Part shown: positions 1 to 42,232 of the stretch, one piece after another
Layout of the letters: each line of letters starts with the position of its first letter
Numbering within the stretch: position 1 is the stretch's first letter
From: a virus
Direction: 5' to 3' (one strand)
Length of the DNA stretch: 42,232 nt
Virus record (IMG/VR): IMGVR_UViG_3300025889_000244
Coordinates: 1-42,232 of that record
Notes under the pieces: model-generated
What the model was told of the DNA's origin: nothing
Databases searched by the model: none
What the model saw: the letters and a program-made list of their open reading frames with translations, nothing else
Translations under genes and position numbers: made by a program

Positions 1-173
1 TAGGTGAGGGCTGTGGATGCGTAGCCTTGTGCGACGTTGGCGGTGGTGCCTTCGTAGGTGAGTTGTTCCCGGTCGTATAGGTAGTCGGGGTTGTCGTAGT
101 CTTGTTCTACGATGTTTCCGGCGTACGTTATGTGTTCTTCGTAGTCGGTGGAGGATTCGTACAGCCGACTCAT
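1..173 (-). CDS. Repeat-rich tail fibre protein, N-terminal part (cut by window edge)
   Basis: The first 57 codons, starting with MSRLYESSTDYEEH, are nearly identical to the N-terminus of the complete 358-aa gene at 38338-39414. The reading frame runs off the left edge of the window, so this is a contig-end fragment and not a broken gene. On a closed circle this fragment is the same gene as the complete copy. Confidence 0.85.
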   Translation of the reverse strand, partial: MSRLYESSTDYEEHITYAGNIVEQDYDNPDYLYDREQLTYEGTTANVAQGYASTALT

Positions 174-176
174 CGG

Positions 177-329
177 TTACTCTTCTTCTGGTTTTTCGGT
201 GCCTACCTGTTGGTCAATCCACGCTGACCATTCTTCGGTTGACATGACGGTTACGGTGTCGTCAACCTGTACCAACACCGAGCCGTCGGGGTAAACGGCT
301 TCTAGTTCTTGTCGTGTCCATGTAGCCAT
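177..329 (-). CDS. Small fibre-partner protein, 50 aa (allele 1, third module)
   Basis: The protein begins MATWTRQELE and contains a conserved VQVDDTVTVMS core and EEWSAWIDQQVG helix. It is one of six copies in the window (three per allele), each directly downstream of a fibre gene. Length is 50 aa here and 50-52 aa elsewhere. Function is not recognised. The strict one-to-one pairing with a fibre suggests a fibre chaperone or a small virion subunit, which is inference. This copy carries an EAVYPDGSVL variation where its siblings read EELHPDGTV. Confidence 0.75.
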   Translation of the reverse strand: MATWTRQELEAVYPDGSVLVQVDDTVTVMSTEEWSAWIDQQVGTEKPEEE

Positions 330-334
330 CATCA

Positions 335-1018
335 TCACCCGTTGTTGTATCCGTAAACGTTGACGGTACCGCTAAACGTGCCACCCAATGTCAAGGTAAA
401 TCCGTCATATTGTGTTGTTGTGTTGAGGGTTCCACCCATTTCATAGGAAACATAGTTAGTACCTGAATAATAGGTTTGTCTGTTGCCCATCATCGTTGTC
501 TGTTCGATGGCCGCAGGAAACCACAAATCGAAATTAGCGACATGACGCGCAACTGATGCGGCAATATTGCGGTCAATAATCTCAAATTGTGTATTCCCGT
601 TGCTATCGCGTGTGTATGTCGAACCGCCAGACGAACGACCAATAGACGCGTAGTAGTATGACGCACTTAATTCATCTGTGCCACTTGCCCGCATCCGCAT
701 AATGAGGTTGTTTGAAAGGTCACGACACCCGACAATGATTCGGTAACAATGAAACTTTGACGTGAAACAATCGTTCACGCTAAATGATGCTGTGCCAGAA
801 CTAACCTGGTGCGCTGCGATTAGCACCAAACCCTGCTGAGCAACCTTATAATCCAACGATTCAGTATCAGCCGAACCATCAACACCAACCTTCGCCTGCA
901 ACGCCTCCACCGCATCATTCACATCCGCATGTTGAGCAGAATGCGACGGCGAAGCCATCGTTGAACTGGATGTCGGGTTCGTAAAGTTATCTATGCTAGA
1001 CGGAAAATTAGTGGTCAT
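335..1018 (-). CDS. Tail fibre / receptor-binding paralogue C, allele 1
   Basis: This 227-aa protein has three parts. Residues 1-65 form a conserved N-terminal segment with an HADVNDAVEALQAKVG-like helix, of a type common at the N-termini of phage tail fibres. A variable middle of about 150 residues follows, then a conserved C-terminal tail ending in VYGYNNG. The middle is quite unlike its counterpart at 39563-40240 although the N-terminus is the same. ATG start; it overlaps the stop of the upstream partner gene as ATGA. Probable role is host recognition at the tail tip (inference from layout and variability). Confidence 0.75.
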   Translation of the reverse strand: MTTNFPSSIDNFTNPTSSSTMASPSHSAQHADVNDAVEALQAKVGVDGSADTESLDYKVAQQGLVLIAAHQVSSGTASFSVNDCFTSKFHCYRIIVGCRDLSNNLIMRMRASGTDELSASYYYASIGRSSGGSTYTRDSNGNTQFEIIDRNIAASVARHVANFDLWFPAAIEQTTMMGNRQTYYSGTNYVSYEMGGTLNTTTQYDGFTLTLGGTFSGTVNVYGYNNG

Positions 1019-1173
1019 TCAGGCACCTCTTCAAGTTTCTCTGTGCCAACCTGTTGTTCAATCCACGCTGACCATTCTTCGGTTGACATGACGGTTACGG
1101 TGTCGTCTACCTGTACCGACACGGTGCCGTCGGGGTGTAGTTCTTCTAGTTCTTGTCGTGTCCATGTAGCCAT
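1015..1173 (-). CDS. Small fibre-partner protein, 52 aa (allele 1, second module)
   Basis: MATWTRQELEELHPDGTV start, VDDTVTVMS core and EEWSAWIEQQVGTEK helix, ending EEVPE. It overlaps the next fibre gene (335-1018) by the four bases ATGA, so the two are probably translationally coupled. It sits 5 bp after the stop of fibre B. Function unknown; see the 50-aa sibling at 177-329. Confidence 0.75.
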   Translation of the reverse strand: MATWTRQELEELHPDGTVSVQVDDTVTVMSTEEWSAWIEQQVGTEKLEEVPE

Positions 1174-1178
1174 CATTA

Positions 1179-1859
1179 TCACCCGTTGTTGTATCCGTAG
1201 ACACGGATAGTCCCGCCAGAGATTGTGTTCGTCCCATTGGGTTCGACGCTGAACGATGTGTACGAGGTGGTGTTGTCAACCATGCCACCGTGAAATCCAA
1301 AGGCTCCATTTCCGCTATCTGACGTTCGTCTGTAAAGAAAGTTCCCGTTCCACGATGTCTCCTGTGTCGCGTATGGGTTGCTGATGTCAATGACGTACCA
1401 ACCGCCGTATCCACTACCAGCAGCACCGATTGAGGTATACGCCCCATTGTTTGAGAAGTTGTTGTAGGTGGCACCGTTGAAGCGGTATGCATAGTGACCG
1501 CCGTAGTAGCCCGCTGTTGCCGCTCCTATTTGAAAATGGAATGCAGAATCGTCGGTGCAGTCGGCAACGTCAATCAGAATCTTGTAGTTCTGAAAGTCGG
1601 CAGAGAACGCATCGCTGACGGTCACCGAGGACACACCGCTACCAATAGTTACGGATTTGATAAACGTCAAACCTTGCTGAGCAACCTTATAATCCAACGA
1701 CGAAGTAACCGCCGAACCATCAACACCAACCTTCGCCTGTACCGCTTCCATCGCGTCATTAATATCGGCATGTTGTTGATCGTGCGGCGGATTATCTAAC
1801 GTGTCAGCCGATGTAGGGTTCGTGAACGCATCAATGCTCGACGGAAAATTCGTAGTCAC
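1179..1859 (-). CDS. Tail fibre / receptor-binding paralogue B, allele 1
   Basis: A 226-aa paralogue with the same plan as the neighbouring fibres. The N-terminus contains HADINDAMEAVQAKVG. The variable middle is Gly/Tyr/Asn-rich and probably beta-structured. The C-terminus is GGTIRVYGYNNG. The start is GTG, overlapping the upstream partner gene as GTGA. Residues 1-65 are identical to those of the 40401-41081 gene, after which the two diverge sharply, as expected for an exchanged receptor-binding region. Confidence 0.75.
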   Translation of the reverse strand: MTTNFPSSIDAFTNPTSADTLDNPPHDQQHADINDAMEAVQAKVGVDGSAVTSSLDYKVAQQGLTFIKSVTIGSGVSSVTVSDAFSADFQNYKILIDVADCTDDSAFHFQIGAATAGYYGGHYAYRFNGATYNNFSNNGAYTSIGAAGSGYGGWYVIDISNPYATQETSWNGNFLYRRTSDSGNGAFGFHGGMVDNTTSYTSFSVEPNGTNTISGGTIRVYGYNNG

Positions 1860-2014
1860 GGAAGCACCTCTTCAAGTTTCTCTGTGCCTACCTGTTGTTC
1901 GATCCATGTGTCCCATTCTTCATGGGTCATGGGGCGCACAAGATCGTCAATCTGTACGTTGACGGTTCCGTCAGGGTGTAGTTCTTCTAGTTCTTGTCGT
2001 GTCCATGTCGCCAT
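1856..2014 (-). CDS. Small fibre-partner protein, 52 aa (allele 1, first module)
   Basis: MATWTRQELEELHPDGTV start as in its siblings, but the middle reads IDDLVRPMTHEEWDTWIEQ, a second subtype shared with the copies at 40237 and 41078. It ends EEVLP. The stop overlaps the GTG start of fibre B. Each subtype appears to stay with its slot in the array. Confidence 0.75.
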   Translation of the reverse strand: MATWTRQELEELHPDGTVNVQIDDLVRPMTHEEWDTWIEQQVGTEKLEEVLP

Positions 2015-2019
2015 CGTCA

Positions 2020-2685
2020 TCACCCGTTGTTATATCCGTAAAGTTGAAGGGTGCCCCCTGTCAACGTTCCCGACGCGGGATAAAACGTGAATGCTGTGTA
2101 GGTTTCTACCGTTGAATTTACGCCACCAAAGTTCACCCAATAACCCCCGCCAAAACTGCGTGCGTCAAATTTTGTAGAAGTGAGTTCGTTCGGCTGAAGA
2201 AATCGCATTTCATAATACGCGTTTCCAGTTGAAGAAACTTCGCCCGCGTAAAAATTAGAATCATTGTATCTGTTTATTACGGTAACGCTGGTTGAAGTAA
2301 ACAACGTGCGAGTAGAACTTCCGAAATATGCCGTTCCTCTATTTCCACATTGCACCAATAAATTTTGCAAGGAACCACTGGCCATTGCCGTAATTATCAC
2401 CAGATAGTTTTTGAAAGTGCTACTGAATGCGTCGGTGACGGTGACCGATGACACGCCTGACCCAATAGAAACAGACTTGATAAACGTCAAACCCTGCTGA
2501 GTAACCTTGTAATCCAACGACCCAGTATCAGCCGAACCGTCAACACCAACCTTCGCCTGAAGGGACTCAACAGCATCATTCAAATCAGCGTGCTGAGTAG
2601 CATGAGGAACCGTAACAGAATCCATCGCATCCGAAGCAGACGGATTCGTAAACGAATCCAAAGAACCCGGAAAATTAGTTGCCAT
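2020..2685 (-). CDS. Tail fibre / receptor-binding paralogue A, allele 1
   Basis: A 221-aa protein and the first fibre after the 120-aa gene, overlapping it by one base (TGATG). The N-terminus is MATNFPGSLDSFTNP with HATQHADLNDAVESLQAKVG. A middle unique to this allele follows, and the C-terminus reads LQLYGYNNG where the siblings have IRVYGYNNG. The equivalent in the other allele is 41242-41907; the two share N-termini and differ in the middle. A tail-fibre role is inferred from the N-terminal motif and position. Confidence 0.75.
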   Translation of the reverse strand: MATNFPGSLDSFTNPSASDAMDSVTVPHATQHADLNDAVESLQAKVGVDGSADTGSLDYKVTQQGLTFIKSVSIGSGVSSVTVTDAFSSTFKNYLVIITAMASGSLQNLLVQCGNRGTAYFGSSTRTLFTSTSVTVINRYNDSNFYAGEVSSTGNAYYEMRFLQPNELTSTKFDARSFGGGYWVNFGGVNSTVETYTAFTFYPASGTLTGGTLQLYGYNNG

Positions 2686-3047
2686 CAGTCCAACGTCAAC
2701 GTCAACGACGTAATCTGAAACGTATCACCAGCCGTCACAGCAGCAGAAGAAGCCAACGCCCCAGACCACAACGCATTACCAGAAGACGAAGCATCCCACA
2801 ACGACCAATGCGAATAAGTCTCAGACGTAGAAACATTCGTCCACTCAACAGTCCCAGACGAAACCATCGAACCACCCGAAGCTGCACCAAACGACACAGC
2901 CTTCCGAGTAGTCTCACCAGCCGCATTAGCCGTACCATCCTCACCCGGATCACCCGTATGCAACTGCAAATACGCAGCAGAAACACTGAACGCAGTACCA
3001 GAAATCGCATCCAGCAACTTGTTCTCAGCATAATTAGAAATACTCAT
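2685..3047 (-). CDS. Virion/tail fibre-associated protein, Gp80-like, 120 aa
   Basis: The protein contains YLQLHTGDPGEDGTANAAGE, followed by VEWTNVSTSETYSHWSLWDA and a C-terminal FQITSLTLTLD. This pattern is characteristic of a small structural protein family seen in many actinophages (mycobacteriophage Gp80-like). Strong ribosome-binding site AGGAG 6 bases before the ATG. It is the first gene after the capsid terminator and heads the fibre array. A second, 5'-truncated copy lies at 41907-42232. Confidence 0.75.
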   Translation of the reverse strand: MSISNYAENKLLDAISGTAFSVSAAYLQLHTGDPGEDGTANAAGETTRKAVSFGAASGGSMVSSGTVEWTNVSTSETYSHWSLWDASSSGNALWSGALASSAAVTAGDTFQITSLTLTLD

Positions 3048-3097
3048 GTCAACTCCTAGTAGTCGTCCCTAAATAATAGCACCCCAGAAAGAGCGAA

Positions 3098-3119
3098 GCC
3101 CCCCGCCGAAGCAGGGGGC
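3098..3119 (-). terminator. Hairpin terminator after the capsid gene
   Basis: Read on the minus strand, nine base pairs (one G-T wobble) close a TTCG tetraloop: GCCCCCTGC, TTCG, GCGGGGGGC. A moderately T-rich stretch follows. It lies 23 bases after the capsid stop codon. It could be a partial terminator that keeps capsid mRNA more abundant than fibre mRNA, or an mRNA 3' end stabiliser. Confidence 0.75.
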
Positions 3120-3141
3120 AACGCAACCAGGGTCAACCAGA

Positions 3142-4107
3142 TCAGCTGTTAGCGCCGATGCTGGACGATGACTCGATACGACGGAGGCTTGCCTCACGGA
3201 AGCGACCGTAACCACCGAGCCAGTACCAACCGATTGGACGGAAACGCTCAAGGGTGTCAGTGATAGGACCACGGACAATCTTCGGAAGCGCACCGTTACC
3301 ATCAACGATTGAGTGTGCCTTAGCGAGAGCCTGACGGCCCATCACCAACGTTGCGTACACATCGATGTTACCGGCTGAACCGGTTCCGTTTGATGCGTTA
3401 GCAAACAGAGGTGCGCGTGGTGTCTCAATGAAACGGACACCCTCAAAAGCACCAATCTCACCGTTGTAAATCATGTCGGTGTCAACATAGACGTGTGGGT
3501 CACGCCATGCTGCTGCGCCGGTCTCTGAACGGAGGTCATAGGAAACGTCCGGGTGGATGAATCCCATGTACAAACCGTTGAACGTTGGGACGTTCGCTGC
3601 ACGCAACTGTGCGGTTGCCTTACGAATGTCGTTGGCTTCCAACTCGTCTTCCACAGCAACGGTGGTGCGAGAAGTTGGGGTGGTTGCACCGCCGCCGCCA
3701 TAAGCGACATTGGAACCAGCCTTCAACACGTCAGCAACAACGGTGTCAAGTGACGAACCGGCGTTGTAACCGATGACGTTCGCTGCAACCGTGTCAACGT
3801 CAAGGAACGAGGTGCCACGCAGCTTAGCGGTCGTAGCAACAGCGTTACCATATTCGTTGAGGGTCACTGTCACTTGGCTGTCGCTCATCGCAACAGCAGT
3901 AACGTCTGACGTTTCGGTGAGGGTTGACGTTGCTTCAGCAAGATCGTTGAAGATCGTGAACGTAACCGACGTACCAGGCATCGCCTGCTGGGTCGGCTGA
4001 ACGTCTGCTACAGCGTCAAACAAAAGTTCTGAACGGAGCGCAAAATATGCGAGCCGATCAAATGCCGCCTGATCGACGGATACTGATGACTGTTGGGTAT
4101 ATGCCAT
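3142..4107 (-). CDS. Major capsid protein, N4-gp56 family (HK97 fold)
   Basis: This 321-aa protein forms the icosahedral shell. The N-terminal half contains VTLNEYGNAVATTAKLRGTSF and DTVAANVIGYNAGSSLD, a pattern I associate with N4-gp56-type major capsid proteins. Later come VEDELEANDIRKATAQLRAANVPTF and a GLYMGFIHPDVSYDLR segment typical of the family. Length fits. A GAAAGG ribosome-binding site precedes the ATG. It lies directly after the scaffold gene and before a strong hairpin, as expected for the most highly expressed virion gene. Confidence 0.85.
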   Translation of the reverse strand: MAYTQQSSVSVDQAAFDRLAYFALRSELLFDAVADVQPTQQAMPGTSVTFTIFNDLAEATSTLTETSDVTAVAMSDSQVTVTLNEYGNAVATTAKLRGTSFLDVDTVAANVIGYNAGSSLDTVVADVLKAGSNVAYGGGGATTPTSRTTVAVEDELEANDIRKATAQLRAANVPTFNGLYMGFIHPDVSYDLRSETGAAAWRDPHVYVDTDMIYNGEIGAFEGVRFIETPRAPLFANASNGTGSAGNIDVYATLVMGRQALAKAHSIVDGNGALPKIVRGPITDTLERFRPIGWYWLGGYGRFREASLRRIESSSSIGANS

Positions 4108-4147
4108 TGGGGATCAAACCTTTCGGAAAGAGGAAGCCCCCTAACGG

Positions 4148-4579
4148 TTAGAAGGCTTCGGATTGTGCTTGGGCTTCGGCCAACAACTTTTCAACTTCTG
4201 CCTGAGACTTTGCTTGCGAAATGCGTTGAACAAAATCAACAGGAGGTTCACTGTCTGAACCTGCCGCCATCTGGTTCGTCCGATTCCACGTTCCGGCTTC
4301 CTGCCTAATGCTTTCAGCCTGCGTGTCTTTCAGAAGTCCTGCTTCGATACCTGCTTCACGGATAGCGTCAGCCGACAGTTCACCGTCATACGCTTTCACG
4401 AAATATTTGGAGATCGGCAACTCAGGGTCAATACCTGCTTTGACGAACGCCAACTCTCGTGCTGCGCTAGACGCTGCGTCTGCTTGCGCTTTCAGTTCAG
4501 CATTTTCTGCTTCCAGCTGCCTCATCCGATCGCGTAACGGATTTCTGCCTTCTTGCTCTTCATCGAAATTGCTGTCCAT
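4148..4579 (-). CDS. Probable capsid scaffolding protein, 143 aa
   Basis: The start was set at the ATG encoding MDSNFDEEQEGRN, because AAAGGAG lies 7 bases upstream; a longer frame exists but lacks this signal. An acidic N-terminus is followed by a predicted coiled coil (about residues 15-45, RMRQLEAENAELKAQADAA), then a helical C-terminus. Size, charge and position immediately upstream of the capsid gene match phage scaffolding proteins, which guide capsid assembly and then leave. No sequence signature proves it. Confidence 0.65.
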   Translation of the reverse strand: MDSNFDEEQEGRNPLRDRMRQLEAENAELKAQADAASSAARELAFVKAGIDPELPISKYFVKAYDGELSADAIREAGIEAGLLKDTQAESIRQEAGTWNRTNQMAAGSDSEPPVDFVQRISQAKSQAEVEKLLAEAQAQSEAF

Positions 4580-4651
4580 ATTTACACTCCTTTGCCCAAT
4601 CACCACCCGGAGGCAGATAGTGACGCTGCTATGTCTCCCTTGCGGGGTTCC

Positions 4652-4666
4652 TGCCCACCGTGGGCA
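4652..4666 (-). other. Compact inverted repeat in the leader before the scaffold gene
   Basis: TGCCCAC and GTGGGCA flank a single central base in the 108-bp gap between the 280-aa gene and the scaffold start. As RNA it would fold as a 5-bp stem with a 5-base loop. There is no T-run, so it is more likely an RNA processing, stability or protein-binding site than a terminator. Confidence 0.35.
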
Positions 4667-4687
4667 TCGGGACAATCATATCACAAA

Positions 4688-5530
4688 CTATTGAAGTCCG
4701 GTGATTTCTGCGCCTTGACCTGCGAAACGGCCACCTTGCTCGAAGGATGCTTGACGGCGGCGGGCGCGTTGACGCAAACGTTGCTGTGCCGCAGCGGATG
4801 TGCCGAACACCGCACCAATCTGTTCCTGCTGTCCGAACGCCTGCTCACCGGCCTGTGCTTCTCCAGTGGTTGTTTGGAACACTTCACCGAGCTGTGTCAT
4901 CGCTTGGAAACCGGATTGTGCTTGTTCACCAGAAATCCCTTGTCGGGCGAGTTGTTCTGCGGTGGCGACATCTAGTCGGAAACCTTCTTGTCTTGCTTGA
5001 CCAGAAATCTCTGCGGAACGTGCTTGACGGATAAGCATTGGTGTCGTTTTTTCTGGGTCTAAAAAGTATGCGGCTAGGCCGCCGTCGTCGATACCGTATA
5101 GCCGTCGCATTTCCGAAATGACTTCTGGATCGGCGTTAGCGACAGCTTCGTATCCCTGGTTGACTCGTTCTGCGACTTCTGCGATGGACACGTCGTTTGA
5201 GATGAGCATGTCTGTGGTGTCTTTGTCGGTGAAGAAGTCTCTGGGCAGGCCGCTGTTGCGGAACAGGGAGCGGTACTGGTTTTCTAACGCGAGGTATTCG
5301 CCTTCTGACAGGGCGTTTAGTCCTGCCGCCCGTCGTGCAGCGTTGCCTTTGAAACGTTCTTTGTATTCGTTTGTTTCACGGATTTTACCTACAAGAATGT
5401 TTTGATCCAGAATGTCCTCATCAAACACCATGCCACGGACAAACTCTGTTAACGATTCTAAACCGTACGCTGACAGCGTTTCACCAATAATGTCGTACGC
5501 CGATTGCTGATCGGTTTCTATCATGCTCAT
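4688..5530 (-). CDS. Putative internal virion/structural protein, 280 aa
   Basis: Not recognised by family. It is hydrophilic and alpha-helical throughout, with an acidic first half and a Gln/Ala/Arg-rich C-terminal third (RQRARRRQASFEQGGRFAGQG). It overlaps the 862-aa gene by one base (TAATG), so the pair is coupled. Its place between the large virion proteins and scaffold/capsid suggests a head-internal or ejection protein, by analogy with the gp14-15-16 set of T7-like phages. That analogy rests on size and position only. Confidence 0.55.
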   Translation of the reverse strand: MSMIETDQQSAYDIIGETLSAYGLESLTEFVRGMVFDEDILDQNILVGKIRETNEYKERFKGNAARRAAGLNALSEGEYLALENQYRSLFRNSGLPRDFFTDKDTTDMLISNDVSIAEVAERVNQGYEAVANADPEVISEMRRLYGIDDGGLAAYFLDPEKTTPMLIRQARSAEISGQARQEGFRLDVATAEQLARQGISGEQAQSGFQAMTQLGEVFQTTTGEAQAGEQAFGQQEQIGAVFGTSAAAQQRLRQRARRRQASFEQGGRFAGQGAEITGLQ

Positions 5531-8118
5531 TAGACTCTCCCAAACATATTCGCCAACTTGTCAGCAACCTCATACGCCCTAGACCTAGCCTCAGTCGTAT
5601 ACTGGTAACCCAACGCCTCATTCTTACGAAGATAATCACCCCACTCAGCCATATTCATCATACGCTGCTCACCCGTTTTGGGATCAGGCTGATATGTGAC
5701 CGCCTGCACCCACGTCGGGTCAGTCATGTTGATCGAGTTGGGGTCGCGTTCCAAAATGTTTGCAGCAATCTGCTTGTAGTTACTTGTTGCTTGGTCAAAT
5801 GTGCGACCCGCATCAAACTGTTCCGTAAGCGACGGATACAACGATTTGGCGATAGACAACGCATAATCTTGGAACGAATCCAACGTTTCCTCCCCAACAG
5901 CAATCTTTTCAACAAACTGATTGAACGTCTGATCTGCAAGAGAAACACCGTACTGTTGTGAAATTTCACGAACACTTTGCCCGTAATATCCTTCACGCAA
6001 CTGTGTCGCTCCAGCAGTACCGCCTTCGGCTGCTGCCATACCAATCGCATTAATGATTGTTTGGCCGCTCCAACCAAGCCTCAACGAATCCAACGCCAAC
6101 TTTTGTAAACGTTCATCAGACAGACGGACACCTTTATTGAGTGCTTCCTGATTGATTATTGCTGCTTGTTCGTCTACACGGCCTTGATAGGTGGCCGGGT
6201 CAAGACCGCTTGCCAGATCCCATTCGCGTGCCGACGCGACAGTTGTTTTCCACCAGTTTGTTTTACGCAGCTCGGCTTCAAGTTTTTCGTCTGACCATGC
6301 TGGCGGGCCAATAGATTTTTTGAGTAGCGCAGCGATTTCTGGGACGCTTTTAACAATTGCGTAGTATTCGGGGTACATTTCTGCGGCTGCGGTTTCCCAA
6401 TCGACAGGGATTGCGGTGTCTTCTGCTACTGCGCCGACACCACCGCCGACACCACCGCCGACACCACCGCCGACACCACCGCCACTACTTGTAGCGGCGG
6501 CAGTAGCGGCATCAATATCAGCGGCGTTTTGAGCAGCAGCAGCATCGGCCGCGGTGCTACTTTGCACGGCACCCATGTATCCGCGCCCAGCAGCAGCACC
6601 TCCAACATCAAACTCCGCCCCAGCAAGTGCCGCTTCGCGACCGTAACCACCTTGCACAGTTCCAGTGGAACCTCTGCCAGCAGCAGCACCTCCAACACCA
6701 AACTCCGCCCCAGCAAATGCCGCTTCGTCAATAGTTGTCGGGTACGAAGGACGCTGTGTGCGTGTTACAGCGGGTTGTGTCGTAGGTGCAGCAGTTGTCG
6801 TAGGTGCAGCAGTTGTCGTAGGTGCAGCAGTTGTCGTAGGTGCAGCAGGGGGAGCGGTCGTTGAAGGTGAAGACTCCCCACGCTCAGGACCAAAACCGGC
6901 ACCCGGACCACCCTGCTCAATAAGATTCCCATTAGAATCAACAGTTTCACCCAACTGATTCACATAACGGATAAGTTGCTGCGGCTTGCCAGAACCAGGC
7001 GAACCAACAACCTTCCACAATTTTCTTGTTGAATCCCAAGAATAAACCTGACCGGAAGGCAACGGAACGTTGGGTTGACGAGTGCTGATCGGTTGACGAG
7101 CTGCCTCCATACTTTCAGCAGATTGTTCCGCTAAATCTTGACGATTCTCAACAATGTCTTGAACTTGTCTAAAAACCTGATTTTCGTTTACATTTCTTGG
7201 TGCTGTAAAATTTTCGTTAAAAAATTTGTCAAGAGAGTGCATATCCACTGAAGTTGGGTCGGCAGCAAATTTGTCCAGCTTTTGCCGATCTCCCGCACTC
7301 AAAAACGGTTCGCCCACTTTAGCGATTCTTGGATAACGACCAGTTGTCAGATATTCAAAAGCAACCGAAGACAAAACCTTTTCAAGTTTTGTTAACTCGG
7401 AAGGAGTCAAAAAACTTCTGGAATAGCCTTGTTTTGTATCTCCAGGATCAACATAAGTTGCAGTCGGTTGAGTTGGAGTGGTCGTGGTAGTTGTTGCAGG
7501 GGGAGTTGTTGTCGTCGGAGTGCTTACCTGCGGAGAAATAATAATGCCCTGCGGCGCACCAATCTGAGAATCCCATTTTGACGTAAACAAATCCCACAAA
7601 CCGTTTTGAACCGTTTTCGATTCGGTTTTGTCACCCATCCCAGACAACGCAAGAACATTTCTAGGATCGTTAGGATTTGCAATAAAATTATCTAAGCGTT
7701 CACGCTCGTTTCCAGACAGCCCCATCGTGCCGCCGCCGTCAAGATACGCAACATACTTGTCATCCAAATACGCTCTCGCATTATTCATCAACTCGTCGCC
7801 AATCAACTCGGAACGAGAAAACGCTGTCACATCTCTCATGCGGAACGAATCAAGCATCGCCACCGTTTCAGCAAAATTCATGTTAGGTGCTGGTTTAGCA
7901 ACGCTCTTCAAAATGCCAGTTGAAGACAAATCACTGTTGAGAATGTCGTTACGCAGTTGACTTAGGAACGCTGCTTGACGTGTCCCAATGTTTTCTGGGC
8001 TTCCCCCATCAAAGTACAGCAAATACTTCGGTCGAAGAATGGAACGCAAAAAGTTATAAAAATCTGGGTGGTCAGACGCTTGCCAACGACCCCAGATATT
8101 GATGTCGTAATCTGCCAT
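5530..8118 (-). CDS. Large virion protein with Thr/Pro and Gly repeat linkers, 862 aa
   Basis: Function is inferred from position only. There is a globular N-terminal region (about 1-190), a first Thr/Pro linker (about 195-225), a second helical region (230-340), a second linker of repeated APTTTA units (about 415-450), a duplicated AGAEF-VGGAAAGRG segment (about 470-520), a Gly-rich GGGV repeat (about 544-563), and a long helical C-terminal half. Probably an internal virion or ejection protein, with linkers letting it extend during DNA delivery (inference). It overlaps both neighbours by one base. Confidence 0.55.
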   Translation of the reverse strand: MADYDINIWGRWQASDHPDFYNFLRSILRPKYLLYFDGGSPENIGTRQAAFLSQLRNDILNSDLSSTGILKSVAKPAPNMNFAETVAMLDSFRMRDVTAFSRSELIGDELMNNARAYLDDKYVAYLDGGGTMGLSGNERERLDNFIANPNDPRNVLALSGMGDKTESKTVQNGLWDLFTSKWDSQIGAPQGIIISPQVSTPTTTTPPATTTTTTPTQPTATYVDPGDTKQGYSRSFLTPSELTKLEKVLSSVAFEYLTTGRYPRIAKVGEPFLSAGDRQKLDKFAADPTSVDMHSLDKFFNENFTAPRNVNENQVFRQVQDIVENRQDLAEQSAESMEAARQPISTRQPNVPLPSGQVYSWDSTRKLWKVVGSPGSGKPQQLIRYVNQLGETVDSNGNLIEQGGPGAGFGPERGESSPSTTAPPAAPTTTAAPTTTAAPTTTAAPTTQPAVTRTQRPSYPTTIDEAAFAGAEFGVGGAAAGRGSTGTVQGGYGREAALAGAEFDVGGAAAGRGYMGAVQSSTAADAAAAQNAADIDAATAAATSSGGGVGGGVGGGVGGGVGAVAEDTAIPVDWETAAAEMYPEYYAIVKSVPEIAALLKKSIGPPAWSDEKLEAELRKTNWWKTTVASAREWDLASGLDPATYQGRVDEQAAIINQEALNKGVRLSDERLQKLALDSLRLGWSGQTIINAIGMAAAEGGTAGATQLREGYYGQSVREISQQYGVSLADQTFNQFVEKIAVGEETLDSFQDYALSIAKSLYPSLTEQFDAGRTFDQATSNYKQIAANILERDPNSINMTDPTWVQAVTYQPDPKTGEQRMMNMAEWGDYLRKNEALGYQYTTEARSRAYEVADKLANMFGRV
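6427..6486 (-). repeat. 12-bp tandem repeats coding for the GGGV linker
   Basis: About five copies of a 12-base unit (CACCACCGCCGA in phase) encode the Gly-Gly-Gly-Val repeat of the 862-aa virion protein. Short in-frame repeats like these can change length by slippage without breaking the frame. Confidence 0.75.
6779..6846 (-). repeat. 18-bp tandem repeats coding for the APTTTA linker
   Basis: Nearly four identical copies of an 18-base unit (GTCGTAGGTGCAGCAGTT on the plus strand) encode repeated Thr-Thr-Ala-Ala-Pro-Thr. DNA-level identity is higher than protein conservation needs, which points to recent expansion. Confidence 0.8.
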
Positions 8119-8930
8119 CAGACTGCTCCTAACATTCCCATCAACTTGTTGACCTTACCTAAATAGGTGTACGCAGCTGTTTCGGTAGGTGCAGCACTTT
8201 GAGCAAACCCTTCGGCAGCAACAGAAACATTAGGTAACTGCTCAATCATCCCTGCACCACCCTGCTGATACGAAACCTCAGCCTGTTGACGTTCAGTAAC
8301 AAACCGTGCCGCCTCATCCTCAGTTAACTCGCGACCCATCGTTTGTTTTGCAACTTCGTTAGCAACCGCACGCAAATCTGCTGCGGCAGTAACCCGATAC
8401 ACAGGAGCAACTGGAGTTTTCTTCGCCCCATACTTGCTTAACTCCATCATTGTCTGCTCATAGTCAATGCCACGGTTGTTGGCAAGCTGCATAACTTTCC
8501 ACATTGAACTAATAGCAGACACCGTGTCGCCAACATCAAACCCTTGACCGTCTAAATAGTCCATGATTGCGTCACGACGGGCAGCAGGCATTGAGTAAAA
8601 CTCGTCTGTAGCGTCCTCGTAACGGTAGAACCGTGGGTTGCCTTGCTGGTCAAAAAGTTTTATGTTGCCGGTCGCAGTGTCAACAATTCCTGGACCGCCA
8701 TACAAATAGCTGTCGTAAATTGCTTCTCTGGCGGGACTGTAGGATGGCGACCAGTCTTCTGGCGCAAACATTGGATCTTTGGCAGGGCGCGGCGGAGGAT
8801 AATACTCCGGTTCTTGCGTGTATTGCTGGCCTGTAGCCCCAAACAATGTTTGTTGGCCGGTAGTTACATCGGTATAGCCAATAATGTTTTGGCCGGTGAA
8901 ATCGTAGATCGGTTCAAATTGGTTAGCCAT
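8118..8930 (-). CDS. Putative virion protein, 270 aa
   Basis: Not recognised. The N-terminus contains FTGQNIIGYTDVTTGQQTLFGATG and a Tyr/Pro-rich stretch (YTQEPEYYPPPRPAKD), which are low in secondary structure. Residues 90-215 look helical, and the end is KVNKLMGMLGAV. It overlaps the 862-aa gene by one base and lies 5 bases from the 1637-aa gene, so it belongs to the same translational cascade. A minor head or ejection role is inferred from context. Confidence 0.5.
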   Translation of the reverse strand: MANQFEPIYDFTGQNIIGYTDVTTGQQTLFGATGQQYTQEPEYYPPPRPAKDPMFAPEDWSPSYSPAREAIYDSYLYGGPGIVDTATGNIKLFDQQGNPRFYRYEDATDEFYSMPAARRDAIMDYLDGQGFDVGDTVSAISSMWKVMQLANNRGIDYEQTMMELSKYGAKKTPVAPVYRVTAAADLRAVANEVAKQTMGRELTEDEAARFVTERQQAEVSYQQGGAGMIEQLPNVSVAAEGFAQSAAPTETAAYTYLGKVNKLMGMLGAV

Positions 8931-8935
8931 GTTGT

Positions 8936-11900
8936 TTATCTTTCGTCGATCTCATCGAACAATACTCGCGAATACACACGTCCGAACTCCGGATAACGCA
9001 CCATCAGATCGTTCGCTATGCTCCGAAGATATTGTCTCATATCGGCAGCAGTTGAACGAGACAGCGGTTCTGAACTGAAACCGTCACGGTTAATTGATGC
9101 TTGTTCTGCTATGTTGCGTTGGTTGAAGTACACCCGCAACGCTTCTGCTGTCGGGTTGCCTGTCATCCGTTCATCGTTAGCCATCTGTTCTAGTTGTAAC
9201 ATGATTCCGGGCTGCTCGTTGATGTCGATAGATAGCGTGCCGTAACCCGGATACTGTTTTTTCAAATCTTCACGGTAGCGTCGCAAAAATTCTCGTTCGC
9301 CATCATCAATAACTGGTTCGGCCATACGGATAGCGTCCATATACAACGCTCGACCAACGATCGCTTCAGCTTCCGCTTTCAGTTCCGGGATGCTTGAACG
9401 GCGTGTGCGTTCCCCGGTACGCAACTGACGCAAATATGTTTGGAAATCAAACTCGCCGCCTTCAGGAGCAAAATATCCGTACACCTCCGGGTATTGTTCT
9501 GTTACGTCACGGTTCTCGTATTCCCATTCACCGAACACATCGGTCGCCGCCAAACCTTTAACTTCTGTTTCAGTTAAACCTGGCAAAAACCAGAGAACAT
9601 CGGGGCCGAACGCCCGCATAAAGTTTTCGGTAGCGTTATCGTAATCATCTTCCTGCATTTGCCGCCACGTCGCTGCAAGCACAGATGTACGAACGTTGTT
9701 CTCAACCAAAATTTCCATGTCGCCAACAGTGACCGTGCCTTCATAATCTGTCGGGATTGTCAACTCTGGTTCCGGACGGTAAGGGCCAGTGAACTGTCCG
9801 AGGGAACGCAACAACAACAAACCTTTCGCCGCACCAGACGCTTTTTCCATAAGCCGTTCCATGTCCTGCGGGTTGGTTTGATCGTATTCGCCGGTAGCCA
9901 TCAATGCTCGACCGGCATCAATGTACAGTTCCGCAAACCAGCGATCTGTTTTAGGGTCAGCAAATATGGCTTGCGTAAATTTTTCTGCCCAAGCCGGTGT
10001 CACAATGTCTAACGGGTTTTCGTAGCCGCCGAACGGTGCGACCATCGCCAACACATCTTTGAACTGTGGTTTGTCACGCAACAATGCTCCGGCAGGATAT
10101 TGGACTGCTGGACCAAAACCGGGGAACACTTGTAACGTTTGTGACAACGACTGGACAGGTGCAGTAAAATCAACACCGACATCACCCAAGTCTTGTCCAA
10201 CTCGCTGCTGGATTCCTGCGCCTGCACCTAAACCGCCGAGCGCACCCACCGCAAACACGCCGCCACGTCCACGGGTTGCTGTTTGCAGTAACGTGCCACC
10301 AGCCATAGTTGACGCAAACAACAATGCTGTTTCACCGAACGGCACGTTGAACGTCATGTTGCCTGTTACCGGATCTTCGTAGAAGAAGCCTTTGCCGTCG
10401 TTATCTGGGTCAGCGTCTTGTGCTACACGGATAGGTCGTTGCACTTTACGCAACCTGTTCGGGTTCAACGCAATCTGTTTCAAGTTGAAAGTTTGTGCTT
10501 CTTTCCATGCGGCACCGAACGGAACAGCGATACGCATAATGTCAGTGAAGTTTGAACGTTCAGCGGCATTGAAGAACACTTTTTGTGTTTGGTCAAGTGC
10601 GAACGCTTTCGCTACAAACGATGCTTGTTCGGCGGTGATGCCTTCAACGGATGCAGACACTCGGCCTTGCTTAATTTTGTTCCACATCCGTTCAGAACCA
10701 ACATATCGTGAAGCCCACGCATCAAACTTTTTAGGGTCAACAATGACAGCTTCGCCCTGCGCTCCACGTTGCACACGTTTCTGTGCGTCAGACAGTTGAC
10801 GTTCGGCACGCCTCAAACGTGCCTCCATTTCTGGTTTCCTGACCATCGCGCCGTTCCACTCGTATTTGCCGGTGTACTTGTCAGGTTCTTTCAGCGATGA
10901 TTTCAACAAACGAACTTTGTCTTCGGCTTGTTTGACGCTGGCTTCCAAAATGTTGTCGTAAGCAGTTTGGAACGCTTCACGACTCAACTGGTCGGCATCA
11001 ACCAAATCTTCAAGTTTGGCGTAGTAATACTGGCGGTGAACGGGTGAACGGTTAAGGAACCCTTCTTTCTTGCCGAACACATGACTGAAGAAGTGCCGTA
11101 CCGTACGGTCAGCAACGTTTGCGCCTTTCGCCCCTGCCTCCAACCGTAACGGTTTCGTATATTTAACGTTTTGTGGCAACGTAGTGTTTGCCTGCCCCAT
11201 CAAATATGCGATTTCGTCAAAAAATTCTTCTGTGTAATCGAACCGTTCAAACTCGTTGAGCGCACGACGACCGGGGGAACCGCCAGCAAACGCTTTTACA
11301 GTTGCACCGGCAGTGTTGACGAACTCTCCGTCAATCTCGGCGTTCTCGATGATTTTCTTTAACTGTGTGTACCCGCCAGTTTTGCGTTCCACACGGTCAG
11401 CAACACCGGAAACAAACTTGCGTAGGTTCTGGTCAAAGAACTCTATTTGCCCGTTGACATCAGTTCTGCTGAACACCACGTCACCACGAAACGAGTTGCC
11501 TTGTGCATCGGTAAGTTGACGGCCACGCCAACGTTCATTTAAACGTGCCAAATAGCGTTGACCTTCCGGTGTAGTTTTCAACAAGTCAACAATTTCGTCA
11601 ACATCTAAACCTGCCGCAGCCCAACGAGCAACCTGATCGCCAGCCAACAAACGAATCTCGGTAGCAACACCACGCACATAGTCCTGGTTGTTTACACCAC
11701 GCGAAGCCAACGAATACTGGCCGTTACGGTAACTCCACTTCTCCGCTTCAATCGGGTCAAGACCGGCCTGCAACGCTGCAACACCAGTAGCCTCATCGAA
11801 CTCGGCCATACTGTCGCCAGCAATACGAGCTGCGTACGGGGCGTACTCTTCGCCATCAATCGTGCCTTTGAAGGTGCGGCGTGACATAGCACGAACCCAC

Positions 11901-13849
11901 TCAATTGGATGCGCTGGACCAGATTTGACTCCGGGTGCAACAAGTTGACGCATCCCTGACTCAATCATGTTTCGAGTCATGTAACCGCCTGTTATCAGGC
12001 TGGTTGCTTTAAACAGTTTACTTACAATGAAATCTGTTGCCGTAACCCAACCCTGAGCATCTCCATAAACTTCAGGCATTTCGGCTGCCTTAGCAAAAAT
12101 AACCGCATACCTTGACGACGCTCGACGCACATTTCGAGGATCAGGAAAATGAGTGGCAAACTTCTTCGCCTCAGAATACAGCTCGGCTGTATCGCCTTTC
12201 ATCGCTAAACCAGAAACTTCTTGGCCGTTAATCACCGCAGTCAAATCGTCATACGTTTTAACGCCAGGACCGCCAGGGCCATCAATCACGTCACCAAACA
12301 AACCGGACTCTTTGAAACCGTCCATGTCTTCGTTGTAACGGGCAAACATTTTTTGCAGGAACTCTTTGTCCTGTTTGCGAAACACACCCTGCCTTGTAGC
12401 CATCGCGTCAATAACAGTGTCCGTCAACTGGTCAATCGCCTGCTTGCTTAGTTCACGATTACCAGAAGACAACCCCCTCGAAAGTTGACGCAGCACAGCG
12501 TCACGTTGCTCCGGTGCAACTTTCACCAGTTTCATGTAATCACGGGCGTTCTTAACTGTTTGTGTCAACAGCCGGCCAGCAACATTCGGGTTATCAAAAT
12601 TGTCGATATCAATAATCAGTTCACGGCCAGGAACAGTTGCCCCGAGTCGTTCGTAACGGAATTTTTCTGCGATTCCACGGCGAACATCTGATGCTGCGCC
12701 GACACGAATATCTCGCACATCGGTCAAACCACGACGAACACCTAAACCGCCTTCGTACTGTCTAATTTGCCCTAGTTCGTCAACAGTTGACGACGCTTCA
12801 TCCAAATTGTTTGACAACAAGCGACGCATCCCGTTAATGCGGTCGTTGTCTGGCCGAAAATCGGTGGTGCCTTCAATAAAATTGTTGTTCAGAATGTCGT
12901 CCCACAGCGAATTGTCGGCTTTAGGAAGAATGTCCATCGCTTCTTCAACTGTGCGTACCCGTGCAAGACGTTCCACAACAGCAGTGCCGGAACGAGTGTT
13001 TAGCCAACTGTTTGCTTTAGCGGTGTTGACAAACGGTGACGCAAAGTTTGTTAAACCAGAAAGTTTCCGCATACCGGCAACATCGGCGGCAGCGGTGGCA
13101 CCTTTGCTTGCAACTTTTGCTCCAGGGAGCGACGGCACAGCAATAGCAGCAGCAGCATCAATAATGCCTGACATATAGTTGTACGGCTTAGAACCAGGCT
13201 CAAAAAAAATTCCGGCAGAACCCTTACCAAACGTCAACGCTTCACCGTCATACATTCCACGGTACGCTTTCACCGCCTGTTGCTGGCGTTCTAACGCTTT
13301 CTCACCAATCCAGAAACCGTTACCCGTTTCCTCACCCGACAACATCGCACCGAAATCGGTTGACGCAAACCAGCCATCAGTCCAAGATTCTGTTGTCGGA
13401 GGTGTATACCATTCAGACGGGTCGCGAGTCTGGCCGGGGCCAGGACCACCGGGGCCACCTAAACCAGTGAACGCCCGTGTACCAAAGTTCGTCACCAACT
13501 GCGGCACCAGTTCTAAACCTGCGAACGTCCAACGTGAAGCCGTTTTCAACCATTCCGGCCACGGACCTTTATCTTCAGTTTCCTGCGCTTTCGTCTGATA
13601 TTCAACTTCGGTAGCAGAATCAATCATCTGTAACGCAGATTGCTGATCGAGTGTGCCATCACGGATTCCTTCAGCGGCAGACAAAATCAGATCAGGGTCA
13701 CCGTACCCTGCGGTGCGACTCAGAAAATCAACGTTTTTTGCGAACTCTAAACCGGCATTACGTTCGTCAACGTAGCGACGGTTGGACCAACTTTGTAACT
13801 CCCGATACAGGTTTTCTTCGTCGTCGATAGAAAGATCATTGACCCCCAC
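8936..13849 (-). CDS. Very large internal virion / DNA-ejection protein candidate, 1637 aa
   Basis: The largest gene in the window. It is mostly helical and charged, with two Ala/Gly-rich hydrophobic stretches: around residue 233 (IIDAAAAIAVPSLPG) and around 1173-1210 (TALLFASTMAGG, then FAVGALGGLGAGAG). The second could insert in or cross a membrane. A Gly/Pro motif GLGGPGGPGPG lies near residue 135. I saw no lysozyme, transglycosylase or RNA polymerase motif. Size, position between portal and scaffold, and membrane-active segments fit the gp16-like ejection proteins of podoviruses, but no homology is shown. Confidence 0.55.
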   Translation of the reverse strand: MGVNDLSIDDEENLYRELQSWSNRRYVDERNAGLEFAKNVDFLSRTAGYGDPDLILSAAEGIRDGTLDQQSALQMIDSATEVEYQTKAQETEDKGPWPEWLKTASRWTFAGLELVPQLVTNFGTRAFTGLGGPGGPGPGQTRDPSEWYTPPTTESWTDGWFASTDFGAMLSGEETGNGFWIGEKALERQQQAVKAYRGMYDGEALTFGKGSAGIFFEPGSKPYNYMSGIIDAAAAIAVPSLPGAKVASKGATAAADVAGMRKLSGLTNFASPFVNTAKANSWLNTRSGTAVVERLARVRTVEEAMDILPKADNSLWDDILNNNFIEGTTDFRPDNDRINGMRRLLSNNLDEASSTVDELGQIRQYEGGLGVRRGLTDVRDIRVGAASDVRRGIAEKFRYERLGATVPGRELIIDIDNFDNPNVAGRLLTQTVKNARDYMKLVKVAPEQRDAVLRQLSRGLSSGNRELSKQAIDQLTDTVIDAMATRQGVFRKQDKEFLQKMFARYNEDMDGFKESGLFGDVIDGPGGPGVKTYDDLTAVINGQEVSGLAMKGDTAELYSEAKKFATHFPDPRNVRRASSRYAVIFAKAAEMPEVYGDAQGWVTATDFIVSKLFKATSLITGGYMTRNMIESGMRQLVAPGVKSGPAHPIEWVRAMSRRTFKGTIDGEEYAPYAARIAGDSMAEFDEATGVAALQAGLDPIEAEKWSYRNGQYSLASRGVNNQDYVRGVATEIRLLAGDQVARWAAAGLDVDEIVDLLKTTPEGQRYLARLNERWRGRQLTDAQGNSFRGDVVFSRTDVNGQIEFFDQNLRKFVSGVADRVERKTGGYTQLKKIIENAEIDGEFVNTAGATVKAFAGGSPGRRALNEFERFDYTEEFFDEIAYLMGQANTTLPQNVKYTKPLRLEAGAKGANVADRTVRHFFSHVFGKKEGFLNRSPVHRQYYYAKLEDLVDADQLSREAFQTAYDNILEASVKQAEDKVRLLKSSLKEPDKYTGKYEWNGAMVRKPEMEARLRRAERQLSDAQKRVQRGAQGEAVIVDPKKFDAWASRYVGSERMWNKIKQGRVSASVEGITAEQASFVAKAFALDQTQKVFFNAAERSNFTDIMRIAVPFGAAWKEAQTFNLKQIALNPNRLRKVQRPIRVAQDADPDNDGKGFFYEDPVTGNMTFNVPFGETALLFASTMAGGTLLQTATRGRGGVFAVGALGGLGAGAGIQQRVGQDLGDVGVDFTAPVQSLSQTLQVFPGFGPAVQYPAGALLRDKPQFKDVLAMVAPFGGYENPLDIVTPAWAEKFTQAIFADPKTDRWFAELYIDAGRALMATGEYDQTNPQDMERLMEKASGAAKGLLLLRSLGQFTGPYRPEPELTIPTDYEGTVTVGDMEILVENNVRTSVLAATWRQMQEDDYDNATENFMRAFGPDVLWFLPGLTETEVKGLAATDVFGEWEYENRDVTEQYPEVYGYFAPEGGEFDFQTYLRQLRTGERTRRSSIPELKAEAEAIVGRALYMDAIRMAEPVIDDGEREFLRRYREDLKKQYPGYGTLSIDINEQPGIMLQLEQMANDERMTGNPTAEALRVYFNQRNIAEQASINRDGFSSEPLSRSTAADMRQYLRSIANDLMVRYPEFGRVYSRVLFDEIDER

Positions 13850-14210
13850 GCAACCGCCTCATTTCATCCATAGCGCGAGCCTTCTGCAACAACATCAAAA
13901 TTCCGTCACGAGGATAAGCCTGATACAACGCTTCCAACTGTTCAACTGTGCGAGAAGACGTAATGTAACGTGGCCGCATACCTGCCTCAACTGGTCCAGG
14001 GCCAGCTCCGAAAGGTGCGCCAGCAGTGATAGGTTCTTGCGGGCGTTCACTAGGGCGAACAAAAGATTGTTGTCCTGGCACCGGGCGTGGAGCCATCTGT
14101 TGTGCTTGGGTTTCAGTAGGGGGTGCGCCAGTAGGAACAGCTTGTTGAGATTGTGCCTGCTGGGTTGCTTCCCCATAGGTTTGACCAGTGAATTTGGCTT
14201 CTCCTGCCAT
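13836..14210 (-). CDS. Pro/Gln-rich small virion protein, 124 aa
   Basis: Residues 1-75 are low complexity, rich in Gln, Pro and Ala (TQQAQSQQAVPTGAPPTETQ). The C-terminal 45 residues are helical and charged (SRTVEQLEALYQAYPRDGILMLLQKARAMDEMRRL). It overlaps the 1637-aa gene by 14 bases and follows the portal by 2 bases. Probably a portal- or ejection-associated component; no family recognised. Confidence 0.55.
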   Translation of the reverse strand: MAGEAKFTGQTYGEATQQAQSQQAVPTGAPPTETQAQQMAPRPVPGQQSFVRPSERPQEPITAGAPFGAGPGPVEAGMRPRYITSSRTVEQLEALYQAYPRDGILMLLQKARAMDEMRRLRGGQ

Positions 14211-14212
14211 TG

Positions 14213-15985
14213 TCAGCCTCCGAGCTGTGCAAGTAGAGCTTCAATACCGCCGCCACCTTGCGGTCCTGGCGGTGGAGCCATCGGTGCCTCAGCACCCATA
14301 CCCGGCATAGCCAAACCAGGCATACCTTCAGGTGCGCCAGCCGGAACTTCCTGTGCTTGACGTTCGCGGGCTTCCTCATCAACTTCTTTAACAGCGTCGA
14401 ACAACGACTTTTTCTCCAACATCACTTTTTTGGTAAGCGATGCTAGGTCAGCAGGTTGATATGGGCCTTCAGGGTTGGCGGCTTGCTGCTGGATGGATGC
14501 GAGCAGCGCAGCCTCGATGCCTTCGGCGGTGATGCGGTCGCGCTCTAGTTCTGGGTCGCTAATCATCGGGTCGGCTTCACGGGCAGATTCTTTTGACATC
14601 ATGCCAGTACCCATGCGTTGTCCGAGGCCAACAATCAGGTTGTTTACATCGGAACCAGATGCCGAATATGAAACGTAGTGGAAGTCGGTTTCCCAAATTT
14701 TGTTCGGGGTGTAATCAACTTTTCCGGACTGTGCGCGTCCCGGCATAAAGAACGATTTGGGTTGCGAACCGAAATAGGCTTTCTCAATTGCGATAGCAAC
14801 CTTGTCTTCTTCCAACAGCGAGGATGCAAACAGGTCTTGCGCTTCCTGTACCCGATAGTCCACAACTGCGGACAGCACGTTTTCGCCACGGCGACCAGTA
14901 CGAATGTTTGTGCCGGATTCGCCACCGAACTCTGCGGGGATTGCACCTTCCAAACGTTCCTGCCGTTCAATGCGGTCAAGAGCCGTATCAGTTTTGTAGC
15001 CGGGGTTGACCTGCTGGATCTGTAGGTCGCCACCTTTGATGATGCCCAGCTCGCCACGTTTGCCGTCAGCCAACGCAATAATTTCAGGGTTCTCACCGGG
15101 GCGGGCAACCAGATATTCGTCTGGGAAAATGCCTCGCTCAATAGCGATTTCTGTTAATGCTTGCAGACGCGCACGGGTGTAGAACATTCCGAGCATGTCA
15201 TCAAACTGGCCTCGTGGTGTGTCAAGTGTGATGCGTTGCGGGATAATAACCAGCGGGCAGTCGGCACGGTTGATGATGCGCTCCAGTTCAAGCACTTCCA
15301 TCCCGGCACGTTCCATGTAGTTCAGCGACGGATCATCCTCTGCGCCGAGAACACCAACAACGATTTCGTTGTCGTCAACGTATTCAAGCAACGTGAACTG
15401 TGTGTCTGGTTCTGGTCGGCCAACACGCAGACGGCCATCAACCTGTGGACCGTACATTTGGATAAGCCACGAGTACGGTTTGCGGTAGGTGAAAATCACG
15501 TTCTCTGGGACAGGGTTGTCCGGGTCTTCGCACGGTGCCGGATAGGTGTCAAGCGGGTTACGCAAATGCCATTTAGGTGCGTTCGTACGGAAACATGGTT
15601 TCACCACGACAGGTGACATTGAGTAGCCGAGCAGATGTCGGGCGCGTCGCCGGAGCTTCATGTTCATCCGGTTCTGATCCCACATCGCCAACATTGCTTT
15701 GTGGCGCAGCGAAGCTAAATCTTTAGAACGTTCCGAACCTTCCTTCATTGGAGGGAAGTACGGGTGTGGCATTGTGGATGCGACACGCATTGACATTTGG
15801 TCAAGGCCAACAGACAGCAGGTTGGCGACAGATGCTTTAGCGTTCTTGTCTAGTTCGTTCAACGGAACGATCACGTCGCCTTTAGCAAGTTCACGCACCT
15901 TCAGCATCTGGTCGTGAACTGGACCTAGTATTCGGCGGCGATGATTGTACATCGCTACAATTTCTTCGATAGTCCTCACGCGCAC
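14213..15985 (-). CDS. Portal protein
   Basis: The 590-aa product is the head-vertex channel through which DNA is packaged. Supporting features are its position directly after the terminase, its size, the HRRRILGPVHDQMLKVRELAKGD N-terminus, the long helical region RIERQERLEGAIPAEFGGESGTNIRTGRRGENVLSAVVDYRVQEAQD characteristic of podovirus and actinophage portals, and a Pro/Gly/Met-rich tail (about residues 550-590). The first GTG is at 15985, but the GTG at 15979 has the better-spaced TGGAG, so the true start may be two codons later. Confidence 0.8.
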   Translation of the reverse strand: MRVRTIEEIVAMYNHRRRILGPVHDQMLKVRELAKGDVIVPLNELDKNAKASVANLLSVGLDQMSMRVASTMPHPYFPPMKEGSERSKDLASLRHKAMLAMWDQNRMNMKLRRRARHLLGYSMSPVVVKPCFRTNAPKWHLRNPLDTYPAPCEDPDNPVPENVIFTYRKPYSWLIQMYGPQVDGRLRVGRPEPDTQFTLLEYVDDNEIVVGVLGAEDDPSLNYMERAGMEVLELERIINRADCPLVIIPQRITLDTPRGQFDDMLGMFYTRARLQALTEIAIERGIFPDEYLVARPGENPEIIALADGKRGELGIIKGGDLQIQQVNPGYKTDTALDRIERQERLEGAIPAEFGGESGTNIRTGRRGENVLSAVVDYRVQEAQDLFASSLLEEDKVAIAIEKAYFGSQPKSFFMPGRAQSGKVDYTPNKIWETDFHYVSYSASGSDVNNLIVGLGQRMGTGMMSKESAREADPMISDPELERDRITAEGIEAALLASIQQQAANPEGPYQPADLASLTKKVMLEKKSLFDAVKEVDEEARERQAQEVPAGAPEGMPGLAMPGMGAEAPMAPPPGPQGGGGIEALLAQLGG

Positions 15986-16021
15986 TCCAAAACAGTTGAC
16001 AGTCTTACGCTAAGGATACCA

Positions 16022-16114
16022 TTATCCACAGCAGTGATGCTTCAATCCGCAGTGTGGGCATCGCCAACGGGTCGCTACAGGATCAAATTCTTTTCCACAA
16101 TTTTCGCAAGGCAT
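16022..16114 (-). CDS. Zinc-ribbon mini-protein, 30 aa, between terminase and portal
   Basis: Sequence MPCENCGKEFDPVATRWRCP followed by HCGLKHHCCG. Two CxxC/CxxHC knuckles make a complete zinc ribbon. The ATG overlaps the terminase stop (TAATG) and no separate ribosome-binding site is evident, so translation is coupled to terminase. I recall similar tiny proteins at this place in actinophages. Role unknown; nucleic-acid binding or a packaging accessory is possible. Confidence 0.7.
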   Translation of the reverse strand: MPCENCGKEFDPVATRWRCPHCGLKHHCCG

Positions 16115-18099
16115 TATGCGTCAACCAAAAAAGATGGTCGCCACATGCGAGGTGGACGTTTAGGTTCCGTCAACTTCGGGGCGTGCAACAACATAAACCA
16201 CAACGCCATCGCCAAGTCAGTCCCCTTCTTCTTATCACGAGTCCAAGTTTCCAACTCTTGCACCAACGCCAACGTTTTCCAGTTCTCCGACATGCGAGGC
16301 AACCGCAACGAACCCGACCTGACAACCGGAGGAATCAACGCTTCCAAACCAAAGTTCTCATCGAGCTTATTGCGTGACGTGGTATGCGGGATGATTAGCA
16401 CCTGACGTAACGCCTGCCAACGTCGCACAAAATCGTGTGCCAATAAAAACCGTTGCGCTGCGTTAATCTCAACAACGATATGTGACACCGGATACCCCAT
16501 GTCCTCGGCACGATCACACCAGTCGTCAAGAATTCCGGTATATCGGCCAGTGGACATATCGTAACCGAGCAGGTCTTCTGCTGTAAGTTTGGTGCGTTCG
16601 ATATCGACAACGTGATACAAACCGAGATCGGGCTGATAGATAGTCCAAATAACCCCCCAAAAGTTTGCTGGCGAAGGGTCAACCGAAATGATTGACACCC
16701 ACGGCGGTTTCAACCCACGAGTAATGTTTCCTGGGAAACGGTCACGGTCAATACAACCCGGATATTCCACGCCGTCTGATGCGATGCCGCCGATCAACTG
16801 TGGGCGTTCCACAAGCTGATAATCCAAATCAATGTCTTCCTGTTGGTAGACGACACGGAACTTTTGTGGCTGGTTGTATCGGATGAACGACAGGTCTTTC
16901 CACGGTAAACGTACCGGATCTAGCAACGGTCCTTCCGGCCATGCCGGTGCATCCTTACGGCGGGACTGTTTACCGGTGTCCAACTCTTCGTAATACGCTT
17001 TGTAAACAAGATGATGGTATTTGGGTACACGCACCGGATCGGCCAACGCGTCTTCAACAGTTGCGTCTTCGCCGTCATCCTCTTCAATGTCGTCATAGGT
17101 CACTTTGTCTAAACAATGTTTGTACAAGTCGCCTGGACCTAGCCTCTGACCGATCACATTCACCAGCCCGCCAGGGTCGCAACGTGCCTCAGCCATCGAG
17201 TCCCAGCGTTCCAGCAGCCGGTCGCGGGCAACAGATTCTTTAGCGTTCTCCGGTGAAGCCACATCGTCAAACAAACACAGGTCGGCACGGTGACCGATGA
17301 ACTCTGAGTCGATACCGTACGCAGAAACGGTGGGTTCTTTGTTGTCTAGCCCGCCAGGAATGAACTGTTCCACCACGAATTCTTCTGCACGCCACAACGA
17401 ACCGGAAGCCAACGGTTTGAACCGGCCATAATCTTGTGCCAAACAGCCTTCAGCGTCAATGGTTAACCCTTTTTTGACCATTTCAGGGTCAGCAATTAGG
17501 CGGGTGGGTCGTTCAAGGGTTTCACGGATACGACGGGAGTATTGTTTCGCTAGTGTTTGCGAGATCGAGCCGATAAGGACTCGGATCGCACGATTTCTTA
17601 CGATACACCAGACTGCTACGTCGTGAAAAAGGGTGGATTTTCCGGCACCTGGTGGACAGTTGAGTACCAGAAATTCTTTTTCTTCGGATTCTAGGTGTTG
17701 AACAATTTTGTATGCTGCGTCTACCTGCCACGGTGACGGGACTCGACCTAGATAGACACGCCGGAAGTAGTCAAAGTCGTCCCAGCCTCGTTTTGCTCGT
17801 TCCGATAGACGCTCATACGGGATAACGGGTGGCAGGTCTGTAGCTTCGTCCAAGCTTTGACGTAGTTGTGCGCGTTCACGACCGGATTGTGCGCCAGCTT
17901 TTTTGACAGCAAAGTCGGCTGCTTGTTGTTCGGCAGCAATTTTGCGTTTCTTTGCATCCCATTTTTGGCCGGTGTTGTAATGGATGCCCGCTATTTTGCA
18001 AGCTTCTTTGATGGAGATGCCTGCTGCGCGTGCTTCCCAGAAACGAATTTTGTCTTCGGCAGGGACATCACGTCTGCCGCTGTTTGTTGTGCCAGCCAT
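16114..18099 (-). CDS. terL: Terminase large subunit with N-terminal helix-turn-helix
   Basis: A 661-aa packaging motor. The start was set at MAGTTNSGRRD. Walker A is NCPPGAGKST (148-157), Walker B DLCLFDDV (273-280). The nuclease domain begins near SIISVDPSPANFWG, with a late DLAMALW motif. Residues 20-52 (FWEARAAGISIKEACKIAGI, then HYNTGQKWDAKKR) look like a helix-turn-helix of the sort found in small terminase subunits. No separate small terminase gene was found, so the DNA-recognition function may be fused here. An upstream in-frame GTG three codons earlier is possible. Confidence 0.9.
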   Translation of the reverse strand: MAGTTNSGRRDVPAEDKIRFWEARAAGISIKEACKIAGIHYNTGQKWDAKKRKIAAEQQAADFAVKKAGAQSGRERAQLRQSLDEATDLPPVIPYERLSERAKRGWDDFDYFRRVYLGRVPSPWQVDAAYKIVQHLESEEKEFLVLNCPPGAGKSTLFHDVAVWCIVRNRAIRVLIGSISQTLAKQYSRRIRETLERPTRLIADPEMVKKGLTIDAEGCLAQDYGRFKPLASGSLWRAEEFVVEQFIPGGLDNKEPTVSAYGIDSEFIGHRADLCLFDDVASPENAKESVARDRLLERWDSMAEARCDPGGLVNVIGQRLGPGDLYKHCLDKVTYDDIEEDDGEDATVEDALADPVRVPKYHHLVYKAYYEELDTGKQSRRKDAPAWPEGPLLDPVRLPWKDLSFIRYNQPQKFRVVYQQEDIDLDYQLVERPQLIGGIASDGVEYPGCIDRDRFPGNITRGLKPPWVSIISVDPSPANFWGVIWTIYQPDLGLYHVVDIERTKLTAEDLLGYDMSTGRYTGILDDWCDRAEDMGYPVSHIVVEINAAQRFLLAHDFVRRWQALRQVLIIPHTTSRNKLDENFGLEALIPPVVRSGSLRLPRMSENWKTLALVQELETWTRDKKKGTDLAMALWFMLLHAPKLTEPKRPPRMWRPSFLVDA

Positions 18100-18108
18100 C
18101 AGAGCAAC

Positions 18109-18114
18109 AGTATA
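18109..18114 (-). promoter_or_regulatory. Candidate -10 box for the structural operon
   Basis: TATACT on the minus strand ends 9 bases before the terminase ATG. The region has no clear Shine-Dalgarno sequence, so a leaderless or very short-leader mRNA is possible, as is common in Actinobacteria. No convincing -35 hexamer. Confidence 0.35.
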
Positions 18115-18237
18115 CAGGGAGCCAGTCCGAAGGTAAGGAAACCAGCAAACCAAATCTTCGGACCGGCTCGACCTATTGTGGTGTTTCGACGGAGGTGAAC
18201 CGTCTACCGGAAGGGGATGCAACCGGATGAACACAGC

Positions 18238-18258
18238 ATATCACGCAAACGGTGATAT
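18238..18258. promoter_or_regulatory. Perfect inverted repeat, operator candidate
   Basis: ATATCAC, a 7-base spacer (GCAAACG), then GTGATAT. All seven arm bases pair. The right arm overlaps the extended -10 at 18253-18261, the geometry of a repressor site. It lies in the only divergent intergenic region of the genome, so it could control both the left structural operon and the right plus-strand operon. Confidence 0.55.
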
Positions 18259-18261
18259 AGT
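18253..18261 (+). promoter_or_regulatory. Extended -10 promoter for the plus-strand operon
   Basis: TGATATAGT: the TGn extension plus TATAGT. Expected transcription start is about 18268. The same TGATA extended -10 form appears at 20778 and at 28518 (minus strand). The -35 region is poor, as is usual for extended -10 promoters. Confidence 0.5.
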
Positions 18262-18267
18262 CCAACT

Positions 18268-18285
18268 ATTGCCTGTGGTGGCAAT
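18268..18285 (+). promoter_or_regulatory. Leader hairpin of the plus-strand operon
   Basis: ATTGCC, a TGTGGT loop, then GGCAAT. This would be at the very 5' end of the mRNA, just before the ribosome-binding site CAGGAGGG of the 51-aa gene. It may protect the transcript 5' end or bind a regulator. Confidence 0.4.
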
Positions 18286-18297
18286 CCAGGAGGGATA

Positions 18298-18453
18298 ATG
18301 AAAACCGTTATTTGTAAACACTGTCAAAGGACCTTCGATCTTTCAGAAACAGATGAGCGCATCGAATATCAGTACGAACACGACGCATTCTGCGAAGAAC
18401 AAGAAGACGATATTCAAACAATTTTGCGTTTGATCGAAGGCGAAGAGATATGA
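18298..18453 (+). CDS. Small Cys-containing protein, 51 aa, first gene of plus-strand operon
   Basis: MKTVICKHCQRTFDLSETDE start. CKHC and a later Cys32, with His near it, could hold one zinc. The rest is acidic (EEQEDDIQ). An excellent AGGAGGG ribosome-binding site lies 6 bases before the ATG, and the stop overlaps the methyltransferase start as ATGA. Function unknown; a zinc-ribbon regulator or accessory protein is possible. Confidence 0.7.
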   Translation: MKTVICKHCQRTFDLSETDERIEYQYEHDAFCEEQEDDIQTILRLIEGEEI

Positions 18454-19121
18454 GCGACGGCGGGGCAACAAAGTCTTACCGTGCGATCAGGCATGAAATA
18501 GTTCGAGCGAGACAAAGTTCTGGAAGTGACGACACCAGACACCCACACGAAAAATCTGCGATGATTCGCTCAGCGTTAAACGGCAGCAGTGGGCTACGCA
18601 CGTTAGAACTTTTTGCAGGAACAGGTAACTGCACTAAAAATTTTGCAGAATACGGAACTGTTATAGCTAACGAAAAAGTTGGGAAAATCTATAAGCAGCT
18701 CGTAGCCGAAACAGAACACAACCCTGAAATTACATGCGTCAGAAAAGACAGCTTCGTTTATTTTCACGAACTGATTTCTCAAAAACAAACGTTCGATGTC
18801 ATCGACATAGACCCCTACGGGTTCCCAAACAGATTTTTCCCAGATATTTATTTACTGATCGACAACGGACATCTTTTCGTCACGATGCCAAAACCTTACG
18901 TCAACATTTTGAATGGGATAACCAGAGCGCACCTAATTAGCTACTACGGGGAACACAACCCGACTGAACAAGAAATTGTAGAGCGCATGGCGTTATGGGG
19001 TCTGTGCCACTGGCGGAAAGTGACATTGATAGAAAGACAAGATTTGAAATCGGTGTGGAGATTCTGTTTCAAAGTAGAAAAAGTTAAGGCTACAGAATAC
19101 ACGGGTGTGAGAAACAGATGA
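18450..19121 (+). CDS. SAM-dependent methyltransferase with DPYG motif (Trm1-like)
   Basis: A 223-aa class I methyltransferase. Motif I is LELFAGTGNCT (52-62, SAM binding), and the catalytic-loop equivalent is DVIDIDPYGFPNRFF (116-130). The D-P-Y/F-G form is characteristic of the Trm1 tRNA guanine-N2 methyltransferase group rather than the DPPY of DNA adenine enzymes. It lacks the rest of Trm1 and is short. The substrate is unknown: modified DNA, tRNA or a nucleotide are open. It overlaps both neighbours by four bases (ATGA), within an operon that also holds DpdA. Confidence 0.7.
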   Translation: MSDGGATKSYRAIRHEIVRARQSSGSDDTRHPHEKSAMIRSALNGSSGLRTLELFAGTGNCTKNFAEYGTVIANEKVGKIYKQLVAETEHNPEITCVRKDSFVYFHELISQKQTFDVIDIDPYGFPNRFFPDIYLLIDNGHLFVTMPKPYVNILNGITRAHLISYYGEHNPTEQEIVERMALWGLCHWRKVTLIERQDLKSVWRFCFKVEKVKATEYTGVRNR

Positions 19122-19882
19122 GCGCAGAAGCAGTCGGCTACGTTTACCGGCACTCCCCATACAACGGAGCAACATTCGCCATACATCTCGCAATCGCAGA
19201 CACCGTATCCGACCAAAACCACAACCAGTTCTGGATGTCAACGGCGAAACTCGCAACAAAAACCCGAACCACCAGAAGAACCGTACAAAAAGCCATCGAC
19301 CAGCTCTGCGAAGACTTCTTCATCGTACAAACACGGCCAGCAACCCAACACTACCCGGCAACCTACAAATTTTTGATGCCGGCTGTGGATATCTTCTACG
19401 AAACACACTCAGGGGCGCAATCTGTGCACCCAGAGGCGCAATCCACGACAACCAGGGGCGCAACCAGTACGCCCAAACCCAATAGAACCCAAAAACCCAA
19501 ACACTCTTGCTCACCTGACGGTGAAGCGTTCGAGCAATGGTGGAAGCTCTACCCCAAAAAACTGAACAAAGAGAACGCACGCAAAGCATGGAAAGCCCAC
19601 ACCAAAAAAACAAAACCAGAAACCATCATCGAAGCAACCCGCAAACAACTCGCCACCCCAAACACCGCACTCAACACAGAACCCCAATACATCCCCTACC
19701 CCGCTTCTTGGCTGAACTCCGGTGGCTACAACAACGAATACGAAACCAGCAGCGAACCATCACGCCAATACGACCAACCAGCACGACCTGAATGTTCAAC
19801 ATGCGACTCCACCGGGTACATCAGCACAATGGACGAAAAAGGCCGCTGGCACGCTACCCAATGCAAGGAATGTAACCAATGA
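19118..19882 (+). CDS. Winged-helix replication initiation / replisome organiser protein
   Basis: A 254-aa protein. Residues 1-85 form a winged helix (FWMSTAKLATKTRTTRRTVQKAIDQL is the recognition region). A polar Thr/Pro/Lys linker follows (95-130), then a DnaD-like FEQWWKLYPKKLNKENARKAWKAH segment (about 139-165). It ends in a CSTCDSTGY...CKECNQ zinc knuckle. This layout is typical of actinophage replication proteins that open an origin and load helicase. The nearby DnaA boxes and clamp homologue agree. It may bind within its own gene or at 21.15 kb. Confidence 0.7.
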   Translation: MSAEAVGYVYRHSPYNGATFAIHLAIADTVSDQNHNQFWMSTAKLATKTRTTRRTVQKAIDQLCEDFFIVQTRPATQHYPATYKFLMPAVDIFYETHSGAQSVHPEAQSTTTRGATSTPKPNRTQKPKHSCSPDGEAFEQWWKLYPKKLNKENARKAWKAHTKKTKPETIIEATRKQLATPNTALNTEPQYIPYPASWLNSGGYNNEYETSSEPSRQYDQPARPECSTCDSTGYISTMDEKGRWHATQCKECNQ

Positions 19883-20655
19883 TCTTTTACCTCGGAACTG
19901 ACGACGCATACTGGCTATGGGACAACACACCCCCACACCCCCTATTCATCTCACGACGCAGACTAGAACGCTACAAAAACCTTAAACCAGCCAACACCCA
20001 ATGGTCGCTTGACAGCGGAGGATTCACCGAACTCAACATGTACGGCAAATGGCGCACCACACCACACCAATACATCGCTCAAGTTCAACGATATGTCGAC
20101 GAAATCGGGTCGCTTGAATGGGCAGCACCACAAGACTGGATGTGCGAACCCTTCGTCCTACAAAAAACAGGAAAAACCATAACCGAACACCAACAACTCA
20201 CAGTCAACAACTACCTAGACCTCAAAACACTCTCACCACAACTACCAATCATCCCAGCCCTACAAGGCTGGCAACCCGACGACTACCTACGCCACGTCGA
20301 AATGTACGACAAAGCAGGAATAGACCTCACAAAAGCCCCAACAGTAGGAATGGGAACATTCTGCCGACGGGCAAACCTCAAACCAGTACACAACCTCGTC
20401 TACCGACTCTGGGAATACGGACTCAAAATGCACGGATTCGGCGTAAAACAAGACGGACTCCCAATCATGGGCAACTACCTACAATCAGCAGACAGCCTCG
20501 CATGGTCACTCACCGCACGACTTGCACCAGGAAACCTCTGCGGAACCCAACACCGAGCAAAAAAATGTTCACACTGCCGAACATGGGCCACCCAATGGGC
20601 AAACAACATCACCAAAAACATCGGAACAGAAGCACTCGAACCACAACTATTCTGA
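19879..20655 (+). CDS. dpdA: DpdA-type DNA 7-deazaguanine transglycosylase
   Basis: The 258-aa protein is related to tRNA-guanine transglycosylase and swaps guanine in DNA for a 7-deazaguanine such as preQ0, protecting phage DNA from restriction. Visible motifs: SLDSGGFTEL (43-52, catalytic/base-binding Asp), PQDWMCEP (84-91), LQGW (128-131), VGMGTFCRR (156-164), HGFGVK (185-190), SADSLAWS (203-210), and a C-terminal zinc site (C221, C230, C233 with H225 or H232). All are in the order I know from phage DpdA. No genes for preQ0 synthesis are in the window. Confidence 0.85.
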   Translation: MIFYLGTDDAYWLWDNTPPHPLFISRRRLERYKNLKPANTQWSLDSGGFTELNMYGKWRTTPHQYIAQVQRYVDEIGSLEWAAPQDWMCEPFVLQKTGKTITEHQQLTVNNYLDLKTLSPQLPIIPALQGWQPDDYLRHVEMYDKAGIDLTKAPTVGMGTFCRRANLKPVHNLVYRLWEYGLKMHGFGVKQDGLPIMGNYLQSADSLAWSLTARLAPGNLCGTQHRAKKCSHCRTWATQWANNITKNIGTEALEPQLF

Positions 20656-20661
20656 CACACC

Positions 20662-20775
20662 ATGCGAAACAACGAACCAATACGCCCACCCGACACACCA
20701 ACCGCCAGCCGGTACAAAGCAAGCGGACGACACCACCCAAAACGCGGCTCACAGAAACCCAAAGGCAAAAAATAA
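20662..20775 (+). CDS. Small basic protein, 37 aa
   Basis: MRNNEPIRPPDTPTASRYKA then a Lys/Arg-rich end (KRGSQKPKGKK). It starts 6 bases after dpdA and keeps the A/C-rich codon style of dpdA. No ribosome-binding site, so it would depend on read-through translation. Could be a chance frame. Confidence 0.4.
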   Translation: MRNNEPIRPPDTPTASRYKASGRHHPKRGSQKPKGKK

Positions 20776-20777
20776 TC

Positions 20778-20786
20778 TGATACAAT
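20778..20786 (+). promoter_or_regulatory. Extended -10 promoter in front of a candidate small RNA
   Basis: TGATACAAT: TGn extension plus TACAAT. Expected transcription start is near 20793, two bases before the first of three hairpins. No open reading frame with a good ribosome-binding site follows closely. Confidence 0.5.
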
Positions 20787-20792
20787 CTAACC

Positions 20793-20865
20793 ACCGGCCC
20801 ACGCAGGCCGCTCAGGTCGTACCCTCGTTGCACAGGGCGGGACGCAACCCACGGAAACGTGGTCG
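20793..20865 (+). ncRNA. Candidate structured RNA with three hairpins
   Basis: Hairpin 1: CGGCC/GGCCG with a 6-base loop (20795-20810). Hairpin 2: GTTGC/GCAAC (20827-20848). Hairpin 3: CCACG, GAAA tetraloop, CGTGG (20849-20862), immediately stacked on hairpin 2. They follow the extended -10 at the right distance for a transcript start. The 3' end is uncertain; a T5 run occurs at about 20899-20903. It matches no RNA family I know. It could be a free small RNA or a leader. Confidence 0.45.
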
Positions 20866-21154
20866 ATCTCTCATGCCCTCAAACAACCTCATAAGAACTT
20901 TTTGCGGACAGGAAGACGAGAGAAGCACGAACCGGCGACGGCGAAAACAAAACACTAAACGTGAAGCTCCACGACAACGAGCGGGAATCAGGAACAGCGG
21001 CACCCTGATGGGGGACATAAACCTCTCTAAATCAACCCCAACACGGGCACGTCCCCGTCAACAACCATCACAACCAAAGATAACAAGAAAACCACACATC
21101 TCAAACACAGATAATAACTGTACACGGGGTGGGCGGCCTCGGCATACCCCCGGG
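20866..21154. other. Non-coding stretch between candidate RNA and origin cluster
   Basis: A frame of about 107 codons from the ATG at 20873 exists, but it is Arg/Pro/Thr-rich, has no ribosome-binding site, and runs through the DnaA boxes. I do not believe it codes. By eye, strand composition flips here: genes to the left on this strand are A/C-rich, genes to the right G/T-rich. Confidence 0.5.
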
Positions 21155-21239
21155 TTGTCCACAGGTTATCCACAGGCAGGGGGCTACTTTACATAACATG
21201 CATTATGGGCGGGTTGATAGTGATAGATTCTGTGGATAA
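21155..21239. other. Origin-like cluster 1: three DnaA boxes
   Basis: TTGTCCACA (21155-21163) and consensus TTATCCACA (21166-21174) lie 11 bases apart. ACTTTACATAAC (21186-21197) follows, then TGTGGATAA, a DnaA box on the other strand (21231-21239). The same order and the same 11-base spacing recur at 24040-24125. Together with a clamp gene and a replication protein, this is a good replication-origin candidate using host DnaA. Confidence 0.65.
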
Positions 21240-21401
21240 CTTCCCCCCGGTGGGGGTGTAAAGCTCTCCGGCTGCCAGGGATAGGGTACCTCTTCGGCGG
21301 GCTGCTGCCAGGGTCACGCCTTGCCAGTGTTGCTGGTGGTGGTGGTGATAGTGGTCCTTGATAGTGACTATGTGTAGATAGTGACGCGCGGCGCGATAGT
21401 G
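21216..21401 (+). repeat. GATAGTG repeat group, left set (five copies)
   Basis: GATAGTG at 21216, 21347, 21360, 21377 and 21395. The same heptamer recurs at 22458, 22471, 22489, 22840, 22854, 22871, 23970, 23983 and 24000, mostly between genes and always in the same orientation. It could be an iteron, a protein-binding site or a promoter element. The rest of 21240-21514 holds nothing else I can name. Confidence 0.6.
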
Positions 21402-21514
21402 ATTTTTGGGTGTTGCACCTGGTGCGCAAGGTGTTGGTGAAATTGGGGCTTGACTTGTGGCGTGTTGGTGCTAGTGTTGTGGGTGTTCGGTCGTGTGGTG
21501 CGGTCGGCGTAAAC

Positions 21515-21527
21515 CTAGATAGGGGAA
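21515..21527 (+). promoter_or_regulatory. Conserved leader element before the clamp gene
   Basis: CTAGATAGGGGAA, containing an AGGGGA ribosome-binding site 8 bases before the ATG. The identical 13 bases precede the ArdA gene at 22969-22981, so the two genes share a translation (or transcription start) signal. Confidence 0.6.
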
Positions 21528-21531
21528 TGAA

Positions 21532-22248
21532 ATGGAAGATAAAAGCTTCTCGATTGTGTTTGATCGGCGGGCGGTTGATTGGTTGCGGGCGGTGGTTTCG
21601 GTCACTGCTAAGGATCGGCAGCCGATTGACTGTGTGCATGTTTCTGCGGGTGGTTCGTTGTGGTCTCCGGTGTTGGGTGACTTTGACGGGGTGTCGTTGA
21701 CTGCTACCGATAGTTACCGGCTGCTTACTGTGGCGTTGCCGTTGGACGTTGCGGGGCTTGTCGAGGTTTCGGGCTATTGCGATTCGTTGGTGTTGCCGTT
21801 GCGCGATGTGAAACTTCCGGCGGGTGGTCGTGTGGCTATCTGTTCCGGCGTTGGGCAATATGACCAGGTTCCCGGCCAGGTCACTGTCGAGATTGAAGAT
21901 AGGCAAGGCCGTGAGACTGTGCAAACGTTGCGTTATGACCCGGCGGCAAACTTTCCGAACTGGCGGCAGCTGATTCCGTCGCTTGAGAGCTTTGACGGGT
22001 TTCCGGTTACTGCTCTTAACGGCGAGCTCGTGGGGCCTTTGTTTACGGCTATGGCTAAGGCCGGCGGCGGTGTCGATTCTCCGATTCGGTTTGTCGGTGG
22101 CGTTGACGATATGAAACCGGTCCGTTTCGATTGTGTTGGGGATTTCTTTGCGGCGTCTGCTATTGCTATGCCGGTGCGGGTCCCTGGTGGCGTGTTGGGT
22201 CACCTGGAACGTTTTGAGAGTGTCGAACGTGTGGCGGTGTCGTCATGA
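21532..22248 (+). CDS. dnaN: Sliding-clamp (DnaN/beta-clamp) homologue, short form
   Basis: A 238-aa protein. LTATDSYRLL (56-65) matches the ATDxxRL signature of beta-clamp domains, and NFPNWRQLIP (140-149) matches the FPDYxxVIP domain-linking motif. Bacterial clamps have three domains (about 370 aa); this has room for two, so it would have to trimerise to close a ring, or act as a competitor of the host clamp. It lies next to DnaA boxes, as dnaN does at bacterial origins. Codon style is G/T-rich, unlike dpdA just upstream. Confidence 0.7.
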   Translation: MEDKSFSIVFDRRAVDWLRAVVSVTAKDRQPIDCVHVSAGGSLWSPVLGDFDGVSLTATDSYRLLTVALPLDVAGLVEVSGYCDSLVLPLRDVKLPAGGRVAICSGVGQYDQVPGQVTVEIEDRQGRETVQTLRYDPAANFPNWRQLIPSLESFDGFPVTALNGELVGPLFTAMAKAGGGVDSPIRFVGGVDDMKPVRFDCVGDFFAASAIAMPVRVPGGVLGHLERFESVERVAVSS

Positions 22249-22472
22249 TTCGGGCTAATCAGATAGCGCGCAACGTTACTGCGGTTGTGTTGGCGTTTTG
22301 TGGGTTGCCGATTCTGTGGCAGCTTGTTGGCATGGTGCGCGATTCGTTCAATGTTTCGGCCTCTCATGGGGTAGCGGCGTTGGTCGCGTTGTTGGCGGTG
22401 GCGTTGTTGTGGCCGGTGTCCGTTGTTGTGTTGTGGCAGATTATGGGCGAGGGGGCAGATAGTGAACGGTGA
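22245..22472 (+). CDS. Small membrane protein, 75 aa, two transmembrane segments
   Basis: Hydrophobic segments at about residues 12-30 (VTAVVLAFCGLPILWQLVG) and 44-66 (ALVALLAVALLWPVSVVVLW). Short charged ends, C-terminus EGADSER. It overlaps the clamp gene by ATGA. Function unknown. A membrane protein inside a replication/anti-restriction island could act in superinfection exclusion, but that is a guess. Confidence 0.6.
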   Translation: MIRANQIARNVTAVVLAFCGLPILWQLVGMVRDSFNVSASHGVAALVALLAVALLWPVSVVVLWQIMGEGADSER

Positions 22473-22854
22473 TAGTGGTACGCGCGTCGATAGTGAGATA
22501 TCGGCGGCTTGGAAGTGGTACGGGGACGGCGGCCACGCGTGGCTATCTGTACCTGGTGAACACCTGGCGCGCGTCGGTGCGCTTGATTCCATTTCTACGT
22601 TTTCCTATGTTGAACCGGATACCGGGCGCGTCTATTTAGAGGAAGATTGCGACGTCTACGAATTTCTGCAACATTTAGCGGACTTTTGCGGGGTTGGCGG
22701 CAGCTTGCGCGAAATTGGTGACCATTTTTTGCGGTCTGTTCCGTTCGTTGATTGCGGTAGTCGTGCGGCGTTGCGGGACTTCCCTAGCTTCACGCCGGGT
22801 TGGGTTCGTGCGTTGCGTGGTTCGGCTGCGTGGGCGGGTGATAGTGACGGATAG
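22462..22854 (+). CDS. Hypothetical protein, 130 aa
   Basis: The start was set at the GTG (22462) with GAGGGGG upstream; this GTG lies within a GATAGTG repeat. Visible: WKWYGDGGHAWLSVPGEHLA, FSYVEPDTGRVYLEEDCDVY and FLQHLADF. The GHAWL...YLEEDCD pattern reminds me of small proteins encoded on actinobacterial plasmids and phages, function unknown. It overlaps the 75-aa membrane gene by 11 bases and ends just before the next repeat pair. Confidence 0.6.
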   Translation: MNGDSGTRVDSEISAAWKWYGDGGHAWLSVPGEHLARVGALDSISTFSYVEPDTGRVYLEEDCDVYEFLQHLADFCGVGGSLREIGDHFLRSVPFVDCGSRAALRDFPSFTPGWVRALRGSAAWAGDSDG

Positions 22855-22880
22855 ATAGTGAACGCGCGTCGATAGTGGCG
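22853..22880 (+). repeat. 28-bp repeat, copy 1
   Basis: Two GATAGTG heptamers separated by AACGCGCGTC. The full 28 bases recur exactly at 23982-24009, and a close variant lies at 22472-22497. The GCGCGT between the heptamers makes the unit look like a composite binding site. Confidence 0.75.
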
Positions 22881-22889
22881 TGTGTGGTA

Positions 22890-22941
22890 GCTGTTCGGCC
22901 TTGTTGGTGGCCTTTGGTGGGTTCGATTCCTGCGGGCAGCA
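22890..22941 (+). tRNA. tRNA-like fragment lacking a D arm (not a functional tRNA)
   Basis: GCTGTTC (22890-22896) pairs along seven bases with GGGCAGC (22934-22940). Between them are a GGCC/GGCC stem-loop, and a T arm whose loop is TTCGATT with a five-pair stem, giving the classic GGTTCGATTCC signature. Only 52 nt, with no D arm and no proper anticodon loop. It may be a degenerate tRNA, the tRNA 3' end copied into an attachment site, or chance. A 33-codon frame (22875-22976) also crosses it. Confidence 0.3.
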
Positions 22942-22968
22942 CTCCGGCAGTGTGGTGCTGTTGGTCAA

Positions 22969-22981
22969 CTAGATAGGGGAA
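22969..22981 (+). promoter_or_regulatory. Conserved leader element before the ArdA gene
   Basis: Identical 13 bases to 21515-21527; supplies the AGGGGA ribosome-binding site for the ArdA homologue. Confidence 0.6.
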
Positions 22982-22984
22982 ATT

Positions 22985-23551
22985 ATGACAGTGACAGAAA
23001 TAGACTCGGGCGCGCGCGCGTGGGTCGGTTGTTTAGGTTGCTACAACGGCGGGCGGTTGCGCGGTTGGTGGTTAGATTGTGACGGTATCGCGGAACTACC
23101 GGACCGTTGTAGCGTGTGCGGCTCGGATGAATGGTGGGTGATGGATCACGAACTAGGCAATGGGTTCGGCGAAATGTCTCCGGCGGAATTTGTTGAGATT
23201 GTGGAACGTTGGCAGCAGCTTGACGAATTGGACGCATCCGGCAGATATTCGGCACCATTGGCGGCGGTGTTGGCGTATTGGGATAATGCCGGGTGGCAGT
23301 ACGCGCCGAAAGACTCTCACGACATCTTCCGGGGTCCGTCTGACTGTTATGTGTTTACTTGTAATCAGAATGACGACACTCATTTGGGCTATGCGTGGGC
23401 AGATTTTGAGGAAGAAACCGGTGGGTGGCGTGAAGATTCTCTCCCGGACTGGGTACGCATAGATTGGGAGAGCGTAGGGCGCGACATTCGGCACACCATG
23501 AACGTGTGCGAGATTCGTGGCGGCGGTCTGGCGGTGTTCTCTCATGGGTGA
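22985..23551 (+). CDS. ardA: ArdA-family antirestriction protein with CxxC insert
   Basis: A 188-aa acidic protein. The N-terminal WVGCLGCYNGGRLRGWWLD (13-31) matches the YxACLxxYNxGxLxGxW signature of ArdA, a DNA mimic that blocks type I restriction enzymes. EEWxxxD-like text (DEWWVMDHEL) follows, then a helical acidic middle and a C-terminal IDWESVGRDI typical of ArdA ends. An unusual CSVC pair (C42, C45) sits where ArdA normally has none, and with C16/C19 could bind zinc. Strong negative charge fits DNA mimicry. Confidence 0.7.
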   Translation: MTVTEIDSGARAWVGCLGCYNGGRLRGWWLDCDGIAELPDRCSVCGSDEWWVMDHELGNGFGEMSPAEFVEIVERWQQLDELDASGRYSAPLAAVLAYWDNAGWQYAPKDSHDIFRGPSDCYVFTCNQNDDTHLGYAWADFEEETGGWREDSLPDWVRIDWESVGRDIRHTMNVCEIRGGGLAVFSHG

Positions 23552-23738
23552 AACATTGACAGTACAAGAACACGGTGAGGAGCTTTGCGCCGAACATGGG
23601 CATGAGATCCCTACCGGCTTAGAATTTGGCTATTCGTGGTTAGGTGGTAACTATCGGGCCATCTGTACCGGGTGCGGCATGGTGTTTCTGTTGTGGGAGT
23701 GCGTGTGCGAGCTCGTTTGTCGTAGGTGCGAACAATGA
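23544..23738 (+). CDS. Cys-rich small zinc-binding protein, 64 aa
   Basis: Begins MGETLTVQEHGEELCAEHGH; then CTGCGMVF and a C-terminal WECVCELVCRRCEQ. At least six Cys and two His could hold two zinc ions. It overlaps the ArdA gene by 8 bases and the next gene by ATGA. Function unknown. Confidence 0.6.
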   Translation: MGETLTVQEHGEELCAEHGHEIPTGLEFGYSWLGGNYRAICTGCGMVFLLWECVCELVCRRCEQ

Positions 23739-23857
23739 CGGCGGGCGCGTTTGTTGTGCTTGTTGAACCTCGCCCGGTGTCGTTGTGGTCTGTGACCGGG
23801 TGGCCCGTTGTGCTGCCTATCGTTGGGGCGTTGTTGTTGGCGTACTGGTTGCGTTAG
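23735..23857 (+). CDS. Single-pass membrane peptide, 40 aa
   Basis: A polar N-terminus, then one hydrophobic helix WPVVLPIVGALLLAYWLR at the end. It overlaps the preceding gene as ATGA, and a hairpin follows its stop. Last gene of the plus-strand block; role unknown. Confidence 0.5.
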   Translation: MTAGAFVVLVEPRPVSLWSVTGWPVVLPIVGALLLAYWLR

Positions 23858-23869
23858 TCAAGGCGTAGG

Positions 23870-23903
23870 GCCGCGTCGCTGCTTTGGTGGTGGCGCGGCT
23901 TTT
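23870..23903 (+). terminator. Candidate terminator of the plus-strand block
   Basis: GCCGCG and CGCGGC pair across an 18-base loop and are followed directly by TTTT. It begins 12 bases after the last plus-strand stop codon. The loop is long, so strength is uncertain. Confidence 0.45.
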
Positions 23904-23919
23904 GCGCGTGTGGGGTTCG

Positions 23920-23958
23920 ACCAGGACGCGAGCACCAGGACGCGAGCACCAGGACGCG
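23920..23958. repeat. 14-bp tandem repeat, nearly three copies
   Basis: ACCAGGACGCGAGC twice in full and an 11-base third copy. Non-coding, at the left end of the convergent region. Confidence 0.75.
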
Positions 23959-23981
23959 CAGCCGGTTGTGATAGTGGTGCG

Positions 23982-24009
23982 AGATAGTGAACGCGCGTCG
24001 ATAGTGGCG
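23982..24009 (+). repeat. 28-bp repeat, copy 2
   Basis: Exact copy of 22853-22880 (two GATAGTG heptamers around AACGCGCGTC), with a further GATAGTG just upstream at 23970. It lies 30 bases before origin-like cluster 2. Confidence 0.75.
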
Positions 24010-24039
24010 GCCAGTGTTGGAGCTGCCGAAACCGGCTAG

Positions 24040-24125
24040 TTATCCACAAGTTATCCACAAGAAATCAACTTTACATAACTATTATTCGCGAGCTGCCAGC
24101 CGGCCTGTGGATATCCTGTGGATAA
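24040..24125. other. Origin-like cluster 2: four DnaA boxes
   Basis: TTATCCACA at 24040 and 24051 (11 bases apart), ACTTTACATAAC at 24068-24079, then on the other strand TGTGGATAT at 24106 and TGTGGATAA at 24117. It has the same element order as 21155-21239. It sits in the only convergent intergenic gap of the genome. Confidence 0.65.
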
Positions 24126-24134
24126 AGTGCGAAA

Positions 24135-24165
24135 TCGAACGTATGTTCGACGAACGTATGTTCTG
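24135..24165. promoter_or_regulatory. Two abutting LexA (SOS) boxes
   Basis: TCGAACGTATGTTCGA (24135-24150) is a perfect actinobacterial SOS box, TCGAAC-N4-GTTCGA. The second, CGAACGTATGTTC, follows at 24151-24163 with one-helical-turn-and-a-half spacing. Host LexA would bind both. The nearest genes on both sides point towards this gap, so the site is not upstream of any clear gene. Confidence 0.7.
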
Positions 24166-24177
24166 TTTTTGGGCGTT

Positions 24178-24218
24178 CGCCACGCTCAATACCGCCACGC
24201 TCAATACCGCCACGCTCA
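24178..24218. repeat. 15-bp tandem repeat, nearly three copies
   Basis: CGCCACGCTCAATAC twice in full plus an 11-base third copy that overlaps the stop codon of the 51-aa gene. Non-coding apart from that overlap. Confidence 0.75.
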
Positions 24219-24371
24219 CCAAACTCGGATGACGATTATGCAAGGGTCATCGCCGTCGTTGAATTGTTCGTCCTCTTCTTCGGTCATTCTGGTGCCATCA
24301 TGTGTTTGGCAATGTGGGTCTGAGATCCATCCTTCGAGCTGTCCGTGTTCGAGCCATTCTTCAAATGTCAT
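24216..24371 (-). CDS. Small acidic protein, 51 aa (common actinophage type)
   Basis: MTFEEWLEHGQLEGWISDPH, then CQTHDG, a Glu-rich helix and DPCIIVIRVW at the end. The layout FxEWLExG...C.THDG...DPC is one I know from many actinophage small proteins of unknown function. It overlaps the WhiB gene upstream as ATGA and is the last gene of the long minus-strand operon. Confidence 0.7.
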   Translation of the reverse strand: MTFEEWLEHGQLEGWISDPHCQTHDGTRMTEEEDEQFNDGDDPCIIVIRVW

Positions 24372-24670
24372 TTTTTCTCCGTGTCTTCAAGTCCGCTGAT
24401 TGTTCGTTTCTTGGGGCCTGGTGTTTTGTTGGCGGGGTTTAGTTTGCGACGTAACAGCCGTCGTTGTCGTGGTGTGTAACCACCGTAGATCCCGAATTGG
24501 TCTTGGTTGATGGGGAAAGATAACGCAAAGTCTAGGCATTGTTGTTGTACGTCACAGTTTTGGCAGAGTTCTTTGCCGTGTCTGCCGAGGTAGCTTTTTC
24601 CTTCTGGTGGATGAAACCAGTCTGGGTTTGTGCCTTTGCAGTTGGCGCGTTTCATCCATGCGTGTTTCAT
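24368..24670 (-). CDS. whiB: WhiB-family iron-sulfur regulator, 100 aa (second of pair)
   Basis: Four cysteines hold a 4Fe-4S cluster: C11, C36, C39 and C45 (Cx24Cx2Cx5C). GIYGGYTPRQRRLLRR (60-75) is the G[I/V]WGG-type turn followed by a basic DNA-contact region. The start was placed at MKHAWMKRANCKG; TAATG overlap with the upstream WhiB. WhiB proteins are restricted to Actinobacteria and their phages; phage copies can interfere with host WhiB regulators or bind the sigma factor. Confidence 0.85.
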   Translation of the reverse strand: MKHAWMKRANCKGTNPDWFHPPEGKSYLGRHGKELCQNCDVQQQCLDFALSFPINQDQFGIYGGYTPRQRRLLRRKLNPANKTPGPKKRTISGLEDTEKK

Positions 24671-24975
24671 TAGTCTTGGAATCCTCGACGTTGGCGTTCT
24701 TTGTGGCGTTCTATGGCGGTGAGTCCTCCCCAGATGCCTGCGAGTAGTCGTTGGGGGAATTGTAGGGCGTATTCTTGGCAGTCTTTGATGACGGGGCATG
24801 TTTTGCAGATTGCTCGTGCTTCGTTTGTTCGTTGTTTGGTTGCGCCTCGTTCTAGGAAGAATGTTGTGGTGTCGAGTCCTTTGCAGGCTGCTTTGCTGCG
24901 CCATTGGGTTTCTTGGGGGCTGAATGTTGGTGCTTTTGGTAGCAGGTAGATGTCTTGGTTGTTTGGGTCGGTCAT
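24670..24975 (-). CDS. whiB: WhiB-family iron-sulfur regulator, 101 aa (first of pair)
   Basis: C31, C57, C60 and C66 form the cluster site (CKGLD...CKTCPVIKDC). GIWGG lies at 80-84, with a basic tail ERHKERQRRG. It has a longer N-terminus than its neighbour (residues 1-25 unique). It overlaps the 85-aa gene as ATGA. Two different WhiB genes side by side suggests divided roles, perhaps one autoregulatory and one acting on the host. Confidence 0.85.
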   Translation of the reverse strand: MTDPNNQDIYLLPKAPTFSPQETQWRSKAACKGLDTTTFFLERGATKQRTNEARAICKTCPVIKDCQEYALQFPQRLLAGIWGGLTAIERHKERQRRGFQD

Positions 24976-25229
24976 TGTTCTGTGGTTTCGTCAATGATTT
25001 CGTCGTCGTCAATGATTTTGAGGGCTGCTGCGACTCGTGATTGTAGGCCGAGAGGCAGGCTTGCCCAGTATTGGGGGCGTTCTGATTCTATGATGGCGTA
25101 CACGGCGTTGAGTAGTGATCGGGTGTGCCTGTGGTCGGCACATTCTTCGTTGTAGAGGTCTTCCATTTCTTCAAGTAGTAGTTCGGTCATCAACATGCGT
25201 TGGAAGAGTTCTTTTTTGTTTTGTGTCAT
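24972..25229 (-). CDS. Acidic helical protein, 85 aa
   Basis: Start chosen at MTQNKKELFQ because it overlaps the transglycosylase stop as ATGA. Almost entirely helical, acidic (LLLEEMEDLYNEECADH) and ends IDDDEIIDETTEQ. No family recognised. Coupled upstream to the transglycosylase gene and downstream to WhiB. Confidence 0.6.
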   Translation of the reverse strand: MTQNKKELFQRMLMTELLLEEMEDLYNEECADHRHTRSLLNAVYAIIESERPQYWASLPLGLQSRVAAALKIIDDDEIIDETTEQ

Positions 25230-25765
25230 GTGCAATGTTTGTAAGGGTTTCCGAGGCTCATGTACCAGGGTTGCGCCCAACATCCGTAATGTGTTTCGGC
25301 GTATTCGGCTAACCAAAGTGCAGCTTCTAGGTTTGTGTACGGGTCAAATAGTTGTTCTGGTTCGGTTGCTATCTGTTCTGATGCCAGCCATTCGTGGTGT
25401 GCTGACCATTGGATTTGGGTTACACCGTAAGCTCCGGTTCCTACCGCTGTCAAATCGCCTCGGCTTTCGTGGAAGATGATGAGGTCGAGGACAGGTAGAC
25501 GGTCTGGCGGCCATCCTGTTTCGATGGCTGTTTCCCACAGTTCTGGGTATCGAGCTGCGTCAATTCCGGGGACAGGCTCAGTTGTCGTTGTAGTGGTGGG
25601 AGCCATCGTTGTTGTGGTTGTCGTGTTGCTCGCCTTAGAACGCAATCTAGGGGGGTCTGAAGCGATTGTAGAGGTAGGGGGAGCCACCTCTGTTGGGGCT
25701 TCAGTAGTTGCGTTGTACCCAAGCACGGATATGACAAGGAACACTACCCAAGAAATAATTTTCAT
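25226..25765 (-). CDS. Secreted lytic transglycosylase (SLT/Rpf-like fold)
   Basis: A 179-aa peptidoglycan-cleaving enzyme. The signal peptide or membrane anchor is residues 1-17 (MKIISWVVFLVISVLGY). A Thr/Pro linker follows (20-66, with two TTTTTT runs). The catalytic domain begins near residue 70 with FHESRGD (E100 the likely catalytic Glu) and GAYGVTQIQW, the SLT motif II. Possible roles are assisting lysis or wall remodelling. It sits outside the lysis cassette, among recombination and regulatory genes, which is odd. Confidence 0.8.
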   Translation of the reverse strand: MKIISWVVFLVISVLGYNATTEAPTEVAPPTSTIASDPPRLRSKASNTTTTTTMAPTTTTTTEPVPGIDAARYPELWETAIETGWPPDRLPVLDLIIFHESRGDLTAVGTGAYGVTQIQWSAHHEWLASEQIATEPEQLFDPYTNLEAALWLAEYAETHYGCWAQPWYMSLGNPYKHCT

Positions 25766-25777
25766 GGCAGACTCCGG

Positions 25778-26113
25778 TCAGTATCCGGCTTCTTTAAGTA
25801 GACGGGCGAGGTCTTCGAGTCGCATGACGGCGTACTGGTCGCCTGCGTCACCTTTTCCTCGACGTTTTGCTACAACGATGCCATAATCAGCAGAAGCATT
25901 AGCACGTTCCACGCTAGCTTCTTCCAGCCACTCCGAGAACGAGAGCGTTTTATGGTTTTTACATTCCCACACCAACCCTGGTGTGCCGGTGATGTCTCCG
26001 AGGTCATGGGTTCCTGCTAACGCTCTTCGTTCGGCGTGAGGGAACCCGTGTTCGGCAAGCCAGCGGACAACGAGTGTCTCAAAGGCTGTGCCTTTCTGTT
26101 TGTTGCGGCTCAT
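25778..26113 (-). CDS. PD-(D/E)XK nuclease, Holliday-junction-resolvase type
   Basis: A 111-aa protein. E12 in GTAFETLVVRWL, D40 in LGDITG, and E50-C-K52 in VWECKN form the E...D...ExK active site. Size and motif spacing match Hjc-like and restriction-endonuclease-like resolvases often found in actinophages. Likely resolves branched replication or recombination intermediates before packaging. It is downstream of ssb, annealase and exonuclease genes in the same operon. Confidence 0.8.
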   Translation of the reverse strand: MSRNKQKGTAFETLVVRWLAEHGFPHAERRALAGTHDLGDITGTPGLVWECKNHKTLSFSEWLEEASVERANASADYGIVVAKRRGKGDAGDQYAVMRLEDLARLLKEAGY

Positions 26114-26249
26114 CTACTTCCTCCATCGTTTTGCGTCGCTTCCCTGCCCCGCACGAGTGCATTGGGGCTGACAGCAACGGTCGATATGTGGTGAGCGTTT
26201 GACCGCATGTGCGGCACCACCAGTTTACCTTTTTTACGGGTCTTGCCAT
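26079..26249 (-). CDS. Zinc-finger small protein, 56 aa
   Basis: MARPVKKVNWWCRTCGQTLT, then HSCGAGKRRK. CxxC plus HxC gives one zinc ribbon, in a basic context. The last 35 bases overlap the resolvase start in another frame. Function unknown; nucleic-acid binding likely. Confidence 0.65.
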   Translation of the reverse strand: MARPVKKVNWWCRTCGQTLTTYRPLLSAPMHSCGAGKRRKTMEEVDEPQQTERHSL

Positions 26250-26250
26250 G

Positions 26251-26490
26251 TCAGAAGGCTTTCAGTAGCCGTTCGTCGCGTGTTTCGTTCTCGATCTCTG
26301 TGCTGCTGCGAGATGTGCGGCCTGTTGACAGCAGGCGGTACACAACGAGTCGTGCGTTGAACTGGTTGACCCCAGATTTACGCATGTCTGCGTATGATTG
26401 GCGTACCCGCCCCATGTTTAACGGCAGAACAGTCATGTATGGCGATCTGTTACCACGGGATCTTTTGTTGAGCATATAAATTTTGTTCAT
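26251..26490 (-). CDS. Basic protein, 79 aa
   Basis: Begins MNKIYMLNKRSRGNRSPYMT; rich in Arg/Ser/Asn. An AAAGGAAACC ribosome-binding site lies directly upstream of the ATG, and the gene sits one base from the zinc-finger gene. No family recognised. Possibly DNA-binding, given charge and neighbours. Confidence 0.6.
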   Translation of the reverse strand: MNKIYMLNKRSRGNRSPYMTVLPLNMGRVRQSYADMRKSGVNQFNARLVVYRLLSTGRTSRSSTEIENETRDERLLKAF

Positions 26491-26511
26491 GGTTTCCTTT
26501 ATGGTTCTTGT

Positions 26512-26883
26512 TTAGAACGGTTCTTCGTCTGGTAGCTGCGGTTCTGTCGCCGGTGCTTCGATGCGTTCAATGCCGCCGAACCGGATAGATAAAGAAATAT
26601 CGTCAGCCAACACCTGCATCCGGGTTACTTCTACACCTTCTTTGTTGGTGTAAGTATCCTCGGTCAGTTTGCCTTCAACAACAACACGGGTGCCTTTAGC
26701 GAGCGACACTGCTGCGTGTTCTGCAAGGTCACCGAACGCTGTGATTGAGTGCCAGATCGTTTTCTTTTTGTCGTCACGACCGCTTGTGTCGGCAACACTG
26801 AACTTCAGGATTGCCATAGCGTTCTGCGAGTATTTAAGTTCGGGTTCACGGCCTACGTTGCCGCTGATTTGGATACGGTTCAT
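26512..26883 (-). CDS. ssb: Single-stranded DNA-binding protein
   Basis: A 123-aa protein with one OB fold: MNRIQISGNVGREPELKYS, LKFSVAD, W in KKTIWHSITAFG, and GTRVVVEGKLTEDTYTNKEG. The acidic tail ends DEEPF, matching the DDDIPF-like tip through which SSB recruits replication and repair proteins. Shorter than host SSB because the Gly/Gln-rich linker is nearly absent. It overlaps the annealing-protein gene as ATGA. Confidence 0.9.
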   Translation of the reverse strand: MNRIQISGNVGREPELKYSQNAMAILKFSVADTSGRDDKKKTIWHSITAFGDLAEHAAVSLAKGTRVVVEGKLTEDTYTNKEGVEVTRMQVLADDISLSIRFGGIERIEAPATEPQLPDEEPF

Positions 26884-27521
26884 TTTGCTATTAGCTCCTT
26901 GAATGATGAACGCAGCCGGTCGAGGTCTGCGAGTGTTGCGTTGTCGATGTCTGCTACGTCTGCGTGGCGTGCAACTTCGGTGTGGTCAAGTCCTGCTCCT
27001 TTGCAGGCGTTCAGAAAGTTTTTGATTGTTTGCTCGTCTGCTTTCTCGTCATCTGCAATCGGTTTAGTTGGCATCGCCTGTGGCTTTTTTGCTGGAGCTT
27101 TCTTTTTCGGTGCAGGTGCTGAATCGTCAGCCCATTCTTCTTTGGACCACAACGACAGTGCAATACCGAAACGCATCGCCCCGTTGCGAATAAAGTCGGA
27201 CACTAACTCTTTCAACAAATCTTGTTTGTTGTGTGGTGCGCTACCGATAGCCAGCCTGGTGTGGCCGAGCAACGTCATCGCTCCAGCCATGTGTGCCATG
27301 CCGTTCTCGACACGGTACGAAGGCAAACCGTCGTCGTCAATCTTCAACGGTTTCCATTCCCACAGCGGGTCAACTTCTGTCAGGATGCGGGTGATCTCGG
27401 CGTGACCCACATAGTCCAACTTGATGTTGCCTCGCGGGAGCTGCCCCACAATCTTTGGGTCAGGTACAGCGTACTTGTCTAAAACGAGACGCAGACGGTC
27501 AGCATTAGCTTCTTCACTCAT
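26880..27521 (-). CDS. Probable single-strand annealing protein (ERF/Rad52-like)
   Basis: A 213-aa protein. QLPRGNIKLDYVGHAEITRILTEVDPLWEWKPL (27-60) and LLKELVSDFIRNGAMRFGIALSLW (103-126) match the fold pattern of phage ERF/Rad52-type recombinases. A Lys/Pro/Ala linker (135-155) and a small helical C-terminal domain follow. Its place between exonuclease and SSB genes is diagnostic of a phage recombination system. The family name is my best match, not certain. Confidence 0.65.
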   Translation of the reverse strand: MSEEANADRLRLVLDKYAVPDPKIVGQLPRGNIKLDYVGHAEITRILTEVDPLWEWKPLKIDDDGLPSYRVENGMAHMAGAMTLLGHTRLAIGSAPHNKQDLLKELVSDFIRNGAMRFGIALSLWSKEEWADDSAPAPKKKAPAKKPQAMPTKPIADDEKADEQTIKNFLNACKGAGLDHTEVARHADVADIDNATLADLDRLRSSFKELIAK

Positions 27522-28486
27522 TGGTTTCCTTTCACAAACCTCAACACTCGGAACGTGCTAGAGGTCTTGTACTCATCATATAGCTCTGGATGTTCTGACG
27601 CAAATCTTTTCTGGTCGAACCCTGAACGTGACTGCTGTTTCCAAGTTACCGCTGTTGCGCCCCCCACAGTTCCGGCTGTTGCCCCGTCCAACAATGTGGC
27701 AAGTTCTGCTTTCAGCTCGTCTTCTCGCTCGGTAAGTCCTTTCTTCTCTGCCTGCACCGACATCAACTGCACCAACAACTGTTGATGCTGGTCAAGGTTT
27801 ACTGCTTTATCGTTCACACGGGCATTACGAGACAGATCCTCATAGGTATGTTCCCATTCAGGAAGAATCAGACCAACAGCAAGATGACGACAGAAATCTG
27901 CGACACGTTCAACGTGCTTACCCTTCTCATCTGACGACACATGCTGCACATAGATATGCAAATCGAGAGAAGCATCAAACACACCCCACACAACTTCCTC
28001 CACATCAGCACACGTCGCTTGATGGACACCTTGCCAATACCAGTACGCCGGTAAAGGGCCGTAGCCTTCAAGGTCTGCGTCTGCATCAAAATGTTTGCCG
28101 TATGTTTTGATTTCAACAACTTTGTCTGGTGATGTTTCGTCACCGATCACGCCGTCAAGTGTCGCGACCATCACCGCACCGTTCGATGACATCGTGTACA
28201 TCAGTTCGGGTGTGGCGATCTGTTCACCGAGTTCGTCCGCAACCCATTCAAGGATGACTGGCTCCAGGCGGGTGCCTCGTTCCATCGCACGGTTCTGCTC
28301 TGTGACCGGCGGTTCAGGCAACAACTTTTCTGCTGCAAGCGCATACTTTGTTTTGAAACGATGCTCGCCATGCACGGCTGCCGCATCTGAAGCTGACACG
28401 ACCGGCCAGCCAGTTTCGTCACGATGCCTAAGTTTCAGCCATTCGATTGAGCCATGCTCAGGTTTAGCGATAGTGGTTCGTTGCAT
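27518..28486 (-). CDS. YqaJ/lambda-exo-type recombination exonuclease
   Basis: A 322-aa protein. GSIEWLKLRHRD (12-23), GTRLEPVILEW (71-81), D111 in VATLDGVI, and E125-I-K127 in VEIKTYG form the PD-(D/E)XK active site; YWYWQGVHQATC follows. It degrades one strand of a duplex end and hands the other to the annealing protein. It has its own promoter and a strong AGGAGG site 6 bases before the ATG. A coiled-coil LTEREDELKAELATL is near the C-terminus. Confidence 0.85.
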   Translation of the reverse strand: MQRTTIAKPEHGSIEWLKLRHRDETGWPVVSASDAAAVHGEHRFKTKYALAAEKLLPEPPVTEQNRAMERGTRLEPVILEWVADELGEQIATPELMYTMSSNGAVMVATLDGVIGDETSPDKVVEIKTYGKHFDADADLEGYGPLPAYWYWQGVHQATCADVEEVVWGVFDASLDLHIYVQHVSSDEKGKHVERVADFCRHLAVGLILPEWEHTYEDLSRNARVNDKAVNLDQHQQLLVQLMSVQAEKKGLTEREDELKAELATLLDGATAGTVGGATAVTWKQQSRSGFDQKRFASEHPELYDEYKTSSTFRVLRFVKGNQ

Positions 28487-28498
28487 TGGTTTCCTCCT

Positions 28499-28510
28499 GT
28501 TGTGTACAAC
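28499..28510. promoter_or_regulatory. Short palindrome in the exonuclease leader
   Basis: GTTGT-GT-ACAAC, arms perfect, within the first bases of the expected transcript. Operator position relative to the promoter at 28518-28546. Its small size keeps confidence low. Confidence 0.35.
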
Positions 28511-28517
28511 ACGAACA

Positions 28518-28546
28518 GTTATATCAGGAGGGTGTCACAAAATCAA
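28518..28546 (-). promoter_or_regulatory. Promoter for the recombination operon
   Basis: On the minus strand: -35 TTGATT (28541-28546), 17-base spacer, -10 TATAAC (28518-28523) with an extended TGA just before it. Start expected about 28511, 24 bases before the exonuclease ATG. Best promoter in the window by consensus and spacing. Confidence 0.65.
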
Positions 28547-28864
28547 TTACGCTATGTCTTCGTGATGCCAGTTCACCGGCAGATGAATTACTAAACTGTA
28601 AATTGATACAACGTTTTCCATTGGGATGTGTGTCACATCAGAAGTTAGTTCAGGGTTTTCGGGGTCAGGCATTACCGTTCCGCACAAAGTTAGATGCCCT
28701 TCTAAACATTTCGGCCAAACCCATCCTGATGACAATGCCAAAGTTTCTTTACCTTTATACGATTCGACATCAACCCAAGTGTCTGGTGCTGAAGAAGTGT
28801 CACGCCACTGGACTACAACCAACGCCCAAGTGTTGTCTGAAGGATCATAAATTTCTTCGCTCAT
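28547..28864 (-). CDS. Hypothetical protein, 105 aa
   Basis: Acidic, Trp-rich (seven Trp), beta-strand-like: WALVVVQWRDTSSAPDTWVDVESY and LALSSGWVWPKCLEGHLTL. The C-terminus SLVIHLPVNWHHEDIA. No family recognised. It overlaps the upstream 35-aa gene as ATGA and ends directly before the recombination promoter. Confidence 0.6.
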   Translation of the reverse strand: MSEEIYDPSDNTWALVVVQWRDTSSAPDTWVDVESYKGKETLALSSGWVWPKCLEGHLTLCGTVMPDPENPELTSDVTHIPMENVVSIYSLVIHLPVNWHHEDIA

Positions 28865-28968
28865 TCGTCCTCGCCATCGTACGGTTCACCATGTTTATCA
28901 CATTCACGGCATCGACGGCCCGAAGACGAAGGCCAAACCTCACCGCAATCACGGCAAGCCAACAACAT
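28861..28968 (-). CDS. Zinc-ribbon mini-protein, 35 aa
   Basis: MLLACRDCGEVWPSSSGRRC then RECDKHGEPYDGEDE. CxxC ... CxxC gives one zinc ribbon, with an acidic tail. The ATG shares its A with the last base of the upstream stop codon (TAATG) and its own stop overlaps the next ATG. Function unknown. Confidence 0.65.
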   Translation of the reverse strand: MLLACRDCGEVWPSSSGRRCRECDKHGEPYDGEDE

Positions 28969-29231
28969 TACTTTTTGCCTCTGTTACGCGCCCGATTAGT
29001 TGACGGGTTTTCTCTCACAATCCGTCCACTTTTTGTGTGCGAACCATCCGGCCCACCTTTACCGGCAATACCCTGCTCACGTCGCCATTGAGACAACTCG
29101 GAACGTTTTTTGCGTTGCTCAGGGCGGGCATTAACTTTCTTATCGGTCGCAGCTTTCTTACGGCGAGCCTCAGGGTTCTCCCTGTAATACTTCGCTGACT
29201 TCTTCGGATTCTTTACCTTTGGTGGTGCCAT
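28968..29231 (-). CDS. Lys/Arg-rich protein, 87 aa
   Basis: Residues 1-55 are KKSAKYYRENPEARRKKAA-type charged helix; the C-terminal part contains GKGGPDGSHTKSGRIVRENP and NRARNRGKK. I recognise this as a small phage protein type often seen in actinophages and roseophages, with no assigned function. Strong positive charge suggests DNA or RNA binding. Confidence 0.65.
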   Translation of the reverse strand: MAPPKVKNPKKSAKYYRENPEARRKKAATDKKVNARPEQRKKRSELSQWRREQGIAGKGGPDGSHTKSGRIVRENPSTNRARNRGKK

Positions 29232-30401
29232 CTACACAGTGTACAACTTGCCACGGAACCATGCCTGCCCATCATGGATAGCGACCTGCTCATAAAAGAA
29301 ATTGCCGTCACCAGGTTGGAACGTCACAACACCGTAACCCTGCTGCCAATCCTCAACAACAGTTAACGGTCGCCCGTCAAGATCAAGCCCGCCGCGCGTC
29401 GAAGGGACCGCTCCGTCCGTGCGGGCAAGGGTTCCAGGCGATGCCGCAAGTATCGTTTTGGCACCATCCCAATCTTGCCTCGTTTTTTCTGCCCATTCTC
29501 TGCGGTGGATATGCCCGTAGAGAACCGAGGACTTTGAGTCACCGTTGAAGTAGGCGTGTGCCGTCGAACCGTTAGATCTGACTTTGTTCCCGTGAATAAC
29601 TTTGATGCGCTGGTTGATCCAATAAGAGGATGCCGGATAACCAGCCAGATAACTAATGTCAGCGTCGTCAAACCTGCATAAAAAAGGAACGCTAAGAACA
29701 GGAAGACCCTCCCTATCGTTACCTCGTTTAAGACCGAACGCTGCTTTGAGGTTGTCAAGAGCCGCATTGGTGATCCTTTCTTCGTGGTTTCCTGCAATCC
29801 AAATTATTTTTGCGTCAGGCGCACAGGCTCGTAGTTCGGCAGCGAACGTTGTGGCACGATCAATAGATGCTTGCGTGGTGAGAGCGAACGCTGGTGACAG
29901 CCGGTACTTGCCGAACTCGGGTGCGTCAAGCATGTCACCGACACACACCACCACCTCAGGGTTCAAATCACGGATAGCTGAGAGACATAGGCTGATTGCG
30001 TCCTCATCGTGCGTGGGAACCAGCTCGCCGTCAGCGTCCCTGTAATAGCCGATCTGTGCGTCAGGCACAATGACAGCAGTCTGCCATCCTTCGGGCTTCT
30101 GAAGCCCTTTGACGGGCTTTACAGAGCATTTGACAGGCGCAGCCTGCGACACAAAGTCCCACTGTGGACCATCCTCCCAAGATGGTGACAACTGCACACC
30201 AACAAGGTCATGGATTTCTGCTTCGCCCTCATCGTTTTTTGTCAACGACTGGTACAACGACACACGGGTAATGCGACCCACCTCGTCAACATCAATCCCG
30301 TTACGGTCAAGAAGCGTGGCGATCTTGCCTAACACTTCTTTCTTGGCGGGAGGTGGCCCCTCTTGCAAATCTTTAGACAGAGCCACAAGCACACTCCCCA
30401 C
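29232..30401 (-). CDS. Calcineurin-like metallophosphoesterase
   Basis: A 389-aa protein. The metal-binding motifs are in order: PDAQIGY (113-119), VGDMLD (154-159), AGNHEERI (203-210), IHGNK and GHIHRREW. The fold is that of Mre11/SbcD nucleases and phosphodiesterases. An N-terminal region of about 105 residues precedes the catalytic domain. Likely a DNA end-processing or repair nuclease; a role on nucleotides cannot be excluded. The start is uncertain: several in-frame GTG codons at 30401, 30392 and 30386. Confidence 0.8.
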   Translation of the reverse strand: MGSVLVALSKDLQEGPPPAKKEVLGKIATLLDRNGIDVDEVGRITRVSLYQSLTKNDEGEAEIHDLVGVQLSPSWEDGPQWDFVSQAAPVKCSVKPVKGLQKPEGWQTAVIVPDAQIGYYRDADGELVPTHDEDAISLCLSAIRDLNPEVVVCVGDMLDAPEFGKYRLSPAFALTTQASIDRATTFAAELRACAPDAKIIWIAGNHEERITNAALDNLKAAFGLKRGNDREGLPVLSVPFLCRFDDADISYLAGYPASSYWINQRIKVIHGNKVRSNGSTAHAYFNGDSKSSVLYGHIHRREWAEKTRQDWDGAKTILAASPGTLARTDGAVPSTRGGLDLDGRPLTVVEDWQQGYGVVTFQPGDGNFFYEQVAIHDGQAWFRGKLYTV

Positions 30402-30639
30402 GGAAATGGGTGCTTAAAGTTTTAGGACTAACCTTAAACCCGTTGTTGGTCAACGTGTTAGCAAGCCAAACCTGAGAAGGCCCATCGCCATACCTTTGAC
30501 CCGCTGGCCGTTTCGCAATTATCTCAATTACTTCGTTCAACATTTTTAGGTCTTCGCCCTCGAAATGTTTTCTTGCTCTAGTAACGCAACAAAGGTTAGT
30601 GCTAGTTGGTGCGTTCCTTAGGTCGTCCGCTAATGCCAT
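30373..30639 (-). CDS. Small putative helix-turn-helix protein, 88 aa
   Basis: AGGAGGAAACC lies immediately before the ATG. Begins MALADDLRNAPTST. VWLANTLTNNGFKVSPKTLSTHFRG (57-81) reads like a helix-turn-helix, and it ends CACGSV. It overlaps the phosphoesterase start by 29 bases. Possibly a regulator. Confidence 0.6.
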   Translation of the reverse strand: MALADDLRNAPTSTNLCCVTRARKHFEGEDLKMLNEVIEIIAKRPAGQRYGDGPSQVWLANTLTNNGFKVSPKTLSTHFRGECACGSV

Positions 30640-30763
30640 TGGTTTCCTCCTGGTTGAGTTGACTCATCAGGTGAACCAAACGAGAAGCTTCATCTGGTCC
30701 ACGAGGAACCACTCTAGCCAAAAACCAGCGGATGTCAAGGATGGTGTGAGAATCTAGCGACAT
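30602..30763 (-). CDS. Hypothetical protein, 53 aa
   Basis: Start taken at MSLDSHTILDIRWFLARVVP. A TACAAT -10-like box ends 11 bases upstream and there is no ribosome-binding site, so a leaderless start is possible. It overlaps the 88-aa gene by 38 bases, including that gene's ribosome-binding site. Ends GISGRPKERTN. Confidence 0.4.
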   Translation of the reverse strand: MSLDSHTILDIRWFLARVVPRGPDEASRLVHLMSQLNQEETNGISGRPKERTN

Positions 30764-30786
30764 GGGACTAGAGATTGTACACCAAG

Positions 30787-30984
30787 TCAGTCGTGATGCG
30801 CGTGCCAATCCATGTGAGAATCTAAACGATTATCAATTTTGTCAACCTTGCCATCAATCTGCTGCAACAACTCGCTGTTACGGTTGTGGTCACGGTTGTT
30901 TTCACGACGCATACGCTCAATGAGAACAGTGAGAACGCCACCGGGGGCGAGAACCGCCAACACGATTACTGCCCACGTTGGCAC
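30787..30984 (-). CDS. Holin-like protein, one transmembrane helix plus coiled coil, 65 aa
   Basis: A hydrophobic helix at about residues 4-22 (WAVIVLAVLAPGGVLTVLI), then a charged helix RMRRENNRDHNRNSELLQQI and a short coiled coil DGKVDKIDNRLD. This design is common beside actinophage endolysins. GTG start. Third of three small membrane genes in a row after the endolysin. Confidence 0.65.
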   Translation of the reverse strand: MPTWAVIVLAVLAPGGVLTVLIERMRRENNRDHNRNSELLQQIDGKVDKIDNRLDSHMDWHAHHD

Positions 30985-30990
30985 AGAAGA

Positions 30991-31206
30991 TCAGCCTTTG
31001 AACGCTGACTCGACATCTTCGTCGGTCAACTCGCCATCCGCTTTGTAAGCGGCAGCTAACGTCTGCACCGCACCAAGAGCGGCGATAGCACCAGCCATCA
31101 CAGCAGACTTCCAAACAGCCACATCAACAATGGCACCAGCCAACACGTTAGGTACACCGGCTGCTACGAACGTTGCGACAAGTCGCTTTACTACTACTGC
31201 GGTCAT
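30991..31206 (-). CDS. Holin candidate, 71 aa, Ala-rich membrane protein
   Basis: Hydrophobic residues 8-28 (LVATFVAAGVPNVLAGAIVDV) and 36-53 (VMAGAIAALGAVQTLAAAY), then an acidic tail ELTDEDVESAFKG. Two membrane segments and a charged C-terminus fit a small class II holin. Lies between two other membrane-protein genes. Confidence 0.65.
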   Translation of the reverse strand: MTAVVVKRLVATFVAAGVPNVLAGAIVDVAVWKSAVMAGAIAALGAVQTLAAAYKADGELTDEDVESAFKG

Positions 31207-31208
31207 GT

Positions 31209-31370
31209 TTAATCCTCTGGAGGTACGAGTTCTGACAGTACAAAGAATATCACGGAAGCAATAGATATGCCGATTGCGATGTCTCTTGTTTGCCCCGACA
31301 ACGTGATAATCACCAGCAGCAGACCTCCAGCCATTATGAGAGCTTCTAACAGGGTTCTCAGATGTTTCAT
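31209..31370 (-). CDS. Small two-helix membrane protein, 53 aa
   Basis: MKHLRTLLEALIMAGGLLLV begins the first membrane helix, and IAIGISIASVIFFVLSELV is the second; ends PPED. It overlaps the Thr-rich secreted protein stop as ATGA. A holin or antiholin is likely from context, completing a set of three. Confidence 0.65.
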   Translation of the reverse strand: MKHLRTLLEALIMAGGLLLVIITLSGQTRDIAIGISIASVIFFVLSELVPPED

Positions 31371-32422
31371 TTGAGTCTCCTGCGGGACATCACGGTCGGG
31401 ACACTTCCTATTATGACAGATGCGGCGGTCACTGTGCGACGAGTAGCGACATCAACGGTTGAACCAGCAGGCACATAGTCATCATATCCGGGGGTGGAAT
31501 AGATATTTACTTGTTCCTCGAAAACTTGTTTCTCTGCCACGGGTGCGTCATTTGGTGGCGGTGGCGGGTTTGCAACTGTTGTGGGGACAGTCGTGGTGGG
31601 CTGTGTGGTGGTGGATGCAACCGTCGTCGTGCTTGATGTAGTCGTAGATGGCGAAGAAGTCGTCGTGGGCGCAACTGTTGTCGTCGTGGTCGTCGAAGTT
31701 GTGGTTACTGCGACTGTTGTGCTTGTCGTACTTGTAGTCGGCGGGATAGTTGAAGTCGTCGAGGTAGGCGCGACCGTTGTTGTCGATGATGATGTTGTCG
31801 TCGGTGACAACGTAGTAGTCGGCGGGATCGTGGTGGTGGTGACGGCGGTGGTTGTCGTCGTAGAGGAAGGGACAGTTGTCGGTGCCGGTGCAGGAACCGA
31901 GGTGGTGGTTGTCGTGGTAGAAGGCCATGTCGTTGTCGTCGTACTAGATGTAGTGGTCGTCGTGCTTGTCGTTGTAGTGGTGGTACTAGATGTAGTAGTT
32001 GTAGACAAGTTTATCTCAGACAACAGCTCGTACGTTCCGTCACCCCACTCAGGGGTATTTCCAAGCCCCAACTGCTCAGGGTAATAGCCTGCCCGCAGAC
32101 GGTAATCACCAGCGTCCAACGTCACATACAGTTTCGCTGACACACACTGGTCTTGATCGTTGAAGTTGCCGTCGTCGTCGTATGCGATCAGCGTGTCTTT
32201 GCCGTCATACAGCCACAGATACGGGTCAACAGTCGCAGACTCACAGGGCTGATTGCTGTTGCCGTAAATCACGACAAGACTCTGCTCGTCAACAGTGAAA
32301 AAGATGTCCGTTTCTTCAGTGATTGTCACCGAGTCCGCAAACGCAGACAACGGAGCGAACACAGCGACGACAAACAATGAAGCCAGAGCAAGCTGGCTGC
32401 AAGTAAGAAGGCCACGGCGCAC
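31367..32422 (-). CDS. Secreted Thr-rich (mucin-like) surface protein, 351 aa
   Basis: The start was set at the GTG two bases after the endolysin stop, giving a signal peptide RRGLLTCSQLALASLFVVAV...SAFA (cleavage near residue 30). A beta-rich domain (30-140) with DPYLWLYDGKDTLIAYDDDG, resembling a bacterial pre-peptidase C-terminal domain, follows. Then come about 135 residues of nearly pure Thr/Ser/Pro, a Pro/Asn hinge, and a C-terminal hydrophobic stretch with MSRRRLK at the end, probably a membrane anchor. Perhaps displayed on infected cells or part of wall disruption. A TTG-started longer form is possible. Confidence 0.6.
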   Translation of the reverse strand: MRRGLLTCSQLALASLFVVAVFAPLSAFADSVTITEETDIFFTVDEQSLVVIYGNSNQPCESATVDPYLWLYDGKDTLIAYDDDGNFNDQDQCVSAKLYVTLDAGDYRLRAGYYPEQLGLGNTPEWGDGTYELLSEINLSTTTTSSTTTTTTSTTTTTSSTTTTTWPSTTTTTTSVPAPAPTTVPSSTTTTTAVTTTTIPPTTTLSPTTTSSSTTTVAPTSTTSTIPPTTSTTSTTVAVTTTSTTTTTTVAPTTTSSPSTTTSSTTTVASTTTQPTTTVPTTVANPPPPPNDAPVAEKQVFEEQVNIYSTPGYDDYVPAGSTVDVATRRTVTAASVIIGSVPTVMSRRRLK

Positions 32423-32424
32423 CG

Positions 32425-33150
32425 TCAGCCAAACATGCAACCCCAAGTTTTAGGACCAACGATCCCGTCACTTGGACCGCAACATGCGGTGTTGTCAGCC
32501 TGCCATGCTTTCACAGACTTCTCTGTTTTAGAGCCGAAGTCGCCGTCTGGTGTGGCACCGACCTTTTCTTGTACCAGTTTCACGTCGTCACCCTTTGAGC
32601 CTTTACGCAACGACTTACCAGGATACGCAGGAGCAGCCTTCTTCTTCGCAGCTGGTTTACGGGCAGGCTTCTTGTTGCCCAACAGTTCAGCCATCTTCTG
32701 CTCGTAATAAGCGGCATCCTGACAATACCTTGTTCCGACCTCTATATGTACCCAATCACCGCCAGGTGAACCAGCGAACGCCTTCTTTGGATAATTTTTC
32801 CAAGCGGCACGGTCACATTTCCAGCCCCGACCCCACGGTTTCGGGTAATAGTCAAACACGGCTTGAATGTCCAACACGTCAGCGTTCTCTACGAGGAAGT
32901 CCATCATGCGGACAGCATCCTCATATTTCCCGGAACCCTTGTACGGTGCGCCACGCCAAGAAAGGTCACAGGCTCTGCCCGTATTATGAACACTAGGGGT
33001 GCTTTTCCCTCTTTTGTTTCTCGGTTTCGCAGACCAGCTTCCGTTATTCCATAAGCCGAATTCGGCTTCGAGTAGGTCTACGAGTTTTTCGAGTCCGGGC
33101 ATTTTGCGTTTTGCGCCCTTGTCGTATCCGATGTATCTACGTTTCGCCAT
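32425..33150 (-). CDS. Endolysin: M15-type peptidase plus peptidoglycan-binding domain
   Basis: A 241-aa protein. The N-terminal zinc peptidase has SVHNTGRACDLS (H55, D62) and WVHIEV (H135), matching the SxHxxGxAxD ... WxHxE ligands of VanY/M15 D,D-peptidases. A Lys/Ala/Pro linker (158-175) is followed by a peptidoglycan-binding domain (178-238: LRKGSKGDDVKLVQEKVG...DGDFGSKTEKSVKAWQ). There is no signal peptide, so a holin is needed. It overlaps the collar fibre by one base. Confidence 0.85.
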   Translation of the reverse strand: MAKRRYIGYDKGAKRKMPGLEKLVDLLEAEFGLWNNGSWSAKPRNKRGKSTPSVHNTGRACDLSWRGAPYKGSGKYEDAVRMMDFLVENADVLDIQAVFDYYPKPWGRGWKCDRAAWKNYPKKAFAGSPGGDWVHIEVGTRYCQDAAYYEQKMAELLGNKKPARKPAAKKKAAPAYPGKSLRKGSKGDDVKLVQEKVGATPDGDFGSKTEKSVKAWQADNTACCGPSDGIVGPKTWGCMFG

Positions 33151-34382
33151 TAGTGTGCCTTTATTTGGAAGTTGACTGCGAGGTGTGCGTTGGTGACATC
33201 GAGTGCGCTGTTAGCGAAACCACCGTTACCTGACGATCCGCTGTGATTTGTCACCCCACCGGAAACGGTGATTGTTGGGTCGGTTGATGTGGCAGAACCA
33301 GAAGCGGTGTGGCTGTGTGACGAAACGTTTGCGACAGCCATACCGAAATCAGAAGCAGAATAATAACTAGCGATGTTTGTGTCGGTAGCGATGTAATCAG
33401 TGGTGTTGTAATTTTCCGTGTTGTACACAAACAGTGTTGTGTTGGAATTGACTGTCACTGAAATTGTGTGCGAGTGCGCCGCTTGATCCGCTGTAATTGT
33501 GTGAGCGTGGCCGTGATTAATCGTGTGCGTGTGCGTAGGAAGATTCGCCTCAGCAATCGTCTTACTATTCGCACCACCAGTCGCACCCAACGTCGTCGTA
33601 GACTGACCAAACAACATCTTGTTCGCCATATTCGGCAATACAAGACTAGAACCAGACTGCCAAGACACAGGAACAACAGCCCACAACGCAGGATACGTTG
33701 TCTCAGCAGATGCAACTGTTGAACCATCCAACAACAGCCAGCCAGTATCAGCAGACGACTTAATAGTCGCAGCAATCGTACCCGCAGGCAACAACTTGCT
33801 CACAACAGCAGAATCCAACTTGGCTTCAGTCACCGCATTAGCAGCCAACTCCGCTGCGTTAACAGCACCATTAGCAATCTTTGCGTTCGTCACCGCATCC
33901 GTAGCAAGATTCGCAGTACCAACCTGACCCCACGCCAAACCAGACGACGCAGAAGCATCAGCAATCAACACCGTGTCATCAGAACCAACCGCCAAACGAG
34001 CAAACGTAGACGCACCATGCGAAACAATGTCACCCTTTGCTTCCCACATCGAAGCCAACTCGTTCGCCTCATCAGCATCCACAGCAGTAAACACCGGGTA
34101 CACCGTCGCACCAGAATCATGCGACACCGCAGAAGTACCATCCAAACCACGAACAGCATCAGACGAAATGTTTAACGTCGTATCACCCGTGTTTGTTCGA
34201 GAAACCAGCACCTTCTCTTCAGAAGCAGTACCAGGCGACAACACAACATAAAACGGATCAGCACCATACGGCCAATTCGTAGCCGCAGACACCGTGAACG
34301 TCGTCGTACCAGAAGCAGCAATCGCTGAACTGGTCGTCGTAGAAACCGAAGCCCCTGTATACGATCTGCGTGTCTTAGCCAT
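33150..34382 (-). CDS. Tail fibre with phage tail-collar domain, 410 aa
   Basis: N-terminal beta domain (1-110). Ala/Asn-rich helical region with VTNAKIANGAVNAAELAANAV (about 165-190), typical of fibre shafts. Then the collar domain GWLLLDGSTVASAETTYPALW ... VLPNMANKMLFGQ (about 215-260) and a His-rich THTHTINHGHAHTI segment that in related fibres binds metal ions. Probably a second adsorption structure, distinct from the variable array. Confidence 0.75.
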   Translation of the reverse strand: MAKTRRSYTGASVSTTTSSAIAASGTTTFTVSAATNWPYGADPFYVVLSPGTASEEKVLVSRTNTGDTTLNISSDAVRGLDGTSAVSHDSGATVYPVFTAVDADEANELASMWEAKGDIVSHGASTFARLAVGSDDTVLIADASASSGLAWGQVGTANLATDAVTNAKIANGAVNAAELAANAVTEAKLDSAVVSKLLPAGTIAATIKSSADTGWLLLDGSTVASAETTYPALWAVVPVSWQSGSSLVLPNMANKMLFGQSTTTLGATGGANSKTIAEANLPTHTHTINHGHAHTITADQAAHSHTISVTVNSNTTLFVYNTENYNTTDYIATDTNIASYYSASDFGMAVANVSSHSHTASGSATSTDPTITVSGGVTNHSGSSGNGGFANSALDVTNAHLAVNFQIKAH

Positions 34383-34384
34383 AG

Positions 34385-36232
34385 TTACTCCACAAGCGAC
34401 CGCAACGTCACCGTCGCAGTCCCATCAAAAATATAGTCGTCGTTAGGTTGATCGACAGGAACCCATTCTACACTCTCAACAATAGTTTTGTAGACTGACG
34501 TGCCTGTCTGGTACTGGATAACACGAGGATTATGAATAAGATCCCGCAGCTTGTTCAACTCAAACTCAACATCCACGTTGTATTCCCGGTTGAAACGGTT
34601 GATGCGTTGATGCAACAACACCGGCACCTGGAACAACTCGGAACGCGACGGGGAAGGCACAGCTCTAGCCTGCCAACGTACCAACACGGGACCCTCTGAC
34701 GGTGTAACGCTGTCACGGTTTAATGTCACTTTGAATTTGGCTTGACGGTATTGGGTGTCTGGTCCGGTCAGCGTGGTGAGTGTACCGCCCTGCACGTTTG
34801 CTGTACCTAACCGTTGATAGTTGCCGCCGTTATAGGCGTAATCCACGTCAATACTGCCGTTCAACTCCTCATATTCAAGGTCAAAGAACGCCAAAAACTT
34901 CGGATCAGGAATACCCCAACGCCAAGTACCAGTCTCACAGTAACCGGAAGCCATCAGGTTCGCTGTGTCTTCAACCACAACACCAACACCCGACACCGTG
35001 AACACCCGCTTCGAGTCAAACGTGGCAACACTTTGCACGTCGCCCTGACCTTCATACATCAGGTCGGGAGCTGAGGCAGGGACGTTCACGTCAACATAAT
35101 GTGACAGGTCGATACGGCCTAAGCCGGTGAAATCTGCGGTGTAGTCGGTGACTCCAATCCAAACGTATTGTTGGTAGCCGTCGGCACACAGGATAGGGTT
35201 TGTTCCTGCGATGGTTTGTCCGAGGACTAGGTTGGCGTCGGCGTCTGCGGTGGCGTATCGTAATCCTTCGTTGGTGCCGATGAGGACGTAGCCCAGGTAG
35301 CCGGACAGGCTGTAGATGCGTTCTCCGACTGGAAGTTCTGCGGCGACGACCGGTGTGTCTAGGGTGCCGTCTGATTGGATCGTCACCTTGTAAATCAACG
35401 ACTTTTCGCCAGAACGACCAGCGCAATAGATCGCGTTCTGACCGGCAGCGAAATCAACCCAACGTAAATTGGCGTCGGTATGAGTGTAGAAAGCCGAAGG
35501 ATTCGGTGACGTTGGGTCAACATACATTTCGCTTGACCCGTTATTAGCAACGAACAGTCGGCCCTTCACATACTTGAGCGCACCGAACTCTGGGCCGTAC
35601 GAAACCGTGCTGAGAGAATGCGTTGACCCGTCAATCTTACGCAACCCTTGCGTGCTGCCTGTACCAGCAACAGTTATGTAAGCATCTGAACCGGTTGAGT
35701 CCATGTCACGGATCGTGCCCGTACCAGAAATCGTTGTCCAAGTAGGTGACGTAGCATACGGATCAGTCGTGTACTTCACATTTGAGCCATCCGTACACCA
35801 CAGCTCGTCACCAACAACAGCCAAAAACAGATTCGTGCCAGACGTAGACAACGACACCTTCACATCGTTCAACAACGTGAGTTCGCCCTCAGTCCAAACA
35901 TCCACACCCAACGAAGCCTCAAACCGTTCAACATTACTGTCAGGCAAATCCCCATACTTCTGATTGAAACCGAAATGCCAAGACGTTTGACCACGCCTCC
36001 ACAACCCCTGCGGGTTAATCGCAGCCTCACCAGGAATATCAGACTGGTCAACCGAATCCCTCAACCGTGCCTCAAACGTGCGGGCATACCGGCCAGACGC
36101 AGTGTCCAGCATGTACGGACGGCCATCAATCGCCACCGGAAAAATGTGTGGCACCAAATCAGAGGCACCAGAAATACCTGTGTAAAACGCTGGGCCACCC
36201 GTGAACGGCGTGGTGTAAGTAATCAGCGACAT
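34385..36232 (-). CDS. Tail protein, beta-propeller-like, 615 aa (tail nozzle candidate)
   Basis: Repeated beta-blade segments such as LFLAVVGDELWCTDGSNVKY, LFVANNGSSEMYVDP and GYVLIGTNEGLRYATADAD indicate a propeller across about residues 110-420. A C-terminal beta region contains RWQARAVPSPSRSELFQVPV. Adjacent to the adaptor gene and of the right size, it resembles tail tubular protein B (nozzle) of podoviruses in place, though sequence homology is not shown. Confidence 0.6.
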   Translation of the reverse strand: MSLITYTTPFTGGPAFYTGISGASDLVPHIFPVAIDGRPYMLDTASGRYARTFEARLRDSVDQSDIPGEAAINPQGLWRRGQTSWHFGFNQKYGDLPDSNVERFEASLGVDVWTEGELTLLNDVKVSLSTSGTNLFLAVVGDELWCTDGSNVKYTTDPYATSPTWTTISGTGTIRDMDSTGSDAYITVAGTGSTQGLRKIDGSTHSLSTVSYGPEFGALKYVKGRLFVANNGSSEMYVDPTSPNPSAFYTHTDANLRWVDFAAGQNAIYCAGRSGEKSLIYKVTIQSDGTLDTPVVAAELPVGERIYSLSGYLGYVLIGTNEGLRYATADADANLVLGQTIAGTNPILCADGYQQYVWIGVTDYTADFTGLGRIDLSHYVDVNVPASAPDLMYEGQGDVQSVATFDSKRVFTVSGVGVVVEDTANLMASGYCETGTWRWGIPDPKFLAFFDLEYEELNGSIDVDYAYNGGNYQRLGTANVQGGTLTTLTGPDTQYRQAKFKVTLNRDSVTPSEGPVLVRWQARAVPSPSRSELFQVPVLLHQRINRFNREYNVDVEFELNKLRDLIHNPRVIQYQTGTSVYKTIVESVEWVPVDQPNDDYIFDGTATVTLRSLVE

Positions 36233-36238
36233 CGCCGC

Positions 36239-37120
36239 CTACTTTCGGATACGCAAAGGATACTGACGGTTCAAACGTGCAGCTTCAGCCATCACACGGT
36301 CACGACGCAAACGCTGTAGTTGCAGCATCGAGTTCGCTACAGCACCAGACGGCACTTCTTCAGCTCGACGGGTATCGCCCTGTGATTCAGTGAAGTTGCG
36401 TTTCACTTCACGGCCAGCCATCAAACGCATCTGTGTGCCTAACGCCAGCACATCATCCAGATAGTCGGAACCGCCAACATCGGCAACGGTGTCGGACTCT
36501 GCGCTGAACGAACCGTACGGTGCTCGGTACACGACACGGATGGTTCCTGACCGGACATACGAATCGAACGCTAACGCGAACCCTGACGCAAAATCTGAGG
36601 TTGGCATATCAGACAGCAAACGCACATCACGAATAATTGGGTAGTCGTCAGACAGGTAACGGTATCGGACATCAATCAGGTTTTGGATGTCGGTCGCACC
36701 AGTAATGTTCACCATCCGGTCGCTACCATTGTAAGCAATATCAACAGTTTTAACTTGGAACAGACCGTTCAACGGTGACGACAAATCTGCTAGGTCAGCG
36801 TTCAACTGTTGCAACACCCGTGAACGAGGGAACCGTGGGTTCACCGTCGTAATGTCGTTAGCGTCATGGGATGCTGCGGTGGTGCCGTTGAAGCCACGTT
36901 CCACTACAGCAGATTTAGCGGACGAGTTCGTTGTCCACACATAGAACTGTTCGGAACCGATCTCAAACACGGAACCTTCACGCAAACCTGACAGCGGGTA
37001 GGTGAACGTCAACGTGGTTGCGGACGCGTCAACACCTGTCGCAAGTTTGTTGCGTTCCTCTACCGTTCCTGCCAGCAGTTCGCCAGCAACACGGTCAATA
37101 AGTTGACCTGCTGTAGTCAC
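36239..37120 (-). CDS. Head-tail adaptor / tail tubular protein A-like, 293 aa
   Basis: GQLIDRVAGELL at the N-terminus, then FPRSRVLQQLNADLADLSSP and a C-terminal LDDVLALGTQMRLMAGREVKRN helical bundle. Such N- and C-terminal helices around a beta insert are seen in podovirus adaptors. GTG start overlapping the upstream small gene as GTGA. It precedes the propeller protein, as adaptor precedes nozzle in T7. Confidence 0.6.
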   Translation of the reverse strand: MTTAGQLIDRVAGELLAGTVEERNKLATGVDASATTLTFTYPLSGLREGSVFEIGSEQFYVWTTNSSAKSAVVERGFNGTTAASHDANDITTVNPRFPRSRVLQQLNADLADLSSPLNGLFQVKTVDIAYNGSDRMVNITGATDIQNLIDVRYRYLSDDYPIIRDVRLLSDMPTSDFASGFALAFDSYVRSGTIRVVYRAPYGSFSAESDTVADVGGSDYLDDVLALGTQMRLMAGREVKRNFTESQGDTRRAEEVPSGAVANSMLQLQRLRRDRVMAEAARLNRQYPLRIRK

Positions 37121-37221
37121 TTCTTCTTCTTACCCGAACCTTTATGTGCCGAATCTTTCATCAACTTCCCGTTCGGCATGTAATGGTAGCCAGCAGGAGC
37201 CTTCTTCTTTTTCATCGGCAT
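37117..37221 (-). CDS. Lys-rich mini-protein, 34 aa
   Basis: MPMKKKKAPAGYHYMPNGKL then MKDSAHKGSGKKKK. Poly-Lys at both ends. It overlaps the next gene as GTGA and the previous by one base (TGATG). One of four small basic genes in tandem. Possibly a DNA-condensing virion protein. Confidence 0.65.
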   Translation of the reverse strand: MPMKKKKAPAGYHYMPNGKLMKDSAHKGSGKKKK

Positions 37222-37355
37222 CAGCGTTTCTTGCCCTTCTTCACTTTTGATTCTGCCGTAGACAAGGCAGGACCAAACGACTTGGAACCAGGACCGTTTG
37301 ACTGAGCGGACTTTCCGCCCTTCTTCTTCATGTAAACGCCACCGTAATGTGCCAT
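37221..37355 (-). CDS. Lys/Gly/Ser-rich mini-protein, 44 aa
   Basis: MAHYGGVYMKKKGGKSAQSN start, KVKKGKKR end; about a quarter Lys. Second to last of the basic cluster. Function unknown. Confidence 0.65.
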   Translation of the reverse strand: MAHYGGVYMKKKGGKSAQSNGPGSKSFGPALSTAESKVKKGKKR

Positions 37356-37356
37356 G

Positions 37357-37518
37357 TCACTTCTTCTTTCTTGATGCCCAAGCATTATCAACTAGATTCG
37401 GATACGGACGGCCAGCTCTCGCAGCACGGGCTTTCGCTGCTTTCTTCTGGACATCAGACAAACCCTTTGACTTTTTGACAGGGCTTGGCTTATCCCAAAA
37501 CGCTTTTTTCGCTACCAT
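37357..37518 (-). CDS. Basic protein, 53 aa
   Basis: MVAKKAFWDKPSPVKKSKGL then SDVQKKAAKARAARAGRPYP and NLVDNAWASRKKK. The S.xQKKAAKARAxxAGRPYPNLVDN layout is a small basic protein type I recall from other phages. It overlaps the 85-aa gene by 7 bases. Confidence 0.7.
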   Translation of the reverse strand: MVAKKAFWDKPSPVKKSKGLSDVQKKAAKARAARAGRPYPNLVDNAWASRKKK

Positions 37519-37769
37519 GCTTTGCAGCTCCAATAGCGTGCCTTTGTTTTAGGACCCGGACTACCGCAGTTGTGGCGTGCATCAAACGACTTTTTACGGG
37601 CAGGATCTTGCTTCTTGATCTTCATGTTCGGATCACCAAACATAACTTTCTTAACCCGTGAACCGTCCTTCACATACACGACAGACTTCTTACGGCCATA
37701 ACCAGGTTCACCCTTACGGATACGACGAGGAGAATCCAACTCCACGTTCTTGCCCTGATACACAGCCAT
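37512..37769 (-). CDS. Basic phage structural-type protein, 85 aa
   Basis: MAVYQGKNVELDSPRRIRKG start, YGRKKSVVYVKDGSRVKKVMFGDPNM middle, and a conserved FDARHNCGSPGPKTKARYWSCKAW end. The tail motif occurs in many marine and freshwater phages next to structural genes; function not established. A TACAAT -10-like box ends 7 bases before the ATG. Confidence 0.7.
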   Translation of the reverse strand: MAVYQGKNVELDSPRRIRKGEPGYGRKKSVVYVKDGSRVKKVMFGDPNMKIKKQDPARKKSFDARHNCGSPGPKTKARYWSCKAW

Positions 37770-37781
37770 GCGCTAATTGTA

Positions 37782-38054
37782 CTACAGAATGCCAGTCTCT
37801 ACCTGCGAGCGGTGGGTAGCTTTCTGCTCGATTTCCCTCGCCCCATCAATTTTGGCTGGTTGCAAACCGTCCTGTTTGAGCCGCTTATAGGCATCCATGT
37901 CTTTAGACCATTGACGTTCTGTGGCTTCAATACGATTATTTTCGATCTTTCGGGACGGCATTGATGACGCTGCGAACGAAACGCCCGCAATCCGACAGCC
38001 GAAACAGCCTTCAATATCAAGCGTTGGATGTACTTCACGATGTTTCATAGTCAC
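37782..38054 (-). CDS. Hypothetical protein with CxxC, 90 aa
   Basis: HPTLDIEGCFGCRIAGVSFAASSMPSRK is the recognisable part, seen in small proteins of many actinophages. The rest is a charged helix (EATERQWSKDMDAYKRLKQDG). GTG start overlapping the upstream stop (GTGA); ATG two codons later is an alternative. Confidence 0.65.
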   Translation of the reverse strand: MTMKHREVHPTLDIEGCFGCRIAGVSFAASSMPSRKIENNRIEATERQWSKDMDAYKRLKQDGLQPAKIDGAREIEQKATHRSQVETGIL

Positions 38055-38338
38055 GAAATATAGTCGCCGTAACCCGCAGCAGTAAGACTTGCCGCTTCGG
38101 TAGCGGAAACTTCATGGTCGTGACCCCCTTGATAGGTGTGGATAACTGTTGACATATCTGACGGTTCTGATTCTACATAGGTGCCGTCATCAAGTTTGTA
38201 GATGTTTCGTCCACGGGGGTTTGGCCGGTAGTGCTGTAGGAATCTGAACGCTAACCGTTGTTCTTCGTTCCACGGGATGTCCACATCAAAATCTGAGAAG
38301 TGGTGAAGGTTGTCGGTGGGTGGTGTGAATGTTGCCAT
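38051..38338 (-). CDS. Tail-associated protein, 95 aa, paralogue of the 358-aa fibre C-terminus
   Basis: Start at MATFTPPTDNLHHFSDFDVD, overlapping the fibre stop by one base. RNIYKLDDGTYVESEPSDMS ... HTYQGGHDHEVSATEAASLTAAGYGDYIS parallels NVYKLSDGTYTSIDP ... IYFGSHENFVTAEEKADLVAAGYDVT at the end of the upstream fibre. It is therefore a freestanding copy of that end domain, perhaps exchanging with it in the virion. Confidence 0.7.
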   Translation of the reverse strand: MATFTPPTDNLHHFSDFDVDIPWNEEQRLAFRFLQHYRPNPRGRNIYKLDDGTYVESEPSDMSTVIHTYQGGHDHEVSATEAASLTAAGYGDYIS

Positions 38339-39414
38339 CAGGTCACATCGTATCCTGCTGCTACTAGGTCTGCTTTTTCTTCTGCGGTCACAAAGTTTTC
38401 GTGTGAACCGAAATAGATTTTGACGACGGCGTTGTCGTTGCGTGGATCTATTGAGGTGTAGGTTCCGTCGCTGAGTTTGTAGACGTTGAGTCGGCGTTCG
38501 CCGGGGGTGAGCCGTGAGAACAGCCGGTTTGCTGGGGTTGCGGAATGGTAGTTTGCCCACGGGAAGTCTGCTTCGACGGGTGGCCGGAAGATGAAGCTCT
38601 TTGTCCAGGTGGCTGGGATGTCTGCTCCGTTGCCTGTGTTGCTGGCTGTCCGTGGGGCGATGTGTAGTCCGGTTGCTGTGCCGTCTGATGTGTTTGTTCC
38701 GGTGGCTGTGCGTGGGGCGATGTGTAGTCCGCTGGCGGTTTGGGTGCTGTCACCTGCACCTGTGGCGGTGCGAAGCACGATACGCAGACCGTTAGCGGTT
38801 GAGGTTCCTGCCCCTGTCGCGCTGCCTGTAGCGAATGTGGTGCGTACCTGTACAACAGCAGAGGTTCCGTCACCTTCGCCTGTTGCTGTTCGGGGTGCGA
38901 TGTGGAGTCCGGTTGCGCTGTCTCCGGTGGTTGCGCCTCCGCTGCCGTATGCGGTGCGTAATAGTTTGTGCAGGATGGCGTTGTTGGATGTGCCTGTTCC
39001 GTTGCCTGTGGCGGTGCGTGGCGCGATGTGGAGGCCGGTTGTGATGGAGGTTCCTGTGCCGTCGCTGGTTGCTGTGCGTGGCGCGACGTGTAAACCTGTT
39101 GCTGTTGAGGTGCCGGTGCCGTCACCTGTGGCGGTGCGGAACGCGATGCGGACACCTATGGTTGTGGAGCTGCCGGTGCCGGTGCCGGTTGCTGTGGTGT
39201 CGAGTGTGCGTGACCCGTTGTAGCCGGTGGTGTTTGTTGAATAGGTGAGGGCTGTGGATGCGTAGCCTTGTGCGACGTTGGCGGTGGTGCCTTCGTAGGT
39301 GAGTTGTTCCCGGTCGTATAGGTAGTCGGGGTTGTCGTAGTCTTGTTCTACGGTGTTTCCGGCGTACGTTATGTGTTCTTCGTAGTCGGTGGAGGATTCG
39401 TACAGCCGACTCAT
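38338..39414 (-). CDS. Repeat-rich tail fibre protein, 358 aa (complete copy)
   Basis: N-terminus MSRLYESSTDYEEHITYAGN. From about residue 70 to 260 there are roughly ten imperfect copies of a 19-20-residue unit built on GLHIAPRTATGDGTGTS. This pattern is used in minor tail proteins of actinophages. The C-terminal domain (about 270-358) holds the YKLSDGTY and ADLVAAGYD motifs shared with the 95-aa gene. Likely a long fibre shaft with a terminal knob. Confidence 0.75.
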   Translation of the reverse strand: MSRLYESSTDYEEHITYAGNTVEQDYDNPDYLYDREQLTYEGTTANVAQGYASTALTYSTNTTGYNGSRTLDTTATGTGTGSSTTIGVRIAFRTATGDGTGTSTATGLHVAPRTATSDGTGTSITTGLHIAPRTATGNGTGTSNNAILHKLLRTAYGSGGATTGDSATGLHIAPRTATGEGDGTSAVVQVRTTFATGSATGAGTSTANGLRIVLRTATGAGDSTQTASGLHIAPRTATGTNTSDGTATGLHIAPRTASNTGNGADIPATWTKSFIFRPPVEADFPWANYHSATPANRLFSRLTPGERRLNVYKLSDGTYTSIDPRNDNAVVKIYFGSHENFVTAEEKADLVAAGYDVT

Positions 39415-39417
39415 CGG

Positions 39418-39570
39418 TTACACTTCTTCGGGTTTTTCGGTGCCTACCTGTTGCTCAATCCACGCTGACCATTCTTCGGTAGACATGACAGTAACGGTGT
39501 CGTCAACCTGTACGTTGACCGTGCCGTCAGGGTGTAGTTCTTCTAATTCTTGTCTAGTCCACTCAGCCAT
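39418..39570 (-). CDS. Small fibre-partner protein, 50 aa (allele 2, third module)
   Basis: Starts MAEWTRQELEELHPDGTVNV and ends GTEKPEEV. It overlaps the fibre gene 39563-40240 by 8 bases; in allele 1 the two are 5 bases apart. Same VDDTVTVMS and EEWSAWIEQQ core as the other copies. Confidence 0.75.
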   Translation of the reverse strand: MAEWTRQELEELHPDGTVNVQVDDTVTVMSTEEWSAWIEQQVGTEKPEEV

Positions 39571-40240
39571 TGTTGTATCCGTAAACTCTGATCGTTCCAT
39601 TCGACATTGTTCCGCTAGAAACGAGTAATGTAAGGCTTGTGTGCGAAAGATCGCCTCGTTGAATGCTTGCGTGCAGTCTGAACTGCATCTGCCCTGCGAT
39701 GTCCTTGTAGAACGCCTCGCTCTTCACTGTCGTCGGTTTAGCGATGTACGGTCGAAAGATTTCCGAAACCGTGTCGCTTCCCTCGCCCGTTCTGTTCACA
39801 CCCCACCATCCAGCGGTTTGTGCTGTTTCAGCGCCGTAGCCTGGTGTTGTGGATGCCACGAACCAGAGTTGGCGTGTCCTGTCATAAGTGTTTGTTGAGA
39901 CACCGCCCAGCCTGAAATAAACATCGTTATTCGCTGACGCATTTTCAATGTTGGTCAGCACTTTGTAGTTCTCAAAAGTCGCTGAGAACGCATCTGTGAC
40001 TGTTACTGATGTTACACCGCTACCGATACTTACCGTTTTGACCAACGTCAAACCTTGATTAGCAACCTTATAATCCAACGACGAAGTAACCGCCGAACCA
40101 TCCACACCAACCTTCGCCTGCAACGCCTCCACAGCATCATTCACATCCGCATGTTGAGCAGAATGCGACGGCGAAGCCATCGTCGAGCTGGATGTCGGGT
40201 TCGTAAAGTTATCTATGCTGGACGGAAAATTCGTGGTCAC
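39563..40240 (-). CDS. Tail fibre / receptor-binding paralogue C, allele 2
   Basis: A 225-aa protein. Residues 1-50 match the allele 1 fibre C, then VTSSLDYKVANQG replaces DTESLDYKVAQQG, and the middle is unrelated (VKTVSIGSGVTSVTVTDAFSATFENYKV onward). It ends GTIRVYGYNNG. GTG start, whereas allele 1 uses ATG. Confidence 0.75.
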   Translation of the reverse strand: MTTNFPSSIDNFTNPTSSSTMASPSHSAQHADVNDAVEALQAKVGVDGSAVTSSLDYKVANQGLTLVKTVSIGSGVTSVTVTDAFSATFENYKVLTNIENASANNDVYFRLGGVSTNTYDRTRQLWFVASTTPGYGAETAQTAGWWGVNRTGEGSDTVSEIFRPYIAKPTTVKSEAFYKDIAGQMQFRLHASIQRGDLSHTSLTLLVSSGTMSNGTIRVYGYNNG

Positions 40241-40395
40241 GGAAGCACCTCTTCAAGTTTCTCTGTGCCAACCTGTTGTTCAATCCATGTGTCCCATTCT
40301 TCATGGGTCATAGGGCGCACATCATTATCGACCTGTACGTTGACGGTTCCGTCGGGGTGTAGTTCTTCTAGTTCTTGTCTAGTCCATGTAGCCAT
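40237..40395 (-). CDS. Small fibre-partner protein, 52 aa (allele 2, second module)
   Basis: MATWTRQELEELHPDGTVNV with a VDNDVRPMTHEEWDTWIEQQ middle. In allele 1 the second slot carries the other (VDDTVTVMS) subtype, so partner subtypes have been exchanged between slots. GTGA overlap with the downstream fibre. Confidence 0.75.
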   Translation of the reverse strand: MATWTRQELEELHPDGTVNVQVDNDVRPMTHEEWDTWIEQQVGTEKLEEVLP

Positions 40396-40400
40396 CGTTA

Positions 40401-41081
40401 TCACCCGTTGTTATATCCGTACACCCGAATAGTGCCACCCGACATAGTTCCCACACTAGGGAAAAAATAAAGGTCAGTTATTCTTGCTGTTGACGCGTAT
40501 TCGTACGACCACCAAGAGCCGGACAAAAACCCATGACCGAAACCCATCAATGGGGTGGCTAGGCCTACGTCGTAGGGTGTGTGAATGTCAAAAACCGTGC
40601 TGGTTCGTCCGGGGGTCGTTGTCAGATAGCAACACGAAACATCTGAAAGATTATTGACAGACCATGTGTTGACCGTGCCAGAATACAAAACCGATTGACC
40701 ACCCCCGTAATATCCAGCAGCATAGATTGTCCCGCCGTTACCTAACCGAAGCTGCAAAGTTTGACCACTAGAATTAGAACAATTGAAACCCGTAAACGAA
40801 ACCCGATAATTCTCAAACGTTGACGAGAACGCATTAGTGACAGTCACCGACGACACAGCGGTACCAACGGTTTGTGTTTTGACTAACGTCAAGCCTTGTT
40901 GAGCAACCTTGTAATCCAGCGACGAAGTTACCGCCGAACCATCAACACCAACCTTCGCTTGTACCGCTTCCATAGCGTCATTAATATCGGCGTGCTGTTG
41001 ATCGTGCGGCGGATTATCTAACGTGTCAGCCGATGTCGGGTTCGTGAACGCATCAATACTGGACGGGAAGTTCGTGGTCAC
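40401..41081 (-). CDS. Tail fibre / receptor-binding paralogue B, allele 2
   Basis: A 226-aa protein. The first 65 residues are identical to 1179-1859, then LTLVKTQTVGTAVSSVTVTNAF and an unrelated middle (FTGFNCSNSSGQTLQLRLGN and on). It ends GGTIRVYGYNNG. GTG start. Confidence 0.75.
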   Translation of the reverse strand: MTTNFPSSIDAFTNPTSADTLDNPPHDQQHADINDAMEAVQAKVGVDGSAVTSSLDYKVAQQGLTLVKTQTVGTAVSSVTVTNAFSSTFENYRVSFTGFNCSNSSGQTLQLRLGNGGTIYAAGYYGGGQSVLYSGTVNTWSVNNLSDVSCCYLTTTPGRTSTVFDIHTPYDVGLATPLMGFGHGFLSGSWWSYEYASTARITDLYFFPSVGTMSGGTIRVYGYNNG

Positions 41082-41236
41082 GGAAGCACCTCTTCAAGTT
41101 TCTCTGTGCCAACCTGTTGTTCAATCCATGTGTCCCATTCTTCATGGGTCATAGGGCGCACATCATCATCGACCTGTACGTTGACGGTTCCGTCGGGGTG
41201 TAGTTCTTCTAGTTCTTGTCGTGTCCATGTAGCCAT
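41078..41236 (-). CDS. Small fibre-partner protein, 52 aa (allele 2, first module)
   Basis: VDDDVRPMTHEEWDTWIEQQ subtype, nearly identical to the copy at 40237-40395, with ATG start and GTGA overlap onto fibre B. Confidence 0.75.
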   Translation of the reverse strand: MATWTRQELEELHPDGTVNVQVDDDVRPMTHEEWDTWIEQQVGTEKLEEVLP

Positions 41237-41241
41237 CATCA

Positions 41242-41907
41242 TCACCCGTTGTTGAATCCGTACACCCGAATCGTGCCACCCGTAATAGTTCCGTTACTAA
41301 TTAACAACGTAAAACCTGTATAAGACGAACTTACACGATGTTCACCATTCATAACGCCATAACCATTTGCTTGATAACAACCGTTTCGTATTGTTGTATA
41401 CATTGCTTGATAAGGATTAAACAATTCAAACGTTGCTGATGTTGTGACTGCATCACCTCCACCAACCCAACTTAAACTCGTGTGATTAGAACGGCTTGCA
41501 ATAGACGGACTGCCCGCACCAACACTTCCATACAATAAAACACCGTAATAACCCGTTGTTGACGAACCGATTTGCACCCCAACGTCATGCAAGTTGGTAG
41601 ACGTTCCTCCACTCATAATTACACGGTAATTGTCAAACCGTGAGTCAAACGCATTGCTGACAGTCACCGAGGACACACCGCTACCAACAGTTACGGATTT
41701 GATAAACGTCAAACCCTGATTAGCAACCTTGTAATCAAGCGACGTGGTTACCGCCGAACCGTCCACACCAACCTTCGACTGGAGTGCCTCAACAGCATCA
41801 TTCAAATTGGCGTGCTGAGTAGCATGAGGAACCGTAACAGAATCCATCGCATCCGAAGCAGACGGATTCGTGAACGAATCCAAAGAACCCGGAAAATTAG
41901 TTGCCAT
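41242..41907 (-). CDS. Tail fibre / receptor-binding paralogue A, allele 2
   Basis: A 221-aa protein. Residues 1-40 match 2020-2685. The following KVGVDGSAVTTSLDYKVANQG has the form of fibre C allele 2 rather than fibre A allele 1, indicating recombination between paralogues. The middle is unique, and the end GGTIRVYGFNNG. Confidence 0.75.
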   Translation of the reverse strand: MATNFPGSLDSFTNPSASDAMDSVTVPHATQHANLNDAVEALQSKVGVDGSAVTTSLDYKVANQGLTFIKSVTVGSGVSSVTVSNAFDSRFDNYRVIMSGGTSTNLHDVGVQIGSSTTGYYGVLLYGSVGAGSPSIASRSNHTSLSWVGGGDAVTTSATFELFNPYQAMYTTIRNGCYQANGYGVMNGEHRVSSSYTGFTLLISNGTITGGTIRVYGFNNG

Positions 41908-42232
41908 CAGTCCAACGTCAACGTCAACGAAGTAATCTGAAACGTATCACCAGCCGTCACAGCAGCAGACGAAGCCAACGCCCCAGACCACAACGCATTA
42001 CCAGCAGACGAAGCATCCCACAACGACCAATGCGAATAAGTCTCAGACGTAGAAACATTCGTCCACTCAACAGTCGCAGACGAAACCATCGAACCACCCG
42101 AAGCAGCACCAAACGACACAGCCTTCCGAGTAGTCTCACCAGCCGCATTAGCCGTACCATCCTCACCCGGATCACCCGTATGCAACTGCAAATACGCAGC
42201 AGAAACACTGAACGCAGTACCAGAAATCGCAT
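41907..42232 (-). CDS. Gp80-like virion protein, second copy, cut by window edge
   Basis: Same frame and nearly the same sequence as 2685-3047 but lacking the first 12 codons, because the window ends there. A few base changes (for example Ser to Ala) distinguish the copies. Not a pseudogene; simply a contig end. Confidence 0.85.
   Translation of the reverse strand, partial: AISGTAFSVSAAYLQLHTGDPGEDGTANAAGETTRKAVSFGAASGGSMVSSATVEWTNVSTSETYSHWSLWDASSAGNALWSGALASSAAVTAGDTFQITSLTLTLD

Follow-up and report, generated by a model that had tools for sequence, protein, structure and literature searches.

What do two matching clusters of DnaA boxes do on either side of the early genes of a phage? The window analysed here, the whole stretch of a virus record of 42,232 bases, carries such clusters, C1 and C2, separated by ∼2.9 kb, with C2 at the far (3′) end of the early genes (Table 1). 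A sequence-only reading had suggested either that recombination at the origin let in a plasmid-type replicon or mobile cargo and left the origin in two copies, or that this is a dual-origin phage. From comparison with related sequences we favour, with moderate confidence, an arrangement in which C1 would be an origin and early-control module and C2 a matched auxiliary site, with one factor bridging both.

Two box clusters in a probably lytic phage

The record encodes a terminase, portal, major capsid protein, tail proteins and an endolysin, along with two WhiB regulators, an SSB, an annealing protein, a RecE-like exonuclease, a RusA-like resolvase and DpdA. Among the window proteins scanned, none was recognised as an integrase, repressor, polymerase or helicase, and many early ORFs are orphans. 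The WhiB genes point to actinobacterial hosts. The kin of the window are metagenomic contigs (given here by L numbers); no known phage relative was found by DNA, and cultured phages match only in TerL, at ∼26–32% identity. A TerL search for prophages likewise found no relative among ∼85,000 species genomes. Since neither a repressor nor an integrase was recognised and species genomes hold no TerL relative, we see no sign of lysogeny; the family is probably actinobacterial and lytic. Paralogous units of ∼840 bases are repeated near both contig ends (744–2077 and 39966–41926), and positions 1–300 are 94% identical to 39242–39541.

The exact box TTATCCACA occurs seven times in the window against 0.23 expected, and five of the seven copies lie inside the clusters. 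The cluster score is 7, where the best of 300 dinucleotide shuffles reached 2, and C1 aligns with C2 at a score of 60 against a background maximum of 37. Two near-consensus DnaA-box clusters thus flank a gene block, the layout of a bipartite origin. The shared order that had been described for them holds for the positions, the tandem boxes and the common 12-mer, but not for the inverted boxes, of which C1 has one and C2 two (one mismatched). Second box and 12-mer are 11 nt apart in C1, 8 nt apart in C2. Elsewhere in the window, the short terminase–portal gap has an exact DnaA box and a near one, at 16022 and 16091. Contig L023, which apart from an ArdA gene matched none of the window's genes, has three exact DnaA boxes at 12584–12635, the first two 11 bases apart, ∼2 kb after that gene. 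A search of the literature on DnaA boxes in phages gave no useful match.

Table 1. Positions of features at and around the two box clusters in the window
Feature	Position	Strand	Remarks
O-like/DnaD-like replication initiator (RepO)	19118..19882	+	phrog_270, 5.7e-32
Conserved structured RNA, candidate new family	20781..21035	+	Kept in relatives
Block A, AAAACCACACATC..CACAGATAATA	21088..21116	+	Kept in relatives
Block B, TCGGCATACCCCCGGG	21139..21154	+	Kept in relatives
C1	21155..21239	.	DnaA boxes: TTGTCCACA at 21155+, TTATCCACA at 21166+ and 21231-
12-mer ACTTTACATAAC	21186-21197 (C1 copy); 24068-24079 (C2 copy)		Sole identical 12-mer common to C1 and C2
Block C, palindrome CATAACATGCATTATG	21192..21207	.	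CATAA-N6-TTATG at the same place in L114, L116, L148, L158, L160, L089
Block D, TGTAAAG	21257..21263	+	AGTAAAG in relatives, by eye
Block E, CGCCTT	21317..21322	+	CGCCTA in most kin; close to skew switch
GATAGTGR array 1	21347..21402	+	Four copies; further copy at 21216
Putative early promoter, TTGACT-N16-TAGTGT	21450..21477	+	Weak; from sequence only, not flagged by scan
DnaN-like clamp (probable domains II–III)	21532..22248	+	L191 homologue; motifs TATDSYRL, FPNWRQLIP, MPVRVP
Small membrane-like protein	22245..22472	+	ORF; no confident family
GATAGTGR array 2	22458..22496	+	
ORF, no assigned function	22462..22854	+	30–48% homologues in several relatives
GATAGTGR array 3	22840..22878	+	
ArdA antirestriction protein	22985..23551	+	PF07275, 9.3e-12 (Pfam); same slot in L042, L059
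Cys-rich small protein	23544..23738	+	47–52% homologues in L191, L118, L119; no confident family
Small membrane-like ORF	23735..23857	+	ORF
GATAGTGR array 4	23970..24007	+	Three GATAGTG ahead of C2
C2	24040..24125	.	TTATCCACA at 24040+, 24051+ and 24117-; ATATCCACA at 24106-
Two tandem LexA/SOS-like palindromes	24136..24164	.	Jointly a 12-bp hairpin, then TGTTTTT (terminator-like); like pair in L050/L049
CACGCTCAATAC, two copies	24181..24207	+	15-bp tandem repeat, third copy degenerate; like motif at operon junctions of L142, L034, L044

A conserved frame and a skew switch at C1

Relatives of C1 were found by nhmmer with positions 20780–21300 of the window as the query, which gave ∼40 distinct related contigs. 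The elements recur in a fixed order, namely the structured RNA, block A, block B (TCGGCATACCCCCGGTT), a variable box cassette, and then AGTAAAG and CGCCTA. Many of these contigs also carry the palindrome CATAA-N6-TTATG followed by GGGCGG between the cassette and AGTAAAG; in the window the conserved palindrome beside the C1 boxes is AT-rich. The RNA covaries strongly across 15 relatives, with nine pairs changed on both sides and 98.7% of cells paired, and none of 500 shuffles reached its covariation score. It has no Rfam match up to E = 1, and its core was absent from the species genomes searched. A recurring 5′ leader, CGGCGTGGGGTCG.., stands ahead of the early operons of L190, L191, L034, L118 and L159 and is possibly an RNA element.

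In the 25 records tested, which have enough flank, the + strand shows a keto/amino flip at the C1 orthologue, A/C-rich before it and G/T-rich after it, and in several the changepoint lies no more than 15 bases from CGCCTA; the exceptions are L086, where the change is weak, and L101, where it is mainly right-sided. The flip in the window is not a coding-strand effect, because the genes on either side of C1 all lie on the + strand. The conserved frame and the sharp flip together point to C1 as a probable replication origin, and the earlier description of it as origin-like is supported by the relatives. The start of the box cassette lies no more than a few hundred bases from the end of about 15 of the ∼40 contigs, which reach it from one side or the other, and two contigs near-identical to the window break off before the C1 junction and pick up again after it, which suggests that strain-level variation at this junction may lie behind the contig ends.

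No skew change was seen at C2 in the window. The idea of a dual-origin phage, in which C1 and C2 both fire, draws on the presence of the same boxes and a common 12-mer in both clusters, but gains nothing from the skew. C2 also falls outside the conserved frame, having no block A, no right arm of the palindrome and no block E, and most relatives have C1 only, so we regard two firing origins as highly improbable.

The genes between the clusters

The sequence-only reading had listed clamp, ArdA, membrane and zinc genes between the clusters. ArdA is confirmed by its Pfam match (Table 1). The clamp call fares less well: its 41%-identical L191 homologue matches the DnaN models TIGR00663 (3.5e-4) and PF02767 (2.4e-3) weakly, below curated cut-offs, but the window protein itself has no match to DnaN models, and its AlphaFold model (pLDDT 28.7) is unusable. 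Clamp relatives were found only in L191/L197 and in the distant contig L198, the last with no like clusters seen. Membrane-like and Cys-rich ORFs do exist, although neither kind falls in a confident family. A T-arm-like GGTTCGATTCC lies upstream of ArdA at ∼22925–22960, where no tRNA was called.

Could these genes have come in together, on a 2.8-kb plasmid-type replicon or mobile island whose entry at the origin left it duplicated? The paired clusters do flank the genes, and ArdA is often plasmid-borne. However, none of the 16 relatives that span the region has an empty site. From CGCCTA to the WhiB operon all 16 hold genes over 3.0–6.6 kb, mostly different ones, and the 2.9 kb of the window is the shortest such interval. 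A plasmid search gave no DNA-level match, no plasmid initiator or relaxase was recognised, ArdA and clamp homologues occupy the same slot in kin, and in L191 and L190 the second cluster matches the box type of its own origin even though the genes are different. The inserted island was rejected on the absent empty site and the absent plasmid match, and we give such an entry almost no credence. Judged from these comparisons, the genes between the clusters appear to be the usual early operon of the family, which varies greatly in content.

Exchange of box types and the proposed control of the early operon

At the C1 position, the cassette differs from lineage to lineage. DnaA boxes are found there in the window, L129, L134 and L159 (five of them in L129/L134; placed further downstream in L159), the LexA-type CGAAC-N4-GTTCG in L050, L049, L046, L131, L042, L118 and L119, TGTNCGNACA in L114, L116 and L191, and TTGCA-N3-TGCAA in L153, L158 and L148. 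RepO was considered as the binder of the variable boxes but is an unlikely one, since knowing its N-terminal type does not tell which boxes a genome carries: L121 and L190 have a RepO N-terminus 79–83% like that of the window, yet no DnaA boxes, and L118 and L119 differ in RepO while having their boxes in common. Because the type of initiator fails to predict the type of box, a factor other than RepO probably binds the boxes; in this phage it is, judged from the exact boxes, probably host DnaA.

Second clusters follow the same exchange. The earlier claim that matching clusters bracket genes is confirmed in the window, and the layout recurs with other boxes in L191, which is distant from it (28% in RepO and 36–41% in the clamp; 83% in DpdA and TerL). 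L191 carries eight TGTNCGNACA against 0.33 expected, three of them at C1 and another four ∼2.8 kb on, in a second cluster; the clusters surround its clamp and Cys-rich genes, and GTTAGTG repeats adjoin both. In L190, TGCATAA (six against 0.88 expected) and an adjoining GATAGTGG occur at C1, at the inter-operon junction and at the 3′ junction, a pairing less clear-cut than that of L191 because the boxes resemble half-sites of the conserved palindrome. L034 has elements similar to those of L190 at its inter-operon and 3′ junctions. No second cluster was found in L050, L046, L042, L114, L116 or L119, all of which have full coverage, and C2 would thus be dispensable in the family, most fully covered relatives being without a second cluster. 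By sequence, the box pair is optional, and where it is present its type appears to be that of the genome's own origin.

Relatives swap box types, sometimes at both ends together, which argues for an exchangeable control system rather than a mobile element. Tentatively, we propose an origin built as a constant chassis that takes plug-in box cassettes for various host regulators (DnaA, LexA and others). The cassettes would be exchanged among strains and, in genomes with two sites, would change together at the two ends of the early operon; replication or early genes would thereby be coupled in each lineage to a different host-cell state. In phage GIL01, a LexA-type regulator acts on phage genes (PMC6182141); the likeness lies in the LexA-type boxes at C1 in several relatives, whereas here the LexA type is one of several interchangeable box types at a probable origin, and the window has no recognised LexA homologue.

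In this phage, C1 would serve as origin and as start of the early operon, its conserved frame holding an exchangeable cassette for a DNA-binding factor, host DnaA. C2 would be a second, lineage-specific cassette of these boxes, placed at that operon's 3′ boundary. DnaA at C1 may help to open the origin or gate early transcription, the phage RepO would load the host helicase, and DnaA at C2 may cooperate with C1 over 2.9 kb by bridging and looping, making C2 an auxiliary regulatory site. The nearest model is the bipartite oriC of Bacillus subtilis and Helicobacter pylori, in which DnaA joins two box clusters and loops out the gene between them (PMC5043019). The likeness is that two DnaA-box clusters flank a gene block; unlike those origins, the present clusters are phage-borne, flank a clamp/ArdA operon rather than dnaA and lie 2.9 kb apart, relatives of the phage replace DnaA boxes with other types, and looping is our proposal.

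A different role for the boxes would be that of a decoy, titrating host DnaA and restraining host replication in the manner of datA, with their position unimportant. Several near-consensus boxes in a small genome would suit this, as would the fact that no host-replication inhibitor was recognised. We think it improbable: seven boxes are few against a chromosome, their positions are fixed beside a conserved palindrome, and relatives have non-DnaA boxes at the same place. The oriR of plasmid/phage P1 is an iteron origin that works with host DnaA and has DnaA boxes on either side; unlike the present clusters, these boxes lie within one compact origin, with RepA as initiator. A phage origin usually depends on one phage initiator; in this family the type of initiator does not go with the type of box, and the boxes found at one position vary by lineage, including exact DnaA and LexA-type boxes. 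If our reading is true, the series of lineages would be suited to asking which host signals a lytic phage heeds, and the phage would offer a system for asking whether two distant DnaA clusters cooperate on it.

The main rival is a purely transcriptional role, in which the clusters are transcription-boundary elements and not origin parts, host or phage regulators bound at the start, the junctions and the end of the early operon gate or block its transcription, and GWTAGTGR is stoperator-like. GWTAGTGR occurs 16 times in the window against 3.7 expected and eight times in L191 against 0.74. It is asymmetric, and all early-region copies follow the direction of transcription in the window, L190, L191, L142 and L034; the copies are intergenic in the manner of stoperators, with some window copies overlapping gene ends. 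Asymmetric intergenic repeats oriented with transcription are the mark of the operators and stoperators of mycobacteriophage L5 and its like (PMC9283540). GWTAGTGR shares the asymmetry and the orientation, but the window is without a recognised repressor or integrase, the sites are nearly all in the early region, and the DnaA boxes are separate from them. Modules of this kind do lie at operon starts, at inter-operon junctions (L190, L191) and at 3′ ends (window, L190, L034), and each element around C2 (GATAGTG, the LexA-like palindromes and CACGCTCAATAC) has its like at the operon boundaries of other lineages. We nonetheless judge a boundary role alone somewhat unlikely, given that no repressor or integrase was recognised in the window, that the species genomes searched gave no TerL relative, and that the flip in skew at C1 speaks for replication. 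On the 3′ side of the early region, near WhiB2/g24216, contigs L157, L184, L194 and L196 have at least three CGCGCTCAATAC-like repeats.
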